A DNA stretch of 64,000 bases from contig CBDCXE010000005.1 in NCBI GenBank assembly GCA_965223725.1, positions 372,001-436,000 of the forward strand, in the 5' to 3' direction. The notes below the pieces were generated by a model. That model searched no databases, had not been told where the DNA came from, and saw nothing but the letters and a program-made list of their open reading frames with translations. The position numbers were made by a program, and so were the translations under genes. Source of the stretch: CBDCXE01 sp965223725 [NCBI: Nitrospinota bacterium]. Its GTDB lineage: Bacteria > Nitrospinota_A > UBA7883. This document shows, piece after piece, positions 1-64,000 of this stretch (positions are counted from its first letter, which is position 1; each line of letters opens with the position of its first letter).

Positions 1-395
1 ATGGTGTACTCCGGCTCCAATGTGGCGTCAGCCAGCGGTCCTGTCTTGATAAACTGGCGGACATCGGTTACGAAAAAATCGGGTTCCTCGCTCATGGTAA
101 GCAGCGCCACCCCCTCCGGATCATTTACATTTTCATAGAGTACAGACTCCATCCCGCTCGTCTCCAGCGCCTCTATCACCGGCTTGCTATCCTTCACATT
201 GGTAAACGCCAGCAGCTGCATGAACAGCCGCCGGTCCAGGGTCAGCCTGCCGTTATCGCTTCTGGCGCCTTTCTCGCTGATGTCGGTAAGTTGCTTCATT
301 TCATCGCCGCCGCCAGGAGCGCCACCCGGATGACCGCCCGGATGACCACCTTTATGGGGATGGTTAGCTGCAGGACGCTGTTTCGTTTTATCCAT
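1..395 (-). CDS. Chlorite dismutase-family (haem-binding Dyp/Cld superfamily) protein, 3' end cut by the window edge
   Basis: An open frame starts at ATG 395 and runs off the window at base 1, so about 131 residues are visible. An AAGG lies 9 bases upstream of the start. The first ~30 residues are rich in His, Gly and Pro (three GGHPGG-like units) and look disordered, possibly metal-binding. After that comes a segment around RRLFMQLLAF and DPEGVALLTMSEEPDFFV that resembles the N-terminal half of chlorite-dismutase-like proteins of deltaproteobacteria and related groups. The haem-ligand His would lie in the missing C-terminal part, so catalytic ability cannot be judged. Family assignment is from recalled sequence pattern and is moderately sure. 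Confidence 0.62.
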   Translation of the reverse strand, partial: MDKTKQRPAANHPHKGGHPGGHPGGAPGGGDEMKQLTDISEKGARSDNGRLTLDRRLFMQLLAFTNVKDSKPVIEALETSGMESVLYENVNDPEGVALLTMSEEPDFFVTDVRQFIKTGPLADATLEPEYT

Positions 396-447
396 AAAAT
401 GTAACCTTACAAAATGTTCACAATTGGTTGAGCGATTTAGCCAGCTG

Positions 448-2100
448 TTACGGGGTTGAATCTTGCGATTGACGATCCTGGTGCCATTTGACGTATAGCT
501 TGTCGAAATATTTCGGGTCGTCGATCATCTCTTCGGTGATGGTGAAACTGTCCTGAATATCCATATAGTTGAGCGCCGACGCCTTGGACAACAGCCTGGT
601 CAGCGCCGTGGAGACCTGGATCGATCTCTCCTTGGCGAAGTTAATGATTTTGTTCTCCACATTCTCTGGTATCAGAAGATCGATGCCATGATCGCTTTTG
701 AACTTCTCGGTAAAATCAGCGAAGGGAGAGCGCTCCAGGATGGCCAACACCGCGTCATGGGGCGCCTTGCAGACTTCCTGGGTGATCTCCATAGTCTTGA
801 AGTTGCGGCCCGGCAGCTCGAACTGGAATTCCGTCAGCAGGTTTTCGAAAACCGAGATCAACGCCCGGGCGCCTGTCTTTTTATTTTCCGCCTGCTCCGC
901 CACCCAATCGATGGCGTCATCAGTGAAGGTCAGCTCCACGTCGAACAGGGAAAACTCGAATTTGTACTGCTCCAAAATCGAGTCCTCGGTTTCGGTCATG
1001 ATCCGTATCAGGTCGTTTTTGGAAAGATGGTTCACATATGTCCGCACCGGCGCCCTTCCCACCAGCTCCGGGATCAGCCCGAAATGGATATAGTCGTCGG
1101 AGTTGGCGTTGCGATAATAGTTTTCGTTCGGTTCTGCGGTTTTGGCGCTGGTGACAAAGCCGGTGATGGTGATAGAGCCGTCCTCCTTGAACCGGCCCGC
1201 GCCCTTCTCCAGCCGCTTCTTGACCAGTTCCTCCAACCCCTCGGTCTGACGCTGGAACGAGCCGCCCAGGACAAACAGGATGTTTTCGGTCGATATGGAG
1301 CTCAAGCGTTTACCTTGCCCGCCGGCGGGTCCGCCAAACCCCAAACCCCTCTGCTGGTCCATGATATCTTGTATCTGCGCCGACGGGCTGTTGTGGTCTT
1401 CGATGGAGATCTGCTTCCGCTCTATCAGTTTCAGCACCGCCCGCTGGAACCCCTCGCGGGAGATGTCGTGGCCGATGACCTTGCCATCCTTCGCCTTCTT
1501 GTCGATTTCGTCGATGAAAATCAGGCCGCCGTTAGTCTCCAGAAACCGCGCCTTGTCCGCCTTGGTTTCACCCGGCGCGATCTGGATCAGCTCGCGTATC
1601 ATATCGTCCGCGCTTTTGCCCACATAGCCAGCCTCTGTATAATCGGTGGCGTCGATGACCAGTGTCGGCACCTCCAGCAGGTCGCCCAGTATCTCCGCGC
1701 AGTATGTCTTGCCCGACCCGGAAGGGCCAGATATCAGGGTGTTTTTCTTGCGAAACCGCTTGACCCGTGAAGCGTCGGCCACCCCTTCGCGCAGAGCTTT
1801 CACCACAGAGAAGTGGTAGGCCGCCGCGATGGAGAGCCGTTTTTTATAATCCTCCTGCCCGATGACATATTTGTCAAGATGGGCCTTTATTTCAGACGGT
1901 GTGTGCAGATTGATATCCGGCATCGGCCCGCTGTCCGGCGCGCCCAACGCCGCCCTTAATGTTTCGTCAAAAGCGGAGTCGGAGGTCTGCTTGGCGTTCA
2001 GATACGCCTGGGCCGCTTCTTCGGCTGTGCAGTTATATTCCGCCATTATGCGGTCGATTTCGTCCTTGGGGACTTCTACTTGTATTGGATCAATTTTCAT
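448..2100 (-). CDS. ClpX-like AAA+ unfoldase lacking the zinc domain and the usual ClpP-docking loop
   Basis: A 550-residue AAA+ protein of the HslU/ClpX type. Visible are the Walker A GPSGSGKT (about residue 125), the pore-loop motif GYVG, the Walker B LIFIDEIDK, the sensor-1 strand (ENILFVLGGSF), the FGLIPELVGR box and the KTGAR sensor-2 motif, all in ClpX order. Two ClpX features are missing. There is no four-cysteine zinc-binding domain; a helical region of about 65 residues takes its place. The loop that carries IGF for ClpP docking in ClpX, just after sensor 1, reads GAGRF here. A GLGFG string occurs earlier, in an insertion before sensor 1. A ~100-residue C-terminal extension is present. 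I infer an ATP-driven unfoldase that may work without ClpP. No clpP is nearby. Confidence 0.82.
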   Translation of the reverse strand: MKIDPIQVEVPKDEIDRIMAEYNCTAEEAAQAYLNAKQTSDSAFDETLRAALGAPDSGPMPDINLHTPSEIKAHLDKYVIGQEDYKKRLSIAAAYHFSVVKALREGVADASRVKRFRKKNTLISGPSGSGKTYCAEILGDLLEVPTLVIDATDYTEAGYVGKSADDMIRELIQIAPGETKADKARFLETNGGLIFIDEIDKKAKDGKVIGHDISREGFQRAVLKLIERKQISIEDHNSPSAQIQDIMDQQRGLGFGGPAGGQGKRLSSISTENILFVLGGSFQRQTEGLEELVKKRLEKGAGRFKEDGSITITGFVTSAKTAEPNENYYRNANSDDYIHFGLIPELVGRAPVRTYVNHLSKNDLIRIMTETEDSILEQYKFEFSLFDVELTFTDDAIDWVAEQAENKKTGARALISVFENLLTEFQFELPGRNFKTMEITQEVCKAPHDAVLAILERSPFADFTEKFKSDHGIDLLIPENVENKIINFAKERSIQVSTALTRLLSKASALNYMDIQDSFTITEEMIDDPKYFDKLYVKWHQDRQSQDSTP

Positions 2101-2209
2101 GGTTTCAATTAGGTTGCTTTTACTTATTCAATTTCTATTTATAACATATCTGTGCATGTTTGGATATGTGGCTGACAACGGTGGTGGATAGTGGAAAACC
2201 TGGGTCGAC

Positions 2210-3889
2210 CTATTCTGTGAGCGAGCGTTTATGCTCCGTTTTTGGGACCCACCATTTATCGAAGTTGTAGCCGATGCCGGCTGGGCCAGGGTCTATACCT
2301 CTGATACGTTTCGCCACAATCGGCAAGGCTTCCGCCACATAGAGGAATGTATACGGCTGTTCCTCGGCTAGGATATCCTGGAACCGGTGGTAATACTTGA
2401 TCCTTTCGTTTTTATCGAACGTCCGGCGGGCTTTTTCCAGGATGTCGTCCACTTCCGGGTTGTTGTATGAGATAAAGTTGAACTCATGCTCGCTGGTTTT
2501 CGAGGAGTGCCAGGTCTGGTATACATCCGGGTCCAGCCCCAGGCTCCAGCCGAGGATGCACGCGTCGAAATCGCGCTTGTTGATGAAATTGTTGATAAAC
2601 GCCGACCACTCGATGATCCGCACATTCACCACCACGCCGATTTTTTTCAGCTTTTGCTGTATAATCTCCGCAGTTTTGGAGCGCAGATTGTTACCCTGGT
2701 TGGTAATAATCTCGAACTCAAACTTCTTGCCATCCTTATCAAGGATACCGTCACCGTCACTGTCCCTCCAGCCAGCTTCCGCCAGCAGAGCCTTCGCCTT
2801 GTTCGGGTCGTAGCGATACTTTTTTACATCGCTTTTATAGGCCCATGTCCCCGGTTTGTACGGCCCGGTGGCCGGTTGACCCAATCCCAACAGCACACCC
2901 TCGATCACCTCGTTTTTGTCGATGGCGTAGGTCAGCGCCTGCCGCACTTTTTTATCCTGAAACATGGGACGGCGCAGGTTATAACCGAGGTATGTATAGC
3001 CGTTGCTCAGATACTTGTACTTGACATAGTTTTCCTTGAACAGCCGGGAATCGGTCTGCTTCAGGTATTGCAGCGGCCGTAGCGCCATGGTGTCGATGGC
3101 GCCAGATTTCAGCTCCAGAAACTGTGTGGCCGTGTCCGGGATTATTTTCGTCACCGCTTTACCCATCATCGGCCGCCCGTCAAAGTGGTTATCATTGGCG
3201 TCCACCACGATTCGCGTCTGCGCCTTCCATTCGTTGAACACCCATGCGCCGTTGCCCACCGGGTTTCGGGCCAGCTTCGATTTTATCAGGTCGACCGGTT
3301 TCACGTTTTTCAGCAGATGCCGGGGCAGGCCGCCCATCCCAGATAGCCGAGTAAGGGCCGGTGAATAGGGTTGGTCATAAGTGACCACAAATGTGTGATC
3401 GTCCGGCGCTGTGGCTGTGGCTATTTGCATAAAACTCTCTTTATACGCAGATGGCACATCATCATGGATCATCATTTCATACTGGTATATCAGGTCGTTG
3501 GCGGTCCATGGCGCTCCATCGTGCCACTTCACATCGTTGCGCAGATGGAACGTGATGGTCAGTTGGTCCTCCGATATTTCATAACTCTTCGCCAGGTCCG
3601 GGATCAGGTTCTGGTCCTTGTCCAGCTTCAGCAGGCCGCTGTATACCATGCCTTGCACTTCAGAGGAAGCAGAATCGCCCGAGAGGTAAGGGATAAGGTT
3701 AGACGCGTCGCCAATGGAGCCGCTGATGTATACATCGCCAAAATCATCGGGTGATGGCGTTGTTCTGGTATCGACGGTGGCCGATGATCCGTTCGTCGAA
3801 TCCTTGGTTCCCGCTTTGTTATCAGATCCGTAACAGGAGGCGACCAACAGAAAGATCAGACATACATACAGCCTATGGTGTTTGGCCAT
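2210..3889 (-). CDS. Oligopeptide/dipeptide ABC-transporter substrate-binding lipoprotein (SBP family 5)
   Basis: The 559-residue product begins with a lipoprotein signal ending in the lipobox LVASC (Cys19), so it should be anchored to the outer face of the inner membrane or to the outer membrane. The mature part has the SBP_bac_5 pattern of OppA/DppA: a SLIP-like segment after the leader, the stretch around LTITFHLRNDVKWHDGAPW, and the RQALTYAIDKNEVIEGVL segment that lines the binding cleft. It would capture peptides or similar ligands for import. It lies six bases downstream of secG on the same strand, which suggests co-transcription. No permease or ATPase is adjacent; the nearest permeases are at 8998-10748 with their own binding protein. 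Confidence 0.9.
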   Translation of the reverse strand: MAKHHRLYVCLIFLLVASCYGSDNKAGTKDSTNGSSATVDTRTTPSPDDFGDVYISGSIGDASNLIPYLSGDSASSEVQGMVYSGLLKLDKDQNLIPDLAKSYEISEDQLTITFHLRNDVKWHDGAPWTANDLIYQYEMMIHDDVPSAYKESFMQIATATAPDDHTFVVTYDQPYSPALTRLSGMGGLPRHLLKNVKPVDLIKSKLARNPVGNGAWVFNEWKAQTRIVVDANDNHFDGRPMMGKAVTKIIPDTATQFLELKSGAIDTMALRPLQYLKQTDSRLFKENYVKYKYLSNGYTYLGYNLRRPMFQDKKVRQALTYAIDKNEVIEGVLLGLGQPATGPYKPGTWAYKSDVKKYRYDPNKAKALLAEAGWRDSDGDGILDKDGKKFEFEIITNQGNNLRSKTAEIIQQKLKKIGVVVNVRIIEWSAFINNFINKRDFDACILGWSLGLDPDVYQTWHSSKTSEHEFNFISYNNPEVDDILEKARRTFDKNERIKYYHRFQDILAEEQPYTFLYVAEALPIVAKRIRGIDPGPAGIGYNFDKWWVPKTEHKRSLTE

Positions 3890-3894
3890 AATAC

Positions 3895-4317
3895 TTATTG
3901 AGTATCACTGTCCGGTAGAGGAGTTTCAACAGGACCAACAGGCTCCGACGGCGCTTCCACTGGTTCGACAGTCTCAGAGGCGACTGGTCCGGAAGGCTCA
4001 ACCGGTTGTGTAGTACCTTCTTCCCCCGGCAATGACGTTGGCAAAGATAGTGGCGCGTCACTATCCTGAATTATAGATTCGTCGGTTACATTGCTCGACA
4101 GAACAGATAGAGCTATGGAAGTGACCATGAAAATGACCGCCGCGCCTGTGGTGACCTTGGCCAGCGCAGTAGCGGGCCCGCGGGAGCCGAATAATGTCTG
4201 GCTCGATCCACCAAAGGCAGAGCCCATGGCCGCCCCTTTACCCTGTTGGAAAAGTACGATGATGATCAAAAGCAGCGCGACAACTATATGAATAGCAACG
4301 ACAATCGTTGTTAACAT
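3895..4317 (-). CDS. secG: Preprotein translocase subunit SecG
   Basis: A 140-residue protein with two transmembrane helices (about residues 2-22 and 52-72) around a Gly-rich loop (FQQGKGAAMGSAFGGSS and GSRGPATALAKVT), the classic SecG pattern. SecG assists SecYE during protein export across the inner membrane. The C-terminal ~65 residues are an acidic, Pro- and Val-rich tail, longer than in typical 75-110-residue SecG proteins and probably disordered. The ATG has an AGGA eight to nine bases upstream. The peptide-binding lipoprotein gene follows closely. A sigma70-like promoter lies 36 bases upstream. Confidence 0.95.
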   Translation of the reverse strand: MLTTIVVAIHIVVALLLIIIVLFQQGKGAAMGSAFGGSSQTLFGSRGPATALAKVTTGAAVIFMVTSIALSVLSSNVTDESIIQDSDAPLSLPTSLPGEEGTTQPVEPSGPVASETVEPVEAPSEPVGPVETPLPDSDTQ

Positions 4318-4352
4318 CTTTTCCTGTAACTCCTCTGATTAGTAAACTATTT

Positions 4353-4380
4353 ACTATAACAAAATACGGGTTTATCGCAA
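4353..4380 (-). promoter_or_regulatory. Sigma70-like promoter for secG
   Basis: Read on the minus strand, a -35 box TTGCGA (4380-4375) is followed after 16 bases by a -10 box TATAGT (4358-4353). This gives a short leader of about 30 bases before the secG ATG. Assigned by eye from consensus match only. Confidence 0.5.
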
Positions 4381-4425
4381 AGGAGTTGTTTGCAAATTTA
4401 CATTAATATTAATGCGGATGGCGAG

Positions 4426-4968
4426 CTATGGCTCCCTTGTCCAGGCGGAGGTGTCGCCCGATTCGAACCCATCCGCGAATATTGGCGCGCCCGCGCAATA
4501 CATTTGGTCCAGCCCTCTGTCCATATGCAGGGTGAGGCCACCGTCCTGCGGGAATGATATCGATCCTTCAAGGACACCCCTATGATTCAGCTTTTTGCAT
4601 TCACAACCGAGCGTATGGGGTCCGGCGGAGGAACGGAACAGGAATGTCTGTCCAAGGGTGTCATCATCCGGGCCAGCTTGCGTCGCCATGTGCAGGTTTA
4701 CTTCGATGGCGCAATCCTTTGTGTTAACCGTAAAATTATGCTCTGCCTGATACGCGTTTTGAGCGGTGGCGCCAGGTTTGCTGAATACCATCGACATGCT
4801 CACCCCTTGCACCCATGTACCTTGCCACGGTCGGCTGGAGATAGGCCCGGTCACCGGCGGGTTCGATTTTTCGCTGTTATCGCCGGTGCGGTTCGATGAT
4901 GAGCCACCCCCGCATGAAGTAAATATCGCCAAACAACATATAAGTAAAAATAGTGATGTTTTAGTCAT
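4426..4968 (-). CDS. Small surface lipoprotein with C-terminal DGFESGD motif
   Basis: A 180-residue protein with a lipoprotein signal ending at FTSC (Cys19), followed by a Gly/Ser/Asn-rich linker. The body contains six cysteines besides the signal region and ends with IFADGFESGDTSAW. That C-terminal motif is common in exported proteins of myxobacteria, xanthomonads and other proteobacteria, although its role is not known to me. No enzymatic motif is visible. It is transcribed alone, between secG and the divergent ispG. Function unknown; exported location is well supported. Confidence 0.7.
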   Translation of the reverse strand: MTKTSLFLLICCLAIFTSCGGGSSSNRTGDNSEKSNPPVTGPISSRPWQGTWVQGVSMSMVFSKPGATAQNAYQAEHNFTVNTKDCAIEVNLHMATQAGPDDDTLGQTFLFRSSAGPHTLGCECKKLNHRGVLEGSISFPQDGGLTLHMDRGLDQMYCAGAPIFADGFESGDTSAWTREP

Positions 4969-5125
4969 TTTTTACATCTCCCAGATGGAATTTAACCAAT
5001 TAAACCTCCAAAGTTTCTCCCTGTGAAAGCTAGTATAGCAAAAATTTTATTTTGGTTAATCGGTTGCTGGAGTAACCTGAGGATACAAAGGATGATCTTT
5101 TCCGTCAACCTGTTAAAATATTGCG

Positions 5126-6169
5126 ATGAGAAACTCAAGGCAGATTACAGTAGGCCCGGTGAAAATAGGGGGCGGCGCGCCGGTCAGTGTGCAGTCCATG
5201 ACCAACACCAACACGCGGGACGCTGAAGCCACCATAGCCCAGATCGTCCAGCTCCAGTCTATCGGGTGCGAGCTGGTCCGGGTGGCGGTCCCTGATATGG
5301 CTGCAGCGGAGAATATCAAGAGAATTAAAAGCTCAATTTGCATCCCGCTGATAGCCGATATACATTTCGATTATCGTCTGGCGCTCAAAGCGATAGAGCA
5401 GGGGGCGGATTGCCTGCGTATTAACCCGGGCAATATCGGCGCCCGCGAACGGGTAGAGATGGTGACCAGGGCAGCGGAGGATAGTGGTATACCGATACGG
5501 ATCGGCGTCAACGCCGGGTCGCTGGAAAAAGAGCTGTGGGAGAAATATGGCGGGCCGACCGCCGAGGCGATGGTAGAGTCTGCCATGGGTCATATCCGCA
5601 TTCTTGAGGACCTCAACTTTGCAAACATGAAAATTTCGCTGAAAGCGTCGAATGTGGCGTTGACCGTCGATTCATATCGTATACTGGCAGAGAAAGTCGA
5701 CTATCCATTTCACATCGGTATTTCGGAAGCTGGTACCCGGTGGAGTGGCACAATCAAGTCGGCTGTGGGAATTGGCGTATTGCTAAACGATGGATTAGGC
5801 GATACAGTCCGGGTATCGTTGACCGACGACCCGGTGGAGGAAGTTAAGGTCGCCTACGAAATATTGAAGGTTTTGGGTGTACGCCAGGTCACGCCGGAAT
5901 TTATATCGTGCCCCACTTGCGGACGATGCGAAGTGAACCTGATTGAGATCGCCACACAGGTGGAGGAGGCGCTAAAAGATTTGGACAAACCGATCAAGGT
6001 GGCGGTGATGGGGTGCGTGGTGAATGGGCCGGGCGAAGCGCGGGAAGCGGACATCGGTGTGGCTGGGGGCAAACATGAAGGGTTGATTTTCCGAAAAGGA
6101 GAGATCATTAGAAAAGTGCCTGAGGAAAAACTTCGTGACGCATTGATAGAAGAAGCAATGAAACTGTAA
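5126..6169 (+). CDS. ispG: 4-hydroxy-3-methylbut-2-enyl diphosphate synthase (flavodoxin/ferredoxin)
   Basis: IspG (GcpE) turns MEcPP into HMBPP in the non-mevalonate isoprenoid pathway, in the cytoplasm. The 347-residue length matches the short bacterial form. The TIM-barrel half carries [12 protein letters not shown] near residue 20 and the segment [13 protein letters not shown], with [11 protein letters not shown] further on. The C-terminal half carries the [4Fe-4S] ligands: SCPTCGRC (Cys-x2-Cys) and [11 protein letters not shown]. The start at ATG 5126 fits the family N-terminus. purD begins five bases after the stop, and the genes run on into the peptide-transporter operon. Confidence 0.97.
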
Positions 6170-6173
6170 ATAA

Positions 6174-7472
6174 ATGGAGATGAACTTGTCTAGGAAAATT
6201 GATATTTTGTTAGTGGGCGCCGGTGGCCGGGAACATGCGCTGGCATGGAAGATTATACAAAGCCCTTTGGTTGATAAACTATACTGCGCCCCAGGCAACG
6301 CAGGGACCGCAGGAATAGCGGAGAACCTCGATGTGGGCGTCGAGGATTTTGATGAACTGCTCGACTTTGCAAAAGCGAGGAAAATCGGATTGACCATTGT
6401 AGGGCCAGAAGCGCCTTTGTGCGGTGGTATAGTCGACCGGTTTCGCGACGCTGGGTTATCCATATTCGGTCCGGATAAAGCTGCGGCCCAGCTCGAAGGC
6501 AGTAAAGCGTTCATGAAAGAGATCCTGATAAAAGCAGGTATCCCCACCGCGAAATATGAAAAGCACACCGACCATAACAAAGCTATGGAAGCGCTGGATC
6601 GCTTTGGCGACAGAGTGGTGGTCAAGGCAGACGGCCTGGCGGCTGGTAAAGGCGTTACAGTCTGCCAGAGCCGCGAAGTAGCCCGGCAGGCTATCAACGA
6701 ATCTATGAAAGAAAAAGTGTTTGGCGACGCAGGGACCACTGTTGTTCTCGAAGAGCTGCTCGATGGAGAGGAGGCGTCTATCCTGGCGTTTTGTGATGGC
6801 GAAAATATTCTGATGATGCCGTCGTCGCAAGATCATAAAAGAATCGGTGATGGAGACACCGGCCCGAACACCGGCGGCATGGGCGCATATTCACCGGCGC
6901 CAGTGGTAACTGCTGAGCTGGAGGAGTGGATAAAGCGGGAAGTGATGCAGAAAACCGCCGACACCATGAAGGCGGAAGGTGTTCCGTACCAAGGAATCCT
7001 TTATGCCGGGTTGATGATAACCGCCGATGGCCGTCCAAAAGTGCTGGAGTTCAACTGCCGGTTTGGTGATCCGGAATGCCAGCCGATAATGAAAAGGATG
7101 AAAAGCGACATCGTGCCTGTGTTGCAAGCCTGCGCCGATGGCAATGTCGCAGGTGTCGATATCGAGTGGAATGAAGAGCCTGCTGTCTGCATCGTCATGG
7201 CGGCTGGCGGGTATCCTGCGTCATACGAAAAGGGCAAAGTGATAGCCGGGCTTGATAATGCTGGAGCTGTTGATAATGTCACCGTATTCCACGCAGGCAC
7301 AAAACCTGCGGCTGGTGAAGTGGTTACCAATGGGGGCAGGGTGCTGGGCGTCACCGCCACCGGGAAGGATATCAAAGCGGCGATCGATACGGCATATGAA
7401 GCGGTCGGTAAAATCAGCTGGGATGATGTTGTTTACAGAAAGGATATAGGCCGCAGGGCTATCGACAGATGA
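6174..7472 (+). CDS. purD: Phosphoribosylamine-glycine ligase (GAR synthetase)
   Basis: PurD joins glycine to phosphoribosylamine using ATP, the second step of purine synthesis. The 432 residues show the N-terminal VGAGGREHALAWKI motif, the GPEAPLCGGI segment, the ATP-grasp signatures (VVKADGLAAGKGV, then GPNTGGMGAYSPAPV) and the RFGDPECQ motif with metal ligands. Length is normal. Start choice is uncertain: ATG 6174 and ATG 6180 have no clear ribosome site, whereas TTG 6186 has GGAG six bases upstream and would give a protein starting just before KIDILLVG. It lies in a plus-strand run between ispG and the transporter genes. Confidence 0.96.
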   Translation: MEMNLSRKIDILLVGAGGREHALAWKIIQSPLVDKLYCAPGNAGTAGIAENLDVGVEDFDELLDFAKARKIGLTIVGPEAPLCGGIVDRFRDAGLSIFGPDKAAAQLEGSKAFMKEILIKAGIPTAKYEKHTDHNKAMEALDRFGDRVVVKADGLAAGKGVTVCQSREVARQAINESMKEKVFGDAGTTVVLEELLDGEEASILAFCDGENILMMPSSQDHKRIGDGDTGPNTGGMGAYSPAPVVTAELEEWIKREVMQKTADTMKAEGVPYQGILYAGLMITADGRPKVLEFNCRFGDPECQPIMKRMKSDIVPVLQACADGNVAGVDIEWNEEPAVCIVMAAGGYPASYEKGKVIAGLDNAGAVDNVTVFHAGTKPAAGEVVTNGGRVLGVTATGKDIKAAIDTAYEAVGKISWDDVVYRKDIGRRAIDR

Positions 7473-9001
7473 ATTTTCGCTCTGGTGGCATTGGCGCCAT
7501 TGCTGTCATATTCCTGCTCTTTGCCGCTTGCCATAAGCCGGAGCCGCCGCTACGGAATTATCTCTATATCGGTCTGGAATCGGGGCCGCGCCATTTCGAC
7601 CCGCGCCTTTCCACTGATGCCGCGTCATCCAAAATGTCCGACCTTCTGTATAATGGACTGGTCAAACGCAACGACGATTTCACCATCTCCGGCGATCTGG
7701 CACAATCGTGGGAGAACCCGACGCCGACCCGTTATATCTTCCACCTGCGCGACGATGTACTATTCCATGACGGGCGCAAGTTTTCATCGAAAGATATAAA
7801 ATCTGCCATAGAGTTTGTGCTTGATCCGGAAAACAAGTCCCCATACAAAAGCTCGTTCGATGTGGTGGAGTCAGTGACCACCCCGGACGACCGGACAGTG
7901 ATATTCAACCTGAAAGAGCCTTCCGCCCCGTTCCTTGGCAACCTGACATTGGGTATCACCCCGGCCGGGGCAGGTAATGAAATCGCCGAACAACCCATCG
8001 GCACAGGCCCATTCGGTTTCGTTGAGTATAAAACAGAAGAGCGTGTGGTCTTGAAACGTCACGATCAATATTTTGATGGCGCGCCGCGCCTTGATGGCGT
8101 CGTGTTCAAGGTCGTCCCGGACGAAACAGTCCGCACGCTGGAGCTGGAGAAAGGCTCTATACATATCATCACCAACCCGATCTCGCCCGATATTTTGCCG
8201 CGGTTTCGAGAGAATGACCGGTTGAACGTGGTGACCCGGCTCGGCACAAATTACTCATATCTCGGGTTCAACCTGGAGGATGAGCTGGCTGGTAATCATG
8301 CGGTACGTCGCGCCATCGCCTACGCCATCGACAGGGATAAAATCATCGAGCATATTCTGAAGGGCCTGGCGAAGCCCGCCTCGGGTATGATTTCGGAGTC
8401 GTCCACTTTTTTCGAAAAGGATGTGGTTAGCTATGAGTACGACCCGGAGAAAGCGAAGGCTGTTCTGGACGGGGCAGGCTTTGTCGATCCGGACGGCGAC
8501 GGGCCGAAGATGCGGTTTACCTTGCATTACAGCACGTCGCAAAACGAGCTGCGCAAACGGATAGCGGAAGTGTTCCAGTGGCAGCTGGGCAAAGTCGGTG
8601 TCGGGCTCGATATCCGTTCGTCGGAGTGGGGCGCGTTCTACGCCAACATAAAAAAGGGCAACTTTCAGCTCTTCTCGCTGACATGGGTGGGTATTGCCGA
8701 CCCCGATATTTTCTATTACATTTTCCACAGCGGTTCCGCTCCACCCGACGGCGCCAACCGCGGCCGCTACAGAAACGACGAAATCGACAGGCTTGCTGAA
8801 AAAGGCAGGGTGACCTTTGGCGATGAGCGGAAAGCGATCTACTCCAAAGCGCAAAAGATATTAGCGGGGGATCTGCCTTATGTCTCGTTATGGCACTCGG
8901 TGAACGTGGCGGTGATGAGCAAAAAAGTGCGCGGGTTCGAGCTGGCGCCGGATGAAAACCTGAAGTCGGTCAGAAACGTATATCTGGAACAAGCCGAATG
9001 A
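7469..9001 (+). CDS. Peptide ABC-transporter substrate-binding lipoprotein (SBP family 5)
   Basis: A 510-residue OppA/DppA-type binding protein. The leader ends in the lipobox LFAAC (Cys21). The mature protein shows the family pattern: early YIGLESGPRHFDPR, the YIFHLRDDVLFHDGRKF segment, and HAVRRAIAYAIDRDKIIEHI. It overlaps purD by four bases (ATGA) and overlaps the downstream permease gene in the same way, so translation is probably coupled. It is the natural ligand-capture partner of the two permeases at 8998-10748. It is only distantly like the binding protein at 2210-3889, so it is not a recent duplicate. Confidence 0.92.
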   Translation: MNFRSGGIGAIAVIFLLFAACHKPEPPLRNYLYIGLESGPRHFDPRLSTDAASSKMSDLLYNGLVKRNDDFTISGDLAQSWENPTPTRYIFHLRDDVLFHDGRKFSSKDIKSAIEFVLDPENKSPYKSSFDVVESVTTPDDRTVIFNLKEPSAPFLGNLTLGITPAGAGNEIAEQPIGTGPFGFVEYKTEERVVLKRHDQYFDGAPRLDGVVFKVVPDETVRTLELEKGSIHIITNPISPDILPRFRENDRLNVVTRLGTNYSYLGFNLEDELAGNHAVRRAIAYAIDRDKIIEHILKGLAKPASGMISESSTFFEKDVVSYEYDPEKAKAVLDGAGFVDPDGDGPKMRFTLHYSTSQNELRKRIAEVFQWQLGKVGVGLDIRSSEWGAFYANIKKGNFQLFSLTWVGIADPDIFYYIFHSGSAPPDGANRGRYRNDEIDRLAEKGRVTFGDERKAIYSKAQKILAGDLPYVSLWHSVNVAVMSKKVRGFELAPDENLKSVRNVYLEQAE

Positions 9002-9918
9002 AAGCATATATAATCCGCAGGCTTTTTACGATGATCCCGGTTCTGTTCGGGGTGATCACGCTGGTGTTTTTCATCATCCACCTGACGCCGGGTGACCCGG
9101 TGGAGATCATGCTGGGGGAGACCGCGTCGCAGGCGGATGTGGAGCAGTTGCGTAGCGAGCTTGGCCTCGACAAGCCGGTGCTGACCCAATACTTCTCCTT
9201 TGTCGGCGGCGTTATGACAGGTGACCTGGGCCGGTCGCTGTTCACCGGCAAAGGTGTGGTCGAATCGATAGCGGAGCGGTATGGCGCCACGCTGGAGCTG
9301 GCGTTATCGTCGATGGCGCTGGCGCTTATGCTGGCGATTCCGCTGGGTGTGGTGGCGGCGGCGCGGAAGGATAGCGCCATAGATCGGGGCGCCATGGCCT
9401 TTTCACTATTGGGCGTGTCGATGCCCAGCTTCTGGATCGGGCCGCTGTTAATCATCGTGTTCGCCATCGACCTTGGCTGGTTCCCGGTTTCCGGCAGGGG
9501 CGGATTCGCCAGCCTGGTCCTGCCATCGATCACCCTCGGCACGGCCATGGCGGCGATTCTGTCGCGGCTTACCCGGTCGACCATGATCGAAGCGCTGGGC
9601 GAGGAGTATATAACCACCGCCAAATCGAAAGGCGTCTCCGGCTATTCCATACTGTTCAAGCATGCGCTGGCCAACGCCTTGCTGCCGGTGGTGACCGCCG
9701 CCGGGTTGCAGCTGGGCGCTCTGCTGGCCGGGGCGATTATTACCGAGACCATCTTCGCCTGGCCCGGCATCGGCAGGCTGACCATACAGGCGATCACCGC
9801 GCGGGACTATCCATTGGCGCAGGGGTGCGTGCTGGCCATATCGATGTCGTACGTGTTTATCAACATGCTGGTCGATATCGTCTACGCCGTCGTTGACCCG
9901 AGGATACGATACCAATGA
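8998..9918 (+). CDS. Peptide ABC-transporter permease, DppB type
   Basis: A 306-residue inner-membrane permease of the DppB/OppB family. It begins with the family-typical RRLFTMIPVLFGVITLVFFIIHLTPGDP segment (first helix and periplasmic entry) and has about six transmembrane helices. The cytoplasmic EAA loop for contact with the ATPase is visible around EEYITTAKSKGVSGYSILFKHALANALLPV. It overlaps the binding-protein gene upstream and the DppC-type gene downstream by four bases each. No ATP-binding subunit follows, so the ATPases must be encoded elsewhere. Confidence 0.94.
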   Translation: MKAYIIRRLFTMIPVLFGVITLVFFIIHLTPGDPVEIMLGETASQADVEQLRSELGLDKPVLTQYFSFVGGVMTGDLGRSLFTGKGVVESIAERYGATLELALSSMALALMLAIPLGVVAAARKDSAIDRGAMAFSLLGVSMPSFWIGPLLIIVFAIDLGWFPVSGRGGFASLVLPSITLGTAMAAILSRLTRSTMIEALGEEYITTAKSKGVSGYSILFKHALANALLPVVTAAGLQLGALLAGAIITETIFAWPGIGRLTIQAITARDYPLAQGCVLAISMSYVFINMLVDIVYAVVDPRIRYQ

Positions 9919-10748
9919 CCACCCGCGCTATTAACAAACCACGAGCCATCAACACGTCGATGATGTTCGGCATATTCGTCACCGCCGGGTTCATATTGAC
10001 GGCGATATCCGCGCCCTGGATCGCGCCATTTTCGCCGTATGAGCAGGACCTGTATAACGGCCTGTCGGAGCCAGGCTTCGCCCACTGGATGGGGCAGGAC
10101 CGGCTGGGCCGCGATATTTTCAGCCGGATCGTTTACGGCGCGCGGGTGTCGTTGCTGGTCGGGTTTATCACGGTCTCCGTCTCTGTGGTGGTCGGGTCGA
10201 TCATCGGAGCCATCGCCGGTTATTTCGGCGGCAGGGTGGACGAGGTCATCATGCGGATCACCGACATCTTCCTCGCGTTCCCCGGCATCCTGCTGGCCAT
10301 CGCCATCATGGCTGTGCTGGGGCCGGGCCTGTCGAACGTCATCATTGCGCTGTGTATCATGGGCTGGACAGGGTTCGCGCGGCTGACCCGCGGGCAGGTG
10401 CTGTCGCTGCGGGAGCGCGATTTTGTCACCGCGGTGGAGGCGCTGGGGGCGAAGCCGTCACGCATAATCGGGCTGCACCTGCTGCCTAATGTATCCGCCC
10501 CGTTGATAGTGGAGGCCACATTCGGTGTGGCCGCGGCAATAGTAGGCGAGGCGGGGCTGAGCTTCCTCGGCCTGGGCGCCCAGCCACCCACCGCCAGCTG
10601 GGGCGCCATGTTGTCCGAAGGGCGCCAGTTTCTGCTGATAGCGCCGCACCTGACCACATTCCCTGGGCTGGCGATCATGCTGGTGGTTATGGGGATCAAT
10701 TTTCTGGGTGACGGGTTGCGCGATATGCTCGACCCGAAAAGCAATTAA
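9915..10748 (+). CDS. Peptide ABC-transporter permease, DppC type
   Basis: A 277-residue DppC/OppC-family inner-membrane permease. Visible are an N-terminal helix, the HWMGQDRLGRDIFSRIVYGARVSL motif that opens the permease domain in this family, and the EAA loop around DFVTAVEALGAKPSRIIGLHLLPN. The C-terminus has the GLGAQPPTASWGAML segment typical of DppC. It pairs with the DppB-type protein encoded just upstream with an ATGA overlap. The operon ends here: 78 bases separate it from the next start, and no ATPase gene follows. Confidence 0.94.
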   Translation: MTTRAINKPRAINTSMMFGIFVTAGFILTAISAPWIAPFSPYEQDLYNGLSEPGFAHWMGQDRLGRDIFSRIVYGARVSLLVGFITVSVSVVVGSIIGAIAGYFGGRVDEVIMRITDIFLAFPGILLAIAIMAVLGPGLSNVIIALCIMGWTGFARLTRGQVLSLRERDFVTAVEALGAKPSRIIGLHLLPNVSAPLIVEATFGVAAAIVGEAGLSFLGLGAQPPTASWGAMLSEGRQFLLIAPHLTTFPGLAIMLVVMGINFLGDGLRDMLDPKSN

Positions 10749-10826
10749 GAACTTTTCTATTTATGTTAAAATTCATCTCATAACTGAATAGAACAGATAT
10801 ATGTGAACCAGTTTTCGAGGTTAATC

Positions 10827-11198
10827 ATGATACCAAAACTAATAACCTGGTTTGAAATTCCAGCGGTAGATATAGCCAGAGCCAAAACATTCTATCAAAC
10901 CGTCCTGGGTGTGGAGACGCAATCATCGCCGATGCCCACCGGGGGCGTGATGGAAATGTTTCCCATGGAGCCGGGCCAGACAGGCGGGGCAATAATATCG
11001 CACCCCAACGCCAAACCGAGCGCCAATGGAGTGGCGGTCTACTTTTTCTGCAAGGATGGGCTGGACGGCCCCCTGGGCAAGGTTGAAGAGGCAGGCGGGC
11101 AGGTGTTCATGGAGAAAACATCGATCGGCGAGTTCGGCTTTATCGCCATGTTTCTGGATACGGAAGGCAACCGACTCGGCCTGCATAGCGAAGGCTAG
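10827..11198 (+). CDS. VOC-superfamily (glyoxalase/bleomycin-resistance fold) protein
   Basis: A compact single-copy VOC protein of about 123 residues beginning IPKLITWFEIPAVDIARAKTFYQTVLG, the standard first beta-alpha unit of this fold. The second half has GQVFMEKTSIGEFGFIAMFLDTEGNRLGLHS, a usual C-terminal VOC pattern. Related proteins bind metals or small molecules, but the substrate cannot be predicted. I chose ATG 10827 because GAGG lies six bases upstream; a GTG at 10803 would add eight residues. It converges with the Sua5/YrdC gene at 11212. Confidence 0.88.
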   Translation: MIPKLITWFEIPAVDIARAKTFYQTVLGVETQSSPMPTGGVMEMFPMEPGQTGGAIISHPNAKPSANGVAVYFFCKDGLDGPLGKVEEAGGQVFMEKTSIGEFGFIAMFLDTEGNRLGLHSEG

Positions 11199-11211
11199 AC
11201 GAGCGGAAGGT

Positions 11212-11820
11212 TTACCAGGGGATTTCTCCTTTGCCCTCCCGGATGAGCTCCGGGGCGGATCCGGTGCAGTCTATGATGGTCGAAGGGTCGGAGATAACCG
11301 GCCCGACAGATATGATCATGTCGATCTTGCCTTTAAATTCGTCACCCAGCATTTCCGGATCGGTCAGTGGCTCGCCGCCAGACAAGTTGACCGAAGTTGT
11401 CAGAATAGGGTGCTTCAACATTTTTACCAGTGACGCGCATACCGGGTGATCCGGGATCCGCACACCCACTGTGTTGCGTTTACCCAATATTTTTTTCGGC
11501 AGGTTTGTCCTTCTCGCTTCCAGTATAAACGTGTATGGACCCGGCAGGCATCGCTTGATCAGCTTGAACGCCCAGTTAGGGACAAACGCAAACTCGCTTA
11601 TCTGCGCCACATCCTCGCATATGAAAGAGAACGGCTTGCCTGGATCCCGCTGTTTTATGGCGGAGATTTGTTTGACCGCATCCTGATTCATGGCGTCGCA
11701 CCCAAGCCCATAGATTGTGTCGGTGGGGTAAATGATCACACCACCTTGCTTGACTACTTCAACAACTTCCTTTAACTGCTTGAAGGTCGGTGGTTTATGG
11801 TCAGCATGAATTGTTAGCAA
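11212..11820 (-). CDS. Sua5/YciO/YrdC-family protein (threonylcarbamoyl-AMP synthase type)
   Basis: The 202 residues form a single YrdC domain. Proteins of this family make threonylcarbamoyl-AMP from Thr, bicarbonate and ATP for the t6A37 modification of tRNA. Signatures visible are GGVIIYPTDTIYGLGCDA, the KQRDPGKPFSFI nucleotide-binding stretch, LPGPYTFIL, the VGVRIPDHP motif and TTSVNLSGGEPL. The KQRDPGKPFS variant and the short C-terminus are closer to the YciO subgroup than to TsaC, so the exact role is less certain than the fold. It lies 14 bases downstream of pgi on the same strand. Confidence 0.88.
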   Translation of the reverse strand: MLTIHADHKPPTFKQLKEVVEVVKQGGVIIYPTDTIYGLGCDAMNQDAVKQISAIKQRDPGKPFSFICEDVAQISEFAFVPNWAFKLIKRCLPGPYTFILEARRTNLPKKILGKRNTVGVRIPDHPVCASLVKMLKHPILTTSVNLSGGEPLTDPEMLGDEFKGKIDMIISVGPVISDPSTIIDCTGSAPELIREGKGEIPW

Positions 11821-11834
11821 TGTATGCGCCTATA

Positions 11835-13274
11835 TCACAATGTTTTACGCTTTGCTTTAAGCGTCTGGTTTTCGATTTCGGTCCTCTTGTTTTCAAAACC
11901 TGACTTACCCATCATGGCGTAGGCGTACTCTTTGCCAAACTCCACACCCGGCTGATCGAAGGCGTCTATGTTATACAGCCCGCCGGAGAATGCGGTGGAG
12001 ACCTCTAACATGTAAAGCAGCTGGCCGATGGAATGCGCGTTGATTGTCGGTAGCGTGATGGTCATGTTCGGTCTGCTATTGGTCGTCAGCGCATACTCGG
12101 TGCCCTCCTTTTCGGTGGCCAGCAATCCGCCCAGCGTGTGGCCGCCCAGGTATGATGCGCCCGGCATGTCGGTGAACACGTTCGGGATCGCAACATCCTT
12201 CTCAAACGTCTGCGTCTCCAGAAAGCAGACAACCTTGTCGAACGGTCCCTCCACATACAATTGGACCTGGGAATGCTGGTCGGTGGCGCCCAGCGCCTTG
12301 ATCGGTGTCTGGCCGGTGAACACTTCATTGCCGTCAACATCGACCCGTTTGCCCAGCGACTCCGCCCACATCTGCCGGTACCAGTCGGCGATATCCTTCA
12401 GCCGATAGGAATAGGGCATCATCACGCTCATCCTTTTGCCCTTCGTGGTGTCGAGAAGGTAATGTATGGCGGAGAAGAGATAAGCCGGATTTTTGCCCAG
12501 CGAAGCGGAGCGGCATCGTTCGTCCATCCTCGCGGCGCCTTCCAGCAAGCCGATGACATCCACCCCCGCCGCCGCCGCGGGCAGCATGCATACCGGGGTC
12601 AATACGGTGAACCGCCCGCCAACGCCCTCCGGGACGATGAATGATTTTAATTTATGCTGATCGGCAAGCTTGCGCAGGAGCCCAGATTTGGCGTCGGTGG
12701 TCAATACCAGATGCTTGCGCCAATCCTTACCCAGCTTGCTTTGCAGCAGGTCGATGACGATCATGAACTGGCTCATGGTCTCGGCCGTGGAGCCGCTTTT
12801 GGAGACGACGTTGAAGACCGTACGCTTCAGCTTTAGTGTAGACAGAAGGGCTCCAAACTGCTCCGGATCGATGTTATCCGCCACATGGACCTTTACGCCA
12901 CCACGCTTGGACGCGGGTAGACGATGGCTTTCCGGATGGGTCAGCGCAGTCAGCAGTGCCGTGGTCCCCAGCGCGGAGCCGCCTATGCCGAGGACGACCA
13001 GGTCGGTGAACTTTTTCTTTATACCGTTGGCCGCGCGGACCAGCGCTCTGGCTTCGTCGATCTTGTACGGCAGGTCGTAGAACGGTTTGTCGCCCGACTT
13101 GCGACGCTTAAGCAAGCTGCGATGGATTTTGTCGGCCCGCTTCTGCAACGCGTCGAAATTCTCCGGGAGCAGCCCGTTTTTTTTACCGACGGCGTCGGCC
13201 ATCACGTTTGTATAGTCCAGCGTTATATCGTTCATCTTTATCAGCTCACTACCCTCGATAACAAAGTTTTCCAT
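11835..13274 (-). CDS. pgi: Glucose-6-phosphate isomerase
   Basis: Pgi interconverts glucose 6-phosphate and fructose 6-phosphate. The 479-residue length matches the shorter bacterial forms. The SIS domains are visible: VVLGIGGSALGTTALLTAL for sugar-phosphate binding, then NVVSKSGSTAETMSQF, GGRFTVLTPVCMLPAAAAGVD, and the catalytic QHSQVQLYVEGP region. It begins 26 bases inside the upstream amidohydrolase gene if ATG 13274 is used. An in-frame ATG at 13235 would remove that overlap and lie 13 bases after the upstream stop; ribosome sites are weak for both. Same-strand operon with the amidohydrolase and MTA phosphorylase. Confidence 0.95.
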   Translation of the reverse strand: MENFVIEGSELIKMNDITLDYTNVMADAVGKKNGLLPENFDALQKRADKIHRSLLKRRKSGDKPFYDLPYKIDEARALVRAANGIKKKFTDLVVLGIGGSALGTTALLTALTHPESHRLPASKRGGVKVHVADNIDPEQFGALLSTLKLKRTVFNVVSKSGSTAETMSQFMIVIDLLQSKLGKDWRKHLVLTTDAKSGLLRKLADQHKLKSFIVPEGVGGRFTVLTPVCMLPAAAAGVDVIGLLEGAARMDERCRSASLGKNPAYLFSAIHYLLDTTKGKRMSVMMPYSYRLKDIADWYRQMWAESLGKRVDVDGNEVFTGQTPIKALGATDQHSQVQLYVEGPFDKVVCFLETQTFEKDVAIPNVFTDMPGASYLGGHTLGGLLATEKEGTEYALTTNSRPNMTITLPTINAHSIGQLLYMLEVSTAFSGGLYNIDAFDQPGVEFGKEYAYAMMGKSGFENKRTEIENQTLKAKRKTL

Positions 13275-14493
13275 TCACCCAGACCATGGCCGCTGTCTGG
13301 CGCGATTTTATTATAGACGACAGCACGCTTTCGCGCCGCGAGTTTTTAATATTCATGGCCACAGCGTCGAAGGGCGCCCCCACACGTAATGTTCCCACAC
13401 CATCTTTCATACCGAGGGCCACCGCAGCGTCTGTCGTTATCAGGTCGAATATTTTCGTTATCGGCATTTCGGGAAAACTATTCATAACCAACCGCGCTTC
13501 CGCCCTCATATCGAGATCGTTATTGGAAGCCAGCGAATCGGTCCCCAACCCGACCGGGATATTTCTGCTCAACAGTTTCTCCAGGGGGTGGTCAACCTTT
13601 TTCCGGCGGAACCAGTGGTTGGACCCGGGGCAGTATGCCACGCCGGCGTTCATTTTCTTCAGCGTCGTCAGGTCGCCATGGGCCGGATGGTTCATATGTA
13701 TCGCCAGCGCACAGGGCAGGGCGCCATTCTTGTTAACAGCGTTCAGTGGTGTCGACCCAGGGTGTTTCGCCGATGTTCGATCAAACCCAAACGAATCGAG
13801 AAACTGACGGAAAGGCCCGGTCCCATATCGCGAATACTCTACTTCTTCCAACGTCTCGCATAGATGAATGGCAACCGGCAACTTTTTCGATCGCGCATAT
13901 TTGGCGGCGCTGGACATAAGCTGCGGCGAAACGGAAAAGACCGCATGGGGCGATACACCATTCGACACGGTGGCCGACACAGGCGCAGATTCTATCCGCG
14001 ATTTCAGATCATTGAATCGCTCTGGCGCGGTGGCCGGGTCGTAGCCCAATGCTTCGTGGAACACGACGGCGCGCATGCCGGAGCGTATCAGCGGCTTTGA
14101 CACCCGGTTCATGGAAGTGACATCGCCAACGGTGGCGCAGCCTGTGGCCAGCAGACGATTGATACCGACTTTGATCCCACGATCAATAACGCGTACTCCG
14201 GTTTTGTTCCTCAACGCCACCAGGTCGCTTATCCAGCGGGTGAACGGCGCGCGGTTTCTCAGCCGACCCTTCATGAACGACAGCTCCAGATGGCAATGGG
14301 CGTTTACGAAACCGGGGTGGATGATGGAGCCGGGAAGGGTGATCACCTTGTCGGTTTTCACATGTCGCATGGATTCGGCCGATCCGAGTTCTGCCACACG
14401 ACCATCGTTGATTATCAATGTGGTGTTGTCGAGAATCGTCGATGAATCGACAACGATGTGGCGCGCGCTGATTTTCAGAGATTTGGCGGCCAT
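13249..14493 (-). CDS. Amidohydrolase-superfamily deaminase (aminofutalosine/MTA deaminase-like)
   Basis: A 414-residue metal-dependent hydrolase of the ATZ/TRZ type. Metal ligands are visible as NAHCHLELSF (HxH, about residue 66), the His in PVAIHLCET, the His in ALAIHMNHP and the Asp of VGLGTDSLASN. The phrase LSFMKGRLRNRAPFTRWISDL is typical of aminodeoxyfutalosine deaminases and relatives in Epsilon- and Deltaproteobacteria. It sits four bases downstream of an MTA phosphorylase gene, so its substrate may be a purine nucleoside such as 5'-methylthioadenosine, S-adenosylhomocysteine or aminofutalosine. The family is secure; the substrate is inference. Confidence 0.85.
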   Translation of the reverse strand: MAAKSLKISARHIVVDSSTILDNTTLIINDGRVAELGSAESMRHVKTDKVITLPGSIIHPGFVNAHCHLELSFMKGRLRNRAPFTRWISDLVALRNKTGVRVIDRGIKVGINRLLATGCATVGDVTSMNRVSKPLIRSGMRAVVFHEALGYDPATAPERFNDLKSRIESAPVSATVSNGVSPHAVFSVSPQLMSSAAKYARSKKLPVAIHLCETLEEVEYSRYGTGPFRQFLDSFGFDRTSAKHPGSTPLNAVNKNGALPCALAIHMNHPAHGDLTTLKKMNAGVAYCPGSNHWFRRKKVDHPLEKLLSRNIPVGLGTDSLASNNDLDMRAEARLVMNSFPEMPITKIFDLITTDAAVALGMKDGVGTLRVGAPFDAVAMNIKNSRRESVLSSIIKSRQTAAMVWVNGKLCYRG

Positions 14494-14497
14494 ATGA

Positions 14498-15373
14498 TCA
14501 AGGGTCGATCCAGGTTCGCCAGTCGTCGGTGATGTCGCCCCGTTTACGATAGCGGAGCATGGCGTTTTTACATTGGCAATCCCGGGGGTGGCTGCTGGCG
14601 GTTTTCAAGGCTTCGGTCACGATCTGCGGCAGCCGCTCCTGCGCCTGATCAACGATCTCTTTCTCATCCGTATCAAGCATCCCTTCGAATAAAGTACCCG
14701 CTTTGAACTGGCGCTCCACTATCCCTTCGGCAAAGTTGGTCAGATAGCAGATGGCGGCGTAGCAGATCTCCAGCTCCCGCGCCAGGAAAGCCTCCGGCGC
14801 CAGGGTCATCCCCACCAGGTCTGCGCCGTAGGAATGGTACAGCTGGATCTCCGCCGGTGTCTCCAGCCGCGGCCCCTCTGTGCAGCAATAGGTCGCCCGA
14901 TCGGCAAACGGGGCTTTCATTGCGTGGAGCGCATATATGAGCGAATGGCGCAGGTCGGGGCAGAACGGCTCGCTCATCCGGATAAACCCCAGCCCCCCTT
15001 TCTCGAAAAAAGTTGACGGGCGGTTCCGTGTCTGGTCGATTATATCGTTGGGCACCGCGTATTGCCCCACCTCGAAATCGGGGTTGATAATGCCCGGGCC
15101 GGACCATGACACTATCCGCTCCACCCCCAGTTCCTTCAGCGCCCATATGTTGGCGCGGTAGTTCACAAACGGCGCAGAGGTTTTGTAGCCTTTGATGCCG
15201 TGGCGACAGAGGAACAGAATCTCTAAATCGTCCGATTTGAATTTTTGTATGTCCGACACAACGCCGAACGGGGTTTTGACTTTGGCGACTTTTCTGGCAG
15301 GCCCGAAAATCTTCCGGGTGAACAGCTCGCCGGCGCCGCTTCCTCCAATGACCGCCAGATTTGTCATCGTCAC
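14498..15373 (-). CDS. mtnP: 5'-methylthioadenosine/purine nucleoside phosphorylase
   Basis: A 291-residue PNP/MTAP family 2 protein that would split methylthioadenosine with phosphate into adenine and methylthioribose 1-phosphate. Visible are the N-terminal AVIGGSGAGELF, the phosphate-binding region LCRHGIKGYKTSAPFVNYRANIWALKELG, and the purine-site segment YCCTEGPRLETPAEIQLYHSYGADLVGMTLAPEA. A Cys-rich tail (DCQCKNAM) is present beyond the core. Start is either GTG 15373, which overlaps the upstream stop as GTGA, or ATG 15367. It is followed by the amidohydrolase gene, consistent with a nucleoside-salvage or futalosine-type role. Confidence 0.9.
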   Translation of the reverse strand: MTMTNLAVIGGSGAGELFTRKIFGPARKVAKVKTPFGVVSDIQKFKSDDLEILFLCRHGIKGYKTSAPFVNYRANIWALKELGVERIVSWSGPGIINPDFEVGQYAVPNDIIDQTRNRPSTFFEKGGLGFIRMSEPFCPDLRHSLIYALHAMKAPFADRATYCCTEGPRLETPAEIQLYHSYGADLVGMTLAPEAFLARELEICYAAICYLTNFAEGIVERQFKAGTLFEGMLDTDEKEIVDQAQERLPQIVTEALKTASSHPRDCQCKNAMLRYRKRGDITDDWRTWIDP

Positions 15374-16155
15374 CAGTCCTTCCCGGTCTGCGGTGTCGAT
15401 TCGGCCGCTTCCGCGCGCATTTTTTTCTTCAGTTCCTTTTCATCCCGTTCGATGGCGTCGAATATACGCTTGGCCTGCTCCGCTGTTATTTCCCCTGCCA
15501 TTTTCCGCTCACTATTTTCAGGTTGCTCTTCTTTTTTCTGTTGATCGCCGTTTTCTGATTGTTCATCTTCTTGTTTTTCGTTTTTTCCATCCTGTCCGCT
15601 TTCAGGTTTTTGCTCCTTGTTCTGCTCAGGTTGATCCTTTTGATCCTGTTCTTGTTGCTCCTGCTCCTTCTGCTTCTGCTCCATATCCTTTATCTTCGAC
15701 AGCGCCAGCTCCAGGTTATGCCGGGCGTCATTATCCTTCCGATCCTTTTTAAGGTACCGTTTAAACTGCTCGGCGGAAGATTGATACGCCTGCATCGCTT
15801 CCTCGATCTTTTGCGCTTCCTCCAACGCCTCGCCTGCTTTGTACATGGCAGAGCCGAGGTTGAACATGGAGTTTCTTTTCAATGCTTCGTCATCTGTCTC
15901 CATGGCGCGGGCGTATGCCTTGCCTGCTTCACCATACTCGCCCAGCTGATAGTAGGCGCCGCCCAGGTTGTAATCGACGTTTTTATCCTTTGGGTCGCCC
16001 GCCTGCGCGCCGCGGTATTCAGTCAAGGCTTCATCGTATTTCCCCTCCTGATAATGCTCGTTGCCGCGCTTGTTGGCAAAGTAAACGTCGTCACCGAACC
16101 CAGTAAGCGCAAAGGCCGCCACGGTCGCCAAGATCGCTTTATGACTATTACGCAT
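15370..16155 (-). CDS. Exported TPR protein with Gln/Glu/Lys-rich tail (BatC/BatE-like)
   Basis: A 261-residue protein with an N-terminal hydrophobic signal, then three to four TPR units (ANKRGNEHYQEGKYDEALTEY, VDYNLGGAYYQLGEYGEAGKAY, MFNLGSAMYKAG and ARHNLELAL). From about residue 165 it becomes a low-complexity Gln/Glu/Lys/Asp stretch of ~70 residues and ends in a short charged helix. This layout is seen in BatC/BatE-type proteins of the aerotolerance operon, where they sit beside von Willebrand-type membrane proteins. Those partners are not here. The gene overlaps ppx/gppA upstream by eight bases and mtnP downstream by four. Confidence 0.75.
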   Translation of the reverse strand: MRNSHKAILATVAAFALTGFGDDVYFANKRGNEHYQEGKYDEALTEYRGAQAGDPKDKNVDYNLGGAYYQLGEYGEAGKAYARAMETDDEALKRNSMFNLGSAMYKAGEALEEAQKIEEAMQAYQSSAEQFKRYLKKDRKDNDARHNLELALSKIKDMEQKQKEQEQQEQDQKDQPEQNKEQKPESGQDGKNEKQEDEQSENGDQQKKEEQPENSERKMAGEITAEQAKRIFDAIERDEKELKKKMRAEAAESTPQTGKDW

Positions 16156-17092
16156 TTTCGATCATCTCTATTATCAACCCTTCGCGCAGCCCGTTGTCCG
16201 ACACCGTGATGTGATCCTGTTTCGACTGTTCGAGTATCACTTCAACGATGGCAATGCCGGGAATGACCAAATCCTCCCGCCCGCCCTGAAGCGCGTTTAT
16301 TTTCGACCGTTCATCGATGGTCATCACCGATATATGCTTATACAGCCGCCCCAATGCGTCGGCGGTCAGGCGGTAGTTGTTCACCTTGTCCGGGTGATAA
16401 CTGGTTAACCCCAGGTCCATCGCCGCCAGGGATGTGACGCTCCCCGCCGTCCCCACCATCGCTTCCTCGCCATGGACGTCCAGGTTCCTGAAGACATCCG
16501 CCACAACGTCCCGGATTTCCCGTTTCATGTTTTCATATTCCGTATCGATGACCGGGTGGGCGGTCAGATACTCCTCCGACAGGCGGACCACACCCAGGTC
16601 GGTGCCAAAGGAGGATACCATCTCGCCCCGGGATGAAAGTATAAACTCCGTGCTGCCACCGCCTATATCGAACAGGACAAAGTCGCGATCGCCGATGTCG
16701 AGCTCCATGGCAACACCTTTCAGGGTCAGCCTCGCCTCCTCCTCCCAGGAGATCACATTAATGCCATGGCCGGTTTTATCGTGGATCAACGTTTCCAGCT
16801 CGCCGGTGTTGGAGGCTTGCCGTCCGGCGCTGGTCACGTTTATCAGCAGATCAAAAGGGGCGTACGGTTCGGCGGAGTCCAGCAGTTTCGCCACTGTGTT
16901 CGCTGTCCGCTCCATCGCTTCATCGCCCAGCTTGCCGCTGTTGTGCAATCCTTCGCCCAGCCTGGTCATCTCCTGACCGGCGTGCAGGCAGGTATACCCT
17001 GCGCCGTTGGTCTCCACCACCAGGATGCGCACGGTGTTTGTGCCCAGGTCTATGGTGGCGAACCTCTGGTTACTGTTCATCTTTTCAGTCAC
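16148..17092 (-). CDS. Ppx/GppA-family phosphatase
   Basis: A 314-residue actin-like ATPase-fold phosphatase. Visible are FATIDLGTNTVRILV (phosphate-1 loop), the LLINVTSAGRQASN segment, DFVLFDIGGGSTEFIL (phosphate-2) and GTAGSVTSLAAMDL. Members hydrolyse polyphosphate or convert pppGpp to ppGpp. The protein is the short form without the C-terminal HD-like domain of E. coli Ppx, so GppA-like or short-Ppx activity cannot be told apart. It is the first gene of a minus-strand operon; the 170 bases upstream separate it from the divergent glycosyltransferase gene. Confidence 0.93.
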   Translation of the reverse strand: MTEKMNSNQRFATIDLGTNTVRILVVETNGAGYTCLHAGQEMTRLGEGLHNSGKLGDEAMERTANTVAKLLDSAEPYAPFDLLINVTSAGRQASNTGELETLIHDKTGHGINVISWEEEARLTLKGVAMELDIGDRDFVLFDIGGGSTEFILSSRGEMVSSFGTDLGVVRLSEEYLTAHPVIDTEYENMKREIRDVVADVFRNLDVHGEEAMVGTAGSVTSLAAMDLGLTSYHPDKVNNYRLTADALGRLYKHISVMTIDERSKINALQGGREDLVIPGIAIVEVILEQSKQDHITVSDNGLREGLIIEMIENA

Positions 17093-17263
17093 TACCTTTT
17101 ATTAACATGGCGATGATTATAACAAATGCAATTACTCATATTCCCTCAAGTATGCTAACAATCAACTTTAACCATCCGCAGGGAGCTTGATAATATACTT
17201 TAACCGATGACAGGAGGCGGGCATATGGTATAGTTCCGGTTATTTAATAATGTTCTATGTAGT

Positions 17264-19561
17264 ATGAAGATAGATCTATTTGGAAAAGCCCAGCCGAAAG
17301 GGAAAAGACGTTCCGCCGCAGTTATCGTCGCAGAACCTAAGGGTGTATCGAAGGCGATTGTATCTGCTTTTCAGGAAGCTGGGTGGAAAGTAAAAACCGC
17401 GACCCCCACCCGGTTTGATGATTCTGTTGATCTGCTGGTTGTCGGGTTCGATGATGTTAAATCATATCCAGAACTTGCCACCGCTGTCCATGCCAACAGG
17501 CTGGCCATCGATTTTTATTGCAGGGATGAACATATAAAAAGCCAGAGCCAATACCCGTTTCATCTTTTCGACAATCTAACTGTAATTACGCATGACGAGA
17601 ACGCCCGACGATTTGTCCAGGATCGGATACGCCCGGTGAACTGCCGGATCATTCTGCTGCCGCTGGAGCTGTCGGAGCCAGATATCGCTATGGAGCCAGG
17701 GCCAGGCAAGCTATACGCGCCATCAGGTTTTGAAGGTCACGGCTGGCTCGAAGGATTAACCGTGGAGTTCATATCCGCTCCTTTTCCTTATATTGCTCCA
17801 TCCGGCTCATTTATCCTGATTCCGGAGTTTGGGCACGATGCGTGGGGGATCATCCGCTGGTCCATCCGGGCCGGGTTCCCGATCGTGGCCCCGGCGGTGG
17901 CCGGGCTGATGGAAACCATCAGCGACGGAGCGTTGCTGTTTGAGGAGGGATCGGAAGAAGATTTCCGGCAAAAGGTAAATATTCTTGCCAGCCCACTGCC
18001 GGTTAAGCCGTTGGGTCAAAGGTTGCGATTCGGTATAGTGGCGCCCCGGTATGGTAAAGATCAGGCGGGCGGGGCTGAAAGCCTGGCGGGCAGCTATGCC
18101 ATGGCGCTGGCCAACGTCGGACACCAGGTGGAAATATTAACCACCACCACATCGAGCATGATCGATTGGAACGACGACCTGGCTGGTGGAGAGACAATTG
18201 AGGATGGTATACCTGTCTGTCGTTTCGCCCTCGACAGTTGTGACTCTTCGAAGTATCGCCAGTTGTGCTATAAACTGGAGCAGTATGATCAGATAACCTG
18301 GAGCGAACAAACCGAGCTGATGCGTCATGGATTTCGCTCCTCGCAACTGGAGGAGCATATCAAGTGGAACAGCGATGAGTATGACTATCTGTTCTATTTA
18401 CCTTACCTGTATGGCACAACCTACTGGGCCAGCCAGATGGCGCCAGAGAAAAGCTTTGCCATACCATGCTATCATAAGGAGCGATACGCCAGCCTGGATA
18501 TTCTGAACCAGAACGCCAAGTGGTTTGCTGGAATATTTTTCAACACAATTGCTGAGAAACGTTTGGCAGAGACAGAGCTGAAAATCAGTAATAGCTCGAC
18601 CAATGTGGTGGGTGGTTGTGTCGATACCAATGTGGAGGGTGACGCCGATCGATTCAGGGAAAAATATGGAGTCGAAGGCGCCTTCCTGCTCTACGCCGGG
18701 CGGTTTTCCCGGGATAAAAACCTGCAGGAACTGCTTGACTATTTCAGAGAATACAAACGCAACGCAAATAGCGATGTTTCGCTGATTTTCATCGGCAAGG
18801 GCGATTTCGAGATTAAGAATGATCCAGCGATTGGGATAAAAAACCTTGGCTTTCTGCCAGAGGGCGATAAGGTGGACGCATTCGCCGCTTGCGCTGCGTT
18901 CCTGTTGCCATCGACCCAGGAAAGCTTCTCCATTGTGATGATGGAGGCATGGGTCCAGGGGAGGCCGGTGATCGCCCATGCCGGCTGCCCGGTATCGCGC
19001 GAGCATATCTATACATGCGGCGGCGGCATGCTGTATGGTGACGTTGTGGAGTTCGCCGGATGTATCGACAAACTGATGGCGGATAGAGAGAACGCTTCGG
19101 CCATGGGCGCCAGGGGTCGTGATTACGCCATTAACAATTTTGGGTGCGACAAAATCGCTGATAAAATTATGGCCGCGCTGGAGAAAGCGGACCCACGCTC
19201 CATCGCCCAACGGTTAGGAGCCGATGCGAAAAAACTTTCTGATAAACTCGATTTGGATAACACGGATGAGTTCCAGCATTGGGTGTCCAGCATGGAAAAT
19301 GGAGGATCACGCTCGACCGGGCAATCAGTTGACCAGCAGTTGGTAAGCCTTGGCAATTGGGCCGATATCAGCACCGAATATGAAGATACATCGCATCGTA
19401 CAATTGGGGGTGGTATATGGAGCCGGTTTCGCGCGTCGATCACCCGCCATATCCAAAAGAACTATATAGAGGAGCTGGAGCGTAAACAGAACATATTTAA
19501 TCTTAAAACCATCAGCGTTCTGGAAAAACTTTATGATGAAATCCGAAGAAAAAAACAGTAG
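17264..19561 (+). CDS. Two-part glycosyltransferase: degenerate GT-B half fused to a GT4 glycosyltransferase
   Basis: A 765-residue protein. Residues ~255-650 form a full GT-B fold of family GT4: the N-terminal RFGIVAPRYGKDQAGGAESLAGSYA motif, then FLLYAGRFSRDKNLQELLDYF and a donor-site segment ending LLPSTQESFSIVMMEAWVQGRPVIA. Residues 1-250 look like a shortened glycosyltransferase-like domain ending in GFPIVAPAVAGLMETISDGALLFEEG, which resembles the donor-binding edge of GT-B enzymes but lacks an EX7E motif. The last ~100 residues are charged and end in a basic helix. It likely adds a sugar to a surface polysaccharide or lipid carrier. The next gene starts inside its 3' end (29-base overlap). 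Confidence 0.85.
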   Translation: MKIDLFGKAQPKGKRRSAAVIVAEPKGVSKAIVSAFQEAGWKVKTATPTRFDDSVDLLVVGFDDVKSYPELATAVHANRLAIDFYCRDEHIKSQSQYPFHLFDNLTVITHDENARRFVQDRIRPVNCRIILLPLELSEPDIAMEPGPGKLYAPSGFEGHGWLEGLTVEFISAPFPYIAPSGSFILIPEFGHDAWGIIRWSIRAGFPIVAPAVAGLMETISDGALLFEEGSEEDFRQKVNILASPLPVKPLGQRLRFGIVAPRYGKDQAGGAESLAGSYAMALANVGHQVEILTTTTSSMIDWNDDLAGGETIEDGIPVCRFALDSCDSSKYRQLCYKLEQYDQITWSEQTELMRHGFRSSQLEEHIKWNSDEYDYLFYLPYLYGTTYWASQMAPEKSFAIPCYHKERYASLDILNQNAKWFAGIFFNTIAEKRLAETELKISNSSTNVVGGCVDTNVEGDADRFREKYGVEGAFLLYAGRFSRDKNLQELLDYFREYKRNANSDVSLIFIGKGDFEIKNDPAIGIKNLGFLPEGDKVDAFAACAAFLLPSTQESFSIVMMEAWVQGRPVIAHAGCPVSREHIYTCGGGMLYGDVVEFAGCIDKLMADRENASAMGARGRDYAINNFGCDKIADKIMAALEKADPRSIAQRLGADAKKLSDKLDLDNTDEFQHWVSSMENGGSRSTGQSVDQQLVSLGNWADISTEYEDTSHRTIGGGIWSRFRASITRHIQKNYIEELERKQNIFNLKTISVLEKLYDEIRRKKQ

Positions 19562-20033
19562 CGCGCCAGACCTGAATGCAAAGCTCGGTGAGATAGTCGA
19601 TATCGATCCATCGATTGCCGGTGACGAGTTTTACAAGAATATCGTGGAGCATATGATAAAAGCAGGTGTCGATTTGGGCTCGAACTCCAGTGTTGACGCT
19701 GCGGGACAGGACGATGTGAGTCTGGCGCTTATGTCGGAGTCTGCGTTGGCGAAAATAACCGGTGAGATGGAGGAGAACCTGCGTATCAGCGAAGAGACCG
19801 ACCCCACAACGCACCGCCCCGGCCTTGTCGGGCGATTTCATTGGCTGGTCAAGAAGGTTATGATCTACCTGAAACTGGCCACCGATGAGCAGGTCATTCA
19901 GCAAGCGCATTTCAACAGGGCCGCTTTCGCTGCGCTGCAATTGGCCAAAATCCGGGAGGACCAGCTGATGGCAAGGCTGGATCGACTGCAAAATGAAGTG
20001 ACCGTCCTGAAGTCCAAGGTTGATGGGCGCTAG
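19533..20033 (+). CDS. Coiled-coil/amphipathic-helix protein of a polysaccharide cluster
   Basis: A 166-residue acidic protein of unknown function. The C-terminal half reads as a basic amphipathic segment (GRFHWLVKKVMIYLKL) followed by a long helix with QQAHFNRAAFAALQLAK and heptad repeats to the end. The same module, a membrane-proximal stretch followed by an FNRA helix, is often found as an N-terminal piece of methyltransferases or glycosyltransferases in polysaccharide loci; here it stands alone. It overlaps both neighbouring glycosyltransferase genes, so the three are surely co-translated. I infer a scaffold or membrane-tethering role. Confidence 0.65.
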   Translation: MMKSEEKNSSAPDLNAKLGEIVDIDPSIAGDEFYKNIVEHMIKAGVDLGSNSSVDAAGQDDVSLALMSESALAKITGEMEENLRISEETDPTTHRPGLVGRFHWLVKKVMIYLKLATDEQVIQQAHFNRAAFAALQLAKIREDQLMARLDRLQNEVTVLKSKVDGR

Positions 20034-21096
20034 GGGGATACACCAACTCACCGCCTTTGCCCGACATGGCGACGCTGTGTTCGACGACGCCTACCAACTG
20101 CGCCGGATGTTTCTGTCGTGGGGTGTTGATTCATCGATATACGTCCTGGATCGGAACCGGTCGCCCATCGAAGGGGTCGATTATTATAAAAAACTTCGCT
20201 GCAAGCCGGACGACATCGTCCTCTACCATTTCGGCATCGGCGGCAAGCTGACCGGTTTTTTCCTGTCGCTGCCCGCCCGGAAGTTCCTGGTCTATCACAA
20301 CATGACGCCGGAGGAGTATCTGCTGGGCATCGACAACAACAGCTATGTATATATCCGTCGCGGCAGGAAGGATCTCGAACAGCTCCGGGACCGGCTGACC
20401 GGGTGCTTCGCCGACTCGCAATACAATGCGGACGACCTGATCAATCGCCACGGCTATACCGATGTGACCGTCGCGCCGATTCTGAAAAGCTTTGAGCAAT
20501 GGGAGGGCAAGGAGCCGGACCTGATCCGTATGGCCAAATGGAGCAGTGACAAAAAAACGATCCTTTTCATCGGGCGCATCGCCGGCAACAAACGGCAGGA
20601 TGAGCTGATAAAAACCATCAACGAATATGCCCGGATGTTCGGTCGGGACGTTCGCCTGGTCCTGCCCGGATCGTTCAACCACACAAGGCCGTATCGTGAC
20701 TATCTGCTGAAGCTGGTGGACCGGTTTAACCTGCATGACCTGGTGGAGATACCGGGGTTTGTGGATGATGAGGATATCCACGCGCTCTACAGCCAGGCGG
20801 ACATATACCTGAGCCTGAGCGAGCATGAAGGGTTCGGCGTGCCGTTTCTGGAGGCGATGCATTTCGGTATCCCTGTGGTGGCGCTATCTGTGTGCTCTGT
20901 CCCGGAAGTGCTGGGCGAAGCCGGGATAAAATTGAAACATAATGACCCCCGCGTCACCGCAGCGGTTTTGCGTCAAATATTGGCAAACGAAGATTTAAAG
21001 GAGCGGATCGTCGCCGGGCAGAAGAAGCGACTGAATGATTTCAAGCGTGATAAAATAGAATCCATTTTCAAAAACAGGCTGGAGCCATATATTTAA
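20023..21096 (+). CDS. Family GT4 glycosyltransferase
   Basis: About 357 residues with the GT4 layout. The N-terminal domain carries GARGIHQLTAFARHGDAV and a YHFGIGGKL segment. The donor domain begins at TILFIGRIAGNKRQDELIKT and contains VEIPGFVDDEDIHALYSQADIYLSLSEHEGFGVPFLEAMHFGIPVVA, including the EX7E-type catalytic/donor motif. The best start is ATG 20023, with AAGG a few bases upstream; the gene overlaps the coiled-coil gene by 11 bases. Target sugar and acceptor are unknown. It ends the three-gene glycan module; the nitrilase starts 22 bases on. Confidence 0.9.
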   Translation: MGARGIHQLTAFARHGDAVFDDAYQLRRMFLSWGVDSSIYVLDRNRSPIEGVDYYKKLRCKPDDIVLYHFGIGGKLTGFFLSLPARKFLVYHNMTPEEYLLGIDNNSYVYIRRGRKDLEQLRDRLTGCFADSQYNADDLINRHGYTDVTVAPILKSFEQWEGKEPDLIRMAKWSSDKKTILFIGRIAGNKRQDELIKTINEYARMFGRDVRLVLPGSFNHTRPYRDYLLKLVDRFNLHDLVEIPGFVDDEDIHALYSQADIYLSLSEHEGFGVPFLEAMHFGIPVVALSVCSVPEVLGEAGIKLKHNDPRVTAAVLRQILANEDLKERIVAGQKKRLNDFKRDKIESIFKNRLEPYI

Positions 21097-21118
21097 CGGG
21101 TCATCTATCGAGGACGAT

Positions 21119-22111
21119 ATGAGTGAAGAAATTATACTGGGGGCGGTCCAGGCGGCTCCGGTTATATTCAATCGAGAAGCCTCCTGTGAAAAAGCGGTCA
21201 GGCTGATCCACGAGGCGGGCTCCATGGGCGTGCGCCTTGCCGCATTCGGCGAGACCTGGCTGCCCGGTTACCCATGGTTCAACCTGGCGTGGGGTTATCC
21301 GCTGGGGCAGGAGGCGGCGGTGGAGTATCTGGCCTCCGGCGTGACCATCCCCGGGCCGTGCACCGATGCGCTGTGCGACGCGGCGAAAGCCGCCGGGGTG
21401 GATGTGGCCATCGGCGTGGCGGAGCTGGACGCCACCAGCAGCGGCACCATATACGCCACCTTGCTGTTCATCGGGTCGGAGGGCAAGATCCTGGGCAAAC
21501 ACCGAAAGATCAAACCGACGGCGACGGAGCGGATCATGTGGGGCGAGGGTGACGGCAAAAGCATCACGGTCCACGACCGGCCGTATGGCAGGCTGAGCGG
21601 GTTGAACTGCTGGGAGAACCAGATGGTGCTGCCCGCCTATGCGCTGATGATGCAGGGGACGCAGTTCCACGCGTCGGTGTGGCCCGGGGGCGAGCCGTAC
21701 ACCCGCCAGACGTTCATCACCCAGGCGCTCTGCTCGCAGGCGGCCTGTTACGGGATCATGGCGGGGGGTGTGATCCGGGAGGAGGATATACCGGAGAAGT
21801 ATCACCCCATGCTGCCGATGCGGGCGTTCCCGAGGACCGGCGACAGCGCCATCATTGGGCCGAGAGGTGAAATCCTGGCCGGGCCGCTGAACAAGGAGGA
21901 GGGGATACTGACCGCCAAGGCCTCGCTGGACGCTATCCGCAGCGCCAAGGCGTGGGTGGACACATGCGGGCACTATAGCAGACCGGACATTTTCGATTTC
22001 CGGATGCATGGCAAGCGGCTTGTGCCGGGCCAGACGTACGACCCGAACGAGGTCGCTGTGCCAGATTCCACCGATCCCGCGCCGGAACCGGGCAATGGTG
22101 AAAGCGGATAA
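21119..22111 (+). CDS. Nitrilase (carbon-nitrogen hydrolase superfamily)
   Basis: A 330-residue cytoplasmic enzyme of the nitrilase branch. The catalytic Glu-Lys-Cys triad is visible as AFGETWLPGYPWF (Glu), GKHRKIKPT (Lys) and GLNCWENQM (Cys), and the spacing and flanking residues match true nitrilases and cyanide hydratases rather than amidases. It would hydrolyse a nitrile to the acid and ammonia; substrate is not predictable. The reading frame has notably higher GC than its neighbours. It is followed after three bases by a sigma-54 response regulator gene, suggesting a shared transcript. Confidence 0.92.
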   Translation: MSEEIILGAVQAAPVIFNREASCEKAVRLIHEAGSMGVRLAAFGETWLPGYPWFNLAWGYPLGQEAAVEYLASGVTIPGPCTDALCDAAKAAGVDVAIGVAELDATSSGTIYATLLFIGSEGKILGKHRKIKPTATERIMWGEGDGKSITVHDRPYGRLSGLNCWENQMVLPAYALMMQGTQFHASVWPGGEPYTRQTFITQALCSQAACYGIMAGGVIREEDIPEKYHPMLPMRAFPRTGDSAIIGPRGEILAGPLNKEEGILTAKASLDAIRSAKAWVDTCGHYSRPDIFDFRMHGKRLVPGQTYDPNEVAVPDSTDPAPEPGNGESG

Positions 22112-22114
22112 TCT

Positions 22115-23515
22115 ATGAGCGATAAGCGCATTTTAGTCGTCGATGACAGCTACGAGAATATCGAGCTTCTCTCTGTCCTGATCGAGAAAAACGACTGGGA
22201 TTATGACACGGCGGAGAATGGCGCCGCTGCGTTGAAGATGCTGGAGGCGGGCCCCTATGACCTTGTCCTGGCCGACTTGATGATGCCGGAGATGAACGGC
22301 CTCGAGCTGCTCGACAAAGTCAAGGAGGTCTGGCCGGCCACGGAGGTGGTGATCATCACGGCGTACGGCTCCATCCCCACCGCGATCGAGGCGATCAAAA
22401 AAGGCGCCTACAGCTATCTGCTGCGGCCATTCGAGCCGGAAGAGGTTGTGCTGATGATCAACAAGATTTTCGAGCTGCAAAGTATCCGGTCGGAAAATAT
22501 CATGCTGCGCGAAGAGCTGTCGCGGATATCGCAATACGAGACGATTGTCAGCAAAAGTTTTGAGATGAACAAAATCTTCCAGTTGGTCGACAGCGTATCG
22601 CAATCCAACTCAACCATCCTTATCCAGGGCGAGTCTGGCGTGGGTAAAGAGCTGGTGGCCAGGGCGATCCATAACAGGAGCCCCCGGGCGGCGGAGCCGT
22701 TCGTCAAGGTCTCTTGCGCCGCGTTGCCGGAGCAGCTGCTGGAGTCGGAGCTGTTTGGCCATGAGAAGGGCGCGTTCACCGGGGCGGTGGCGGCCCGCAA
22801 AGGGCGGTTCGAGGTGGCCAACAACGGCACGCTGTTTCTGGACGAGATAGGAGAGGTGTCGCTGACGATCCAGGTCAAGCTGCTTAGGGCGATCCAGGAG
22901 CGGGAGTTCGAGCGGGTTGGCAGCTCCAAAACACTCAAAACGAACACAAGGATCATCTCCGCCACCAACAAAAACCTGGCGGATGAGATAAGCAATGGCT
23001 CGTTCCGCGAGGATCTGTTCTATCGGCTGAACGTCATATCGATCGAAGTGCCGCCCTTGCGCGAGCGACGGGGCGACATACCGCCGCTGGTCTATCACTT
23101 TCTGCAAAAGTACAGCGCCGAAGTGAACAAGGATGTGGGCGCCATTTCGGATGAGGCGCTGGCGGTGATGTCTGCGTATGATTGGCCAGGCAATGTGCGT
23201 GAGCTGCAAAACGTAATTGAAAGGGCGGTGGTGCTGACCCACAGTGACACTATCGAAATTTTCGATCTCCCAGAAAACATGCGCCCCGACAGCGGCATAG
23301 AAATACCGGACGCAGAGTCGGGAGAGTTTTTGCCGTTGCGCGCGGCAAAAGCTAAATGGGAGAAAGTCTATATAGAAAAAGCGCTGGCCACGCATAGCGG
23401 GAATATTTCCCGGACCGCCGCCTCCATCGAGCTGGCCAGGAAAAACCTGCAGGAAAAAATCAAACAATATGGCATAGACGCCTCCCGGTTTACTAAGAAA
23501 GGGATAAGTCTTTAA
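22115..23515 (+). CDS. Sigma-54-dependent response regulator (NtrC family)
   Basis: A 466-residue protein with three parts. A receiver domain (residues ~4-120) has the acidic pair DD10-11 and phospho-acceptor Asp54. An AAA+ domain (~145-375) has Walker A GESGVGKE, the sigma-54 contact GAFTGA and Walker B LFLDEIGE. A C-terminal Fis-type helix-turn-helix has ISRTAASIELARKNLQEKI. The conserved receiver Lys before the Pro-Phe pair is replaced by Arg104 (LLRPF), which may alter phosphorylation-dependent signalling. No sensor kinase gene adjoins. It would activate promoters of the -24/-12 class. Confidence 0.95.
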   Translation: MSDKRILVVDDSYENIELLSVLIEKNDWDYDTAENGAAALKMLEAGPYDLVLADLMMPEMNGLELLDKVKEVWPATEVVIITAYGSIPTAIEAIKKGAYSYLLRPFEPEEVVLMINKIFELQSIRSENIMLREELSRISQYETIVSKSFEMNKIFQLVDSVSQSNSTILIQGESGVGKELVARAIHNRSPRAAEPFVKVSCAALPEQLLESELFGHEKGAFTGAVAARKGRFEVANNGTLFLDEIGEVSLTIQVKLLRAIQEREFERVGSSKTLKTNTRIISATNKNLADEISNGSFREDLFYRLNVISIEVPPLRERRGDIPPLVYHFLQKYSAEVNKDVGAISDEALAVMSAYDWPGNVRELQNVIERAVVLTHSDTIEIFDLPENMRPDSGIEIPDAESGEFLPLRAAKAKWEKVYIEKALATHSGNISRTAASIELARKNLQEKIKQYGIDASRFTKKGISL

Positions 23516-23531
23516 CGCTGTTAACCGGGTA

Positions 23532-23795
23532 TTAAGCCACCAGAATCTCCAGCGAATCAATCTCATCTTTCAGCGCGTGAATGACAGAATCAACGTCGTT
23601 GACAAAATCGGGCGTGGTCAATATTTCCACAATACCGTTGCGCCGGTCGATGGTGCGGGGTGTCCCAATAAAGTCGTAAGCCTCGAACACCATCACGATA
23701 TAAGCGATTTCTCTCGGGTTTACTTTAATCACCACGCGCCGTCCATGCCCCTTGCCGGGATGCGGGAAACAGATTTTTGTTTGTGATGATCGCAT
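23532..23795 (-). CDS. DUF4911-like small protein
   Basis: An 87-residue protein without signal or membrane segment. The run NPREIAYIVMVFEAYDFIGTPRTIDRRNGIVEILTTPDF resembles the DUF4911 family of small proteins of deltaproteobacteria and clostridia, whose function is unknown. It lies convergently after the response-regulator gene and divergently from rlpA, so it is probably transcribed alone. Family assignment is by pattern and moderate. Confidence 0.6.
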   Translation of the reverse strand: MRSSQTKICFPHPGKGHGRRVVIKVNPREIAYIVMVFEAYDFIGTPRTIDRRNGIVEILTTPDFVNDVDSVIHALKDEIDSLEILVA

Positions 23796-23819
23796 TGTTC
23801 TGCGAGAATTCTACCTGTT

Positions 23820-24629
23820 ATGCCCGATGGAAAACAAATGAAAATAAAACGCGCGCTGGTCGCGCCGCTGGTTGCGCTGCTGGTCGTTGTGATGATGGCG
23901 TCGTGCGCCTCGCGGGAGGCGATAAAAAAGCGACCGTATAACCAACATAGCAAACCGGCCAAAACCGGCTATCTGAAAAGCGCAAAGCCGTATACCATCA
24001 TGGGGGTTACTTACTATCCGCTGGCCGACGCCTATGGATATGACAAAACCGGAATCGCCTCCTGGTACGGTAAAAAGTTTCATGGCAGAAAGACGGCCAA
24101 CGGCGAGGTGTATAACATGTATGGCATATCCGCCGCGCATAAAACATTGCCCTTGGGCACCATGGTGGAGGTCACCCGGCTCGATAACCGTCGGAAAATG
24201 GTTCTGAGGGTCAACGACCGTGGGCCGTTTGTGGCGAACAGGATCATCGACCTGTCGTATGGCGCAGCGAAAAACCTTGGGATAGTAACCCATGGCACTA
24301 CCAGGGTGCGCGTGGTGGCGTTAGCCAAGGGGCGGCCGAATGTCAAACGGAACGCGCCCCCTATTGCCGTCGAGCCACCGCCTGACCTGAAGCGGGGCAA
24401 TTTCTGGATACAGGTAGGCGCCTTCGGTGTGGCGGCGAACGCCGAACGGGTTCGTGAGCGGCTGCTGTTTCCGCAGGATCGCATAAGGTTGCAAAAAATA
24501 AGCGCCGATGGTGGCATGCCGTTGATCCGGGTACAGGTTGGCCCGTATTACGATCTGGATAAAGCGGATGCGGCGCTGAACATTGCGGTCCGGCAAGGTT
24601 ATGGCCATTCGTTTATAGTGGCGCAATGA
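23820..24629 (+). CDS. rlpA: Septal-ring lytic transglycosylase RlpA with SPOR domain
   Basis: A 269-residue outer-membrane lipoprotein. The signal ends in MASC. The DPBB domain (~80-175) shows GIASWYGKKFHGRKTANGEVYNM, AAHKTLPLGTMVEVTRLDNRR, and VNDRGPFVANRIIDLSYGAAKNLG, the RlpA signature with catalytic Asp and His. A SPOR domain for binding denuded septal glycan fills the C-terminus (FWIQVGAFGVAANAERVRERL to the end). An in-frame ATG at 23838 gives a more typical signal peptide (MKIKRALV) and has a GGA seven bases upstream, so it may be the true start. The next gene overlaps by four bases. Confidence 0.94.
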   Translation: MPDGKQMKIKRALVAPLVALLVVVMMASCASREAIKKRPYNQHSKPAKTGYLKSAKPYTIMGVTYYPLADAYGYDKTGIASWYGKKFHGRKTANGEVYNMYGISAAHKTLPLGTMVEVTRLDNRRKMVLRVNDRGPFVANRIIDLSYGAAKNLGIVTHGTTRVRVVALAKGRPNVKRNAPPIAVEPPPDLKRGNFWIQVGAFGVAANAERVRERLLFPQDRIRLQKISADGGMPLIRVQVGPYYDLDKADAALNIAVRQGYGHSFIVAQ

Positions 24630-25252
24630 CGCTCCGGATGGCGCTGTTAACGGCAGCTATTGTTTTTTTATACGCCAGTTCGGAGGCGTTTGCCGATCAG
24701 GTAAACGCATACCGCTGGCAAGACAAGCGCGGTGATGTGCATATCACAAACAGCCTCGATAAAGTCCCCGACGAGTACCGAAGCCGTGTCAAAAAAATGA
24801 AGTATGAAACGGCGAGCCTGGAATCTGTGGAGCAACGGAAGGCCTACAAAAGCGCGCAGGGCAGGGCGAGGATTCGGTACGATTCGGGGTCAGGCGCGAT
24901 CAAAACAGGCGCGACCTTTAACCAGGCTGTGCGCCGTGATGTGCTGATCGATACAGGATCGGAATGGGTGATAATTTCCAGCAAGCTGGCGAAGGCTCTG
25001 TCGTTTGAGCTGTCGGAATCGAAAACTGCGTCGATCCGTACCCATGAAGGCCATACAAAAGCTCCGGTGGTCACCATCGGCAATATAAATATTGGTGGAG
25101 CCCAGGCGACTAAAGTCAAGGCGGTGGTTCTTGATTTCGGTGGTCCCTCATCGGTCAGCGCTGTGATTGGGATGAATTTTCTTTCCGCGTTCGTGTTCGA
25201 GATCGACACCGCCAATGATATGATAACGCTGGAGCCAGTGACTACGGATTGA
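24626..25252 (+). CDS. Exported retropepsin-like aspartic protease with DUF4124 segment
   Basis: A 208-residue protein with an N-terminal signal. Residues ~25-60 (VNAYRWQDKRGDVHITNSLDKVPDEYR) match the DUF4124 pattern of exported proteins. Residues ~100-200 form a single retropepsin-like domain with the active-site motif VLIDTGSEWVIIS and the hydrophobic GMNFLSAF strand near the end, as in the DUF1844-independent TIGR02281/clan AA proteins. Such domains act as dimers. The ATGA overlap with rlpA suggests coupled expression and a role in the envelope. Target unknown. Confidence 0.8.
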   Translation: MTLRMALLTAAIVFLYASSEAFADQVNAYRWQDKRGDVHITNSLDKVPDEYRSRVKKMKYETASLESVEQRKAYKSAQGRARIRYDSGSGAIKTGATFNQAVRRDVLIDTGSEWVIISSKLAKALSFELSESKTASIRTHEGHTKAPVVTIGNINIGGAQATKVKAVVLDFGGPSSVSAVIGMNFLSAFVFEIDTANDMITLEPVTTD

Positions 25253-25266
25253 TAAAAACGTATCAG

Positions 25267-26376
25267 TTACTTTTCAGATTTGTTGGTGGCGCCACCGGTA
25301 TTATCTTTAAAAAAGCTGGAGTTCAGATAGGCTTCGTCCATCTCCAATAGGGCGACCTTCAATATGGCGGCCACAGGAACCGCGACCAGGATACCAATAA
25401 ACCCGAAGAATGTACCTCCGGCCAATAACGCCGCCATGACCAGAACAGGATGAAGTCCCACAGCCTTTTCCAATACCCGTGGGGTTAAAATAAACCCTTC
25501 GAAAAGCTGAGCTCCTGAAAAGAGCGCGATGACCATAAGGGGATGGGCAAAGTCCCAGAAGTTAAGGTAAGCCAGCGCCACAGCCGGGAGCAGGCCAACA
25601 ACCACCGACAGGTACGGCACAATATTGGCCAGCCCCGCGATCATGCCAATAAGAAGCCCCATGGGAACTTCGATCAATGTAAGGCCGATCGACAGTATCG
25701 TCGCCATAAACAGCGCCACGGTCAGCTGGCCGCGGATGAACGCGCCCAGGGTGGCGTCGATTTTCCCCACTATCTCCAGGGTTCGCCCTTTATAAGCCGG
25801 CGGGATCCTCTCCGATAATTTTGCGGTGATGACATCAAAATCTTTCAGCAGATAAAACGAAGCGACAGGGATCAATATAAGGTTCACCATGGCCACCAGA
25901 AACCCCATGGCCCCGGCAATACCAGACCAGATGCCGGAGGAAACCGCCTTCACCAGCTTCAGCGCCAGGTCCCCTATCTGTCCCATGCTTTCACGCAGCC
26001 GGGAGTTTATCTCTTCCGGATCCATTGCCGGTATCATGGCAAATACCGGCTCCATCGCTTTTTCCAGCCGATCGAGATAGTGTGGCAGGTTTCGCGCCAG
26101 TGTATCTATCTGTTCGATCACCATTGGGCCGATGATGGAGATGATGGCGAAAAAAATAGCGGCGATTATTGAGAAAAGGAACAGTATGGCCAGCGACCGG
26201 TTGACCTTAAACTCTTCCATCCTGTCGATGACCGGATCGAGCATGTAAGCGATGATGAAAGCAGCGCAAAACGGAAACAGTACGGTGCGAGCGCTATAGA
26301 ACAACCAGCCCGCGAACACGACCCCGGCCAGGTAGATGGCCGCCCGGTAAGCTGGTTTGCTCCAAAGGTTATCCAT
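25267..26376 (-). CDS. AI-2E-family transporter (PerM/TqsA type)
   Basis: A 369-residue inner-membrane protein with about eight transmembrane helices. Characteristic are the first helix pair ending LFPFCAAFIIAYMLDPVIDRMEE, the long amphipathic middle segment, the IPPAYKGRTLEIVGKIDATLGAFIRGQ motif, and the C-terminal GLHPVLVMAALLAGGTFFGFIGILVAVPVAAI. Members export diverse small molecules or ions; the name AI-2 transporter is not functionally reliable. It overlaps nothing but follows directly after the upstream exported protein gene on the same strand (adjacent bases). Confidence 0.92.
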   Translation of the reverse strand: MDNLWSKPAYRAAIYLAGVVFAGWLFYSARTVLFPFCAAFIIAYMLDPVIDRMEEFKVNRSLAILFLFSIIAAIFFAIISIIGPMVIEQIDTLARNLPHYLDRLEKAMEPVFAMIPAMDPEEINSRLRESMGQIGDLALKLVKAVSSGIWSGIAGAMGFLVAMVNLILIPVASFYLLKDFDVITAKLSERIPPAYKGRTLEIVGKIDATLGAFIRGQLTVALFMATILSIGLTLIEVPMGLLIGMIAGLANIVPYLSVVVGLLPAVALAYLNFWDFAHPLMVIALFSGAQLFEGFILTPRVLEKAVGLHPVLVMAALLAGGTFFGFIGILVAVPVAAILKVALLEMDEAYLNSSFFKDNTGGATNKSEK

Positions 26377-27270
26377 CTACATGTTCCTTGCCGATTCCCA
26401 CTTCCCAGGGATTGTGGCGGCCAGATCTTTCGACAGTTTTTTAACAGCAGCCTGGATCGACTGCATGCTGCCAGACAGAATGTCGGAATGCAGAACTTCA
26501 GCTCTTTGGCTGATTGAGTATAGAGCTCGGCCTTTGGGCATGCCGCGCAATACAATATCGGTAATAGCTGTTATCAACTCACCACTGGAGGAGCGGGTGG
26601 CGTCTATTCTGGTTTTACCGATTACCAGTATATCCGCCTGCAAAAATCTACCGACTCTGGCGGCGGCGGTTCTGTCGCCCGCCAGCGCTTTCAACGCTTC
26701 AGCCTCCATGTTGGCCGATCGAACGTCTGACCGGTCTACAACAAGATATCCTTTATTACGGAAATCGGTGACCAAAATCTCTTCGCTCAACGATGTGAGC
26801 ATCAGAAAATTGTCATCGGTCGCAAATCCGGCGCTCTGCTCTTTTATCAGGATCAACAGTTTCGGCAAATCCCGCCTTTTTGTCATAACCCCCGCGTCAT
26901 CCAGCGCGGCGCGAATTGCGTCCAGATAGAGTGTCACTTGCATCTGCAGTGTAACCATTTTCGTATCTTGGTCCACTTTTTCATCAAGGAATTTGTAGCT
27001 GCTTACAAAATCAGAGCTGCGGATCAATAGCCTTGTCTCCACCAATATCTTGTTTCTTTCCAGTTCCGCGGGTTTCATAATGCCAGATACGGCAAGCTGT
27101 ATCGCAGATTGAAAAGCTAATTCCATGGCGGCGTTTTTGGCCTGGTAATAGTCATCATTTTCTACTGTGGCCGAGGATTCTACCGGAACGGTGATCAATT
27201 CTGTTCCCGTGGGCGAGCCGTCTGCAACCGAAAGGATGATCGCCAGACAAATTAAAATTACTAATCTCAT
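26377..27270 (-). CDS. Exported protein of unknown function, FlgT/CsgG-like fold pattern
   Basis: A 297-residue protein with a cleavable-looking N-terminal signal (LVILICLAIILSVADG). The mature part begins with a segment about repeated NAAMELAFQSAIQLA (a helix found in proteins with LPP20/FlgT N-domains), then a middle domain of alternating beta strands and helices with LLILIKEQ, FRNKGYLVVDRSDVRSAN and GRFLQADILVIGKTRID, which resembles the nucleotide-less Rossmann-like domains of FlgT or CsgG-type periplasmic proteins. No flagellar genes are near. It ends exactly where the AI-2E gene begins. Function unknown. Confidence 0.6.
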   Translation of the reverse strand: MRLVILICLAIILSVADGSPTGTELITVPVESSATVENDDYYQAKNAAMELAFQSAIQLAVSGIMKPAELERNKILVETRLLIRSSDFVSSYKFLDEKVDQDTKMVTLQMQVTLYLDAIRAALDDAGVMTKRRDLPKLLILIKEQSAGFATDDNFLMLTSLSEEILVTDFRNKGYLVVDRSDVRSANMEAEALKALAGDRTAAARVGRFLQADILVIGKTRIDATRSSSGELITAITDIVLRGMPKGRALYSISQRAEVLHSDILSGSMQSIQAAVKKLSKDLAATIPGKWESARNM

Positions 27271-27311
27271 ATAGAAAAGTATAGTTCAAAATCGTCTGAC
27301 GTTATGGAAAA

Positions 27312-28223
27312 TTATCTGTTCAACAGCAACGCGGCGGCCAGCAGCTTGTAGCAGAGCCTGGCGGCGGTGAATTCCGACTGTACAGAGCCGGGGATCGGCC
27401 GAAGCTCCATCACATCCGCGCCTACTACCTGGCTGCGCTCCCCGATGGCTTTGATGGCCGATACCGCCATCTCCCACGACAGACCGCCCGGCTCCGGCGT
27501 GCCCACACCTGGGACAACGGATGGATCCAGCCCGTCCAGATCGAAAGTTATATATACATGTTCAGATATATTATCCACCAGTGAATCTATCCAGCCCGGG
27601 TCGCTGTGCATGTCCCAGGCTTTATATACAGGATGGCCCGACTGCCCGATAAACTGCTCTTCCTCCAGGCTGATGTTGCGGACACCCACCTGGACTATCG
27701 ACGCATGGTCGACCACCCTTCGCATCACGCAGGCGTGGGAAAAGGGCGAACCTTGATAGTTCTCCCGCAGATCGGTGTGCGCGTCGAACTGAACCACCGT
27801 CAGCGATGGGCCATACCGCTCGGCCAACACCTGGGCCGGCGCACAGGTCAGGCTATGGTCACCGCCGAGCATAAGGATGAAGCCGCACTTCTCCATAGCC
27901 GCCTTGTAAACAGTCTTAACCTTCTCCACCATATTTGCAGGGCCGGAGACATCCGGCTCCACCTCGTCCAGCAGGGCGATGCTCAAGTCTGCGCAATCCA
28001 CCCCCCACTGGGCGTCATACAGCTCCACCTGTTCGCTGGCCCGGATAATCGCAGAGGGCCCTTCGCGGGTTCCGCTCAGGTAACTGACAGCGCCATCGAA
28101 TGGGACCGGGAGAACCAGCGCGTCCGCCGATGAAAGATCGTCCGAGGTAAAATCAACCCCGCCGAAACCTGAGCCGCTAAAAATGTCCAAAACAGTCGCC
28201 TTATCGATCAATAGGTAAGCCAA
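27312..28223 (-). CDS. speB: Agmatinase/arginase-family ureohydrolase
   Basis: A 303-residue member of the binuclear-manganese ureohydrolases. The metal-binding motifs are clear: GGDHSLT, FDAHTDLRENYQGSPFSHA, and FDLDGLDPSVVPGVGTPEPGG. The last of these is nearer agmatinase and similar guanidino hydrolases than arginase. It would release urea from agmatine, giving putrescine. There is no ATG near the N-terminus: the frame opens at TTG 28223, and another TTG at 28187 has AAGG nine bases upstream, so the exact start is open. Its 5' end faces the M16 peptidase gene across 245 bases. Confidence 0.88.
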   Translation of the reverse strand: MAYLLIDKATVLDIFSGSGFGGVDFTSDDLSSADALVLPVPFDGAVSYLSGTREGPSAIIRASEQVELYDAQWGVDCADLSIALLDEVEPDVSGPANMVEKVKTVYKAAMEKCGFILMLGGDHSLTCAPAQVLAERYGPSLTVVQFDAHTDLRENYQGSPFSHACVMRRVVDHASIVQVGVRNISLEEEQFIGQSGHPVYKAWDMHSDPGWIDSLVDNISEHVYITFDLDGLDPSVVPGVGTPEPGGLSWEMAVSAIKAIGERSQVVGADVMELRPIPGSVQSEFTAARLCYKLLAAALLLNR

Positions 28224-28468
28224 TATCGGCTTACCATACTCAACGACCCAGGCCGACGCAAGCTATTTTCCGCTTTTCTCCAAAGCCGCCAGCCGTGAAT
28301 CCGGGGCGGCAATTCTTGACTGCTGCTGGTTGTTTAATTCCTGTTTCACCCGGATCATGCCCTGTTTTTCCTTTACCGCACATTTGGAAGGCATACCCGC
28401 TTGTCCCGAAGGATAATAAAAGTGATAGAATGTTATTTTGGATAAAAGTTTAAATATGGAGTTGTGAG

Positions 28469-29746
28469 TTGGAGTCATCAAACAATTACTATAAAGACAC
28501 GCTCGATAGTGGATTGAGAGTGTTGACGATACCGATGCCATCCACCCGGTCGGTGACCGTGATGGTGATGGCGGGCGCGGGCAGCAGATATGAGCAGAGA
28601 AGGATCAACGGCTTGTCCCATTTCATCGAACATATGTTTTTCAAGGGGGGCGAAAAATATCCGGACACCATGGCGGTCTCCTCGGCCATCGACTCGGTGG
28701 GCGGCGCGTTCAACGCCTTCACCAGCGAGGAGAAGGTCGCTTACTTTGTCAAGCTCTCCTCCTCCAAAAAGGAAATCGCCTACGACGTTCTGTCCGACAT
28801 GCTGCTGAAATCGAAGTTCGACAGCGAAGAGATCGAGCGGGAGCGGGGCGTGATCATCGAAGAGATAAGGATGTATAACGACGATCCGATGAGCCGTGTG
28901 CAGATGGATTTCAAGACCCACTTTTTCGGCGACCAGCCGCTCGGCTGGGATATCGCCGGGCCGGAGGAGGTGATCCAGTCGGTGGTCCGGGATGATTTCA
29001 TGGAGTTTCGATCGAGCCACTACATACCAGAAAACTGCACCCTTGTGGCGGCCGGCGGCCTGACCCATGAAGAGAATATGGAGCTGGCCAAAACTAATTT
29101 TGCATTCGAAAAAGGCAATGGAAAAATCGAAGCGGCGCCATACCAGCCACTGGAAGGCGCCCGGTCGCTACTCTCCAAACGGGAGATTGAACAGGCCCAC
29201 TTTATCATTGGGTTCCCGATCCCCGGCGATGGGCATGATGATCAGCCGGCGCTGAAAGTTATGACCAACATCTTCGGCGGGACCATGTCATCGCGCTTGT
29301 TTCATCAAGTGCGGGAGAGACGTGGCCTGGCTTACTATATAAGGGCGTCGCGCCATGCGTTCAGCGACACCGGCTGTCTGCAGATTACTTCTGGTGTTAA
29401 TGTGGATAAGCTGGAGGACGCCATCGGTTGTGTGATGGAGGAGGTTAATAAAATATCGACAAACGGTATCACTGAAGAAGAATTGCAACGTGGCAAAGAG
29501 AACCTGAAGGGGCGGATCGACCTGTCGCTGGAAGACTCGATGAATGTGGCCAGCATGTACGCCATGCAGGAGACGCTATTCAAAAAAGTAAAAACACCAG
29601 AAGAGCTGGTGAAGGAAATAGACGCCGTGACCCTTGACCATGTGGCCGATGTGGCCAATCGATATCTGGACAAATCGAAGGTCCGGATGGCGGCGCTGGG
29701 GCCGTATGACGCCCTGGAGCCTTTCGACCGGCGGCTGGATAGCTGA
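28469..29746 (+). CDS. M16-family zinc peptidase (processing-peptidase-like)
   Basis: A 425-residue single-chain M16B peptidase. The inverted zinc motif HFIEH sits near residue 50 (LSHFIEHMFFKG), and the third metal ligand lies in ERERGVIIEEIRMYNDDP about 75 residues on. The C-terminal half carries the partner-type RRGLAYYIRASRHAFSDTGCLQI region. Related proteins of this length form dimers and cut short peptides. The frame starts with TTG 28469, which has GGAG eight bases upstream; no nearby ATG fits. It heads a plus-strand operon with a phosphatase, an ACT protein and peptide deformylase. Confidence 0.93.
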   Translation: MESSNNYYKDTLDSGLRVLTIPMPSTRSVTVMVMAGAGSRYEQRRINGLSHFIEHMFFKGGEKYPDTMAVSSAIDSVGGAFNAFTSEEKVAYFVKLSSSKKEIAYDVLSDMLLKSKFDSEEIERERGVIIEEIRMYNDDPMSRVQMDFKTHFFGDQPLGWDIAGPEEVIQSVVRDDFMEFRSSHYIPENCTLVAAGGLTHEENMELAKTNFAFEKGNGKIEAAPYQPLEGARSLLSKREIEQAHFIIGFPIPGDGHDDQPALKVMTNIFGGTMSSRLFHQVRERRGLAYYIRASRHAFSDTGCLQITSGVNVDKLEDAIGCVMEEVNKISTNGITEEELQRGKENLKGRIDLSLEDSMNVASMYAMQETLFKKVKTPEELVKEIDAVTLDHVADVANRYLDKSKVRMAALGPYDALEPFDRRLDS

Positions 29747-29752
29747 TCGTTT

Positions 29753-30229
29753 ATGAAACGTATACTGTTTGTCTGCACCGGCAACTTGTGCCGCTCGCCC
29801 ATGGCGGAGTATCTGTTACAATCTATTTTGGAGAAACATGGCGTTGATGATATCTTGATTGAGTCATCGGGCACCATCGCCACCGAGGGTAACCATGCGT
29901 CGTACCGATCTGTTAAGCAGTTGTGGAACGCGGAGAAGATCGATATGCGCCCCCACCGGGCCAGGCGGTTGACCAAAGCGCATATCAAGGAAGCTGATAT
30001 GATCATCGGTATGGAGCAGTATCATATCGATACTATCCTATCCATGGCGCCGAACGCGAAGGATAAAACCGAGCTGATTGGCGAATATATGGACAATGAA
30101 GATGAAATGGAGCTGCCAGACCCTTATGGCGGGCCGGAAGAGTATTTTGTTGAAGTTTACAAACTGTTGGTGAAAGCTTTGAATAATCTGGCGAGCAAGT
30201 TGCAAGCTGTTGAAGGTAAGAAATCATGA
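29753..30229 (+). CDS. Low-molecular-weight protein-tyrosine phosphatase family
   Basis: A 158-residue LMW-PTP fold protein. The phosphate-binding loop VCTGNLCRSPMAE (Cys-x5-Arg-Ser) is at residues ~7-19, and the general acid Asp lies in the DPYGG motif near residue 125. Such proteins dephosphorylate tyrosine kinases of polysaccharide export (Wzb type) or protein arginine phosphates (YwlE type). The residue after the first catalytic positions does not decide between these. It starts six bases after the peptidase stop and overlaps the next gene by four bases. Confidence 0.92.
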   Translation: MKRILFVCTGNLCRSPMAEYLLQSILEKHGVDDILIESSGTIATEGNHASYRSVKQLWNAEKIDMRPHRARRLTKAHIKEADMIIGMEQYHIDTILSMAPNAKDKTELIGEYMDNEDEMELPDPYGGPEEYFVEVYKLLVKALNNLASKLQAVEGKKS

Positions 30230-30747
30230 GTGACTGGTATATGTTGACGTTGATTGGCGATGATAAGCCAGGGATCGTTGCGGCCGTTTCCAAGGCGTTA
30301 TATGAAAACGGCTGCAACCTGGGCGAGGCCTCAATGATGCGCCTCGGTGGATCGTTCTCCATAATGGTGATGGCGAAATATGACGGCGACGCTGATGAGC
30401 TGGAAAAAATATTAAAGCCGGTTACCGATTCGTTTGAGCTGAGGACACATATCGACTCTATCGATGGTAAGCTGCATGATCATATGGAGCCGGATGTGCG
30501 CATATCTGTATTCAGCGCGGATAGAGCAGGGATCGTTGCAAAGGCCACCGGCGCGTTGGCCTCCGCCGGGCTGAACATACTGCATTTGGATACCGATGTG
30601 GGCGGCAGCAAGGAAAAGCCGATATTCATCATGCAGATCGAAGGCGTGGCGCAAAATGGTATCGAAGCGCTGCGCGCCGCCGTATCCCGGGGCGACTGTG
30701 AAGAACTGGATATCCGAATCGAATCTATAGAGACGCTTATCGGATAA
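30226..30747 (+). CDS. Tandem-ACT-domain regulator (GcvR-like)
   Basis: A 173-residue protein built of two ACT domains: residues ~3-85 (YMLTLIGDDKPGIVAAVSKALYENGCNLGEASMMRLGGSFSIMV) and ~90-170 (RISVFSADRAGIVAKATGALASAGLNILHLDTDVGG). This arrangement is that of GcvR, which controls glycine-cleavage genes in enterobacteria, and of related amino-acid sensing proteins. There is no DNA-binding domain, so it would act by protein contact. Start ATG overlaps the phosphatase stop (ATGA). Peptide deformylase follows nine bases later. Confidence 0.88.
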   Translation: MSDWYMLTLIGDDKPGIVAAVSKALYENGCNLGEASMMRLGGSFSIMVMAKYDGDADELEKILKPVTDSFELRTHIDSIDGKLHDHMEPDVRISVFSADRAGIVAKATGALASAGLNILHLDTDVGGSKEKPIFIMQIEGVAQNGIEALRAAVSRGDCEELDIRIESIETLIG

Positions 30748-30755
30748 TACCAGAA

Positions 30756-31286
30756 ATGTCCATATTGCCGATTATTACCTATCCCGACGAGCGTCTGAAG
30801 AAGATAGCGGAGCCGGTGGAGCTTTTCGATGATGATTTACAATCATTTATCGCCGACCTGGAAGAAACCATGAGAGCGGGCCCGGGCGGTGTTGGTATCG
30901 CCGCGCCCCAAACCGGGAAGCTGATCCGTTTGGTTATCGTTGATGTATCATCCAAACCGAAAATAGAAAACCATGGCCGGCTGGTCCTGGTGAACCCGGA
31001 GATTACCTCATGGGAGGGGCATGCCATGGGCCGCGAGGGGTGTATGTCTGTCCCCGATTTTACCGGCAATGTGCTCCGGGCGGAACAGATAGACCTCGTG
31101 TGCCAGGATGAACATGGCGAAAAACATGAATATAAAATGGAGGGGTTCGAGGCCCGGGCGGTCCAGCATGAGATCGATCATCTGGACGGGCTGCTGTTTC
31201 TGGACCGCCTCGTTAGCCGCCGAAGGGATCTGTTCAAACGGAAGGTCTACCAAAAAGCGAAAGGGGAAAACCCCGCCGACGAATAG
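30756..31286 (+). CDS. def: Peptide deformylase
   Basis: A 176-residue metalloenzyme that removes the N-formyl group from nascent proteins. All three PDF motifs are seen: GVGIAAPQTG (motif I, near residue 46), EGCMSVPDF (motif II, metal Cys) and QHEIDHLDG (motif III, HExxH metal site and catalytic Glu). Motif I has Val where many have Leu or Ile, a normal variation. Length is standard for bacterial class I enzymes. It is the last gene of the plus-strand run and converges with a small lipoprotein gene. Confidence 0.96.
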   Translation: MSILPIITYPDERLKKIAEPVELFDDDLQSFIADLEETMRAGPGGVGIAAPQTGKLIRLVIVDVSSKPKIENHGRLVLVNPEITSWEGHAMGREGCMSVPDFTGNVLRAEQIDLVCQDEHGEKHEYKMEGFEARAVQHEIDHLDGLLFLDRLVSRRRDLFKRKVYQKAKGENPADE

Positions 31287-31307
31287 CTGGCGGTTTCCCC
31301 ATCTGCG

Positions 31308-31544
31308 CTATTGTGTCATCTGCTCCTGCTGGCCGTAGAACAGGCCGAGGGTTCCGCCGATGACTCCGCCGATAAGCGCGCCCTTGTCCCTGCCGCCATC
31401 GCCATACTGATGTCCTATCACGGCGCCTGCGCCAGACCCTAACGCCGCGCCGGTTATTGCTGACTGTGTGGTGGGCGATGTCGCGCATCCGGTGGTGAGC
31501 ATCGCCGCCGCGGCCATCGCGACCAATGATTTGCCGTATCTCAT
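31308..31544 (-). CDS. Small glycine-zipper outer-membrane lipoprotein
   Basis: A 78-residue protein with a lipoprotein signal ending at LTTGC (Cys20). The mature part is one glycine-zipper hairpin (SAITGAALGSGAGAVIGH, then GALIGGVIGGTLGLFYG), as in SlyB/YMGG-type envelope proteins that span or associate with the outer membrane. It stands between def and the divergent macro-domain gene. Confidence 0.85.
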   Translation of the reverse strand: MRYGKSLVAMAAAAMLTTGCATSPTTQSAITGAALGSGAGAVIGHQYGDGGRDKGALIGGVIGGTLGLFYGQQEQMTQ

Positions 31545-31627
31545 TTTTAAATCTCCAGGTTAATTTTTTATCTTGCCTAAAATATGTACGGACTATTAAC
31601 CTGAATTCAAAAATTATGGAGCGCAAA

Positions 31628-32149
31628 ATGACGACTAAAGGATCGATCGAGCTGGTCCAGGGTGACATAACGCAAATGGATACCGACGCCATAGTCAACC
31701 CATCCAACACCGAATTAATATTGGGCGCCGGTGTGTCGGGCGCCATCCGGGCGGCGGGGGGCGACACGATCCAGGAGCAGATGAGCGCGCTGGGTGGCTG
31801 TCCGGTCGGCGGCGCCAAGGTGACCGACGGTGGTGATCTGGCGGCGCGTTATATCATCCACGCTGTGGGGCCCAGAATGGGCGAGGGCGATGAAGACGCA
31901 AAGCTGAAAAGCGCAACGCAGGAGTCGTTAGCGCGCGCAGAAGAGCTGAACCTTCAGTCGATTGCGTTCCCTGCTATCTCCACCGGCGTTTACGGCTTTC
32001 CTCTGGGAAAATGCGCGGTGATAATGCTATCCGTCGCCACGGACCATATGCACGCCTCCGCCGTCAGCTTGAAAAAAATCGTATTCTGCCTATGGGGTGA
32101 CGAAGCGTTCACTATTTTTAAGCAAACACTTAAAACTTACGATCTATAG
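31628..32149 (+). CDS. Macro-domain protein (ADP-ribose binding/hydrolysing)
   Basis: A single macro domain of about 173 residues. The start ATG 31628 is favoured by GGAG six bases upstream; a longer frame to 31526 exists but has no ribosome site. Key motifs are VQGDITQMDTDAIVNPSN, the Gly-rich loop GAGVSGAIRAAGG, and FPAISTGVYGFPLGKCA. These fit the MacroD/YmdB-like class that removes ADP-ribose or O-acetyl-ADP-ribose. It lies alone; the ferritin-like gene converges from the other strand. Confidence 0.93.
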   Translation: MTTKGSIELVQGDITQMDTDAIVNPSNTELILGAGVSGAIRAAGGDTIQEQMSALGGCPVGGAKVTDGGDLAARYIIHAVGPRMGEGDEDAKLKSATQESLARAEELNLQSIAFPAISTGVYGFPLGKCAVIMLSVATDHMHASAVSLKKIVFCLWGDEAFTIFKQTLKTYDL

Positions 32150-32166
32150 ATCCATAACCCACGAAC

Positions 32167-32691
32167 TCAGCCGGCGTACCCCAGCTCGTCCATATCTGGC
32201 GCTTCGATGACGCCTTTTTGTTCGTATGTCGTCCTCATTTTCTGGATCAGATAGTGATGATGCGCCTCTTCTTCAGCCAGCTTCAAAAACAGTTTGCGAA
32301 GCTCTTCATCGTCGCCGCATTTTTCGGCCGCCTGATTATAAAACGTCTCCGCGTCCGATTCCCGTTCTTCCACAATGTGCAAAGCGTCATCAATCGAAAT
32401 ATCTGCCCGGACTTCCTGCCCGGCGCCTGTCTCTTTGGTGACCCATTTGACGGTTTCACCCACGGCCTGGGATCCGCCATCCTCTATTTTGGACTTATAT
32501 TTAAACAGGCTGTTATAGTGCCCTTTTTCACGCTCCGCCTGGTCCATGAAAAAATCGGCGCATTCAGCATTGTTAACTTTTTTCAGCATGTTGGCGATGT
32601 TCAGGTAAAAGTCAGACGCCATTTTTTCGTTATAAATAGCGGTATTGATTATTTCCGGGATGGACATGTTGGCTACATCCAGATTTTCCAT
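32167..32691 (-). CDS. Ferritin-like di-iron (rubrerythrin-related) protein
   Basis: A 174-residue four-helix protein of the rubrerythrin/ferritin-like group without the rubredoxin domain. Iron-ligand candidates are the Glu in AIYNEKMASDFYLN, the ExxH in DQAEREKGHYNSLF, then the Glu in ERESDAETFYNQAAE and the ExxHHH in LAEEEAHHHYLI. I placed the start at ATG 32691, which has GGGGAG six bases upstream; the open frame extends to 32766. Likely roles are peroxide removal or iron storage in an anaerobe or microaerophile. It shares direction with dsrJOP upstream but is separated by about 150 bases. Confidence 0.85.
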   Translation of the reverse strand: MENLDVANMSIPEIINTAIYNEKMASDFYLNIANMLKKVNNAECADFFMDQAEREKGHYNSLFKYKSKIEDGGSQAVGETVKWVTKETGAGQEVRADISIDDALHIVEERESDAETFYNQAAEKCGDDEELRKLFLKLAEEEAHHHYLIQKMRTTYEQKGVIEAPDMDELGYAG

Positions 32692-32847
32692 TGTAAACTC
32701 CCCACTTATATTAGTGTTGCTACTTTTTAATAATACGCCCGCTTTAAGTTCTATTAAAACCGGCAAAGGTCCTTACGTAACCGTAGTTTGATTGTATCAG
32801 AATTGCTAAAGAAAGTTCCGAAAATCGGAGAAGGGGGCAAATGCGGA

Positions 32848-34101
32848 TCAGGTGGCGGTGGCGGTTTCTTCCTCTTCAGGGGCCGCAGGCGCAGGCTCCG
32901 GTTCGGTCGCTGTTTCTTCCGCTGCTGGCAGCATCGCTTCTGTGGGGAGCATGGGCCAAAACTTGATGGCGAACCCATATCCGAATGCCACAATGCCTAT
33001 CAGACCGAGCGAATATGTCCATTCGATCAGCGATACGCTGTACTCCGCCAATTGCCCATCCAGAAAACCGCTGGTGATCTCTTTATCAGCGAAAAACTCC
33101 AGCGGCAGCACCTGCGCCGGGATGACGATCAGATAACGCTCGAACAGCACGCCGATAAGCTGCAGCCAGGACGCCGCCAATATCCATTTGACCGAGCCGC
33201 CGGTTTTGTTCATGAATACGATCGCCGCCGGTATCAGCAACCCGCCCAGGATCAGCCCGATCCAGAAATAGGCGGTGTATTTGCCACCATGCAACAGCAG
33301 AAACCCGGCCGCTTCATAATTTTTCGGGGCATAGCTGCGGGTCACATTTTCTATAAATATAAAATAGAGCACCACCAGAATGAACACACCCATCAGCTTG
33401 CCCAGGCTGTGGATCAGCCGGTCGTCCAGCTTCCGGCCGGTGGCGCGGAAGGTATAAACCAGGGTAATGATCATAAGGGCCGTGCCGGATGAAAGCGCCG
33501 CCGCAATGAAGCTGGGCGGCAGTAACGGTGAGTTGTACAGCTCCCGCACATAGACAAACCCGAAGATGGCGCCTGTGCCGGAGTGCACACCGACCGCGAT
33601 AAACACCGCCGCCAGGCCCAGGATCCGAGACCACCGTTTATTTTTCGCAAACAGCGCCATCAGGTACAAAAACCCGACCAGCATATAGCTGTTATATAGT
33701 ATTGCGTTGAGCGAAAACATCGACCGCGGCTGGAAATGGAAAAACGGAACCAGAATACGGTCCGGCCGGCCCCAGTCCAGAACGATCGCCAACAGCGCAG
33801 CCACAATCAGCAAAATCGCCAGCAGGCTGGCCACCCTTGCAAACGGTTTGAACTCGTCCTTGCCGAACACAGACGACATCGACGACAGCACCAGCGACCC
33901 GGCAGACGCGCCGATCAGATAGACCGCCATAACGATGGGCATGCCCCACGGTACCTGATTGGTCATCCCGGTGACATGATGGCCGGCGGTATATAGACCC
34001 AGCGCCGACAACGGCGCCAACGCCGCCAACAGCGCCGCCACCAGCATGAACAGTTTATATTCCTTGCTGCGTCCTTCGATCTTAGAGTATTTGGTTTTCA
34101 T
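32848..34101 (-). CDS. dsrP: DsrP: NrfD-family quinone-interacting membrane protein
   Basis: A 417-residue inner-membrane protein with about ten helices and no haem or Fe-S motif, of the NrfD/PsrC family. It exchanges electrons between quinones in the membrane and the Fe-S protein DsrO outside. Family marks include MTNQVPWGMPIVMAVYLIGASAGSLV and the long hydrophobic segments after it, with conserved Glu/Lys in later helices. The last ~30 residues are an Ala/Glu/Pro-rich tail. The order dsrJ-dsrO-dsrP in one operon fixes the subgroup. DsrMK, with which DsrJOP normally forms one complex, is not adjacent. Confidence 0.9.
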   Translation of the reverse strand: MKTKYSKIEGRSKEYKLFMLVAALLAALAPLSALGLYTAGHHVTGMTNQVPWGMPIVMAVYLIGASAGSLVLSSMSSVFGKDEFKPFARVASLLAILLIVAALLAIVLDWGRPDRILVPFFHFQPRSMFSLNAILYNSYMLVGFLYLMALFAKNKRWSRILGLAAVFIAVGVHSGTGAIFGFVYVRELYNSPLLPPSFIAAALSSGTALMIITLVYTFRATGRKLDDRLIHSLGKLMGVFILVVLYFIFIENVTRSYAPKNYEAAGFLLLHGGKYTAYFWIGLILGGLLIPAAIVFMNKTGGSVKWILAASWLQLIGVLFERYLIVIPAQVLPLEFFADKEITSGFLDGQLAEYSVSLIEWTYSLGLIGIVAFGYGFAIKFWPMLPTEAMLPAAEETATEPEPAPAAPEEEETATAT

Positions 34102-34107
34102 CTGCTG

Positions 34108-34893
34108 TCACACACCCATGTAGAACACGCCCGGGTTGCAGCCCAGGTCCGCGCGGATCTGCTTCGCCTTGCTGGACCGGACAGCCTGGGTGATCTCGCT
34201 GTTTCTGTCCTTGAAATCGCCGAAGGTCATGGCGCCATGGCCATCCTTGCGGCACGCCTCCACACAGGCAGGCTCCAGCCCGCTGTCGATCCGGTGGACG
34301 CAGAAGGTGCACTTCTCCACCACGCCATGCATCCGCACCGGCACATCCTTGTTCTCGCCCTCCGTATGCCCCACATGGCGGGATACGAACGACCGGGCCT
34401 TGTATGGGCAGGCGACCATGCAGTATCGACAGCCGATACACCGGTGCTTGTCCACCAGCACGATGCCGTCATCCCGTTTGAACGTGGCGGCCACCGGGCA
34501 GACATGGGCGCAGGGCGGGTGCTCGCAATGGAAACACATGGCGGGCAAGGTCCGCTCCTGGGCGTCCTCGACCCCTTTCTGCTTGAAAGTTATTTTCCTG
34601 ATCCACTGGATATCCAGCTCCGGCTCCGGAAACTCCGGCACGTTGTTCTCTTTATGGCAGGCGTCGATGCAGGCGGTGCATCCGCTGTCACATTTATCGA
34701 CGTCAATGACCATACCCCACCGGTTGCTGGCGGAGGCGATTGGCGCCTTGTCAAATTTACCGACGGAGCCCTCGGCGCTTTCGCCGTCATGGGTTTCGCC
34801 AAGGTGCGACAGCGCCGGCCCGACCGAGCTGACCATAGTGCCGGCCGCAATGGTGGCCCCTATTGCCAAAAAGTCTCTTCTATCCAAGCTCAT
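34108..34893 (-). CDS. dsrO: DsrO: periplasmic ferredoxin-type subunit, Tat-exported
   Basis: A 261-residue protein with an N-terminal Tat-type signal (RRDFLAIGATIAAG). Four Cys clusters bind [4Fe-4S] centres: CDSGCTACIDAC, CFHCEHPPCAHVC, CIGCRYCMVAC and CTFCVHRIDSGLEPACVEAC. This is the four-cluster pattern of DsrO/HmeA/NrfC-like proteins that pass electrons between periplasmic haems and a NrfD-type membrane anchor. It lies six bases upstream of dsrP and 33 bases after dsrJ. In a sulfate- or sulfur-metabolising cell it would join the sulfite-reduction/oxidation complex. Confidence 0.92.
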   Translation of the reverse strand: MSLDRRDFLAIGATIAAGTMVSSVGPALSHLGETHDGESAEGSVGKFDKAPIASASNRWGMVIDVDKCDSGCTACIDACHKENNVPEFPEPELDIQWIRKITFKQKGVEDAQERTLPAMCFHCEHPPCAHVCPVAATFKRDDGIVLVDKHRCIGCRYCMVACPYKARSFVSRHVGHTEGENKDVPVRMHGVVEKCTFCVHRIDSGLEPACVEACRKDGHGAMTFGDFKDRNSEITQAVRSSKAKQIRADLGCNPGVFYMGV

Positions 34894-34926
34894 AATTATA
34901 TCTCCACCATTATAGCGGTCCCGCCG

Positions 34927-35277
34927 TCATAGCGGATAATTGTGACAGTCCCAGCATTCCGGCTGTACACCGTTGTATTCATGACAACTGCTGCAGAACT
35001 CTTCGCGTTTCGGGTGGCAAGAGATACAGCCATGCAGGCTCTCGTTGACCAGCCGGACACCGTCGCGCACAGCGCCTTCGCGGGTGTGTATCAGCAGTTT
35101 CATATGGTTTTTGCGCATCCAGCCGGTGTCGCGGACGCATTTGCCCTCTTTTTCGATTTTCAGCTTCGGCCCGGCGGAGGCGGAGAACAGCCCGCCGCTG
35201 GCCATATTGTAAAAGAAAGGAAAGGCCAGGGCGACCAGAAAGATGGCGACTGCAATATACCCAGTTCGCTTAAGCAA
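34927..35277 (-). CDS. dsrJ: DsrJ: triheme cytochrome c
   Basis: A 116-residue membrane-anchored periplasmic cytochrome. An uncleaved N-terminal helix is followed by the distinctive CVRDTGWMRKNHM stretch, whose Cys and His/Met ligands are typical of DsrJ, where one haem has unusual His/Cys ligation. Three CxxCH sites follow: CISCH, CSSCH and CWDCH. It opens the operon dsrJOP. Its 5' flank holds a GC-rich hairpin at 35432-35445 and faces the solenoid-protein gene across 231 bases. Confidence 0.93.
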   Translation of the reverse strand: MLKRTGYIAVAIFLVALAFPFFYNMASGGLFSASAGPKLKIEKEGKCVRDTGWMRKNHMKLLIHTREGAVRDGVRLVNESLHGCISCHPKREEFCSSCHEYNGVQPECWDCHNYPL

Positions 35278-35431
35278 CCATCATCCTCCAAATATTCAAC
35301 ATATAGCCGACCCCGGCGATCATGCAAATCCCCCGCGATCGGAAACCGCGTTTCCATAAAATAATATCGCCCAATTATGATGACCTATAAAGGAAAACGA
35401 TTCAACTGAAATTCTGGTGTGCCATAACAGA

Positions 35432-35445
35432 ACCCCTGTCGGGGT
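35432..35445. repeat. Short GC hairpin ACCCC-TGTC-GGGGT
   Basis: A 5-bp perfect stem with a 4-base loop in the gap between dsrJ and the solenoid gene. There is no T-run, so it is not a clear terminator. A near-identical 13-of-14 hairpin, in the same orientation, sits at 37658-37671 on the other side of the solenoid gene. See findings. Confidence 0.35.
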
Positions 35446-35508
35446 AAGTGAGGATGCCTTTTGGTTTGTTATATTCATGTTATACTGAAAATAATCTGTG
35501 CAATTTAA

Positions 35509-37260
35509 ATGGTCAAAAAATTGGTTAGCGAGAATAGCAAATATAATGATAACTGGAGTGATCAGGAAAAATGGGTCTACGACAAGCTAATTAAAGGGGA
35601 AATAGCCGACTTAAATGTACGGGATGATATACCATTAGATCCAAAAGTTGATGATGGTTGGCCGGAAAGCCGTATATTAACACCAATATTTTTAAAAGAT
35701 CTTCTTTTAGAGAGCAAGTTTGACAATAAGATCAGCCATCAGGGAGTATGCATTAAAGGTGCATGGTTTAAAGAAAATATTGATCTTTCCAATGCAAAAC
35801 TTATCAATCCACTTCGCCTAGATTTCTGCAGATTTGATTCAATAACAAATATGGCCTATATAAAGAAAGAATATCCTATATCTTTAAATGACTCCTATTT
35901 TTCTAATCGCGTATCCCTTGCTTCTGCGTCAATTATTGGTCAGCTACAAATGAAAGGCTCTATGTTTGTTGACACTTTAAACATGAGTGGATTAGAGGTT
36001 AAAGACTTACTCATGGTTGAATCAGAATTCAAAAAAGAAGTTAACCTTTGTAGTGCAGAAATTGGTGGACAATTGGCCATGAAAGGCTCCAGATTCTATG
36101 ACAAGTTGGACATGGATAGAATTAAAGTGAAAAACTATTTGTTTATGGATGCATCAAGGGATAAACAAGGAATAGAAAAAAGTGCCGTCTTTGAAGGTGA
36201 TGTGCGTCTGCTTAATGCACATGTCGGTGGGCAGTTATCAATGCGATCCTCAATATTCCTAGGAAATTTGAGTATGGATGGAATATATGTTGGTAATGTT
36301 CTGAATATGAGCGATAGGGGGAAATTTAATAAAGATGTGAGAATGATTGGAGCCGAAATTAAAGGTCAAATCATCATGAGCGGTTCTATTTTTAATCGTG
36401 AGCTTAACATGCAAAGCGTCCAAACATCATATGATATTTATTTAGATGCACGGGTAACAGAAGGTGTGCAGGTAACAGGAAGTTTCGTAGCAGCTGTAGC
36501 AACAGAGGTTAAAGGTTGCTTAAATTTGCAGTTTGCTAAAATCCTCGGGAGTTTGCTTTTGGGTGGTAGTAAACTAGATTTGCTCAATTTGGAGGGCGCT
36601 TCAATTGCGAATGAACTTAAGATTTCATCTGCTGAAGGTGAATCTCCAAAATGGACGACAGAAGCAGATCTATCACTCCACAACACGAAAGTTGGCACTT
36701 TACACGCAAATAAAAACTCTTGGCCAGAAAATGTTGAACTTACCGGTTTCGAATATGACCAAATAAGAGATTTGGAGGAGATTAACTGGTTCAAAGACTT
36801 GTTTGGAAAACAAAAGCATTACTCACCACAACCATATGAGCAGTTAGCATCTGTCCTTAGAAAAAATGGCTACTTAGCAAAGGCGGATGAAGTAATGTTT
36901 TCTTCGAAAGAGCGTGAGCGGAGTGAAGCCGCTAACTGGCTGCGCAAATTATGGCTTTGTTTCCAGAAAATTTCCATAGGTTATGGTTACTATAACTTTC
37001 GTACTGTTTGCTGGTTCCTTGTTTTCTTGATTCTTGGGATTGTCATCCTCCAATGCACAGGCGAGATTTCAAAGCTTCAAGCACCATTGGGATTTTCGTA
37101 TAGCTTGGATATGCTTCTGCCGATTATTCGACTTGATGATACTCATTACACTATTAGGCTCTCAGGATTTGCCAGATACTATTTCTTTTTCCACCAAATT
37201 ATGGGTTATACTCTAGCGCTGTTCTTGATTGCTGGTCTGTCTGGCCTCACAAAAAAATGA
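35509..37260 (+). CDS. Beta-solenoid membrane protein of unknown function (pentapeptide-repeat-like)
   Basis: A 583-residue protein in AT-rich DNA with codon use unlike the flanking genes, suggesting recent transfer. After a ~85-residue N-terminal segment come about ten imperfect repeats of ~35-45 residues, each of the type AxxxGQLxMxGSxFxxxLxMxxxxV, consistent with a stacked beta helix related to pentapeptide repeats. Near residue 440 the motif PYEQLASVLRKNGYLAKADEVMFSSKERER appears, then GYGYYNFRTVCWFLVFLILGIVIL (first transmembrane helix) and a second helix at the C-terminus. The same C-terminal arrangement occurs in other solenoid proteins of unknown role. No enzymatic motif. A surface, sensing or defence role are all possible. 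Confidence 0.7.
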   Translation: MVKKLVSENSKYNDNWSDQEKWVYDKLIKGEIADLNVRDDIPLDPKVDDGWPESRILTPIFLKDLLLESKFDNKISHQGVCIKGAWFKENIDLSNAKLINPLRLDFCRFDSITNMAYIKKEYPISLNDSYFSNRVSLASASIIGQLQMKGSMFVDTLNMSGLEVKDLLMVESEFKKEVNLCSAEIGGQLAMKGSRFYDKLDMDRIKVKNYLFMDASRDKQGIEKSAVFEGDVRLLNAHVGGQLSMRSSIFLGNLSMDGIYVGNVLNMSDRGKFNKDVRMIGAEIKGQIIMSGSIFNRELNMQSVQTSYDIYLDARVTEGVQVTGSFVAAVATEVKGCLNLQFAKILGSLLLGGSKLDLLNLEGASIANELKISSAEGESPKWTTEADLSLHNTKVGTLHANKNSWPENVELTGFEYDQIRDLEEINWFKDLFGKQKHYSPQPYEQLASVLRKNGYLAKADEVMFSSKERERSEAANWLRKLWLCFQKISIGYGYYNFRTVCWFLVFLILGIVILQCTGEISKLQAPLGFSYSLDMLLPIIRLDDTHYTIRLSGFARYYFFFHQIMGYTLALFLIAGLSGLTKK

Positions 37261-37360
37261 TTTGATTGCAAGCAAAACCTTCCCACGCCATAATATTTCC
37301 TTTAGCCAAGCGAGGCTCCTGCAAGCAATATTCAGACCAAAATCGCCCCAAACGCATCCC

Positions 37361-37414
37361 TCAAATGCTTCTTTTGCTTCAAATTCGACAAATGCCCCAT
37401 ATGCTTCAAATGCT
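37361..37414. repeat. Imperfect short direct repeats of TGCTTCAAAT
   Basis: Words related to TCAAATGCT and TGCTTCAAAT occur about four times in 54 bases, for example 37361-37369, 37375-37384 and 37402-37414. Read in one plus frame this gives an Asn/Ala/Ser/Pro-rich peptide, but no gene start supports it. Possibly slippage-generated low-complexity DNA. Confidence 0.4.
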
Positions 37415-37603
37415 CCAAATCCCTCACCTGCTATTTACCGGTGGTAACAACTCTTGTATCGTCAGGTTAATGCACATCGAGTGCAGAAATGTTGATAAGG
37501 AAAAGTATTATGAGAATGAAAACGTTTGGCTGTCGAGACCCTGCCTGACTGGTGTCATGTTAACCCTCGCTCCCTCTGGGTAACCATTGCTCGGTTTGGG
37601 CTA

Positions 37604-37619
37604 TTTGCATCAATGCAAA
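37604..37619. promoter_or_regulatory. Perfect inverted repeat TTTGCAT-CA-ATGCAAA
   Basis: Two 7-bp arms separated by two bases, 163 bases before the icd start. The symmetry is that of a dimeric repressor or activator site. No promoter was confidently placed beside it, so the regulator and target are unknown. Confidence 0.3.
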
Positions 37620-37657
37620 GGCCTGGCGTTGGATCTGGTCATATGGAGACGGGCGCC

Positions 37658-37671
37658 ACCCCTGTTGGGGA
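37658..37671. repeat. Short GC hairpin ACCCC-TGTT-GGGGA, near-copy of 35432-35445
   Basis: A 4-bp CCCC/GGGG stem with a 4-base loop. It matches the hairpin in front of the solenoid gene at 12-13 of 14 positions and points the same way. Confidence 0.3.
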
Positions 37672-37781
37672 ATTGTACCGGCCATGCCAGTCACTTTATT
37701 GTTGATCCAATCCACCATTTTGGTAACATATTCTCTTGCTCCAAAAATAATATGGTTAAAACGTAATAATTGAGGGAAAAA

Positions 37782-40016
<2,235 letters not shown>

Positions 40017-40069
40017 GCTGTTTATATGCAATAGTGTGGAGCCAGCAGCTTCGCAGGATAGAAATATCA

Positions 40070-40098
40070 GGGCCGGGATTTATTTTCCGGCCTTTTTT
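40070..40098 (+). terminator. Rho-independent terminator after icd
   Basis: The 6-bp GC stem GGCCGG (40071-40076) and CCGGCC (40087-40092) with an AT-rich loop is followed directly by six T residues (40093-40098). It lies 54 bases after the reconstructed icd stop, which supports the view that the icd region is one gene ending at 40016. Confidence 0.85.
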
Positions 40099-40112
40099 AT
40101 TTTGAGGATGCT

Positions 40113-40505
40113 ATGGATACCGTTACTGGCTTTATGAGCGCAATGTGGAAGTACCGCACGACGATCAAGATATGGTTGATGGCTCTTGTTATTTCCAATT
40201 TCATTGCTCCACTTCTTTTCCTCGATCGGCTGGAAGCAAAGGTTATGATTGTCATGAGCTTGGTCGCCATGGTAATGGGAATGATAATTTTTAAAATTTA
40301 TGGAATGAAGCGTCTGCTTGGGTTGATGCATCTGCCGTGGCTGATAGCGCTATATTTCCTGCTTACGAAACTGCTTGAAACAGGAATTGTTGATAATTAT
40401 ACCGGCTGGGTTGCCTTAGCAACAACTTTCACGATGATAAGTTTAGCCATTGATATAGTTGATGTTATCAGGTTTGCATTGGGTGATCATGATGAAGTTG
40501 TATAA
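40113..40505 (+). CDS. Small four-helix membrane protein of unknown function
   Basis: A 130-residue protein with four predicted transmembrane helices: WLMALVISNFIAPLLFL (with LEAKVMI after it), IVMSLVAMVMGMIIF, MHLPWLIALYFLLTKLL and WVALATTFTMISLAIDIV. The pattern of an N-terminal Trp/Lys segment followed by NFIAPLLFLDRLEAK resembles a family of small inner-membrane proteins in marine and environmental bacteria whose role I cannot name. It follows the icd terminator, so it needs its own promoter. Confidence 0.65.
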   Translation: MDTVTGFMSAMWKYRTTIKIWLMALVISNFIAPLLFLDRLEAKVMIVMSLVAMVMGMIIFKIYGMKRLLGLMHLPWLIALYFLLTKLLETGIVDNYTGWVALATTFTMISLAIDIVDVIRFALGDHDEVV

Positions 40506-40576
40506 AATTTAATTGCAATGTTTGATTAAAGCAGTATATGTAAAGGAAAAATCATGATACATAACTCTATTAATTT

Positions 40577-40629
40577 GCTATAATTAGCTACTAATTTTAT
40601 GCTTATGTGCTATTAAATAGCTATAATTA
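40577..40629. repeat. Pair of 10-bp direct repeats GCTATAATTA upstream of the small XRE gene
   Basis: Copies at 40577-40586 and 40620-40629, 43 bases apart, in a very AT-rich gap (40506-40693). Repeats of this kind before a small helix-turn-helix gene can be its own operators, and each copy also contains a -10-like TATAAT. The link is inference. Confidence 0.35.
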
Positions 40630-40693
40630 AGTTGCTTTTATATCCAAATTGTTTAAACTATGGCCTAGATGTAGTTACTAAAGGTTTCTGTGG

Positions 40694-40906
40694 ATGGAAC
40701 AAAACAAGAAAAAAACCACTGCCAACAAAGTGAGAGAGTATCGTGACAACCTCATGATGTCTAAAGCTGAGTTGGCGCGCAAGGCAAGTATCTCTGTTCA
40801 AACTTTGAACAGGATCGAGCGGGGCGAGGCGTGCAGGGTAGACACCCAAAGAAAAATTTTGATGGCGCTGGGCCTCAAGGTCGAAGAGAAAAGCAAAATT
40901 TTTTGA
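40694..40906 (+). CDS. Small XRE-family helix-turn-helix regulator
   Basis: A 70-residue protein that is almost entirely one HTH_3 (Cro/C1) domain: VREYRDNLMMSKAELARKASISVQTLNRIERGEACRVDTQRKILMALGLK. The recognition helix is SVQTLNRIERG. There is no second domain. Such proteins often regulate themselves or nearby mobile or defence genes; no toxin partner is next to it. The AT-rich upstream region contains repeated GCTATAATTA words that could be operators. Confidence 0.85.
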   Translation: MEQNKKKTTANKVREYRDNLMMSKAELARKASISVQTLNRIERGEACRVDTQRKILMALGLKVEEKSKIF

Positions 40907-40950
40907 CATGCCGCCTTGCGGTTGCGACCATAATACCGATAACCACCTTA

Positions 40951-42042
40951 CTAGCTGACAGCTTCCTTCACAGCATCAACAATCCTATCCTGATCATCAT
41001 CCGGTAAATATGGATGCATCGGCAGTGACATTACCTGTGCGCTGACCTGTTCCGAAACCGGGAACTCCCCCTTGGCATAGCCCAAATAGCTGAAAGCCGG
41101 CTGTTGATGCAATGCTATGGGGTAGTGGATCGCCGTGGGTATACCTTGCTCATTCAGCCTGGCGCAGACATTGTCACGCTGATATACCTGGATGGTATAT
41201 TGCGCATAGACATGCGTGTTTTCCCTCGCCATATACGGAACAACCACAGAGCCATTAAGCAACTCCGTATACCGGGCGCCAATCCTTGCGCGCGATTTCA
41301 ACTCTTCAGGGAAGATCGCCAGCTTTTCCAGCAGCACCGCCGCCTGCAAGGTGTCCATCCTTCCGTTCAGGCCGATAGCGGCATGGTTATATCGACGGTC
41401 CTGGCCATGGTTCAGGATCTGCCGCATTTTGAGGGCCAGATCATCATCATCAGTGAAACAGGCACCGCCGTCGCCATAACAGCCCAATGGTTTTGCCGGG
41501 AAAAAGCTGGTCACCCCGATTTCTGTTAATGCGCATGATCTTTTGCCATGGTATGTGGCGCCAAAGCTTTGGGCGCCATCTTCTATCACATGCAGGTTAT
41601 GCTTTTTGGCGATAACGTTGATTGCGTCACAATCGGCGCACTGACCGAACAGGCTGACCGGTATGATCGCTTTGGTTCGGCCGGTTATGGCGTTTTCTAA
41701 CAGGGCAGGGTTGATGTTGTATGTCTTTGGGTCTATTTCCACGAATACTGGCTTTGCGCCTAGTATTGCGATGGCTTCTGCGGTGGCGATGAACGTAAAA
41801 GGCGCAGTGATTACTTCGTCCCCGTTTTTAACACCGATCGCCATCAGGGCGACAATCAACGCGTCTGTACCGCTGGAAACGCAGACCGAGTGCTTAGACC
41901 CGGTAAATTCAGCCAGCTTACCCTCCAGCTCAGTGATTTCCGGGCCCATAATGTAGCGCCCGTGGTCGAAAACAGTTTGAATTCTGGTTTGAACTTTTTC
42001 GCTGATATTGCGATATTGTTCTTTTAAGTCAATAAATTCCAT
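40951..42042 (-). CDS. DegT/DnrJ/EryC1/StrS-family PLP aminotransferase
   Basis: A 363-residue sugar aminotransferase of the DegT family. Visible are the N-terminal EFIDLKEQYRNI, VCVSSGTDALIVALMAIG, the DGAQSFGATYHGKRSC stretch, and the PLP-lysine region TSFFPAKPLGCYGDGGACF. Such enzymes transaminate keto-sugar nucleotides for surface polysaccharides. It lies alone, away from the glycosyltransferases at 17-21 kb. Its 5' side is the AT-rich tract into which the transposon inserted. Confidence 0.93.
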   Translation of the reverse strand: MEFIDLKEQYRNISEKVQTRIQTVFDHGRYIMGPEITELEGKLAEFTGSKHSVCVSSGTDALIVALMAIGVKNGDEVITAPFTFIATAEAIAILGAKPVFVEIDPKTYNINPALLENAITGRTKAIIPVSLFGQCADCDAINVIAKKHNLHVIEDGAQSFGATYHGKRSCALTEIGVTSFFPAKPLGCYGDGGACFTDDDDLALKMRQILNHGQDRRYNHAAIGLNGRMDTLQAAVLLEKLAIFPEELKSRARIGARYTELLNGSVVVPYMARENTHVYAQYTIQVYQRDNVCARLNEQGIPTAIHYPIALHQQPAFSYLGYAKGEFPVSEQVSAQVMSLPMHPYLPDDDQDRIVDAVKEAVS

Positions 42043-42280
42043 TTCTACTTTTCATTCAAGGATTTAAAATTTAGCCAGTTGAGGCTGGATTTGGTAAAAT
42101 GATAACATGGTTACCAAGCTACGTTAGTATTGGCGGCAAAATATTTTAGGATAAATTGTGTAAAAAGAGACTTAATAAGCTTTATTAAGAAAACAATAAT
42201 ATCATAATGCTTTAATTAACAATAAGTTAATAATTTACCAAGGTTGTTGTGTTTATAATGGATAAGACCAGGTAGAATCG
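42043..42280. other. AT-rich intergenic stretch between the aminotransferase gene and the transposon
   Basis: This 238-base tract has no open frame with coding character. It holds the divergent promoter space of the aminotransferase gene and the left flank of the transposon insertion. I see no terminator or repeat in it beyond oligo-A/T runs. Confidence 0.5.
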
Positions 42281-42288
42281 AAATTGTG
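42281..42288 (+). repeat. Target site duplication, left copy (AAATTGTG)
   Basis: The eight bases immediately outside the left inverted repeat are identical, in the same orientation, to the eight bases outside the right repeat (45642-45649). This is direct evidence of a transposition event with an 8-bp staggered cut. The size is within the range known for IS1-family elements. Confidence 0.9.
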
Positions 42289-42308
42289 GGTAGTGGGTCA
42301 GTTTGAAT
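42289..42308 (+). repeat. Transposon left terminal inverted repeat
   Basis: The sequence GGTAGTGGGTCAGTTTGAAT is the exact reverse complement of 45622-45641. Matching stops at base 21 inward. Seven terminal bases (GGTAGTG) can also pair with CACTACC at 42316-42322, so the tip might form a hairpin. Confidence 0.93.
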
Positions 42309-42353
42309 CGTAGCACACTACCACTCACCACTTCAGTATTGTATAATGATCGC

Positions 42354-42584
42354 ATGAAAAAGAAAGTTAAACGTCCACGGGATTTAAACCAGCGGGCCGC
42401 TTCAATCGTTAAAGCCGCCACCGAGGGTGAAACAGTTGAGGATGACGGCAAAAACCCAGCCGCTGTGGAGCTAGGCAGGTTGGGTGGACTGAAAGGCGGT
42501 AAAGCTCGTGCCAAAAAACTCACGCCAGAAGAACGATCCGAAATAGCCAAAAAGGCCGCCAAAGTGCGCTGGGGCACTCAATAG
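42354..42584 (+). CDS. Small basic GGLKGGKAR-type protein, transposon passenger
   Basis: A 76-residue Lys/Arg/Ala-rich protein. The C-terminal half, GRLGGLKGGKARAKKL followed by TPEERSEIAKKAAKVRW, is a common motif of small bacterial proteins sometimes called histone-like or KGG-type; nucleic-acid binding is suspected from charge but not shown here. A TATAAT hexamer at 42342-42347 ends only six bases before ATG 42354, so transcription from it would give a leaderless message. It is the first gene inside the left end of the transposon. Confidence 0.7.
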   Translation: MKKKVKRPRDLNQRAASIVKAATEGETVEDDGKNPAAVELGRLGGLKGGKARAKKLTPEERSEIAKKAAKVRWGTQ

Positions 42585-42648
42585 CCTCTTAAATACGAAG
42601 TACTGTCATCTCGCCAAAACAATAAATTAACACTTTGGGGTTTTTATA

Positions 42649-42676
42649 TTGCAAACTAAACAAAACATGGTATAAT
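42649..42676 (+). promoter_or_regulatory. Sigma70-like promoter of the passenger gene pair
   Basis: A -35 box TTGCAA (42649-42654) and a perfect -10 box TATAAT (42671-42676) are separated by 16 bases. They lie 44 bases before the ATG of the 225-residue protein. This would drive the two-gene module, and perhaps the tRNA-like gene behind it, independently of the transposase. Confidence 0.65.
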
Positions 42677-42719
42677 ATGCGCATAACTAAAATCGCTGAA
42701 CGAATAAGGAATTATATAG

Positions 42720-43397
42720 ATGAATAATCGCAAGCCCATTAACAAGCTCCTGTTTGATTCTATCTTGTCTGATGTGCCTCATGAGTTTTTACGGGAACTC
42801 CCTATTATTAGGGAGCAGGTATATGGTGAGACTTATGAACGAGTATTAAATGATTACAAGTATGAGGATGCCGAGGCATCTTATCTTCTGCCACATATGC
42901 GCCGAGCCGCGTTTGAAAGCCTGTTTCGAAGTAGAGCAAAAGCTTACGGTCTCGTAGCAACTATCGAGTCTAACAAGAAAAATAATGCATACTATACTGT
43001 TGTAAGGGCAGGTAGGTTTCATCTAACAGCTTCTTTTGTTCGCAATGAAAATGATTTCGTTCGGCATGCGCATTTTAGAGATAAGCATGCTTCATTAAAT
43101 GGGGTTCTGGCTCAACTGGATTGGGTTAAACCAGATAAACATACAGTAGTCAATGATCTCTATGCGATAGTTCTGCATGGAGCGGATGCAAGGAACTCTA
43201 ATCCTGATACCTTCAATGACACAGGTGGATTTCTGCAAATAGCCATCCCTTCAGACGATAACAAATGTTGGGTGGAGACATACAATATTTTTGATTTACT
43301 GAATATTCTTGAACAGAGACGCATGGACGGGCACGCAAATATGCCAGACCAAGCTATACCATCGCGAAAGCGCAAAAGGGAGAATGGTAGCAACTAA
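42720..43397 (+). CDS. Unknown 225-residue protein, probable partner (toxin candidate) of the XRE/ImmA protein
   Basis: I do not recognise an annotated domain. The protein has no signal or membrane segment. The N-terminal half is helical (HEFLRELPIIREQVYGETYERVL), the middle is a beta-rich stretch (YYTVVRAGRFHLTASFVRNEND), and later segments read NDLYAIVLHGADARN and GGFLQIAIPSDDNKCWVE. The C-terminus is a short basic tail. The TAA stop is followed with no gap by the ATG of the metallopeptidase gene, so translation is coupled. A pair of an unknown protein and an XRE-HTH/COG2856 peptidase is the layout of the RosmerTA antiphage toxin-antitoxin system; whether this protein is a true RmrT homologue is inference. 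Confidence 0.6.
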   Translation: MNNRKPINKLLFDSILSDVPHEFLRELPIIREQVYGETYERVLNDYKYEDAEASYLLPHMRRAAFESLFRSRAKAYGLVATIESNKKNNAYYTVVRAGRFHLTASFVRNENDFVRHAHFRDKHASLNGVLAQLDWVKPDKHTVVNDLYAIVLHGADARNSNPDTFNDTGGFLQIAIPSDDNKCWVETYNIFDLLNILEQRRMDGHANMPDQAIPSRKRKRENGSN

Positions 43398-44606
43398 ATG
43401 AGAAAAAACATATCAGGATTTTACGGCTCTAGATTGGCGCAAGCTAGAGAAGCCCGTGGCCTTTCGTGTGCAGATATAGCACGCTATGTCCAAGTATCTA
43501 GAGCCTCAGTTTCAAACTATGAGGCAGGCAAACAAATGCCACGACCTGATGTTATAGAAAAGATATCCAATATTTTTAATTTACCTACATCTTTTTTTAT
43601 GTTTGATGTGCCAAAGCTTCAACGGAATACTATTTTTTATAGATCTAACAATTCGGCTATTAAAGCTGCAAAGATAAAAGCAGGAAGACGCTATGAATGG
43701 TTAAGGGAAATAGCTTTATATCTTCAGGAATATTTTGATTTCCCAAAGGTCAATATGCCTTCTTTTGATTTGCCGGATGACTTTGAAAAAATTTCTATGG
43801 ATCAGATTGAAAAGATTGCTTTAAAATGTAGGAAGTATTTTGGTATAGATGGGGGGCCAGCGCCTAACATGATATTGTTGCTTGAAAATAATGGTGTCAT
43901 AGTTTCCCAAGGGTATTTTGAGGCAGAAAAACTTGATGCTTTTTCGGAAAATATCTTGAATGAGCACCCATTTGTTTTTCTTGGTTTAGACAAGACGAGT
44001 GCTGTGCGGTCCAGGTTTGATGCTGCGCATGAGCTAGCTCACCTGATATTGCATAGTTCTGTCAAGCAAACACGGATAAATAACAAAAGATCATTCAAGA
44101 TATTAGAAGACCAAGCTCACCGGTTTGCAGGAGCTTTTCTTTTGCCTGAAAAAGATTTTTTAGATGAACTCTGGTCTCCTACTTTGGATGCGTTTAGAGC
44201 ATTAAAACCTAGGTGGAAAGCTTCTGTTGGAGCTCAAATAATGCGATCTAGTCAGCTTGAAATTGTTTCTGATGATCAGGTGAAGCGCTTATGGATCAAC
44301 TACAATCGAAGGGGTTGGAGAAATAATGAGCCATTAGATGACAAATTAGAGAGAGAAAAATGTCGAGTCTTGCGGCGCAGTTTTGAACTTATGGTACAGG
44401 AAAATATTAGGAGCAAAGAGCAAATCCTTGAGGATTTACGACTATTTCCAGGAGATATAGTAGAGTTAGCCGGTCTACCAAGTGGCTTCTTTTCGGATAG
44501 AGAGGCTGAGGTAGTACCTTTGCCGAAAATAAGGAGCTTGAAAACAAGATCATCTTCTGTATTAAGTGAGCGCGGAAAAATAATAGATTTCCCCAAAGGC
44601 GAATAA
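43398..44606 (+). CDS. XRE helix-turn-helix plus ImmA/IrrE-type metallopeptidase (antitoxin/regulator candidate)
   Basis: A 402-residue two-domain protein. Residues ~7-65 are an XRE HTH domain (RLAQAREARGLSCADIARYVQVSRASVSNYEAGKQMP). Residues ~165-270 are an ImmA/IrrE (COG2856, DUF955) peptidase with the zinc motif HELAH in FDAAHELAHLILH and a later FAGAFLLP helix with acidic residues that usually complete the site. The last ~120 residues continue as a mostly helical region. Relatives cleave or sense repressors (ImmA of ICEBs1) or neutralise a partner toxin. It directly abuts the 225-residue gene and is 5 bases from a tRNA-like gene. Codon use is AT-rich compared with the host genes. Confidence 0.88.
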   Translation: MRKNISGFYGSRLAQAREARGLSCADIARYVQVSRASVSNYEAGKQMPRPDVIEKISNIFNLPTSFFMFDVPKLQRNTIFYRSNNSAIKAAKIKAGRRYEWLREIALYLQEYFDFPKVNMPSFDLPDDFEKISMDQIEKIALKCRKYFGIDGGPAPNMILLLENNGVIVSQGYFEAEKLDAFSENILNEHPFVFLGLDKTSAVRSRFDAAHELAHLILHSSVKQTRINNKRSFKILEDQAHRFAGAFLLPEKDFLDELWSPTLDAFRALKPRWKASVGAQIMRSSQLEIVSDDQVKRLWINYNRRGWRNNEPLDDKLEREKCRVLRRSFELMVQENIRSKEQILEDLRLFPGDIVELAGLPSGFFSDREAEVVPLPKIRSLKTRSSSVLSERGKIIDFPKGE

Positions 44607-44611
44607 TTAGA

Positions 44612-44688
44612 GCCCCCGTGAATCAATTGGATAGATTACTTGACTACTAATCTTGTTATTGCCAGTTCGAGTCTGGCCGGGGGCTTCA
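44612..44688 (+). tRNA. tRNA-like gene with ACT anticodon inside the transposon
   Basis: The sequence folds as a class I tRNA. The acceptor stem GCCCCCG/CGGGGGC (44612-44618, 44678-44684) and the T-arm GCCAG-TTCGAGT-CTGGC (44661-44677) are perfect. The D-stem AATC/GATT is perfect, with loop AATTGGATA keeping A14, G18, G19 and A21. A15 and T48 can form the Levitt pair. The 23 bases between the D- and T-stems give a standard 5-base variable loop and a 7-base anticodon loop CTACTAA with T33 and A37, so the anticodon is ACT (44646-44648). The anticodon stem CTTGA/TCTTG has two central T-T mismatches, and the 3' end after discriminator T73 is TCA, not CCA. Possibly functional, possibly a decayed or decoy tRNA. 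Confidence 0.72.
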
Positions 44689-44754
44689 TTGCCTATATAA
44701 TAGTGCATATCTTGTAAAAAATCAAGAAAAACCTATTTATATTGATTTTTATGC

Positions 44755-44783
44755 TTGACTGATTAGGCATAAGGGTGTATATT
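44755..44783 (+). promoter_or_regulatory. Sigma70 promoter of the transposase, giving a leaderless message
   Basis: TTGACT (44755-44760) and TATATT (44778-44783) are separated by exactly 17 bases. The likely transcription start, about seven bases after the -10 box, falls on the A of ATG 44790. No ribosome site lies at a useful distance from that ATG. Leaderless translation would keep transposase output low. Confidence 0.6.
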
Positions 44784-44789
44784 GTAATT

Positions 44790-45632
44790 ATGAATAGGTT
44801 ATCAGTAAAGAAACGGGCGCAAATACTTTCATGTTTGGTTGAGGGCAATTCTATCCGTTCCACAGTACGAATAACAGGAGCCGCCAAAAATACCGTTGTG
44901 AAGTTGCTGGCCGATGTTGGTAGGGCTTGCAGTATTTATCAGAGTGAGCATTTACGAAACCTGCCTTGCAAAAATATCCAGGTTGATGAGATATGGAGTT
45001 TTTGCTATTCGAAACAAAAGAATGTTCCGACTGATAAACGAGGTCTGTTTGGCTATGGTGATGTTTGGACATGGACGGCTTTATGCGCGGATACCAAGCT
45101 TGTACCATGCTGGCATATCGGGAGTCGTGACGCTGTGGCCGCTAATATCTTCATAGAAGATTTGGCTTCCCGTCTGGCCAATCGAGTCCAGCTAACATCA
45201 GACGGCTATAAACCTTATCTGGAAGCCGTAGAGCGAACATTTGGAAATGATATAGACTATGCAATGCTGGTTAAACTATACGGCAAGAGCGCGGAAAGTG
45301 AAAAGCGGTACAGTCCAGCCGATTGTGTCGGCACAGAGAAAAGTACAATAACAGGTAACCCCGATAAAAAGAAGGTTTCCACATCTTTTGTCGAGCGCCA
45401 GAATCTCACAATGAGAATGGGCATGAGGCGGTTCACCAGATTAACAAACGGGTTCTCAAAGAAAGTGGATAATCATGAACACGCAATCTCTTTGCACTTC
45501 ATGTACTATAATTTTGTGCGGATACATAAATCATTACGAGTAACACCGGCAATGGAAGCTGGTGTTACTGATCATCTATGGACATTAGAAGATATCGTTC
45601 AAATGGCTGATGAAATAAATAATTCAAACTGA
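44790..45632 (+). CDS. IS1-family DDE transposase
   Basis: A 280-residue transposase of the single-frame IS1-like type that lacks the frameshifted InsA/InsB arrangement of classical IS1. A short N-terminal HTH (RAQILSCLVEGNSIRSTVRITGAAKNTVVKLL) is followed by the DDE core: first Asp in QVDEIWSF, second in TSDGYKPYLEAVE, and the Glu in FVERQNLTMRM. The C-terminal MRRFTRLTNGFSKK and YYNFVRIHKSLRVTPAMEAGVTDHLW are typical of this group. The stop codon lies inside the right terminal repeat. A GTG at 44775 would add five residues but overlaps the promoter. The gene is intact, so the element may still be active. Confidence 0.93.
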   Translation: MNRLSVKKRAQILSCLVEGNSIRSTVRITGAAKNTVVKLLADVGRACSIYQSEHLRNLPCKNIQVDEIWSFCYSKQKNVPTDKRGLFGYGDVWTWTALCADTKLVPCWHIGSRDAVAANIFIEDLASRLANRVQLTSDGYKPYLEAVERTFGNDIDYAMLVKLYGKSAESEKRYSPADCVGTEKSTITGNPDKKKVSTSFVERQNLTMRMGMRRFTRLTNGFSKKVDNHEHAISLHFMYYNFVRIHKSLRVTPAMEAGVTDHLWTLEDIVQMADEINNSN

Positions 45633-45641
45633 CCCACTACC
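45622..45641 (-). repeat. Transposon right terminal inverted repeat
   Basis: Exact reverse complement of the left repeat at 42289-42308, 20 of 20 bases. It overlaps the last codons and stop of the transposase gene, as in other IS1-family elements. Confidence 0.93.
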
Positions 45642-45649
45642 AAATTGTG
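45642..45649 (+). repeat. Target site duplication, right copy (AAATTGTG)
   Basis: Identical to 42281-42288. Removing the element and one copy rejoins the flanks as GGTAGAATCG, the octamer, then TATTGGCTTG, which is the predicted empty site. Confidence 0.9.
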
Positions 45650-45800
45650 TATTGGCTTGATTTGTACATACAACTTAACTATAATTTACGGTTTTATGGA
45701 AACATTTTGACTAATGAAGCGTCTTAGTCTTAATAAGATGCAAGACTTGATATAGTTTATTATTTCAGTAATTAAGAGTGATGTAAAGCTTACGGAGATA

Positions 45801-46184
45801 ATGATGAAAAAAACAAACGACTTTCAGGATACGAAAAAACTGTTGCTGAGGAAAAAAGCAATATTGCTGAAAGCTGATCATAATTATAGCGAAGAGATAA
45901 AAAAAGAAGTTGAAAACATGCATGGTGATGATGTGGATGTGGCCGAATCAGCCTATGAACAGGAGATGGCTTATCTGTTTAAAAGCAGAGGGCAGGACGA
46001 GATCAAGCTGATAGGCGAAGCCATTGAAAGGATAGACAAAGGAGAATATGGCATCTGCGCCGAATGTGACGAGAAAATAGCCAAAAAAAGGCTCAAGGCG
46101 CTCCCATATTCCATATTATGTGTTGACTGTCAGGAAGAGACAGAGCGCCTGAACGCGGAAGAGCGGGCAGTTTCCCCTCGATAG
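45801..46184 (+). CDS. DksA/TraR-family zinc-finger protein
   Basis: A 127-residue protein with an N-terminal coiled coil and a C-terminal Cys4 zinc finger, CAEC-x17-CVDC (from ICAECDEKIAKKRLKALPYSILCVDCQ). DksA-like proteins enter the RNA polymerase secondary channel and modulate transcription, often with ppGpp. The residues at the coiled-coil tip carry DDVDVAESAYEQEM, broadly like DksA. ATG 45801 and ATG 45804 are adjacent; GGAG at 45794-45797 is better spaced for 45804. rpoZ follows, so the two RNA-polymerase-linked genes may share a transcript. Confidence 0.9.
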   Translation: MMKKTNDFQDTKKLLLRKKAILLKADHNYSEEIKKEVENMHGDDVDVAESAYEQEMAYLFKSRGQDEIKLIGEAIERIDKGEYGICAECDEKIAKKRLKALPYSILCVDCQEETERLNAEERAVSPR

Positions 46185-46233
46185 ACCCAATATGTTAATG
46201 TTTAGTTAATTATCAACCGGAGAAAATATATAG

Positions 46234-46461
46234 ATGTTCAACACTGAACTTTATCAAAAGGCGACTGAGAAAATTCCTGAAAAATATTTGTTGGCAAACC
46301 TTGTGACCATCAGGATGCGCCAACTGATTAATGGAGCAGACCCAATGGTTGACCCGGAGGACCTTAAACCACTGGATATTGCATTAAAGGAAATTATCGA
46401 AGGGATGATCGAGCCGCGCAAGGCGGAAACTGTGATGACTGGCGAAGAAATCTTTGGTTAG
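46234..46461 (+). CDS. rpoZ: RNA polymerase omega subunit
   Basis: A 75-residue protein matching the omega fold: KIPEKYLLANLVTIRMRQLING corresponds to the conserved FxLVxxAxxRARQL segment, and PLDIALKEIIEGMI to the conserved assembly helix. Omega assists folding of the beta-prime subunit and takes part in ppGpp binding. The divergence from the textbook sequence (Met-Arg instead of Lys-Arg-Ala) makes this a moderate rather than certain call. It lies 11 bases before the DUF1844 gene. Confidence 0.78.
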   Translation: MFNTELYQKATEKIPEKYLLANLVTIRMRQLINGADPMVDPEDLKPLDIALKEIIEGMIEPRKAETVMTGEEIFG

Positions 46462-46471
46462 ATAAAAAGTT

Positions 46472-46894
46472 ATGGAAGAAGAAAACAAGGAAAGCGAAGG
46501 TTTCTCCTTCAAAGACAGGCGCAAACGCTATGATGAAGACGAGCCTGGCGATAGCGTTGCGTCAGGAGCAGTAGAAGAGCCTAAGCAGGATAGTCAGGTC
46601 GCGGAACAGCCTGCTGATCCTGGGTCATCTTCCGCTTCTTCAGAGGCTCCACCTGTGGATTTTTCCACATTTATATTATCACTGGCATCCGGGGCGGCTT
46701 ATCATATGGGCGGCTTTCAGGATCCTGTATCAGGGAAAACATCAATAGATCTGGGGTTGGCCAAACAGTCCATCGATATCCTTGCCATGCTGGACGATAA
46801 AACCAAAGGTAACTTGACACAGGAAGAGGCCGACCTGCTTTCGCATTCGCTGTACGACCTGCGGATGAAATTTGTCGAAGCCTCCAAAGGTTGA
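46472..46894 (+). CDS. DUF1844-family protein
   Basis: A 140-residue protein with an acidic, Gln/Ser-rich disordered N-terminal ~60 residues and a DUF1844 domain at the C-terminus (PVDFSTFILSLASGAAYHMGGF, then IDLGLAKQSIDILAMLDDKTKGNLTQEEADLLSHSLYDLRMKFVE). DUF1844 is widespread in deltaproteobacteria and related phyla and has no established function. It probably shares a transcript with rpoZ and converges with the DinB-like gene. Confidence 0.88.
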   Translation: MEEENKESEGFSFKDRRKRYDEDEPGDSVASGAVEEPKQDSQVAEQPADPGSSSASSEAPPVDFSTFILSLASGAAYHMGGFQDPVSGKTSIDLGLAKQSIDILAMLDDKTKGNLTQEEADLLSHSLYDLRMKFVEASKG

Positions 46895-46904
46895 CAATAT
46901 CGAT

Positions 46905-47369
46905 TTAACCGTTATAGAAAATATAGTCGATAAACGGCGCCTGCCTTTCTCCATCACTGGCAAAATTTGCAATCTGGCCCCTGTGATACGAAGCATGGAT
47001 AATCACAGTGGTTAATATGTCATATGCCGGTTTGGTCACTTCAGCGCCCTTCATATTAATATAAGATACACCCGTCGATAGATCCTTTGCTTTATCACTT
47101 TCCAGATATTCCATCCACAGCCGATTCATTTCCTCACATAGGCCATGCAGCTCATCAGCGCCTGTATCTGGCCACAAATCTGGCATGGGAACCTCCACTC
47201 CACGCTCCAGCCGATCCAGCCACATCTTGTGGGCGGCTATGATGTGAGCGAATATTTTCACGGCCCGGTCGTTTGGGGGGCCGTCGGAAAACATGAAATC
47301 GAGCACTTTGCGGTTGCTGTCCACGTCATACCCGAACAACGTTTTATATCCAGGGAACTCTGCCATCAT
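46905..47369 (-). CDS. DinB-family four-helix metal-binding protein
   Basis: A 154-residue DinB-like protein. Its metal site is indicated by His in HIIAAHKMWLDRL near residue 45 and by the HASYHRGQI motif near residue 130. DinB/YfiT-like proteins are thiol-dependent S-transferases or of unknown function, and damage induction cannot be inferred from sequence. It is the most downstream member of a minus-strand group with the activase genes, 36 bases after them. Confidence 0.85.
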   Translation of the reverse strand: MMAEFPGYKTLFGYDVDSNRKVLDFMFSDGPPNDRAVKIFAHIIAAHKMWLDRLERGVEVPMPDLWPDTGADELHGLCEEMNRLWMEYLESDKAKDLSTGVSYINMKGAEVTKPAYDILTTVIIHASYHRGQIANFASDGERQAPFIDYIFYNG

Positions 47370-47405
47370 ATTCCTCCTTGCTAATTTGCGGCATTTTTCA
47401 CGTCA

Positions 47406-48167
47406 TCACCCAGATGACACACAGCACCCTATGGCGCCGTTGATCTGGGGATGGGGCAGTGAATGCGCAACCATGTTTGTTTCTGATTCAATCATTTGAC
47501 GGATGGCTCCGTTTTTCGCCACGCCGCCAGTCAATACCATGTTCCTGTTTCTATATTTACGGATCATCGGAACCAGCCGCATCACAACGGTCCGGTTGGC
47601 GCCGGCCAGGATGTTTTCGATCGGCTCTCCATCCGATATCAGGCCAATCACTTCCGACTCGCCAAATATGGCGCATGTGTTGGACATGCCCAGCGGGTCA
47701 TCGGCGCACTCGCCCAGTTTCTCGATCGACACACCCAGCGCCCGCGCAATATTCTCCAGATATCGCCCGGAGCCGGCGGCGCATTTATCGTTCATGGAAA
47801 AATCATCGACAAAGCCGTCTTTGACCGAGATAACCTTGGTGTCCTGTCCGCCGATATCGACCAGGGTAAAATCGGTGAGCCCGGTCTGGAACATGGCGCC
47901 TTTGGCGTGCGCCATTATTTCCGGAATGGCCACGCCGCCTTTGACATTTACATTGTTGCGGCCATATCCTGTCGCCACGATTTTTTCATAAACCGGAGCG
48001 TCAGACAAAAGAGAAAGCCGGTCGATATTCAGCTCGCGGCCACCATTCCTGCAGGCGATGTAGAACTGAACGGTATCCATTTTTGTGGAGAAAGTTATCG
48101 CGCCATGCTCCACCATGGCGATCTTGACTTCCCGCGAGCCAACATCGATGCCTAATACGCCGCTCAT
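47406..48167 (-). CDS. Activator ATPase of 2-hydroxyacyl-CoA dehydratase/double-cubane protein type (YjiL/HgdC-like)
   Basis: A 253-residue ASKHA-fold ATPase. GVLGIDVGSREVKIAMV is the phosphate-binding loop. The bridging [4Fe-4S] cluster Cys are in MNDKCAAGSGRYLENIA and MSNTCAIFGESEV, the helix-cluster-helix pair of HgdC/BcrA-type activators. FTLVDIGGQDTKVISV and VLTGGVAKNGAIRQMIE complete the ATPase site. It uses ATP to raise the reducing power of an electron passed to its partner, encoded directly upstream with a four-base overlap. The homodimer shares one cluster. Confidence 0.93.
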   Translation of the reverse strand: MSGVLGIDVGSREVKIAMVEHGAITFSTKMDTVQFYIACRNGGRELNIDRLSLLSDAPVYEKIVATGYGRNNVNVKGGVAIPEIMAHAKGAMFQTGLTDFTLVDIGGQDTKVISVKDGFVDDFSMNDKCAAGSGRYLENIARALGVSIEKLGECADDPLGMSNTCAIFGESEVIGLISDGEPIENILAGANRTVVMRLVPMIRKYRNRNMVLTGGVAKNGAIRQMIESETNMVAHSLPHPQINGAIGCCVSSG

Positions 48168-49162
48168 CGTTGAAGGACGGTTTTCCGTTCTGCAATCATG
48201 TTGATAAAACTTTCCAGTCGGATCTTTGTCCTGGCGTCGATCTCCCGTGGCGTGTCACCCTCAATGGTTAATATCGGCACATCCAGTCTCTCGCGGAATA
48301 TCATATCCTCCATCTGCCTATGACAGAACGACTGGACATAATGAATAATGCCATCCAGCCCACGTTCCGGAATTCTGGCGGACATATCATCGACCCTGGC
48401 CCGGACATCGTACGGGTAGGTGTAGAGCAGGTACTGCTCCGCCAGGTTCTCCCCGCCCAGCGGCATACAGAACTGGCGCTGGACCTCGTTGTAAACAATC
48501 CGCGCATCATGTTCTTCGATAAATTGGTATAACCCATCCAGGATCGGTGGAATGCCGATCAAGCCGAGCCGGACGGTTTGATTCATGCTGTTTCGGCTTT
48601 TGGCTTCGATAATAAATCGGTCGATTTTCTTTTCAAAACGGTCCGGGTCAGACTCAAAATCGGAGGACGATACCAGCAACAGATGATTTTCAAACCCGGT
48701 CACTTTGTCCTCTTGCCAGGTCAGCCGGTCGATTTCCAGCAGTTTTCGCCTGATTCGGTTTAGCCGTATGCGCTGGGCCTCCACGCTCGCCCGGTCGGTC
48801 TGGAAATATTCCATCAGCAGGGCCAGCGACCTTTTCATCATCCCCCGGTCCCGGCCGTAGGGGAAGTTAAACGGAATGGTCTCCACACCGCGCATTTTAT
48901 ACAGTTCCATCAGCACATGGGTGTTGGAGCAATCGCCCTGGGTCACGGCCACCACCTTGTCGATTTTATGATCAAGGCAAGCCGCGTACATACCCTTGAT
49001 CCACCCACAAATGGAACGTGGGATGCCATCGACTTCCGCTTCGTCTATATAAGCGGAGTTTTTCAGGTCCGAAATAAATATGTTGTTCAGATCAACCGGC
49101 GCATACCCGCCAGCGAACAGAATTTCCGACGGGATCGTGGTCGTTATACCAACTCGTTTCAT
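48164..49162 (-). CDS. 2-hydroxyacyl-CoA dehydratase D-component-family protein, single-subunit (YjiM-like)
   Basis: A 332-residue HgdB/FldC-related protein. Cys candidates for Fe-S binding are in RSICGWIKGMYAACL, TQGDCSNTH, RQFCMPLGG and QSFCHRQME. Only one large subunit is present, not the two of hydroxyglutaryl- or lactyl-CoA dehydratase. A single subunit paired with an activator is the arrangement of YjiM/YjiL and of double-cubane cluster proteins, which reduce small molecules rather than dehydrate CoA thioesters. Substrate unknown. tyrS ends nine bases upstream on the same strand. Confidence 0.85.
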   Translation of the reverse strand: MKRVGITTTIPSEILFAGGYAPVDLNNIFISDLKNSAYIDEAEVDGIPRSICGWIKGMYAACLDHKIDKVVAVTQGDCSNTHVLMELYKMRGVETIPFNFPYGRDRGMMKRSLALLMEYFQTDRASVEAQRIRLNRIRRKLLEIDRLTWQEDKVTGFENHLLLVSSSDFESDPDRFEKKIDRFIIEAKSRNSMNQTVRLGLIGIPPILDGLYQFIEEHDARIVYNEVQRQFCMPLGGENLAEQYLLYTYPYDVRARVDDMSARIPERGLDGIIHYVQSFCHRQMEDMIFRERLDVPILTIEGDTPREIDARTKIRLESFINMIAERKTVLQR

Positions 49163-49170
49163 AATCCGTA

Positions 49171-50385
49171 TTACACCAGCCGGGCAAACCGGCGCTTGCC
49201 GACCTTGACCAGTCGCTCGGCGCCGCGCTCCAGCTTATAATCGATATCTGTTATCTTTTCACCATCCACACTCACGGCCCCTTGCTTGATCATCCGCCTG
49301 CCGTCCGAACTGCTGGAGACCAGCCCGGCGTCCAACAAAGCTTTCGGGAGCCAGACAGACTCTTCTCCGTTCCATTCTACCCTGAACAGCGGCACATCGT
49401 CCGGCAAATCTTTCTTTTTAAATATACGTTCGAACTCTTCAGCGGCCGTATTCGCATCGTCACTGGAATGATAACGTGTGACAATCTCCCTGGCCAGGTT
49501 GACCTTCGCCGTTTTCGGATGAACATCACCCGCCACAATGTTGTTCTGGAGCGTTTCCAGCTCCTCATTCGATATCTCCGATACCAGCTCATAATAACGA
49601 TACATAAGATCATCAGAGATAGACATAACCTTGCCAAAGATTTCCTTTGGCGCCTCGTCGATGCCGATATAGTTATCGTACGATTTGCTCATTTTCATCA
49701 CGCCATCGGTCCCCTCCAGCAACGGCAGGGTGATGACCACCTGCGGACTCTGGCCATAGCTTTTCTGCAAGTCGCGGCCAACTAACAGGTTGAACTTTTG
49801 GTCGGTCCCGCCCAGCTCCACATCGGCCTTCATCGCCACCGAGTCGTAGCCTTGCAGCAGCGGATAGAGGAACTCGTGGATCGATATGGCGCGCCCTTCC
49901 TTGTAACGTTTGGAGAAATCGTCCCGTTCCAGCATCCGCGCCACGGTGAACTTGGCCGACAGGTTAACCATATCGGTCGGCGATAGCTGCGACAGCCACG
50001 CGCTGTTGAACGCGATTTCGGTTTTATCCTGATCCAGAACCTTGAAAACCTGCTTTTTATAGGTCGCGGCGTTTTGTTCCACCTGCTCCTTTGTCAGCGA
50101 GGGGCGTGTCTCCGACTTGCCGGTGGGGTCGCCGATCATGCCGGTAAAATCGCCGATCAGGAACACCACCTTATGGCCCAGGTCCTGGAACTGCCGCAGC
50201 TTGTGCAAAAGAACCGTATGCCCAAGGTGCAGATCAGGAGCGGTCGGGTCGAACCCTGCCTTGATGATCAGCGGCTCATTTTTCTCGCGGGAGGTTTCCA
50301 GCTTTTTGACCAGATCCTCTTCGATGAGGATCTCCTCGACCCCACGCTCGATTATCTTGAGCTGTTCCTTTACCGGTTTAAACAT
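49171..50385 (-). CDS. tyrS: Tyrosine-tRNA ligase
   Basis: A class I synthetase of about 404 residues. The HIGH motif appears as HLGHTVLL and the second signature as KMSKS, both in a Rossmann core ([47 protein letters not shown]). The C-terminal S4 domain for tRNA binding is seen in [33 protein letters not shown] set the start at ATG 50385, where GGAG lies five bases upstream; the open frame extends to 50457. The KMSKS form and length match the TyrZ-like branch. Confidence 0.95.
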
Positions 50386-50450
50386 TCTGGCTCCATTTTG
50401 GACTATTATATTCTGTATGGAAGATAAAAGAGTATCAAAGCGCTGAACGG

Positions 50451-52232
50451 ATGGCAAAGAAAAGAGCGCCCGCCAAATTTCAGGATATACGTAGCCCGAC
50501 GATCGACCGGTTGAAGCAGGAGACGGGCACGGTTATAAAAGATCATGACGGCAAGCTGTCGGTGGCCCTGATTTACCCCAACAGCTATCAGGTCGGCATG
50601 AGCAACCTGGGGTTCCAGAAGGTGTATCACCTGTTCAACAGGCGGCCGGATGTCGTCTGCGAACGGGCGTTTCTGCCTGATGATAAAGAGCTGGCCCTGC
50701 TAAAGACGAAAGGTCAGGAGCCGTTATCGATGGAGACGGGCCGACCGTTGGCCAGCTTCGATATCATCGCGTTTTCCATCACATTCGAGCACGATTATAT
50801 CAACGTCCTGACGATGCTCGACCTGATGCGTATAAAGTTTCGTGACAGGCCGGGTAGTGATCCGCTGATAATAGCCGGCGGAATATGCGTCACCCTCAAC
50901 CCGGAGGTGATGGCGCCACTCTTCGACTTGGCGCTCATCGGCGAGGGTGAAGAGATCATCGACCCGCTGGTGGACGCGGTTGCGCAGCATGGCACGAAAG
51001 CCTATCCAGCGTTTGCCGGCTTGCCGGGGGTGTATGTGACCGGCGCCTATACCACCGAATACAATGATGACAACACAATCAGACAGATCAACCCCGAGCC
51101 TGGCTATCCGGATAAAGTGGATCGGGTATGGGACCGGAATTATGCCAGGGAGCCAAACTATACGAGACTGCAGACACCCGACACAGTGTTCGGGGATATG
51201 GAGCTGGTGGAGATCGGCAAGGGATGCGGCAAGCATTGCCGGTTTTGCGCCGCCGGTTATGTGTATAGACCGACCCGATATGCGCCTTATGACAAATTAA
51301 TAGAGGCGGTTACGCGCGCTGTCGAAAGCAGAGGCAAGGTCGGCCTGGTGGGCAGCGCCATAGCGGACCATCCCGATATCGAGCGGATATTGGAACATAT
51401 TGTAGGGATGGGGGGCCAGTTCAGCCTGTCATCGCTACGGCTGGATAAGCTGACGATTGATTTTTTGCGCCTGCTGAAAAAAGGTGGGCTGAAGACCATA
51501 ACAGTCGCGCCGGAGGCTGGCACAGAAAAGTTGAGCCGCAAGATAAACAAAACGATATCCGACAAACAGATTCTGGACGCTGTGGAGCGGATAGCGAAGG
51601 CGGGCCAGTTCGATATGAAACTTTATTTCCTGGTGGGTTTGCCGGATGAAGAGGACGCCGATGTCGATGGAATAATCGACCTTGTGAAATCGATCCAGCA
51701 AACCATGGTGAACGCCTCCAGAGAGAAAGGGAAACTGGGCAATATCTCTGTCGGCGTGAACGGGTTCGTGCCGAAACCGTGCTCACCATACCAGTGGGCG
51801 CCATTCGAAGGGATCAAAACCGTGCGCGCAAAGTTAAAGAGGATTAAATCGAACCTGGCGCCTGTGGCCAACGTCACGGTCTCCATCAGCTCTGCCAGAT
51901 ACGACTATGTGCAGACACTGCTATCTGTCGGCGATCGGCGTGCCGCGCATTATATAGAGCGCGCATACCACCTCGATGGCGACTGGGCCAAAGCGTTGAA
52001 AGATAGCGAGACCAGGCGATTGGCGGGCGCGGACCCAGATTTCTTTGTATTGCGTGGCAAAGCGCAGGACGAAGTTTTGCCATGGTCGATGGTGGATGAC
52101 AAGCTGCGGGATGACTATCTGTGGCGCGAAAATGAAAAACATCAACAGGATAAAATCACGCCGGAATGCCCGGAGCCGGAGGAGGAGTGCGCCCGCTGCG
52201 GTCAATTTGAAGGCGTGTGCGTGAAGATGTGA
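50451..52232 (+). CDS. B12-binding radical SAM protein (TIGR03960-like)
   Basis: A 593-residue protein. The N-terminal part resembles a cobalamin-binding-type Rossmann domain ([21 protein letters not shown]). The radical SAM motif CxxxCxxC is seen in [19 protein letters not shown] near residue 260, followed by the usual barrel ([23 protein letters not shown]). The C-terminus carries a Cys-rich [19 protein letters not shown] tail. It fits the TIGR03960 family, generally paired with a TIGR03936/DUF2344 protein, which is not next to it. Reaction unknown. It diverges from tyrS. Confidence 0.88.
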
Positions 52233-52276
52233 TATTCTATTGAAACTCAATAACGTATTAACCAATAAACATAGAC

Positions 52277-53494
52277 ATGATAGCAATAGAAGAAGCGATA
52301 AAAATAATAGAAAACGCAGTAAATGCGACCGATGAAATAGAGCGATTGCCACTGCACGAATGCTTCGGCCGGGTGCTGGCGGTGGATGTTTATTCCGATA
52401 TAAACGTACCACCATTCAACCGGGTCACCATGGATGGCTATGCTGTCGTATCGGCCGATGGGCCGGGCAGTTATGAAGTGGTGGAGGATGTCCCGGCTGG
52501 TGTTTACCCAAGCGTTCGGGTGACCAGCGGCAAAGTTAGCAAGGTGATGACCGGCGCGCCAATGCCGGAGGGCGCGGACGCTGTTATACAGGTGGAGAAA
52601 ACCGGCGGGTTCGCCGATGTGGGTGAGATTGCAACGATCAACGAGCCGATCGCTTCCGGAAAAAACGTATCGCCGCTGGGCGAGGATATCAGGGAAGGCG
52701 ACAAGGTACTGGATGCGCCTTGCGTGATACGCCCGCCGGAATCGGCCGTGCTGGCCTCCATGGGCATCGACCCGGCTCCCGTATATAAGCAGCCGACCAT
52801 TGCCGTGCTGGCCACCGGCGACGAGCTGGTGCCGCCCGCGGTCAATCCTGGCCCGGGCCAGATAAGAAACTCCAACGAATACTCCACCTATGCGCAGTCC
52901 ATCGCCATCGGGATCACACCGACGACATTAGGCATCGCCCGGGATGATATCGGCGCATTAAAGGAGAAGATTGACGAAGGCGCCCAGCATGATTTTCTGC
53001 TGATCTCCGGCGGCGTATCCGCGGGGGATCGCGATTTTGTGCCGGGCATTTTGCAAGAGGCTGGTTACGATCTGCTGTTTAACAAAGTGAAAATCAAACC
53101 GGGCAAGCCGGTGACATTTGGAGTATCGGATAAAGGTCGATTTGTGTTCGGTATGCCGGGCAACCCTGTGTCGGCAATGGTCATATTCGAGCTGTTCATA
53201 AAGCCTGCGGTCAGGAAGTTTACACATCTGCCCCGAATCGGATACAGAACAGCCATGGCGAAACTGGACGCCGACTACAAACGCAGGGCAGACAAGCGGG
53301 AGGAGTATGTGCCGGTCAACGTCTGCTGGGATGGCGAAGGTTATCTGGCCCAGTTGATACCGTTCCACGGCTCCGGCCATTTTTCAGCGCTGACCAAAGC
53401 CAACGGGCTGGCGAAAATTCCAATTGGCACTAAAGAGGTCGCTAAAGGCGGCGTGGTTGAAATCCGGTTCTTCAACGATTTTACTAACAGATAA
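52277..53494 (+). CDS. moeA: Molybdopterin molybdenumtransferase MoeA
   Basis: A 405-residue MoeA that inserts molybdate (or tungstate) into adenylated molybdopterin. Visible are the PPFNRVTMDGYAV motif, KVMTGAPMPEGADAVI, PTIAVLATGDELV, the SGGVSAGDRDFV active-site loop and FGMPGNPVSAMV. The C-terminal MoeA-IV domain is present. Its presence implies molybdenum or tungsten enzymes elsewhere in the genome. It begins 44 bases after the radical SAM gene, and yebC starts 17 bases after it. Confidence 0.96.
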   Translation: MIAIEEAIKIIENAVNATDEIERLPLHECFGRVLAVDVYSDINVPPFNRVTMDGYAVVSADGPGSYEVVEDVPAGVYPSVRVTSGKVSKVMTGAPMPEGADAVIQVEKTGGFADVGEIATINEPIASGKNVSPLGEDIREGDKVLDAPCVIRPPESAVLASMGIDPAPVYKQPTIAVLATGDELVPPAVNPGPGQIRNSNEYSTYAQSIAIGITPTTLGIARDDIGALKEKIDEGAQHDFLLISGGVSAGDRDFVPGILQEAGYDLLFNKVKIKPGKPVTFGVSDKGRFVFGMPGNPVSAMVIFELFIKPAVRKFTHLPRIGYRTAMAKLDADYKRRADKREEYVPVNVCWDGEGYLAQLIPFHGSGHFSALTKANGLAKIPIGTKEVAKGGVVEIRFFNDFTNR

Positions 53495-53511
53495 CAGTTT
53501 GGAGATTATAA

Positions 53512-54258
53512 ATGTCGGGACATTCCAAATGGTCCAGCATAAAGCACAAGAAAGCTGCGGTGGACGCCAAGCGGGGCAAAATATTCACCAAAGTGATCCG
53601 AGAAATCACAGTGGCGGCCAGGGCAGGGGGCAAGGACCCGGGGGCCAACCCAAGGTTGCGCACAGCGCTGGCGGCGGCCAAATCGGTCAACATGCCGTCC
53701 GACAATATCGACAGGGCGATCAAAAAAGGTATTGGCGAACTGCCTGGCACGACCTATGAGGAGGTTACCTATGAAGGTTATGGAATCAGTGGTGTGGCGG
53801 TTCTGCTGGAGGTGACGACGGATAACAAAAACCGGACGGTGGCGGAGATTCGATCCATATTCACCAAGGCGGGCGGATCGCTGGGGGAGAACGGATGTGT
53901 CAGCTGGATGTTCGACAAAGTCGGGCTGATCACCGTGTCGGCCGGAGAGATCGGCGAGGATGAGATGCTGGAGCTGGCTCTGGAATCGGGCGCGGATGAT
54001 ATGGAGCTGGTGGACAATGTTTACGAGATTAAAACAGCGCCCGATATGCTGGAGGCTGTCCGCTCTGCGCTGGAGGGTAAGGTGGCTATTGAGATGGCGG
54101 AGCTGACCATGATCCCGCAGAACAGCATTACACTTGAAGAAGACGACGCTAAGAAAATGCTGCGGCTGATGGATGCGCTGGACGATCATGACGATGTCCT
54201 GAAGGCTTACGCCAACTTCGATATCCCGGACCAGGTCATGGAAAAGCTGACCGGCTGA
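53512..54258 (+). CDS. YebC/PmpR-family protein
   Basis: A 248-residue protein with the invariant start [30 protein letters not shown] and the following [19 protein letters not shown] stretch. Members bind DNA as transcription regulators or aid translation of difficult peptide sequences; both roles have been reported for the family. The usual YebC-RuvC-RuvA gene order is kept here, which supports the call. ruvC starts 10 bases after it. Confidence 0.96.
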
Positions 54259-54268
54259 ACTGGCTGTC

Positions 54269-54760
54269 GTGAAAGTTATCGGAATAGACCCGGGGACACA
54301 GACCACAGGCTACGGTGTCGTGTCGATTGACAATAGCAAGCTGACATGCCACCAATGGGGTGTCATCAAGACGGATAAAGGCGCCAAAATACAAGTGCGC
54401 TTAAAGCAGATATTCGATGGTGTGAAAAATGTCATCGCCGAGCATAGACCCGATTGTATGGCGCTGGAAGAGACCTTTTTCGCCAAAAACGCGCAGAGCG
54501 CGCTGAAGCTTGGGTTGTCCCGCGGGGTGATCATGCTGGCGGCGGAGGAAGCCGGGATCGAAACATATGAATACTCGCCTTTGTTGATCAAACAATCAGT
54601 GACCGGGTATGGCAGGGCGGACAAAAAACAGGTGCGCGATATGGTGATGCATATCCTGGCGCTGACGAAAGAGCCGAAACCATACGACGCGTCGGATGCG
54701 CTGGCCATCGCCATCACACACACAGCCCATGCCGGGTTTATGCAAAGGGCCACCCAATGA
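54269..54760 (+). CDS. ruvC: Crossover junction endodeoxyribonuclease RuvC
   Basis: A 163-residue Holliday-junction resolvase. Acidic active-site residues are seen in GIDPGTQTTGYG (Asp near residue 7), ALEETFFAKNAQSALKLG (Glu) and YDASDALAIAITH (Asp). The start is GTG 54269, which gives the standard VKVIGIDPG N-terminus. It overlaps ruvA by four bases. RuvB, the branch-migration motor, is not encoded next; the opposite-strand flavoprotein gene follows ruvA. Confidence 0.96.
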   Translation: MKVIGIDPGTQTTGYGVVSIDNSKLTCHQWGVIKTDKGAKIQVRLKQIFDGVKNVIAEHRPDCMALEETFFAKNAQSALKLGLSRGVIMLAAEEAGIETYEYSPLLIKQSVTGYGRADKKQVRDMVMHILALTKEPKPYDASDALAIAITHTAHAGFMQRATQ

Positions 54761-55353
54761 TAGCCCGGCTGACCGGCAAGCTGATAGATAAAAGCCCGGC
54801 AGAGGCGATCATAGAAACCGGCGGTGTGGGTTACAGGGCGTTCATCACATTACAAACCTACTATGCCTTGCCAGACGATGGCGCCGATGCGTCGCTCCAT
54901 ATCCACACCCATGTGAAGGAAGACGCGATCCAGCTCTATGGCTTTATCACCAGTGGAGAGCAGGAGATATTCAACAAATTGATCGGGGTGAACAAGGTGG
55001 GCCCGAAGCTGGCCATTACCATCCTCTCCGGTATACCGTACGACGAGCTGGCCGAGGCCATCGGGGAGGGCAATGTTTTAAAACTCAGCTCTATCCCGGG
55101 GGTGGGGAAGAAAACAGCGGAGCGTCTGATACTGGAGCTTGCCGACAAGCTGGTGGGCCTGGTGGAATCAGCAGACACCGATGGCAGCGGCAAGCGCACG
55201 ACGCAGGTGGATGATAGCGCGGTGGAGGCGCTGATGTCGTTGGGGTACAAAAAACCGGAGGCGACCAAGGCGGTCATCGCGGCGCATACCGCCGATCCGG
55301 ACGGCGAGCTGGAGACAATTGTAAAAGAAGCCTTGCGCCAGCTGGCGGGCTGA
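54757..55353 (+). CDS. ruvA: Holliday junction DNA helicase subunit RuvA
   Basis: A 198-residue RuvA with the three normal domains: an N-terminal OB fold (MIARLTGKLIDKSPAEAIIETGGVGYRAFI), two helix-hairpin-helix units (FNKLIGVNKVGPKLAITILSG; LSSIPGVGKKTAERLILEL) and a C-terminal RuvB-binding helix bundle (DSAVEALMSLGYKKPEATKAVIAA). It works as a tetramer on four-way junctions. The ATGA overlap with ruvC indicates coupled translation. Confidence 0.96.
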   Translation: MIARLTGKLIDKSPAEAIIETGGVGYRAFITLQTYYALPDDGADASLHIHTHVKEDAIQLYGFITSGEQEIFNKLIGVNKVGPKLAITILSGIPYDELAEAIGEGNVLKLSSIPGVGKKTAERLILELADKLVGLVESADTDGSGKRTTQVDDSAVEALMSLGYKKPEATKAVIAAHTADPDGELETIVKEALRQLAG

Positions 55354-55356
55354 CGG

Positions 55357-57105
55357 CTATACTTTTTCCTGCTTTTCCACCGCCTGGCTGTAGCAGGAGA
55401 AGGTGATGGCGTCGGTCGGGCATACATGCCGGCAGAATGCGCAACGGATGCACAGATCACGATCGATTTCTATACCGGTCACCCCCTGTTCCTTCAGGCC
55501 GACCCCTTCGTTCATCCAGCGGTTGAACTGCAGCTCTGTCAGCGGTGTTATCGACAGGCAGTTCTGCGGGCAGATATCGACACAGTTGGCGCACATGATG
55601 CACACCTCTGGAATATAGGTCCAGAGATAGCGACACTGGAAACAGCGGTTCGCCTCGTTGATGGCCGCCTCCTTGGTCACGCCCAGCTCCACCTCCTCAA
55701 AGGTGTTCACCCGCTTGGCATCCTCCAGCATATCGTCATGACATCGCTTGATCTCGTCATAGAATAATGTTTTGTCCTGCGGCTCCGAATAGTCGTGCAG
55801 TTCAAAACCTTGGCGCATGGTGATGGCCTTGTCGGCAGGCGTACCGCGCAGATAGCTGTCTATCGCCACCGCCGCCTGATGCCCTTCGGCGATGACCTTG
55901 ATGGCGTGGGTTGTGCCGACCGGATAGTCGCCACAGGCGAACACGTCCGGCGCCGAGGTGGTCCACTTCTCCATATCGACATCGATGTTGCCCCATTTGT
56001 TCCGGGCGAGGTCGTCCACGCCGTTCAGGCATTCGTTGTTGGGGACTTGGGAGACGGCGGGGACCACGATATCGCAATCCATGACAAACTCCGAGCCCTC
56101 GATAGGTACAGGCCGACGCCGGCCGCTGGCGTCCGGTTCGCCCAGCTCGTTTTGTATCAGCTTTATGCCGGAGACCCTGGAGCCGTCCTCCGCAAGGATC
56201 TCCAACGGAGCCTGCAGATAATGAAACTTTACATCCTCCGCTTCTGCGTCGATGATCTCCTGCTCGATGACCGGTATCTCCGCCCGGGTGCGGCGGTATA
56301 CGATGTTGACCTCCTTCGCGCCCAGCCGGATGGCGGAGCGGGAAACATCCATGGCGGTGAACCCACCGCCGATGACGACGACGGTTTTACCCTCCAGCTC
56401 CGGCGGCTCGTTCTTGTTGACCTGGATCATGAACGGCGCGCCATGGATCACGCCATCGAAACGTTCGCCCGGTATCTCCAGCAGGGCAGGGTCCCATGCC
56501 CCAGCCGCCATCAGCACCGCCTTGTTCTCGCTGCGCAGGTCATCAAGCATGATATCCTTGCCGATGCGGGTGTTGTATTTGATCTCCACCCCGGCGCTGG
56601 TGATAAACTCCACCTCGCGGTCGATCACTTCCCTGGGCAGGCGATAGGCCGGGATGCCATAGCGCAGCATGCCGCCGGGGTGCGCCTCCGCTTCGTAAAC
56701 CGTCACCCGATAGCCAAGGCGCGCCAGGTCATAAGCGGCGGTCAGCCCAGCAGGGCCGGCGCCCACCACGGCGACCTTTTCCAGGTTATGTTCTATATCC
56801 AGCGGCTTCGGTGTGATCCTGTCGGTGGAGTAGTCTGTGGCCGCCCTTTTCAATGTACGGATCGAGACCGACTTGTCGAGCATCTGCCGGTTGCATCCAT
56901 CCTCGCACGGGTGCTGGCATACACGCCCGCATACAGAGGGGAACGGGTTCGTCTCCCTTATCAGCGCGTGGGACTCCGCCCATTTGCCTTCAGCGATAAG
57001 GTGAATGTATTTTTCGACATCGGTATGAACAGGGCAGTATACCTGACAAGGAATTTCCTTGTAAGTCTTCAAATCGTAAAGAAAGTCGTATCTCCTATCG
57101 GCCAT
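55357..57105 (-). CDS. GltD/DsrL-like FAD and Fe-S oxidoreductase
   Basis: A 582-residue flavoprotein with four parts. An N-terminal Cys-rich domain (CQVYC, then CGRVCQHPCEDGCNRQ) binds [4Fe-4S] clusters as in the glutamate synthase small subunit. A FAD-binding GAGPAGLTAAYDL is followed by an NAD(P)-binding GGGFTAMDVSRSA. Near the C-terminus there is a two-cluster ferredoxin domain (CIMCANCVDICPQNC; CIRCAFCRHVCP). This layout occurs in GltD-type electron-transfer proteins and in DsrL, an NAD(P)H-linked partner of dissimilatory sulfite reductase. It follows the cytochrome bc genes on the same strand with a 42-base gap, so it may feed or drain electrons there. Calling it DsrL is inference. Confidence 0.85.
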   Translation of the reverse strand: MADRRYDFLYDLKTYKEIPCQVYCPVHTDVEKYIHLIAEGKWAESHALIRETNPFPSVCGRVCQHPCEDGCNRQMLDKSVSIRTLKRAATDYSTDRITPKPLDIEHNLEKVAVVGAGPAGLTAAYDLARLGYRVTVYEAEAHPGGMLRYGIPAYRLPREVIDREVEFITSAGVEIKYNTRIGKDIMLDDLRSENKAVLMAAGAWDPALLEIPGERFDGVIHGAPFMIQVNKNEPPELEGKTVVVIGGGFTAMDVSRSAIRLGAKEVNIVYRRTRAEIPVIEQEIIDAEAEDVKFHYLQAPLEILAEDGSRVSGIKLIQNELGEPDASGRRRPVPIEGSEFVMDCDIVVPAVSQVPNNECLNGVDDLARNKWGNIDVDMEKWTTSAPDVFACGDYPVGTTHAIKVIAEGHQAAVAIDSYLRGTPADKAITMRQGFELHDYSEPQDKTLFYDEIKRCHDDMLEDAKRVNTFEEVELGVTKEAAINEANRCFQCRYLWTYIPEVCIMCANCVDICPQNCLSITPLTELQFNRWMNEGVGLKEQGVTGIEIDRDLCIRCAFCRHVCPTDAITFSCYSQAVEKQEKV

Positions 57106-57147
57106 TTATCTCTCCGATAATGTCCTATACATTTTCTGTTTTTACCA

Positions 57148-58437
57148 TTACTGAAGACTCATAAGAAAAGTCACAAGCTCGTCCATCTGTTCTTCAGAAA
57201 GGTTAAACTGTGGCATAAATGATCTTTGTGACAATGATCTTGGATCCTTGAAATGGCGAATCATCCACTCCTTCGATCTGCGCTTACCAACGTTAGAAAG
57301 GTCGGGGGCTAGCTTGCCGCCTTTACCACCGATTGAATGGCATATCCAGCAGTTATACCTTAAAAAAAGTTTTTCACCTGCGGATAGCTCTTCAAACTCT
57401 TCTGCAGTATACATCCCGGCCATTTGTGACTGGAGGGAGCCTAGCTTAGCTCTTCTTTCCTTATCTTCCGGGCGATAGCGATACTTGACCGGTATACTGC
57501 TTTCTTTCATGGAATAGACCCATGTGGTAAGTTTGTGCGCCATCTCTTCATCCATTTCAAAGTTTGGCATTATAGTCTCCTCAATGCCCAGCTCCGGATC
57601 ATCCGGCGTAATCTTTTGTGGATTCAGAAAGTGTTGAAGCGTCCAGTTATATTTGGTTTTTTCCCCTTCCACATGCGCCATATTGTGTTGACCCTCGAAA
57701 TCATGCTCTGTAGTGGCGCCGAATGTCCCCAGGTCTGGCGCCAACACTTCGCCCACCCCATATATGGCGTGGCATGAGATACATTCGATCTCGAAATCAT
57801 TTTCGCCCGCAGCAAAATCCCTGGCGTCCATGATCATATCAGCGCCTTCCAGGACGTCGTAGCGCCCTGGCTGAGCCAGCTCTTCATGGCATTGCGGGCA
57901 GGAGGCCTGCACCAGCGATTGGGCGCCGGTCGGATACATAGGCTTCTCCCAATGCATAATATGTTTGGCGTGCGCCAGTTTTGCGTCTGTGGCCCTGCCC
58001 TGGCCCTGGTGACACAGGGTGCAGCCGATCACATTGAAATCATGCGCTATACTTCCATCCTCCAGCAAATGTGCGGCTGGGTGATAGCTGTATGGTTGTG
58101 GAGCGCCTTCCATCCGGGAGTCGTCCACACCCATATGACACGATGTGCATCGATCTGCTATACCAAGCTCCTGGTTCCATATTTGCCTGATTTTTATCGG
58201 CAGTTTTTGAATCTCATTTCTTTTTTTCGGGTTCGGCTCGCGCTCTGATAACAATTTGATATATTCACGCTGGTAATCTTTCCAGCCTGGTGTCATATCA
58301 TCGTATGCGGTGATAAAAAACAGCAGAACGGTGGATACAGCAAACAACGCGTATAATATCGCCTGATCCCTGGTCCACAGCAGAAGAACGCCGACCAGGT
58401 TGACGATAAGTATAATTATTATAAAAGTATTCAGCAT
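57148..58437 (-). CDS. Membrane-anchored pentahaem cytochrome c of the bc-type complex
   Basis: A 429-residue protein with two N-terminal transmembrane helices and five haem sites: CTSCH, CTLCH, CPQCH, CISCH and CWICH. The first three lie in a ~100-residue segment with HxxxxH-rich linkers, the fourth near residue 215, and the last in a C-terminal mono-haem domain typical of cytochrome c (YNCWICHSIGGKGG with a distal Met near the end). It is immediately after the split cytochrome b genes, so it is most likely the electron-accepting cytochrome of this complex in place of a monohaem cytochrome c1 or f. Confidence 0.9.
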   Translation of the reverse strand: MLNTFIIIILIVNLVGVLLLWTRDQAILYALFAVSTVLLFFITAYDDMTPGWKDYQREYIKLLSEREPNPKKRNEIQKLPIKIRQIWNQELGIADRCTSCHMGVDDSRMEGAPQPYSYHPAAHLLEDGSIAHDFNVIGCTLCHQGQGRATDAKLAHAKHIMHWEKPMYPTGAQSLVQASCPQCHEELAQPGRYDVLEGADMIMDARDFAAGENDFEIECISCHAIYGVGEVLAPDLGTFGATTEHDFEGQHNMAHVEGEKTKYNWTLQHFLNPQKITPDDPELGIEETIMPNFEMDEEMAHKLTTWVYSMKESSIPVKYRYRPEDKERRAKLGSLQSQMAGMYTAEEFEELSAGEKLFLRYNCWICHSIGGKGGKLAPDLSNVGKRRSKEWMIRHFKDPRSLSQRSFMPQFNLSEEQMDELVTFLMSLQ

Positions 58438-58451
58438 GCCGGCGCCCCGTT

Positions 58452-59258
58452 TTATATATTGAAATATGGAGTGGTGATAGCGTATTTGTAACCAAATATG
58501 AGCCGAAGCAAAATCTTGGCCACCACAGCGAATGTGAAAATCACATGGATTTGCACGATCAGGTAACGGATCATGCCAAGACTATTTATATAATCTTTGG
58601 AGATTTTTGCGATTTTTAAATTGCCCATCCGAGCCAGCAGAAGGGGGAAAATAAGTCCGCCAATGAAAATAATCCCCAGAAAGATAAGGCCAATCCAGTT
58701 TGGCAAGTTTATCAAGGTCGCCTCTGTGACTTTTAGAGGCACATCAGGATAGGTCCATGTATGGCCGCCAATGGGATAATCTATGTAGGGCCAGTAAAAT
58801 TCCCAGCTCGGCCCCCTGAACCATTGCCCCACAACGATAAGCGCAAACCAGAGGAACATGCCAAAGGTGAAAAATGTCACGGCGAACTTGCGGCCCTCCC
58901 AGCCATAATATCCTTGGCGTCGTGGTGACACATCCACATAAGGTATCAGCATAAGGCCCAGCACTATCTGCCCGGGCAGAAGGACACCGGCGATCCATGG
59001 GTCGAAATATACAAGCAACTCCTGCAAGCCTATGAAGTACCATGGAGCTTTCGCAGGGTTCGGTGTTTTGGCCCAGGCGGCTTCTTCTTCCAGCGGGGCG
59101 TCGAACAGAAACGACACACCCCAGGTTATGATCAGCATAAATATAATCGATAAAAAGATTATCCAAAGCAGATTGGGCCATGATGGGACTCTGGGATAAT
59201 CTGGTTTATTTGCCAGCGAGTAACCAGCCTTGTATTCATTCAGATCAGATTCAGCCAC
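58452..59258 (-). CDS. Cytochrome b, C-terminal part (subunit IV-like)
   Basis: A 268-residue protein with about four transmembrane helices that corresponds to the C-terminal half of cytochrome b. The Qo-site motif PEWY is represented by APWYFIGLQELL, after a periplasmic segment NPAKAPW. It carries no haem-ligand His pair of its own. The separate cytochrome b parts are as in b6f complexes and in Gram-positive and many environmental bc complexes. It lies 44 bases downstream of the N-terminal part. Confidence 0.9.
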   Translation of the reverse strand: MAESDLNEYKAGYSLANKPDYPRVPSWPNLLWIIFLSIIFMLIITWGVSFLFDAPLEEEAAWAKTPNPAKAPWYFIGLQELLVYFDPWIAGVLLPGQIVLGLMLIPYVDVSPRRQGYYGWEGRKFAVTFFTFGMFLWFALIVVGQWFRGPSWEFYWPYIDYPIGGHTWTYPDVPLKVTEATLINLPNWIGLIFLGIIFIGGLIFPLLLARMGNLKIAKISKDYINSLGMIRYLIVQIHVIFTFAVVAKILLRLIFGYKYAITTPYFNI

Positions 59259-59302
59259 GAAATTTTATCCTGTCAAATAGTTAAATAAAAACGTCCTATG
59301 GT

Positions 59303-60097
59303 TTACAGCGGACCGGAAAATCCATCCTTTCTGATTCTGTAAAAATGGAAAATCATCAACACAGTCGCTATCAAAGGAAGCCCAACACAATGCCAGACAT
59401 AGGCCCTGATAAGGGCGTTTGGCCCGACCCTGGTGCCACCCAGTATGGCGAATCTTATGTCATTATCGACCTTGATACCCAACAGCTCGGAAAATGGCCC
59501 TTCATAACCAACAAACGGCGTGGCGGAGGCCATATTCGTTCCCACGGTAACTGCCCAAAAGCCCAGTTGGTCCCACGGCAGCAGGTATCCGGTGAATGAA
59601 AGCAGCAATGTCAGCTTAAGCAGCAGAACGCCCACAACCCAATTGAATTGGCGCGGCGGCTTGTATGATCCGGTATAAAAAACCCGCGCCATATGTAAAA
59701 TAACCGCCAGAACCATCGCATGGGCGCCCCACCGGTGCATATTCCGCAGGATGCGGCCATAGGGCACCATAAAAAACAGATCCTTCATATCGTTATAGGC
59801 CCTATGCTCTTCTGGAATGTAATAAAACATCAGAAGGACACCGGTTAGTGTGAGTATAAGAAACAGGAACAGGGCGACACCACCCATGCACCAGTTGTAA
59901 GAGAGGCGCAGGCCATGTATACCCACTTTGGTCGGAAAGATATGCATTAAAAAGCCGGATCGCATCACAGACATTGTTTTCAGTTTTGTGTTTGGGATGC
60001 CTGTTCTGAAAACAGATCTGAAAATAAAATTGTCAGTAATCAGCTTCCACAGTTTCGCAAAAAAGCCAGAATTACCCTCTGGCGGAGTAGCCATCAT
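59303..60097 (-). CDS. Cytochrome b, N-terminal part (cytochrome b6-like)
   Basis: A 264-residue four-helix cytochrome b. Haem-ligating His are in [22 protein letters not shown] and in the last helices (YVWHCVGLP and [16 protein letters not shown]). The cytoplasmic N-terminus has [18 protein letters not shown]; the Cys there matches the position used for covalent haem c-type attachment in b6f-like cytochromes, though this is not proven. It accepts electrons from quinol together with the Rieske protein encoded upstream. Confidence 0.92.
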
Positions 60098-60125
60098 ATA
60101 CCGTCCTCTTCTGTTCGCTTGCTAG

Positions 60126-60716
60126 TTAAGCTTCAAGTTTTAGGAAATATGGTTCGCTATTTATTATCTCCAGTTCCTCAGGGGTCCACTGGGGAACACT
60201 GGTCAATTTCATAAACTGTAACGACGGCCTCTTCATGCCGAGAAGCCCTGTGGTGACTATCATCGATCCATCCGGAGCAAGCCGGATCATTGCCCGGAAA
60301 AACGGCAACGGCGCAGGGCCAGCGACCACTTCACCCTTCAGATTATAGTTGGAGCCATGACAAGGGCATTTAAACCTGCGCTCGCCCGGGAACCAGTTTG
60401 GTGTGCACCCCAGGTGTGTGCATACGGCAACCATGGCGTAGATCCCTTCAGAATTCCGCACTATCCAGACCCGTTGCGATTTTTTAAACCGTTCATCAAC
60501 CACAGCGTCCGACGGGTCGTCCGGAGCGACATAATCTTCCGGTTTCCCGGCGTTAAACGTGGTTTGCGGCTCATACAGCACACCGGGATAGAAAAATTTG
60601 GCGAAGCTCGCGCTTGATCCGGCGCAAAGCATACCGAGGGATGACCATCCGCTGATCATAAAAAACTTGCGTCTGGAAGGAACTTCGACGGAGTTAACTG
60701 AAGATGTATCACTCAT
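60126..60716 (-). CDS. Rieske [2Fe-2S] protein
   Basis: A 196-residue protein with an N-terminal Tat-like signal-anchor ([19 protein letters not shown]) and a Rieske domain. The cluster ligands are the CTHLGC and CPCHGS motifs. The C-terminal extension of ~60 residues after the second motif is longer than in minimal Rieske proteins. It is the first gene of the bc-type operon, which is read Rieske, cytochrome b (two parts), cytochrome c, GltD/DsrL-like protein. A sigma70-like promoter lies about 75 bases upstream. Confidence 0.95.
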
Positions 60717-60789
60717 TTAATAATCCCTTATGCACAATGATAATTGAACAAATCAGATTTAAATTAAACATTATGTCAACACAATAGCA

Positions 60790-60817
60790 ATGATACATAA
60801 AACGAACCCGATGTCAA
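60790..60817 (-). promoter_or_regulatory. Sigma70-like promoter for the bc-complex operon
   Basis: On the minus strand TTGACA (60817-60812) and TATCAT (60795-60790) are separated by 16 bases. The -35 word lies in TGTTGACAT, which is repeated exactly at 60781-60773, 38 bases downstream. The repeat may be an activator or repressor site, or a second -35 box. Confidence 0.5.
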
Positions 60818-60920
60818 CATGTGATACGTCAGATAGTATTACAAAATAATCTATGAACACAAATTCATTTATCAGTTTTTTTGGAATTGACAGAAGGTGG
60901 ATCTAGGGCAGGGGGTGGGA

Positions 60921-61568
60921 TTATCCTTGCTGGATCAGGTCTTCGATTTCCTCTTTGAAGCTGTCCATACCTTTTTTTTCGATTAATTTACCCAGCCGAG
61001 AGCTTCGTTTACCATTGATGGAGCAGTATTTAATAATGGCGCCGATAATCTCTAAAACAGATTGACGGTCCGGCGCGATGGTTAGTTGTCCAGCCACCCG
61101 CGGGTTCATGCCGCCCGATCCGCCCACTCTGATTTCATACCCCTCCGGGTGGGCGATAATTCCGATGTCCTTGGTCGCCGGTTCGCTGCACGATCGCTGG
61201 CAGCCAGCCACACCGATGGTAATCTTCATCTCTATATCGGTGTTTTTGAACAACCGGTCGATCTCCATAGCCAGCGGCAGAACCGGCTGCTGGAACCTGC
61301 CGCAAAAGGTTTCTGCAGAGCACATCTTCACCGGGCGCACACCGCCGAACCGAAAATCGTTCCGTTGATAACCGACCTTTTTGCTTATCTCACCAGCTTC
61401 CTTCGCATGGGCGCCATCATCCCAGACAAAGATTATCTCGCCGCCCAGCTTGATATTTTTGGCCCCTTCCGCTTCCATGGTCTCCACCAGGGTTTTCATC
61501 TCATCGATCGACATCACACCCGCGGTTATGAACGGTGAAAACACAAAGCGTCGTTTTGGCGTGGTCAA
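60921..61568 (-). CDS. Small siroheme/[4Fe-4S] sulfite-nitrite reductase-like protein
   Basis: A protein of about 215 residues that represents one siroheme-reductase unit rather than a full enzyme. The cluster ligands are visible as CSAETFC (Cys-x5-Cys, near residue 85) and GVAGCQRSCSEP (Cys-x3-Cys), which bridge a [4Fe-4S] cluster and siroheme in sulfite and nitrite reductases. A ferredoxin-fold half precedes them. The start is TTG 61568, overlapping the upstream stop as TTGA with GGAG seven bases upstream; a longer frame to 61625 exists but has no such support. Activity might be sulfite reduction or siroheme-linked electron transfer. Confidence 0.82.
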   Translation of the reverse strand: MTTPKRRFVFSPFITAGVMSIDEMKTLVETMEAEGAKNIKLGGEIIFVWDDGAHAKEAGEISKKVGYQRNDFRFGGVRPVKMCSAETFCGRFQQPVLPLAMEIDRLFKNTDIEMKITIGVAGCQRSCSEPATKDIGIIAHPEGYEIRVGGSGGMNPRVAGQLTIAPDRQSVLEIIGAIIKYCSINGKRSSRLGKLIEKKGMDSFKEEIEDLIQQG

Positions 61569-62020
61569 AACTTTTCTCCTTTCCCCTCTCTCAGATGGCT
61601 GCCGATGGGGCGGATACGCGTCCAAATGTTCCAGCTGAACAGCACACCCGCCATCAATTGCATTATCGCCCCGACAGCCATGACAACCTGCGCAATTGTC
61701 GAGCCGCCGAAATAGAGCGTGATCTCACCACCAGCCCTGATAATAGTGCCAATGGTGATCATCCAGTAGTTGATCTCGGTCAACGATGGGCTGTATCGAA
61801 AATCATCCTTGGCCGGCCTGGGGAACATCCAGTACGCCACGCCCATGATCAGGGTGATTATGAAACCGAACAGGATCAGATGTGAGTGCGCCGATATCAA
61901 TATCCCGACAGGGCGGTCGGAGCCGTTGAACTGCAAAAACAGAATCCACGTCCCAAGGGCAAGCCCCGCCAGAAAGAAGAACAGCGATGTTTTAATATAG
62001 CGTCTGACAATTGTAAACAT
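61565..62020 (-). CDS. Small haem-copper-oxidase-subunit-I-like membrane protein
   Basis: A 151-residue inner-membrane protein with four transmembrane helices. The motif SAHSHLILFGFIITLIMGVAYWMFPRP resembles a helix of NorB/cbb3 oxidase subunit I (the H-x2-H segment and the following aromatic WMFPRP), but the copper and haem ligand set of a full oxidase is absent. Proteins of this size occur as stand-alone members of the family and may bind haem b. The overlap with the siroheme gene indicates co-translation. Confidence 0.75.
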   Translation of the reverse strand: MFTIVRRYIKTSLFFFLAGLALGTWILFLQFNGSDRPVGILISAHSHLILFGFIITLIMGVAYWMFPRPAKDDFRYSPSLTEINYWMITIGTIIRAGGEITLYFGGSTIAQVVMAVGAIMQLMAGVLFSWNIWTRIRPIGSHLREGKGEKF

Positions 62021-62086
62021 TGTGCTGGTTACTATATGTCACAGCACGCATGCCGGTCAAACATGCATGGGCCGCCAGTTATATTT

Positions 62087-62728
62087 TCACCCGATCGATA
62101 TTTCCGCGGAACAGCGGCCCGCGCCGTCGGCGATGGTCTCTTTCACCTCCAGGGTCGCGTTACTGTTCAGGCCGGATACGAAACCTTTGAGCCAGGCGTT
62201 ATGCACGGCGCACATTTTGCTCGGCGAGCAGGCGGTATACTCCCAGTTCGGTATATGGTTGCAGGCTGTATGGTTGTAGGCGAACCGCTTATTATCGATC
62301 GGCTGCACCTCGGCGCCAGGGTCGCACGGCATGCCCTCCAGCACATAGTCATTCACATATTTATACAATGCTTCGGCATCATCCACCGCTTCGCCCGACT
62401 GCGACAGGGCCTGCTCCGCCGACGCTTTGCCATGCGCCTCAACGGTCTGTAAAACCTTATCGAAATCGCTGGCAGTTTCCACTATTCCGGCCTCAAATAC
62501 TTCCACCTTGGATATCAGCCCATATAAAAACTGATGTATCGAATTATCTCCCACCAGTTGAGCCAGGTCGGCGCCTTCCAGCTTCTGACCATAATCCGCT
62601 ATTTTTTGATCGACAGCTTCTTTTTGACCGTTGTCGGAGAGCATAGACGCGATAGCAAACGCCCTGCCTTCCATGTGTACTATTTTATTAAACAACCAGT
62701 GATGTATTGGTCCTAAAAATGCGCTCAC
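62087..62728 (-). CDS. Cys-rich protein of unknown function beside redox genes
   Basis: A 213-residue soluble protein with no signal. It begins SAFLGPIHHWLFNKIVHMEGRA, a recurrent N-terminus in uncharacterised proteins of deltaproteobacteria and clostridia. The C-terminal third holds the spaced Cys and His of NHTACNHIPNWEYTACSPSKMCAVHNAWLKGF and the final GRCSAEI. The pattern suggests binding of a metal, haem or Fe-S centre. It stands between the membrane protein and the CCG-domain gene in the same orientation. I do not recognise its function. Confidence 0.6.
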   Translation of the reverse strand: MSAFLGPIHHWLFNKIVHMEGRAFAIASMLSDNGQKEAVDQKIADYGQKLEGADLAQLVGDNSIHQFLYGLISKVEVFEAGIVETASDFDKVLQTVEAHGKASAEQALSQSGEAVDDAEALYKYVNDYVLEGMPCDPGAEVQPIDNKRFAYNHTACNHIPNWEYTACSPSKMCAVHNAWLKGFVSGLNSNATLEVKETIADGAGRCSAEISIG

Positions 62729-62837
62729 GTTTTATCCTTATTAAATTTTAATTTGTTTCAGGTTAATTCAGATTATCGGTTCACCCGCTGATATCAACAA
62801 TGACTTTTGTCACATTATATCCAGCCAGCCAAATGAT

Positions 62838-62871
62838 AAAAAAAACCGACCCCTTTATATAAAGAGGTCGG
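62838..62871 (-). terminator. Rho-independent terminator after the CCG-domain gene
   Basis: On the minus strand a stem CCGACC/GGTCGG with a second paired block CTTTA/TAAAG and one mismatch is followed by eight T residues (complement of 62845-62838). It lies 23 bases after the stop of the CCG-domain gene, so the DsrK-like transcript ends here and the gene at 62087-62728 needs its own promoter. Confidence 0.85.
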
Positions 62872-62893
62872 CTATATTGCTGAAAACTGAATA

Positions 62894-64000
62894 CTACGAT
62901 TCAGCAGGGCTGTCCGCAGGGCCGTCTGCTTTAAGATGCTGAGAGCAAAGCTCCATAATATCCATCACTTTCACTTCATCATCGGCGTAGCCTTCATTCG
63001 ATTCGTTGACTTTCTGGTAGCATGCAGGGCAGGAGAGCACCATTTTCTTGGCGCCCAGCGCGCGCGCTTCATCAATAGCGATCCGGCCCATTTTGATCGC
63101 GTTTTCGCTGAACACTTTCTTCACAGCGCCGCCAGCGCCACAACAGCGCGCAAGCATTCGGTTCTGACCAAATTCGGCCAGGTCCACGCCAGGGATCGCT
63201 TTCAAAACATCCCGGGGCTCTTCGGTGACACCTACACCGCGGGCGAGGTAGCAAGGATCATCGTATACAATCCTTTCGTTGAGTGGTTTTTCGAATTTGA
63301 TTTTACCTTCCCTGATGCTTTCGATCATGAACTGGCTCATGTGGCGGATCTTGAACGGCAGTTTGCCACCCCACCATGTGGGCCAGTCCCGGGTCATGAT
63401 ATTACAACAACATGGGCAGGAGCTGATCAACGTTTTGACACCCCTGTCGGCGTAGTCCTGGATCACTGGCCGAACAAGGTCCGGAATGATCTTGTGCTGG
63501 CCCGAAACAAAAAGTGGAAAACCACAACAGATCTCCCTTTCCGGCGGCAGCATCATATAATCGATGCCAGAAGCGGTGAGCATTTTCACGTCACCGATCG
63601 CCATCGGCTGCGACTCATACGCAGTTGTACAACCTGTATAATAAGCGATCTCGGCTTCTTCCTTGTAAGGAGGGCAGTCTTCCGGCCACCAGTCATATCT
63701 TTTTTCAGCCGGCTGGTTATATACGTTGCCTGTTTCCAGGGTCACCTTCTCCATCATGTTTTGCGGCTCCCACGGGCCATAACCCATCTCCACCATCCTT
63801 GCGCGGAGGAAAGGCCAGAGGCGCTGGGAGAATATCCCGGACTCGCACATTTCGCCACATCGCCCGCACGTGGTGCATTCCCACAACGATTTGGACAGAT
63901 GTTTCATCTCGTCCTCGCTGATATGGCCCGGGCCCATCAGCTTGGCTTGCAGCCCTTCGGTGCGCTGGATTAATGATCTAAACAAGGCTATCTTATCTGG
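62894..64000 (-). CDS. CCG-domain Fe-S oxidoreductase, DsrK/HdrD-like, N-terminus cut by the window edge
   Basis: The frame is open from the right window edge (base 64000), where it reads PDKIALFRSLIQRTEG, so the true start lies outside. The visible ~369 residues have one ferredoxin-like cluster motif, CTTCGRCGEMC near 63870-63840, and two CCG domains: ICCGFPLF with SCPCCCN, then ARCCGAGGAVKK with SCPACYQ. Such CCG domains bind the non-cubane [4Fe-4S] cluster in HdrB/HdrD/DsrK, which reduces disulfides such as heterodisulfide or the DsrC trisulfide. A TTG at 63985 could open a shorter frame but the homology continues past it. Terminator at 62838-62871. Confidence 0.88.
   Translation of the reverse strand, partial: PDKIALFRSLIQRTEGLQAKLMGPGHISEDEMKHLSKSLWECTTCGRCGEMCESGIFSQRLWPFLRARMVEMGYGPWEPQNMMEKVTLETGNVYNQPAEKRYDWWPEDCPPYKEEAEIAYYTGCTTAYESQPMAIGDVKMLTASGIDYMMLPPEREICCGFPLFVSGQHKIIPDLVRPVIQDYADRGVKTLISSCPCCCNIMTRDWPTWWGGKLPFKIRHMSQFMIESIREGKIKFEKPLNERIVYDDPCYLARGVGVTEEPRDVLKAIPGVDLAEFGQNRMLARCCGAGGAVKKVFSENAIKMGRIAIDEARALGAKKMVLSCPACYQKVNESNEGYADDEVKVMDIMELCSQHLKADGPADSPAES

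What the first reader, a model, noticed from the sequence alone, without database searches (positions are those of the whole stretch)
42281..45649. Complete IS1-type transposon carrying passenger genes
Both ends are exact. The 20-bp inverted repeats at 42289-42308 and 45622-45641 match at all positions, and AAATTGTG is duplicated outside them. The element is 3353 bp, about four times an ordinary IS1-type element. The extra DNA holds a small basic protein, an unknown protein fused operon-style to an XRE/ImmA peptidase, and a tRNA-like gene. IS1-family elements with passenger genes exist, but this cargo combination is new to me. It would be a simple vehicle for moving a defence or addiction module as one unit.
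Basis: partly seen in the sequence, partly recalled or inferred. Interest (0 to 1): 0.92.

Follow-up and report, generated by a model that had tools for sequence, protein, structure and literature searches.

The report
IS1-type transposon carrying defence and tRNA
This is a complete, recently inserted jumping gene that carries a phage-defence toxin-antitoxin pair and, unexpectedly, its own odd transfer-RNA gene whose body and codon reading do not match; some relatives carry such tRNAs too, and their transposase genes look adjusted to them.

Summary
42281-45649 is an intact cargo transposon: perfect 20-bp inverted repeats, exact 8-bp target duplication, a single-ORF IS1-related DDE transposase, a KGG-type small ORF and a RosmerTA toxin-antitoxin pair. 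It belongs to a large family with exchangeable cargo: 136 of 165 loci gave paired ends, 107 of these an exact duplication. Cargo is often toxin-antitoxin or defence genes.

What the title misses is a tRNA gene between cargo and transposase. A tRNA lies upstream of the transposase in 31 of 233 distinct relatives. Body and anticodon disagree in 16 of 17 examined: short, Arg-like bodies reading Ser AGY codons; Ser- or Leu-type bodies reading Leu, Pro or UAA. Strong covariation holds the fold. In elements with the AGY type, the transposase gene avoids AGY codons at conserved serines (p about 6e-5; controls negative), and transposase genes are often, not always, enriched for the codon that their own tRNA reads. 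This fits a tRNA that decodes its own transposase, in the AGY type as Arg. Charging was not tested, the codon tests are post hoc, and the window's own tRNA has two anticodon-stem mismatches. Prior hint: allo-tRNAs, suspected to go with transposons or toxin-antitoxin systems.

The parts
42281..42288 (.). left target-site duplication AAATTGTG
   Evidence: identical to 45642-45649
42289..42308 (+). left terminal inverted repeat, 20 bp
   Evidence: 20/20 complementary to 45622-45641
42354..42584 (+). KGG-type small basic protein, 76 aa; hallmark ORF beside the left end in this family
   Evidence: ORF; cluster CL0 found in 91 of 136 elements; 80 of 82 counted copies lie at the left end on the + strand; no Pfam or NCBIfam family over its cut-off; weak PHROG 2384 of unknown function
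42649..42676 (+). promoter-like site before rmrT (10 of 12 matches)
   Evidence: the region had 14 promoter-like sites, shuffles 9.2 on average, so weak on its own
42720..43397 (+). rmrT, toxin gene of a RosmerTA pair, 225 aa
   Evidence: PADLOC RmrT 7.4e-24; no Pfam, NCBIfam or PHROG family at E 0.1
43398..44606 (+). rmrA, antitoxin gene: XRE HTH plus M78 (ImmA/IrrE) zinc protease with HELAH motif, 402 aa
   Evidence: PADLOC RmrA 1.7e-133; Pfam M78 9.4e-15, HTH_3 1.1e-12; motif seen in the translation
44611..44687 (+). tRNA gene, anticodon ACU (Ser codon AGU) on a class-I body nearest to tRNA-Arg; starts 4 nt after the rmrA stop; 2 mismatches in the anticodon stem
   Evidence: ARAGORN; Rfam RF00005 50.5 bits, gathering 29; nearest host body tRNA-Arg(CCU), 0.69
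44755..44783 (+). promoter-like site of the transposase (TTGACT, 17 nt, TATATT)
   Evidence: a like layout precedes Tnp in 106 of 236 elements, 1.65 in shuffles
44790..45632 (+). IS1-type DDE transposase, 280 aa, intact; stop codon inside the right TIR
   Evidence: residues D66 and D138 in 163 of 163 and E202 in 162 of 163 aligned transposases
45622..45641 (-). right terminal inverted repeat, 20 bp
45642..45649 (.). right target-site duplication AAATTGTG

Best explanation
A complete cargo transposon of an IS1-related family, recently inserted between a DegT-type aminotransferase gene and a DksA/TraR-type gene. Shown by sequence: perfect ends, exact 8-bp duplication, intact transposase, KGG-type ORF, RosmerTA pair, tRNA gene. 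Shown by comparison: in pairs of relatives with different cargo the unit 'tnp promoter, tnp, right end' stays while the left cargo is exchanged, and tRNAs whose body and anticodon disagree recur upstream of many transposase backbones. Inferred: the transposase acts on the 20-bp ends and makes 8-bp staggered target cuts; RosmerTA stabilises the element and guards against phage through an RmrT toxin held by RmrA; the tRNA is transcribed behind rmrTA, is probably charged with arginine and reads AGU, and the transposase gene is tuned to it. The tRNA would thus be a private decoding part of the transposon. Likelihoods: anatomy 0.97, RosmerTA identity 0.9, functional link between tRNA and transposase codons in the family 0.6, arginine at AGY in the AGY-type elements 0.5, that the window's own copy of the tRNA still works 0.4. 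The confidence below is for the whole with the tRNA part held this loosely.
For: Ends and duplication. Transposase. RosmerTA. Family anatomy. Cargo swap boundary. tRNA in relatives; 13-fold denser just upstream of Tnp than elsewhere in the same loci. Body/anticodon mismatch in 16 of 17, while 108 of 129 reference tRNAs agree in the same kind of test. Covariation over 14 AGY-type copies: 96.2% of cells paired against 68.2% shuffled, 71 against 19.5 cells with double changes. A20, named as the main bacterial Arg identity base (PMC9976931, passages read), in 14 of 14 AGY-type tRNAs, in 11 of 11 host Arg and 0 of 8 host Ser tRNAs. AGY avoided at conserved Ser columns of Tnp in 13 AGY-type elements. 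The tRNA's own codon is often enriched in Tnp against flanking host genes.
Against: Nothing was aminoacylated or expressed here. Sequence alone makes Arg the nearest body in only 6 of the 14 AGY-type tRNAs (a tie in a seventh); the rest are nearer to Thr, Lys or Cys. By the same crude reading A20 also occurs in host Ala (6 of 7), Val (5 of 7), Gln (3 of 5) and Lys (1 of 8) tRNAs. The window's tRNA has two mismatches in the anticodon stem, folds better alone into a different arm and lacks an encoded CCA. The codon work is post hoc. GCU tRNAs mostly show no codon enrichment (percentiles 52, 19, 36, 99, 75, 76, 6). Other tRNA types show no avoidance at conserved columns. Tnp uses AGT at some conserved serines, the window's included. 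Part of the enrichment is general A/T bias. RosmerTA function rests on homology alone.
Confidence: 0.8

Rival explanations
1. The tRNA is a captured host tRNA that is decaying, without a function in the element.
For: Two anticodon-stem mismatches in the window copy and a competing fold; no encoded CCA; tRNA present in only 31 of 233 elements.
Against: Four compensating double stem changes separate the window tRNA from that of its closest relative L005 (read from the rows); covariation over 14 copies; the AGY type needs 11 changes on the Tnp tree, so it recurs; codon signals.
Confidence: 0.25
2. The tRNA mistranslates in order to serve the cargo or the host (a toxin-like or stress-type mistranslator behind the rmrTA genes), not the transposase.
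For: It sits 4 nt behind rmrA; in L342 a tRNA lies 5 nt behind another cargo gene; Streptomyces dual-identity tRNAs mistranslate and were toxic in E. coli (PMC10365949, part 1 of 2 read); one cargo cluster, wHTH CL7, goes with tRNAs in 4 of 11 elements (p 0.043).
Against: Four other cargo clusters tested show no tie with the tRNA (p 0.23 to 0.66); W and L005 share tRNA and Tnp but not the cargo in front; the codon signals were found in Tnp (cargo genes were compared only roughly).
Confidence: 0.2
3. Plain codon supplementation: the tRNA is charged with the amino acid of its anticodon and helps translate rare codons of Tnp.
For: Own codon enriched in Tnp and rare in flanking genes (window AGT 7 of 21 against 57 of 1011); in the other tRNA types the codon sits at conserved columns with its standard meaning.
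Against: All 8 first-set GCU/ACU tRNAs lack the long arm that all 8 reference tRNA-Ser have; AGY avoided at conserved serines.
Confidence: 0.25
4. Not one transposon but unrelated neighbours that happen to be bracketed by repeats.
For: None found.
Against: Perfect ends with exact duplication; same anatomy in 136 of 165 loci.
Confidence: 0.01

Closest known systems
IS1 family insertion sequences (NCBIfam NF033558, Pfam PF03400)
   Same: Best-scoring transposase family; DDE residues; inverted ends; short duplication.
   Different: Single 280-aa ORF, score below the NCBIfam cut-off, 3.35 kb with cargo; classical IS1 (recalled) has two frameshifted ORFs, is about 770 bp long and usually makes a 9-bp duplication.
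IS1595 family and other 'transporter IS' with passenger genes (recalled)
   Same: Small transposase unit with passenger genes between simple inverted repeats.
   Different: NCBIfam transpos_IS1595 is at best a weaker hit, in 5 of 7 relatives scanned (21-28 bits, cut-off 75).
RosmerTA defence toxin-antitoxin systems
   Same: RmrA with HTH and M78 protease beside a diverse RmrT; PADLOC models for both.
   Different: Here inside a TIR-bounded transposon and followed by a tRNA gene. The plasmid relative L004 also carries RosmerTA but no tRNA was called there.
allo-tRNAs (Mukai et al. 2017, seen only through review PMC7609411, section 7 read)
   Same: Ser-type tRNAs with non-Ser anticodons, UAU commonest; one pseudogene overlaps a transposon-related ORF and a link with transposons or toxin-antitoxin systems was suspected; L272 and L323 look like the UAU type (my reading).
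   Different: The window tRNA is a class-I body nearest to Arg with anticodon ACU, and sits in a defined transposon.
Streptomyces tRNA-ProX dual-identity tRNAs (PMC10365949, part 1 of 2 read; PMC11415595, passages read)
   Same: Body of one amino acid with the anticodon of another; A34 anticodons.
   Different: Those lie beside a ProRS-like gene; here other identities, a transposon, and no synthetase among the window element's genes.
Phage tRNAs with altered anticodon loops (PMC10264068, abstract and outline read)
   Same: Mobile element carries tRNA genes with altered anticodon loops.
   Different: There the anticodon loop is mutated to escape nucleases; here the anticodon itself no longer fits the body.

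Membership tests
IS1 family | IS1 transposase model over curated cut-off | tested here: inconclusive
   Pfam 25.4 bits over 24.1; NCBIfam 57.3 under 100; 7 of 7 relatives also best to it and under the cut-off (L267 was scanned as a 92-aa piece)
IS1 family | DDE catalytic triad | tested here: met
   D66 163/163, D138 163/163, E202 162/163; that these three are the triad is inferred from their conservation
IS1 family | terminal inverted repeats and short target duplication | tested here: met
   20-bp TIRs, 8-bp duplication; 107 of 136 elements exact
IS1 family | two ORFs joined by frameshift (classical IS1, recalled) | tested here: not met
   one ORF of 280 aa; so filed as IS1-related, not as classical IS1
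RosmerTA | RmrA: HTH plus M78 protease | tested here: met
RosmerTA | adjacent RmrT gene | tested here: met
   PADLOC RmrT 7.4e-24, ORFs abut
RosmerTA | toxicity, neutralisation, phage defence | not testable with these tools
   none
allo-tRNA | 8/4 or 9/3 acceptor domain and Ser identity | tested here: not met
   the window tRNA is short, has a 5-bp T stem and is nearest to Arg; its acceptor can be drawn with 7 to 9 pairs
dual-identity tRNA | body of one isotype, anticodon of another | tested here: met
   nearest body Arg(CCU) 0.69, anticodon ACU; 16 of 17 element tRNAs disagree
dual-identity tRNA | charged with the amino acid of the body and used on the ribosome | not testable with these tools
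   only indirect codon evidence

The most novel reading that the evidence does not exclude
A family of transposons carries private, identity-swapped tRNAs, and writes its transposase in a partly private code: AGU/AGC read as arginine (other codons in other lineages), kept away from critical serines, used at basic positions, and rare in the host. The tRNA and transposase would form one self-serving decoding unit that limits or secures transposase production and that can stay together while the cargo is exchanged. This would also give a home to the orphan allo-tRNAs of soil bacteria.
Probability: 0.33. Interest if true: 0.93.

Novelty: new variant of a known kind. Interest (0 to 1): 0.8.

Why it matters
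Toxin-antitoxin and defence genes are known to move, but here one simple transposon family with a constant transposase unit and an exchangeable left cargo does it, found in each of the five bacterial phyla sampled. The tRNAs matter more. Dual-identity tRNAs were known from Streptomyces and as orphan allo-tRNAs without a clear role. Finding them as a recurrent part of one transposon family, with codon adjustments in the neighbouring transposase gene, offers a testable role: mobile elements that bring and use their own genetic-code adaptor.

Tried and rejected
Codon lock on Tnp (essential Arg written as AGY throughout): rejected in simple form, because many AGY codons sit at Ser columns. Link of the tRNA with a particular cargo family: not supported for four clusters, weak for wHTH CL7. 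Relatives of RmrT among plasmids: none at 1e-5. RmrT and RmrA relatives among viral contigs: none confirmed. RmrT structure from its single sequence: pLDDT 39.5, useless, not searched. Missed tRNAs: a geometry scan gave 17 hits, of which two (L087, L122) are outside the known set and probably chance (0.2 expected in shuffles); blastn gave one new 23-nt hit in L345, E 0.001, not followed. The name RmrT for cargo cluster CL5 was dropped: two of its seven members were scanned and match no PADLOC family. Annotated phages hold one remote relative of Tnp. Printed record: searches listed no paper that by title or abstract describes an IS1-type transposon with toxin-antitoxin cargo or with a dual-identity tRNA; the library holds open-licence papers only, and Mukai 2017 is not held.

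Results against the reading, and rows dropped. GCU elements mostly without codon enrichment; other tRNA types without avoidance; 10 of 11 replication elements testable, mean percentile 0.72, four of them under 0.7. The test restricted to A34/U34 anticodons was chosen after seeing that result, and L009 and L046 are sisters. At the looser 5% threshold the TCN control of the R-column test rises as well (13 of 146 against 96 of 2002). UAA-reading elements all end Tnp with TGA (4 of 4), but so do 119 of 207 without tRNA, so this says little. L268 and L272 carry tRNAs but were left out of the 233 because their Tnp reading is under 250 aa. tRNAs at L319 and L326 (about 1 kb off, other strand), at L023:4892-4964 (about 1 kb off, right of a left end; it stood among the 129 references) and L044:1658-1748 (behind Tnp, covariance model only) were not counted. 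The covariance search was run on L001-L164 and the window only. Two of the 12 tRNAs behind model R1 are from L150, where no element ends were found.
Full report
What was checked. Between them lie perfectly matching 20-bp inverted ends at 42289-42308 and 45622-45641, unique in the window. Four open genes and one tRNA gene lie inside, all on the + strand.

The genes. The transposase (44790-45632, 280 aa) scores best with IS1 models: Pfam 25.4 bits over a cut-off of 24.1, NCBIfam 57.3 bits below a cut-off of 100. Seven relatives scanned behave alike. The residues D66, D138 and E202 are kept in 163, 163 and 162 of 163 transposases. The 402-aa protein is an XRE-plus-M78 antitoxin and matches PADLOC RmrA at 1.7e-133; its 225-aa neighbour matches RmrT at 7.4e-24. 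RosmerTA pairs defend against phages, and one RmrT depolarises membranes (PMC10440598, passages read). The 76-aa protein next to the left end is a KGG-type basic protein of unknown function.

Age and place. Perfect ends, exact duplication and open genes speak for a recent insertion. GC is 41.0% against 52.5% in the rest of the window, and GC3 of its genes is 0.32-0.48 against 0.58-0.75 in five flanking genes, so it probably came from elsewhere. It lies between the start of a DegT-type aminotransferase gene (40951-42042, - strand) and a DksA/TraR-type gene (45801-46184, + strand) and breaks neither. No sign of use by the host was seen, but none was searched for beyond this. The host is probably near Nitrospinota: its TyrRS is up to 73% identical in Nitrospinota (21 of 24 genomes matched) and up to 66% among the listed matches of a Pseudomonadota sample (151 of 249 matched). 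The nearest element, L005, is in a Nitrospinota MAG.

The family. Of 165 loci with the window, 136 gave paired ends; 107 had an exact duplication and 38 had ends identical over 20 bp. The 110 elements with a duplication (one mismatch allowed) are 1323-5278 bp long, median 3031, so nearly all have room for cargo. Cargo clusters in the 136: KGG-type in 91; XRE/M78 antitoxin-type in 35, its usual partner in 14 and another partner (CL5, unnamed) in 7; ClpP-like SDH protease in 8; DNA methylase, Panacea and proteasome-like in 5 each; NYN in 4 (names from members scanned). Members of the antitoxin cluster scanned are RmrA (L004 with its RmrT; L050) or PD-Lambda-2 B-type (L001, L002). With the window's transposase as query, hits were found in 32 of 245 Nitrospirota, 16 of 297 Desulfobacterota and 18 of 398 Pseudomonadota genomes (E 1e-30), and in 33 of 297 Acidobacteriota and 5 of 24 Nitrospinota genomes (E 1e-60); the seed genome of each group is counted in, and phylum names come from the seed loci's titles.

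Cargo swap. In six close pairs with different sequence in front (L252/L254, L252/L259, L254/L259, L022/L020, L020/L044, L007/L011) DNA similarity begins 31-59 nt before the transposase start, at its promoter, and runs to its end or beyond; L022/L020 share a second short piece near the left end. Other pairs (L009/L046, L067/L069, L273/L283) share parts of the cargo too. For the window and L005 (Tnp 85% identical) similarity begins exactly at the tRNA's 5' end; upstream the window has rmrA, while L005 shows no rmrA there.

The tRNA. ARAGORN and Rfam both call a tRNA at 44611-44687, anticodon ACU, starting 4 nt after the rmrA stop. Of 233 distinct elements with at least 400 nt upstream, 31 have a tRNA upstream of Tnp, 57-669 nt away, two of them on the other strand. 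In the first set 15 end within 350 nt upstream of Tnp in 57 kb, against 35 in 1.72 Mb elsewhere. On the Tnp tree their presence needs 28 changes, so gain and loss are frequent.

Body against anticodon. A set of 129 other tRNAs served as yardstick. Leave-one-out, the nearest body had the isotype of the anticodon in 108 of 129 and the same class in 129 of 129; one of the 129 (L023) may itself lie in an element. Among 17 element tRNAs of the first set the nearest body disagreed with the anticodon in 16; the other has an 8-nt loop. All eight with Ser anticodons GCU/ACU are short class-I tRNAs, while 8 of 8 reference tRNA-Ser have 88-93 nt. L009 and L046 have Ser-type bodies with UAA; L038 and L101 Leu-type bodies with UUA, which reads the stop UAA; L007 a Leu-type body with UGG. 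The second set adds, among others, two long-arm UAU tRNAs (L272, L323), which look like the commonest allo-tRNA type (PMC7609411, section 7 read).

AGY-type tRNAs. Fourteen were taken by anticodon GCU/ACU and short body, so C35, U36 and the lack of C34/U34 are given by the choice. The nearest body is Arg in six (window, L038, L091, L273, L299, L342), tied in L005, and Thr, Lys or Cys in the others; for L022 the three E. coli matches listed are tRNA-Arg. All 14 have A20, named as the main bacterial Arg identity base (PMC9976931, passages read). Host Arg tRNAs have it in 11 of 11 and host Ser in 0 of 8, but Ala, Val, Gln and Lys tRNAs also show it in part by this reading. A34 occurs in 6 and G34 in 8. 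Structure is strongly kept: 96.2% of cells paired, 71 cells with changes on both sides, 0 of 500 shuffles as high. The window copy is among the weaker ones: two mismatches in the anticodon stem and a competing fold.

Codons of the transposase. If AGY is misread, the transposase should avoid it at important serines. In 13 AGY-type elements the mean Ser conservation at AGY minus TCN codons is -0.177, against +0.074 in 206 elements without tRNA (p 6e-5; label permutation 5e-5; GC3-matched p 5e-4). Eighteen elements with other tRNAs show +0.088 (p 0.71), and seven other codon comparisons give p 0.066 to 0.91. At six columns with more than 70% Ser, AGY makes 22 of 74 against 549 of 1154 Ser codons; the drop is at three of the six columns mainly. 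AGY occurs at columns where Arg is commoner than Ser (10% or more) in 8 of 100 against 35 of 1369 (p 0.007), with TCN at 4 of 146 against 45 of 2002. These tests were formed after first looks at the data.

Own codon enriched. Tnp-minus-flank share of the codon read by the element's own tRNA, as percentile among 105-109 tRNA-less elements: in the first set 100 (window, AGT 7 of 21 against 57 of 1011), 100, 90, 95, 97, 94, 92, 93, and for GCU elements 52, 19, 36, 99. In a second set not used to form the idea: 64, 56, 75, 91, 76, 99, 6, 97, 63, 98 (combined p 0.004). Against the general A/T bias of the same genes, the own codon still ranks high (mean rank 0.84 in 13 elements with A34 or U34 anticodon). 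Other tRNA types show no avoidance at conserved columns, so misreading is supported for the AGY type only.

Reading. The anatomy is certain. The best account of the tRNA is a decoding part of the transposon, acting on its own transposase, with arginine at AGY in the AGY type. The steps of charging and decoding are inferred.

Noticed in passing
L101:5776-5859 and L038:5768-5854: Nearly the same UUA-anticodon tRNA (93% identical) sits on two distant transposase backbones; the L101 element is only 1323 bp, with a tRNA, a transposase and an ORF that begins like the KGG type.
   Followed up: partly
L006:5294-5360, L017:218-285, L037:5766-5832: Odd tRNA-like folds beside or instead of normal tRNAs; found by the covariance model and a geometry scan, not by ARAGORN.
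   Followed up: no
upstream of Tnp in 236 elements: Conserved transposase promoter (TTGAC-N17-20-TANNNT in 106 of 236, 1.65 in shuffles), sometimes overlapped by a palindrome (35 of 236, 0.05 in shuffles) that looks like an operator.
   Followed up: partly
Brevundimonas phage vB_BpoS-Gurke ON529850.1:174788-175666: Unannotated remote relative of the transposase (33% identity) in a 321-kb phage genome.
   Followed up: no
L065, L079, L049, L066, L082, L143, L001, L002: Cargo in relatives includes proteasome-like hydrolases, ClpP-like SDH proteases, an AAA ATPase, a DNA methylase with weak Mrr match, NYN, Panacea and PD-Lambda-2 B-type proteins.
   Followed up: partly
L154:5841-5939: tRNA-like gene with a long insert in the anticodon loop, just behind a small cargo gene.
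   Followed up: no
L023:4892-4964 and L044:1658-1748: Two further tRNAs that may lie inside elements, one about 1 kb before Tnp, one behind it.
   Followed up: no
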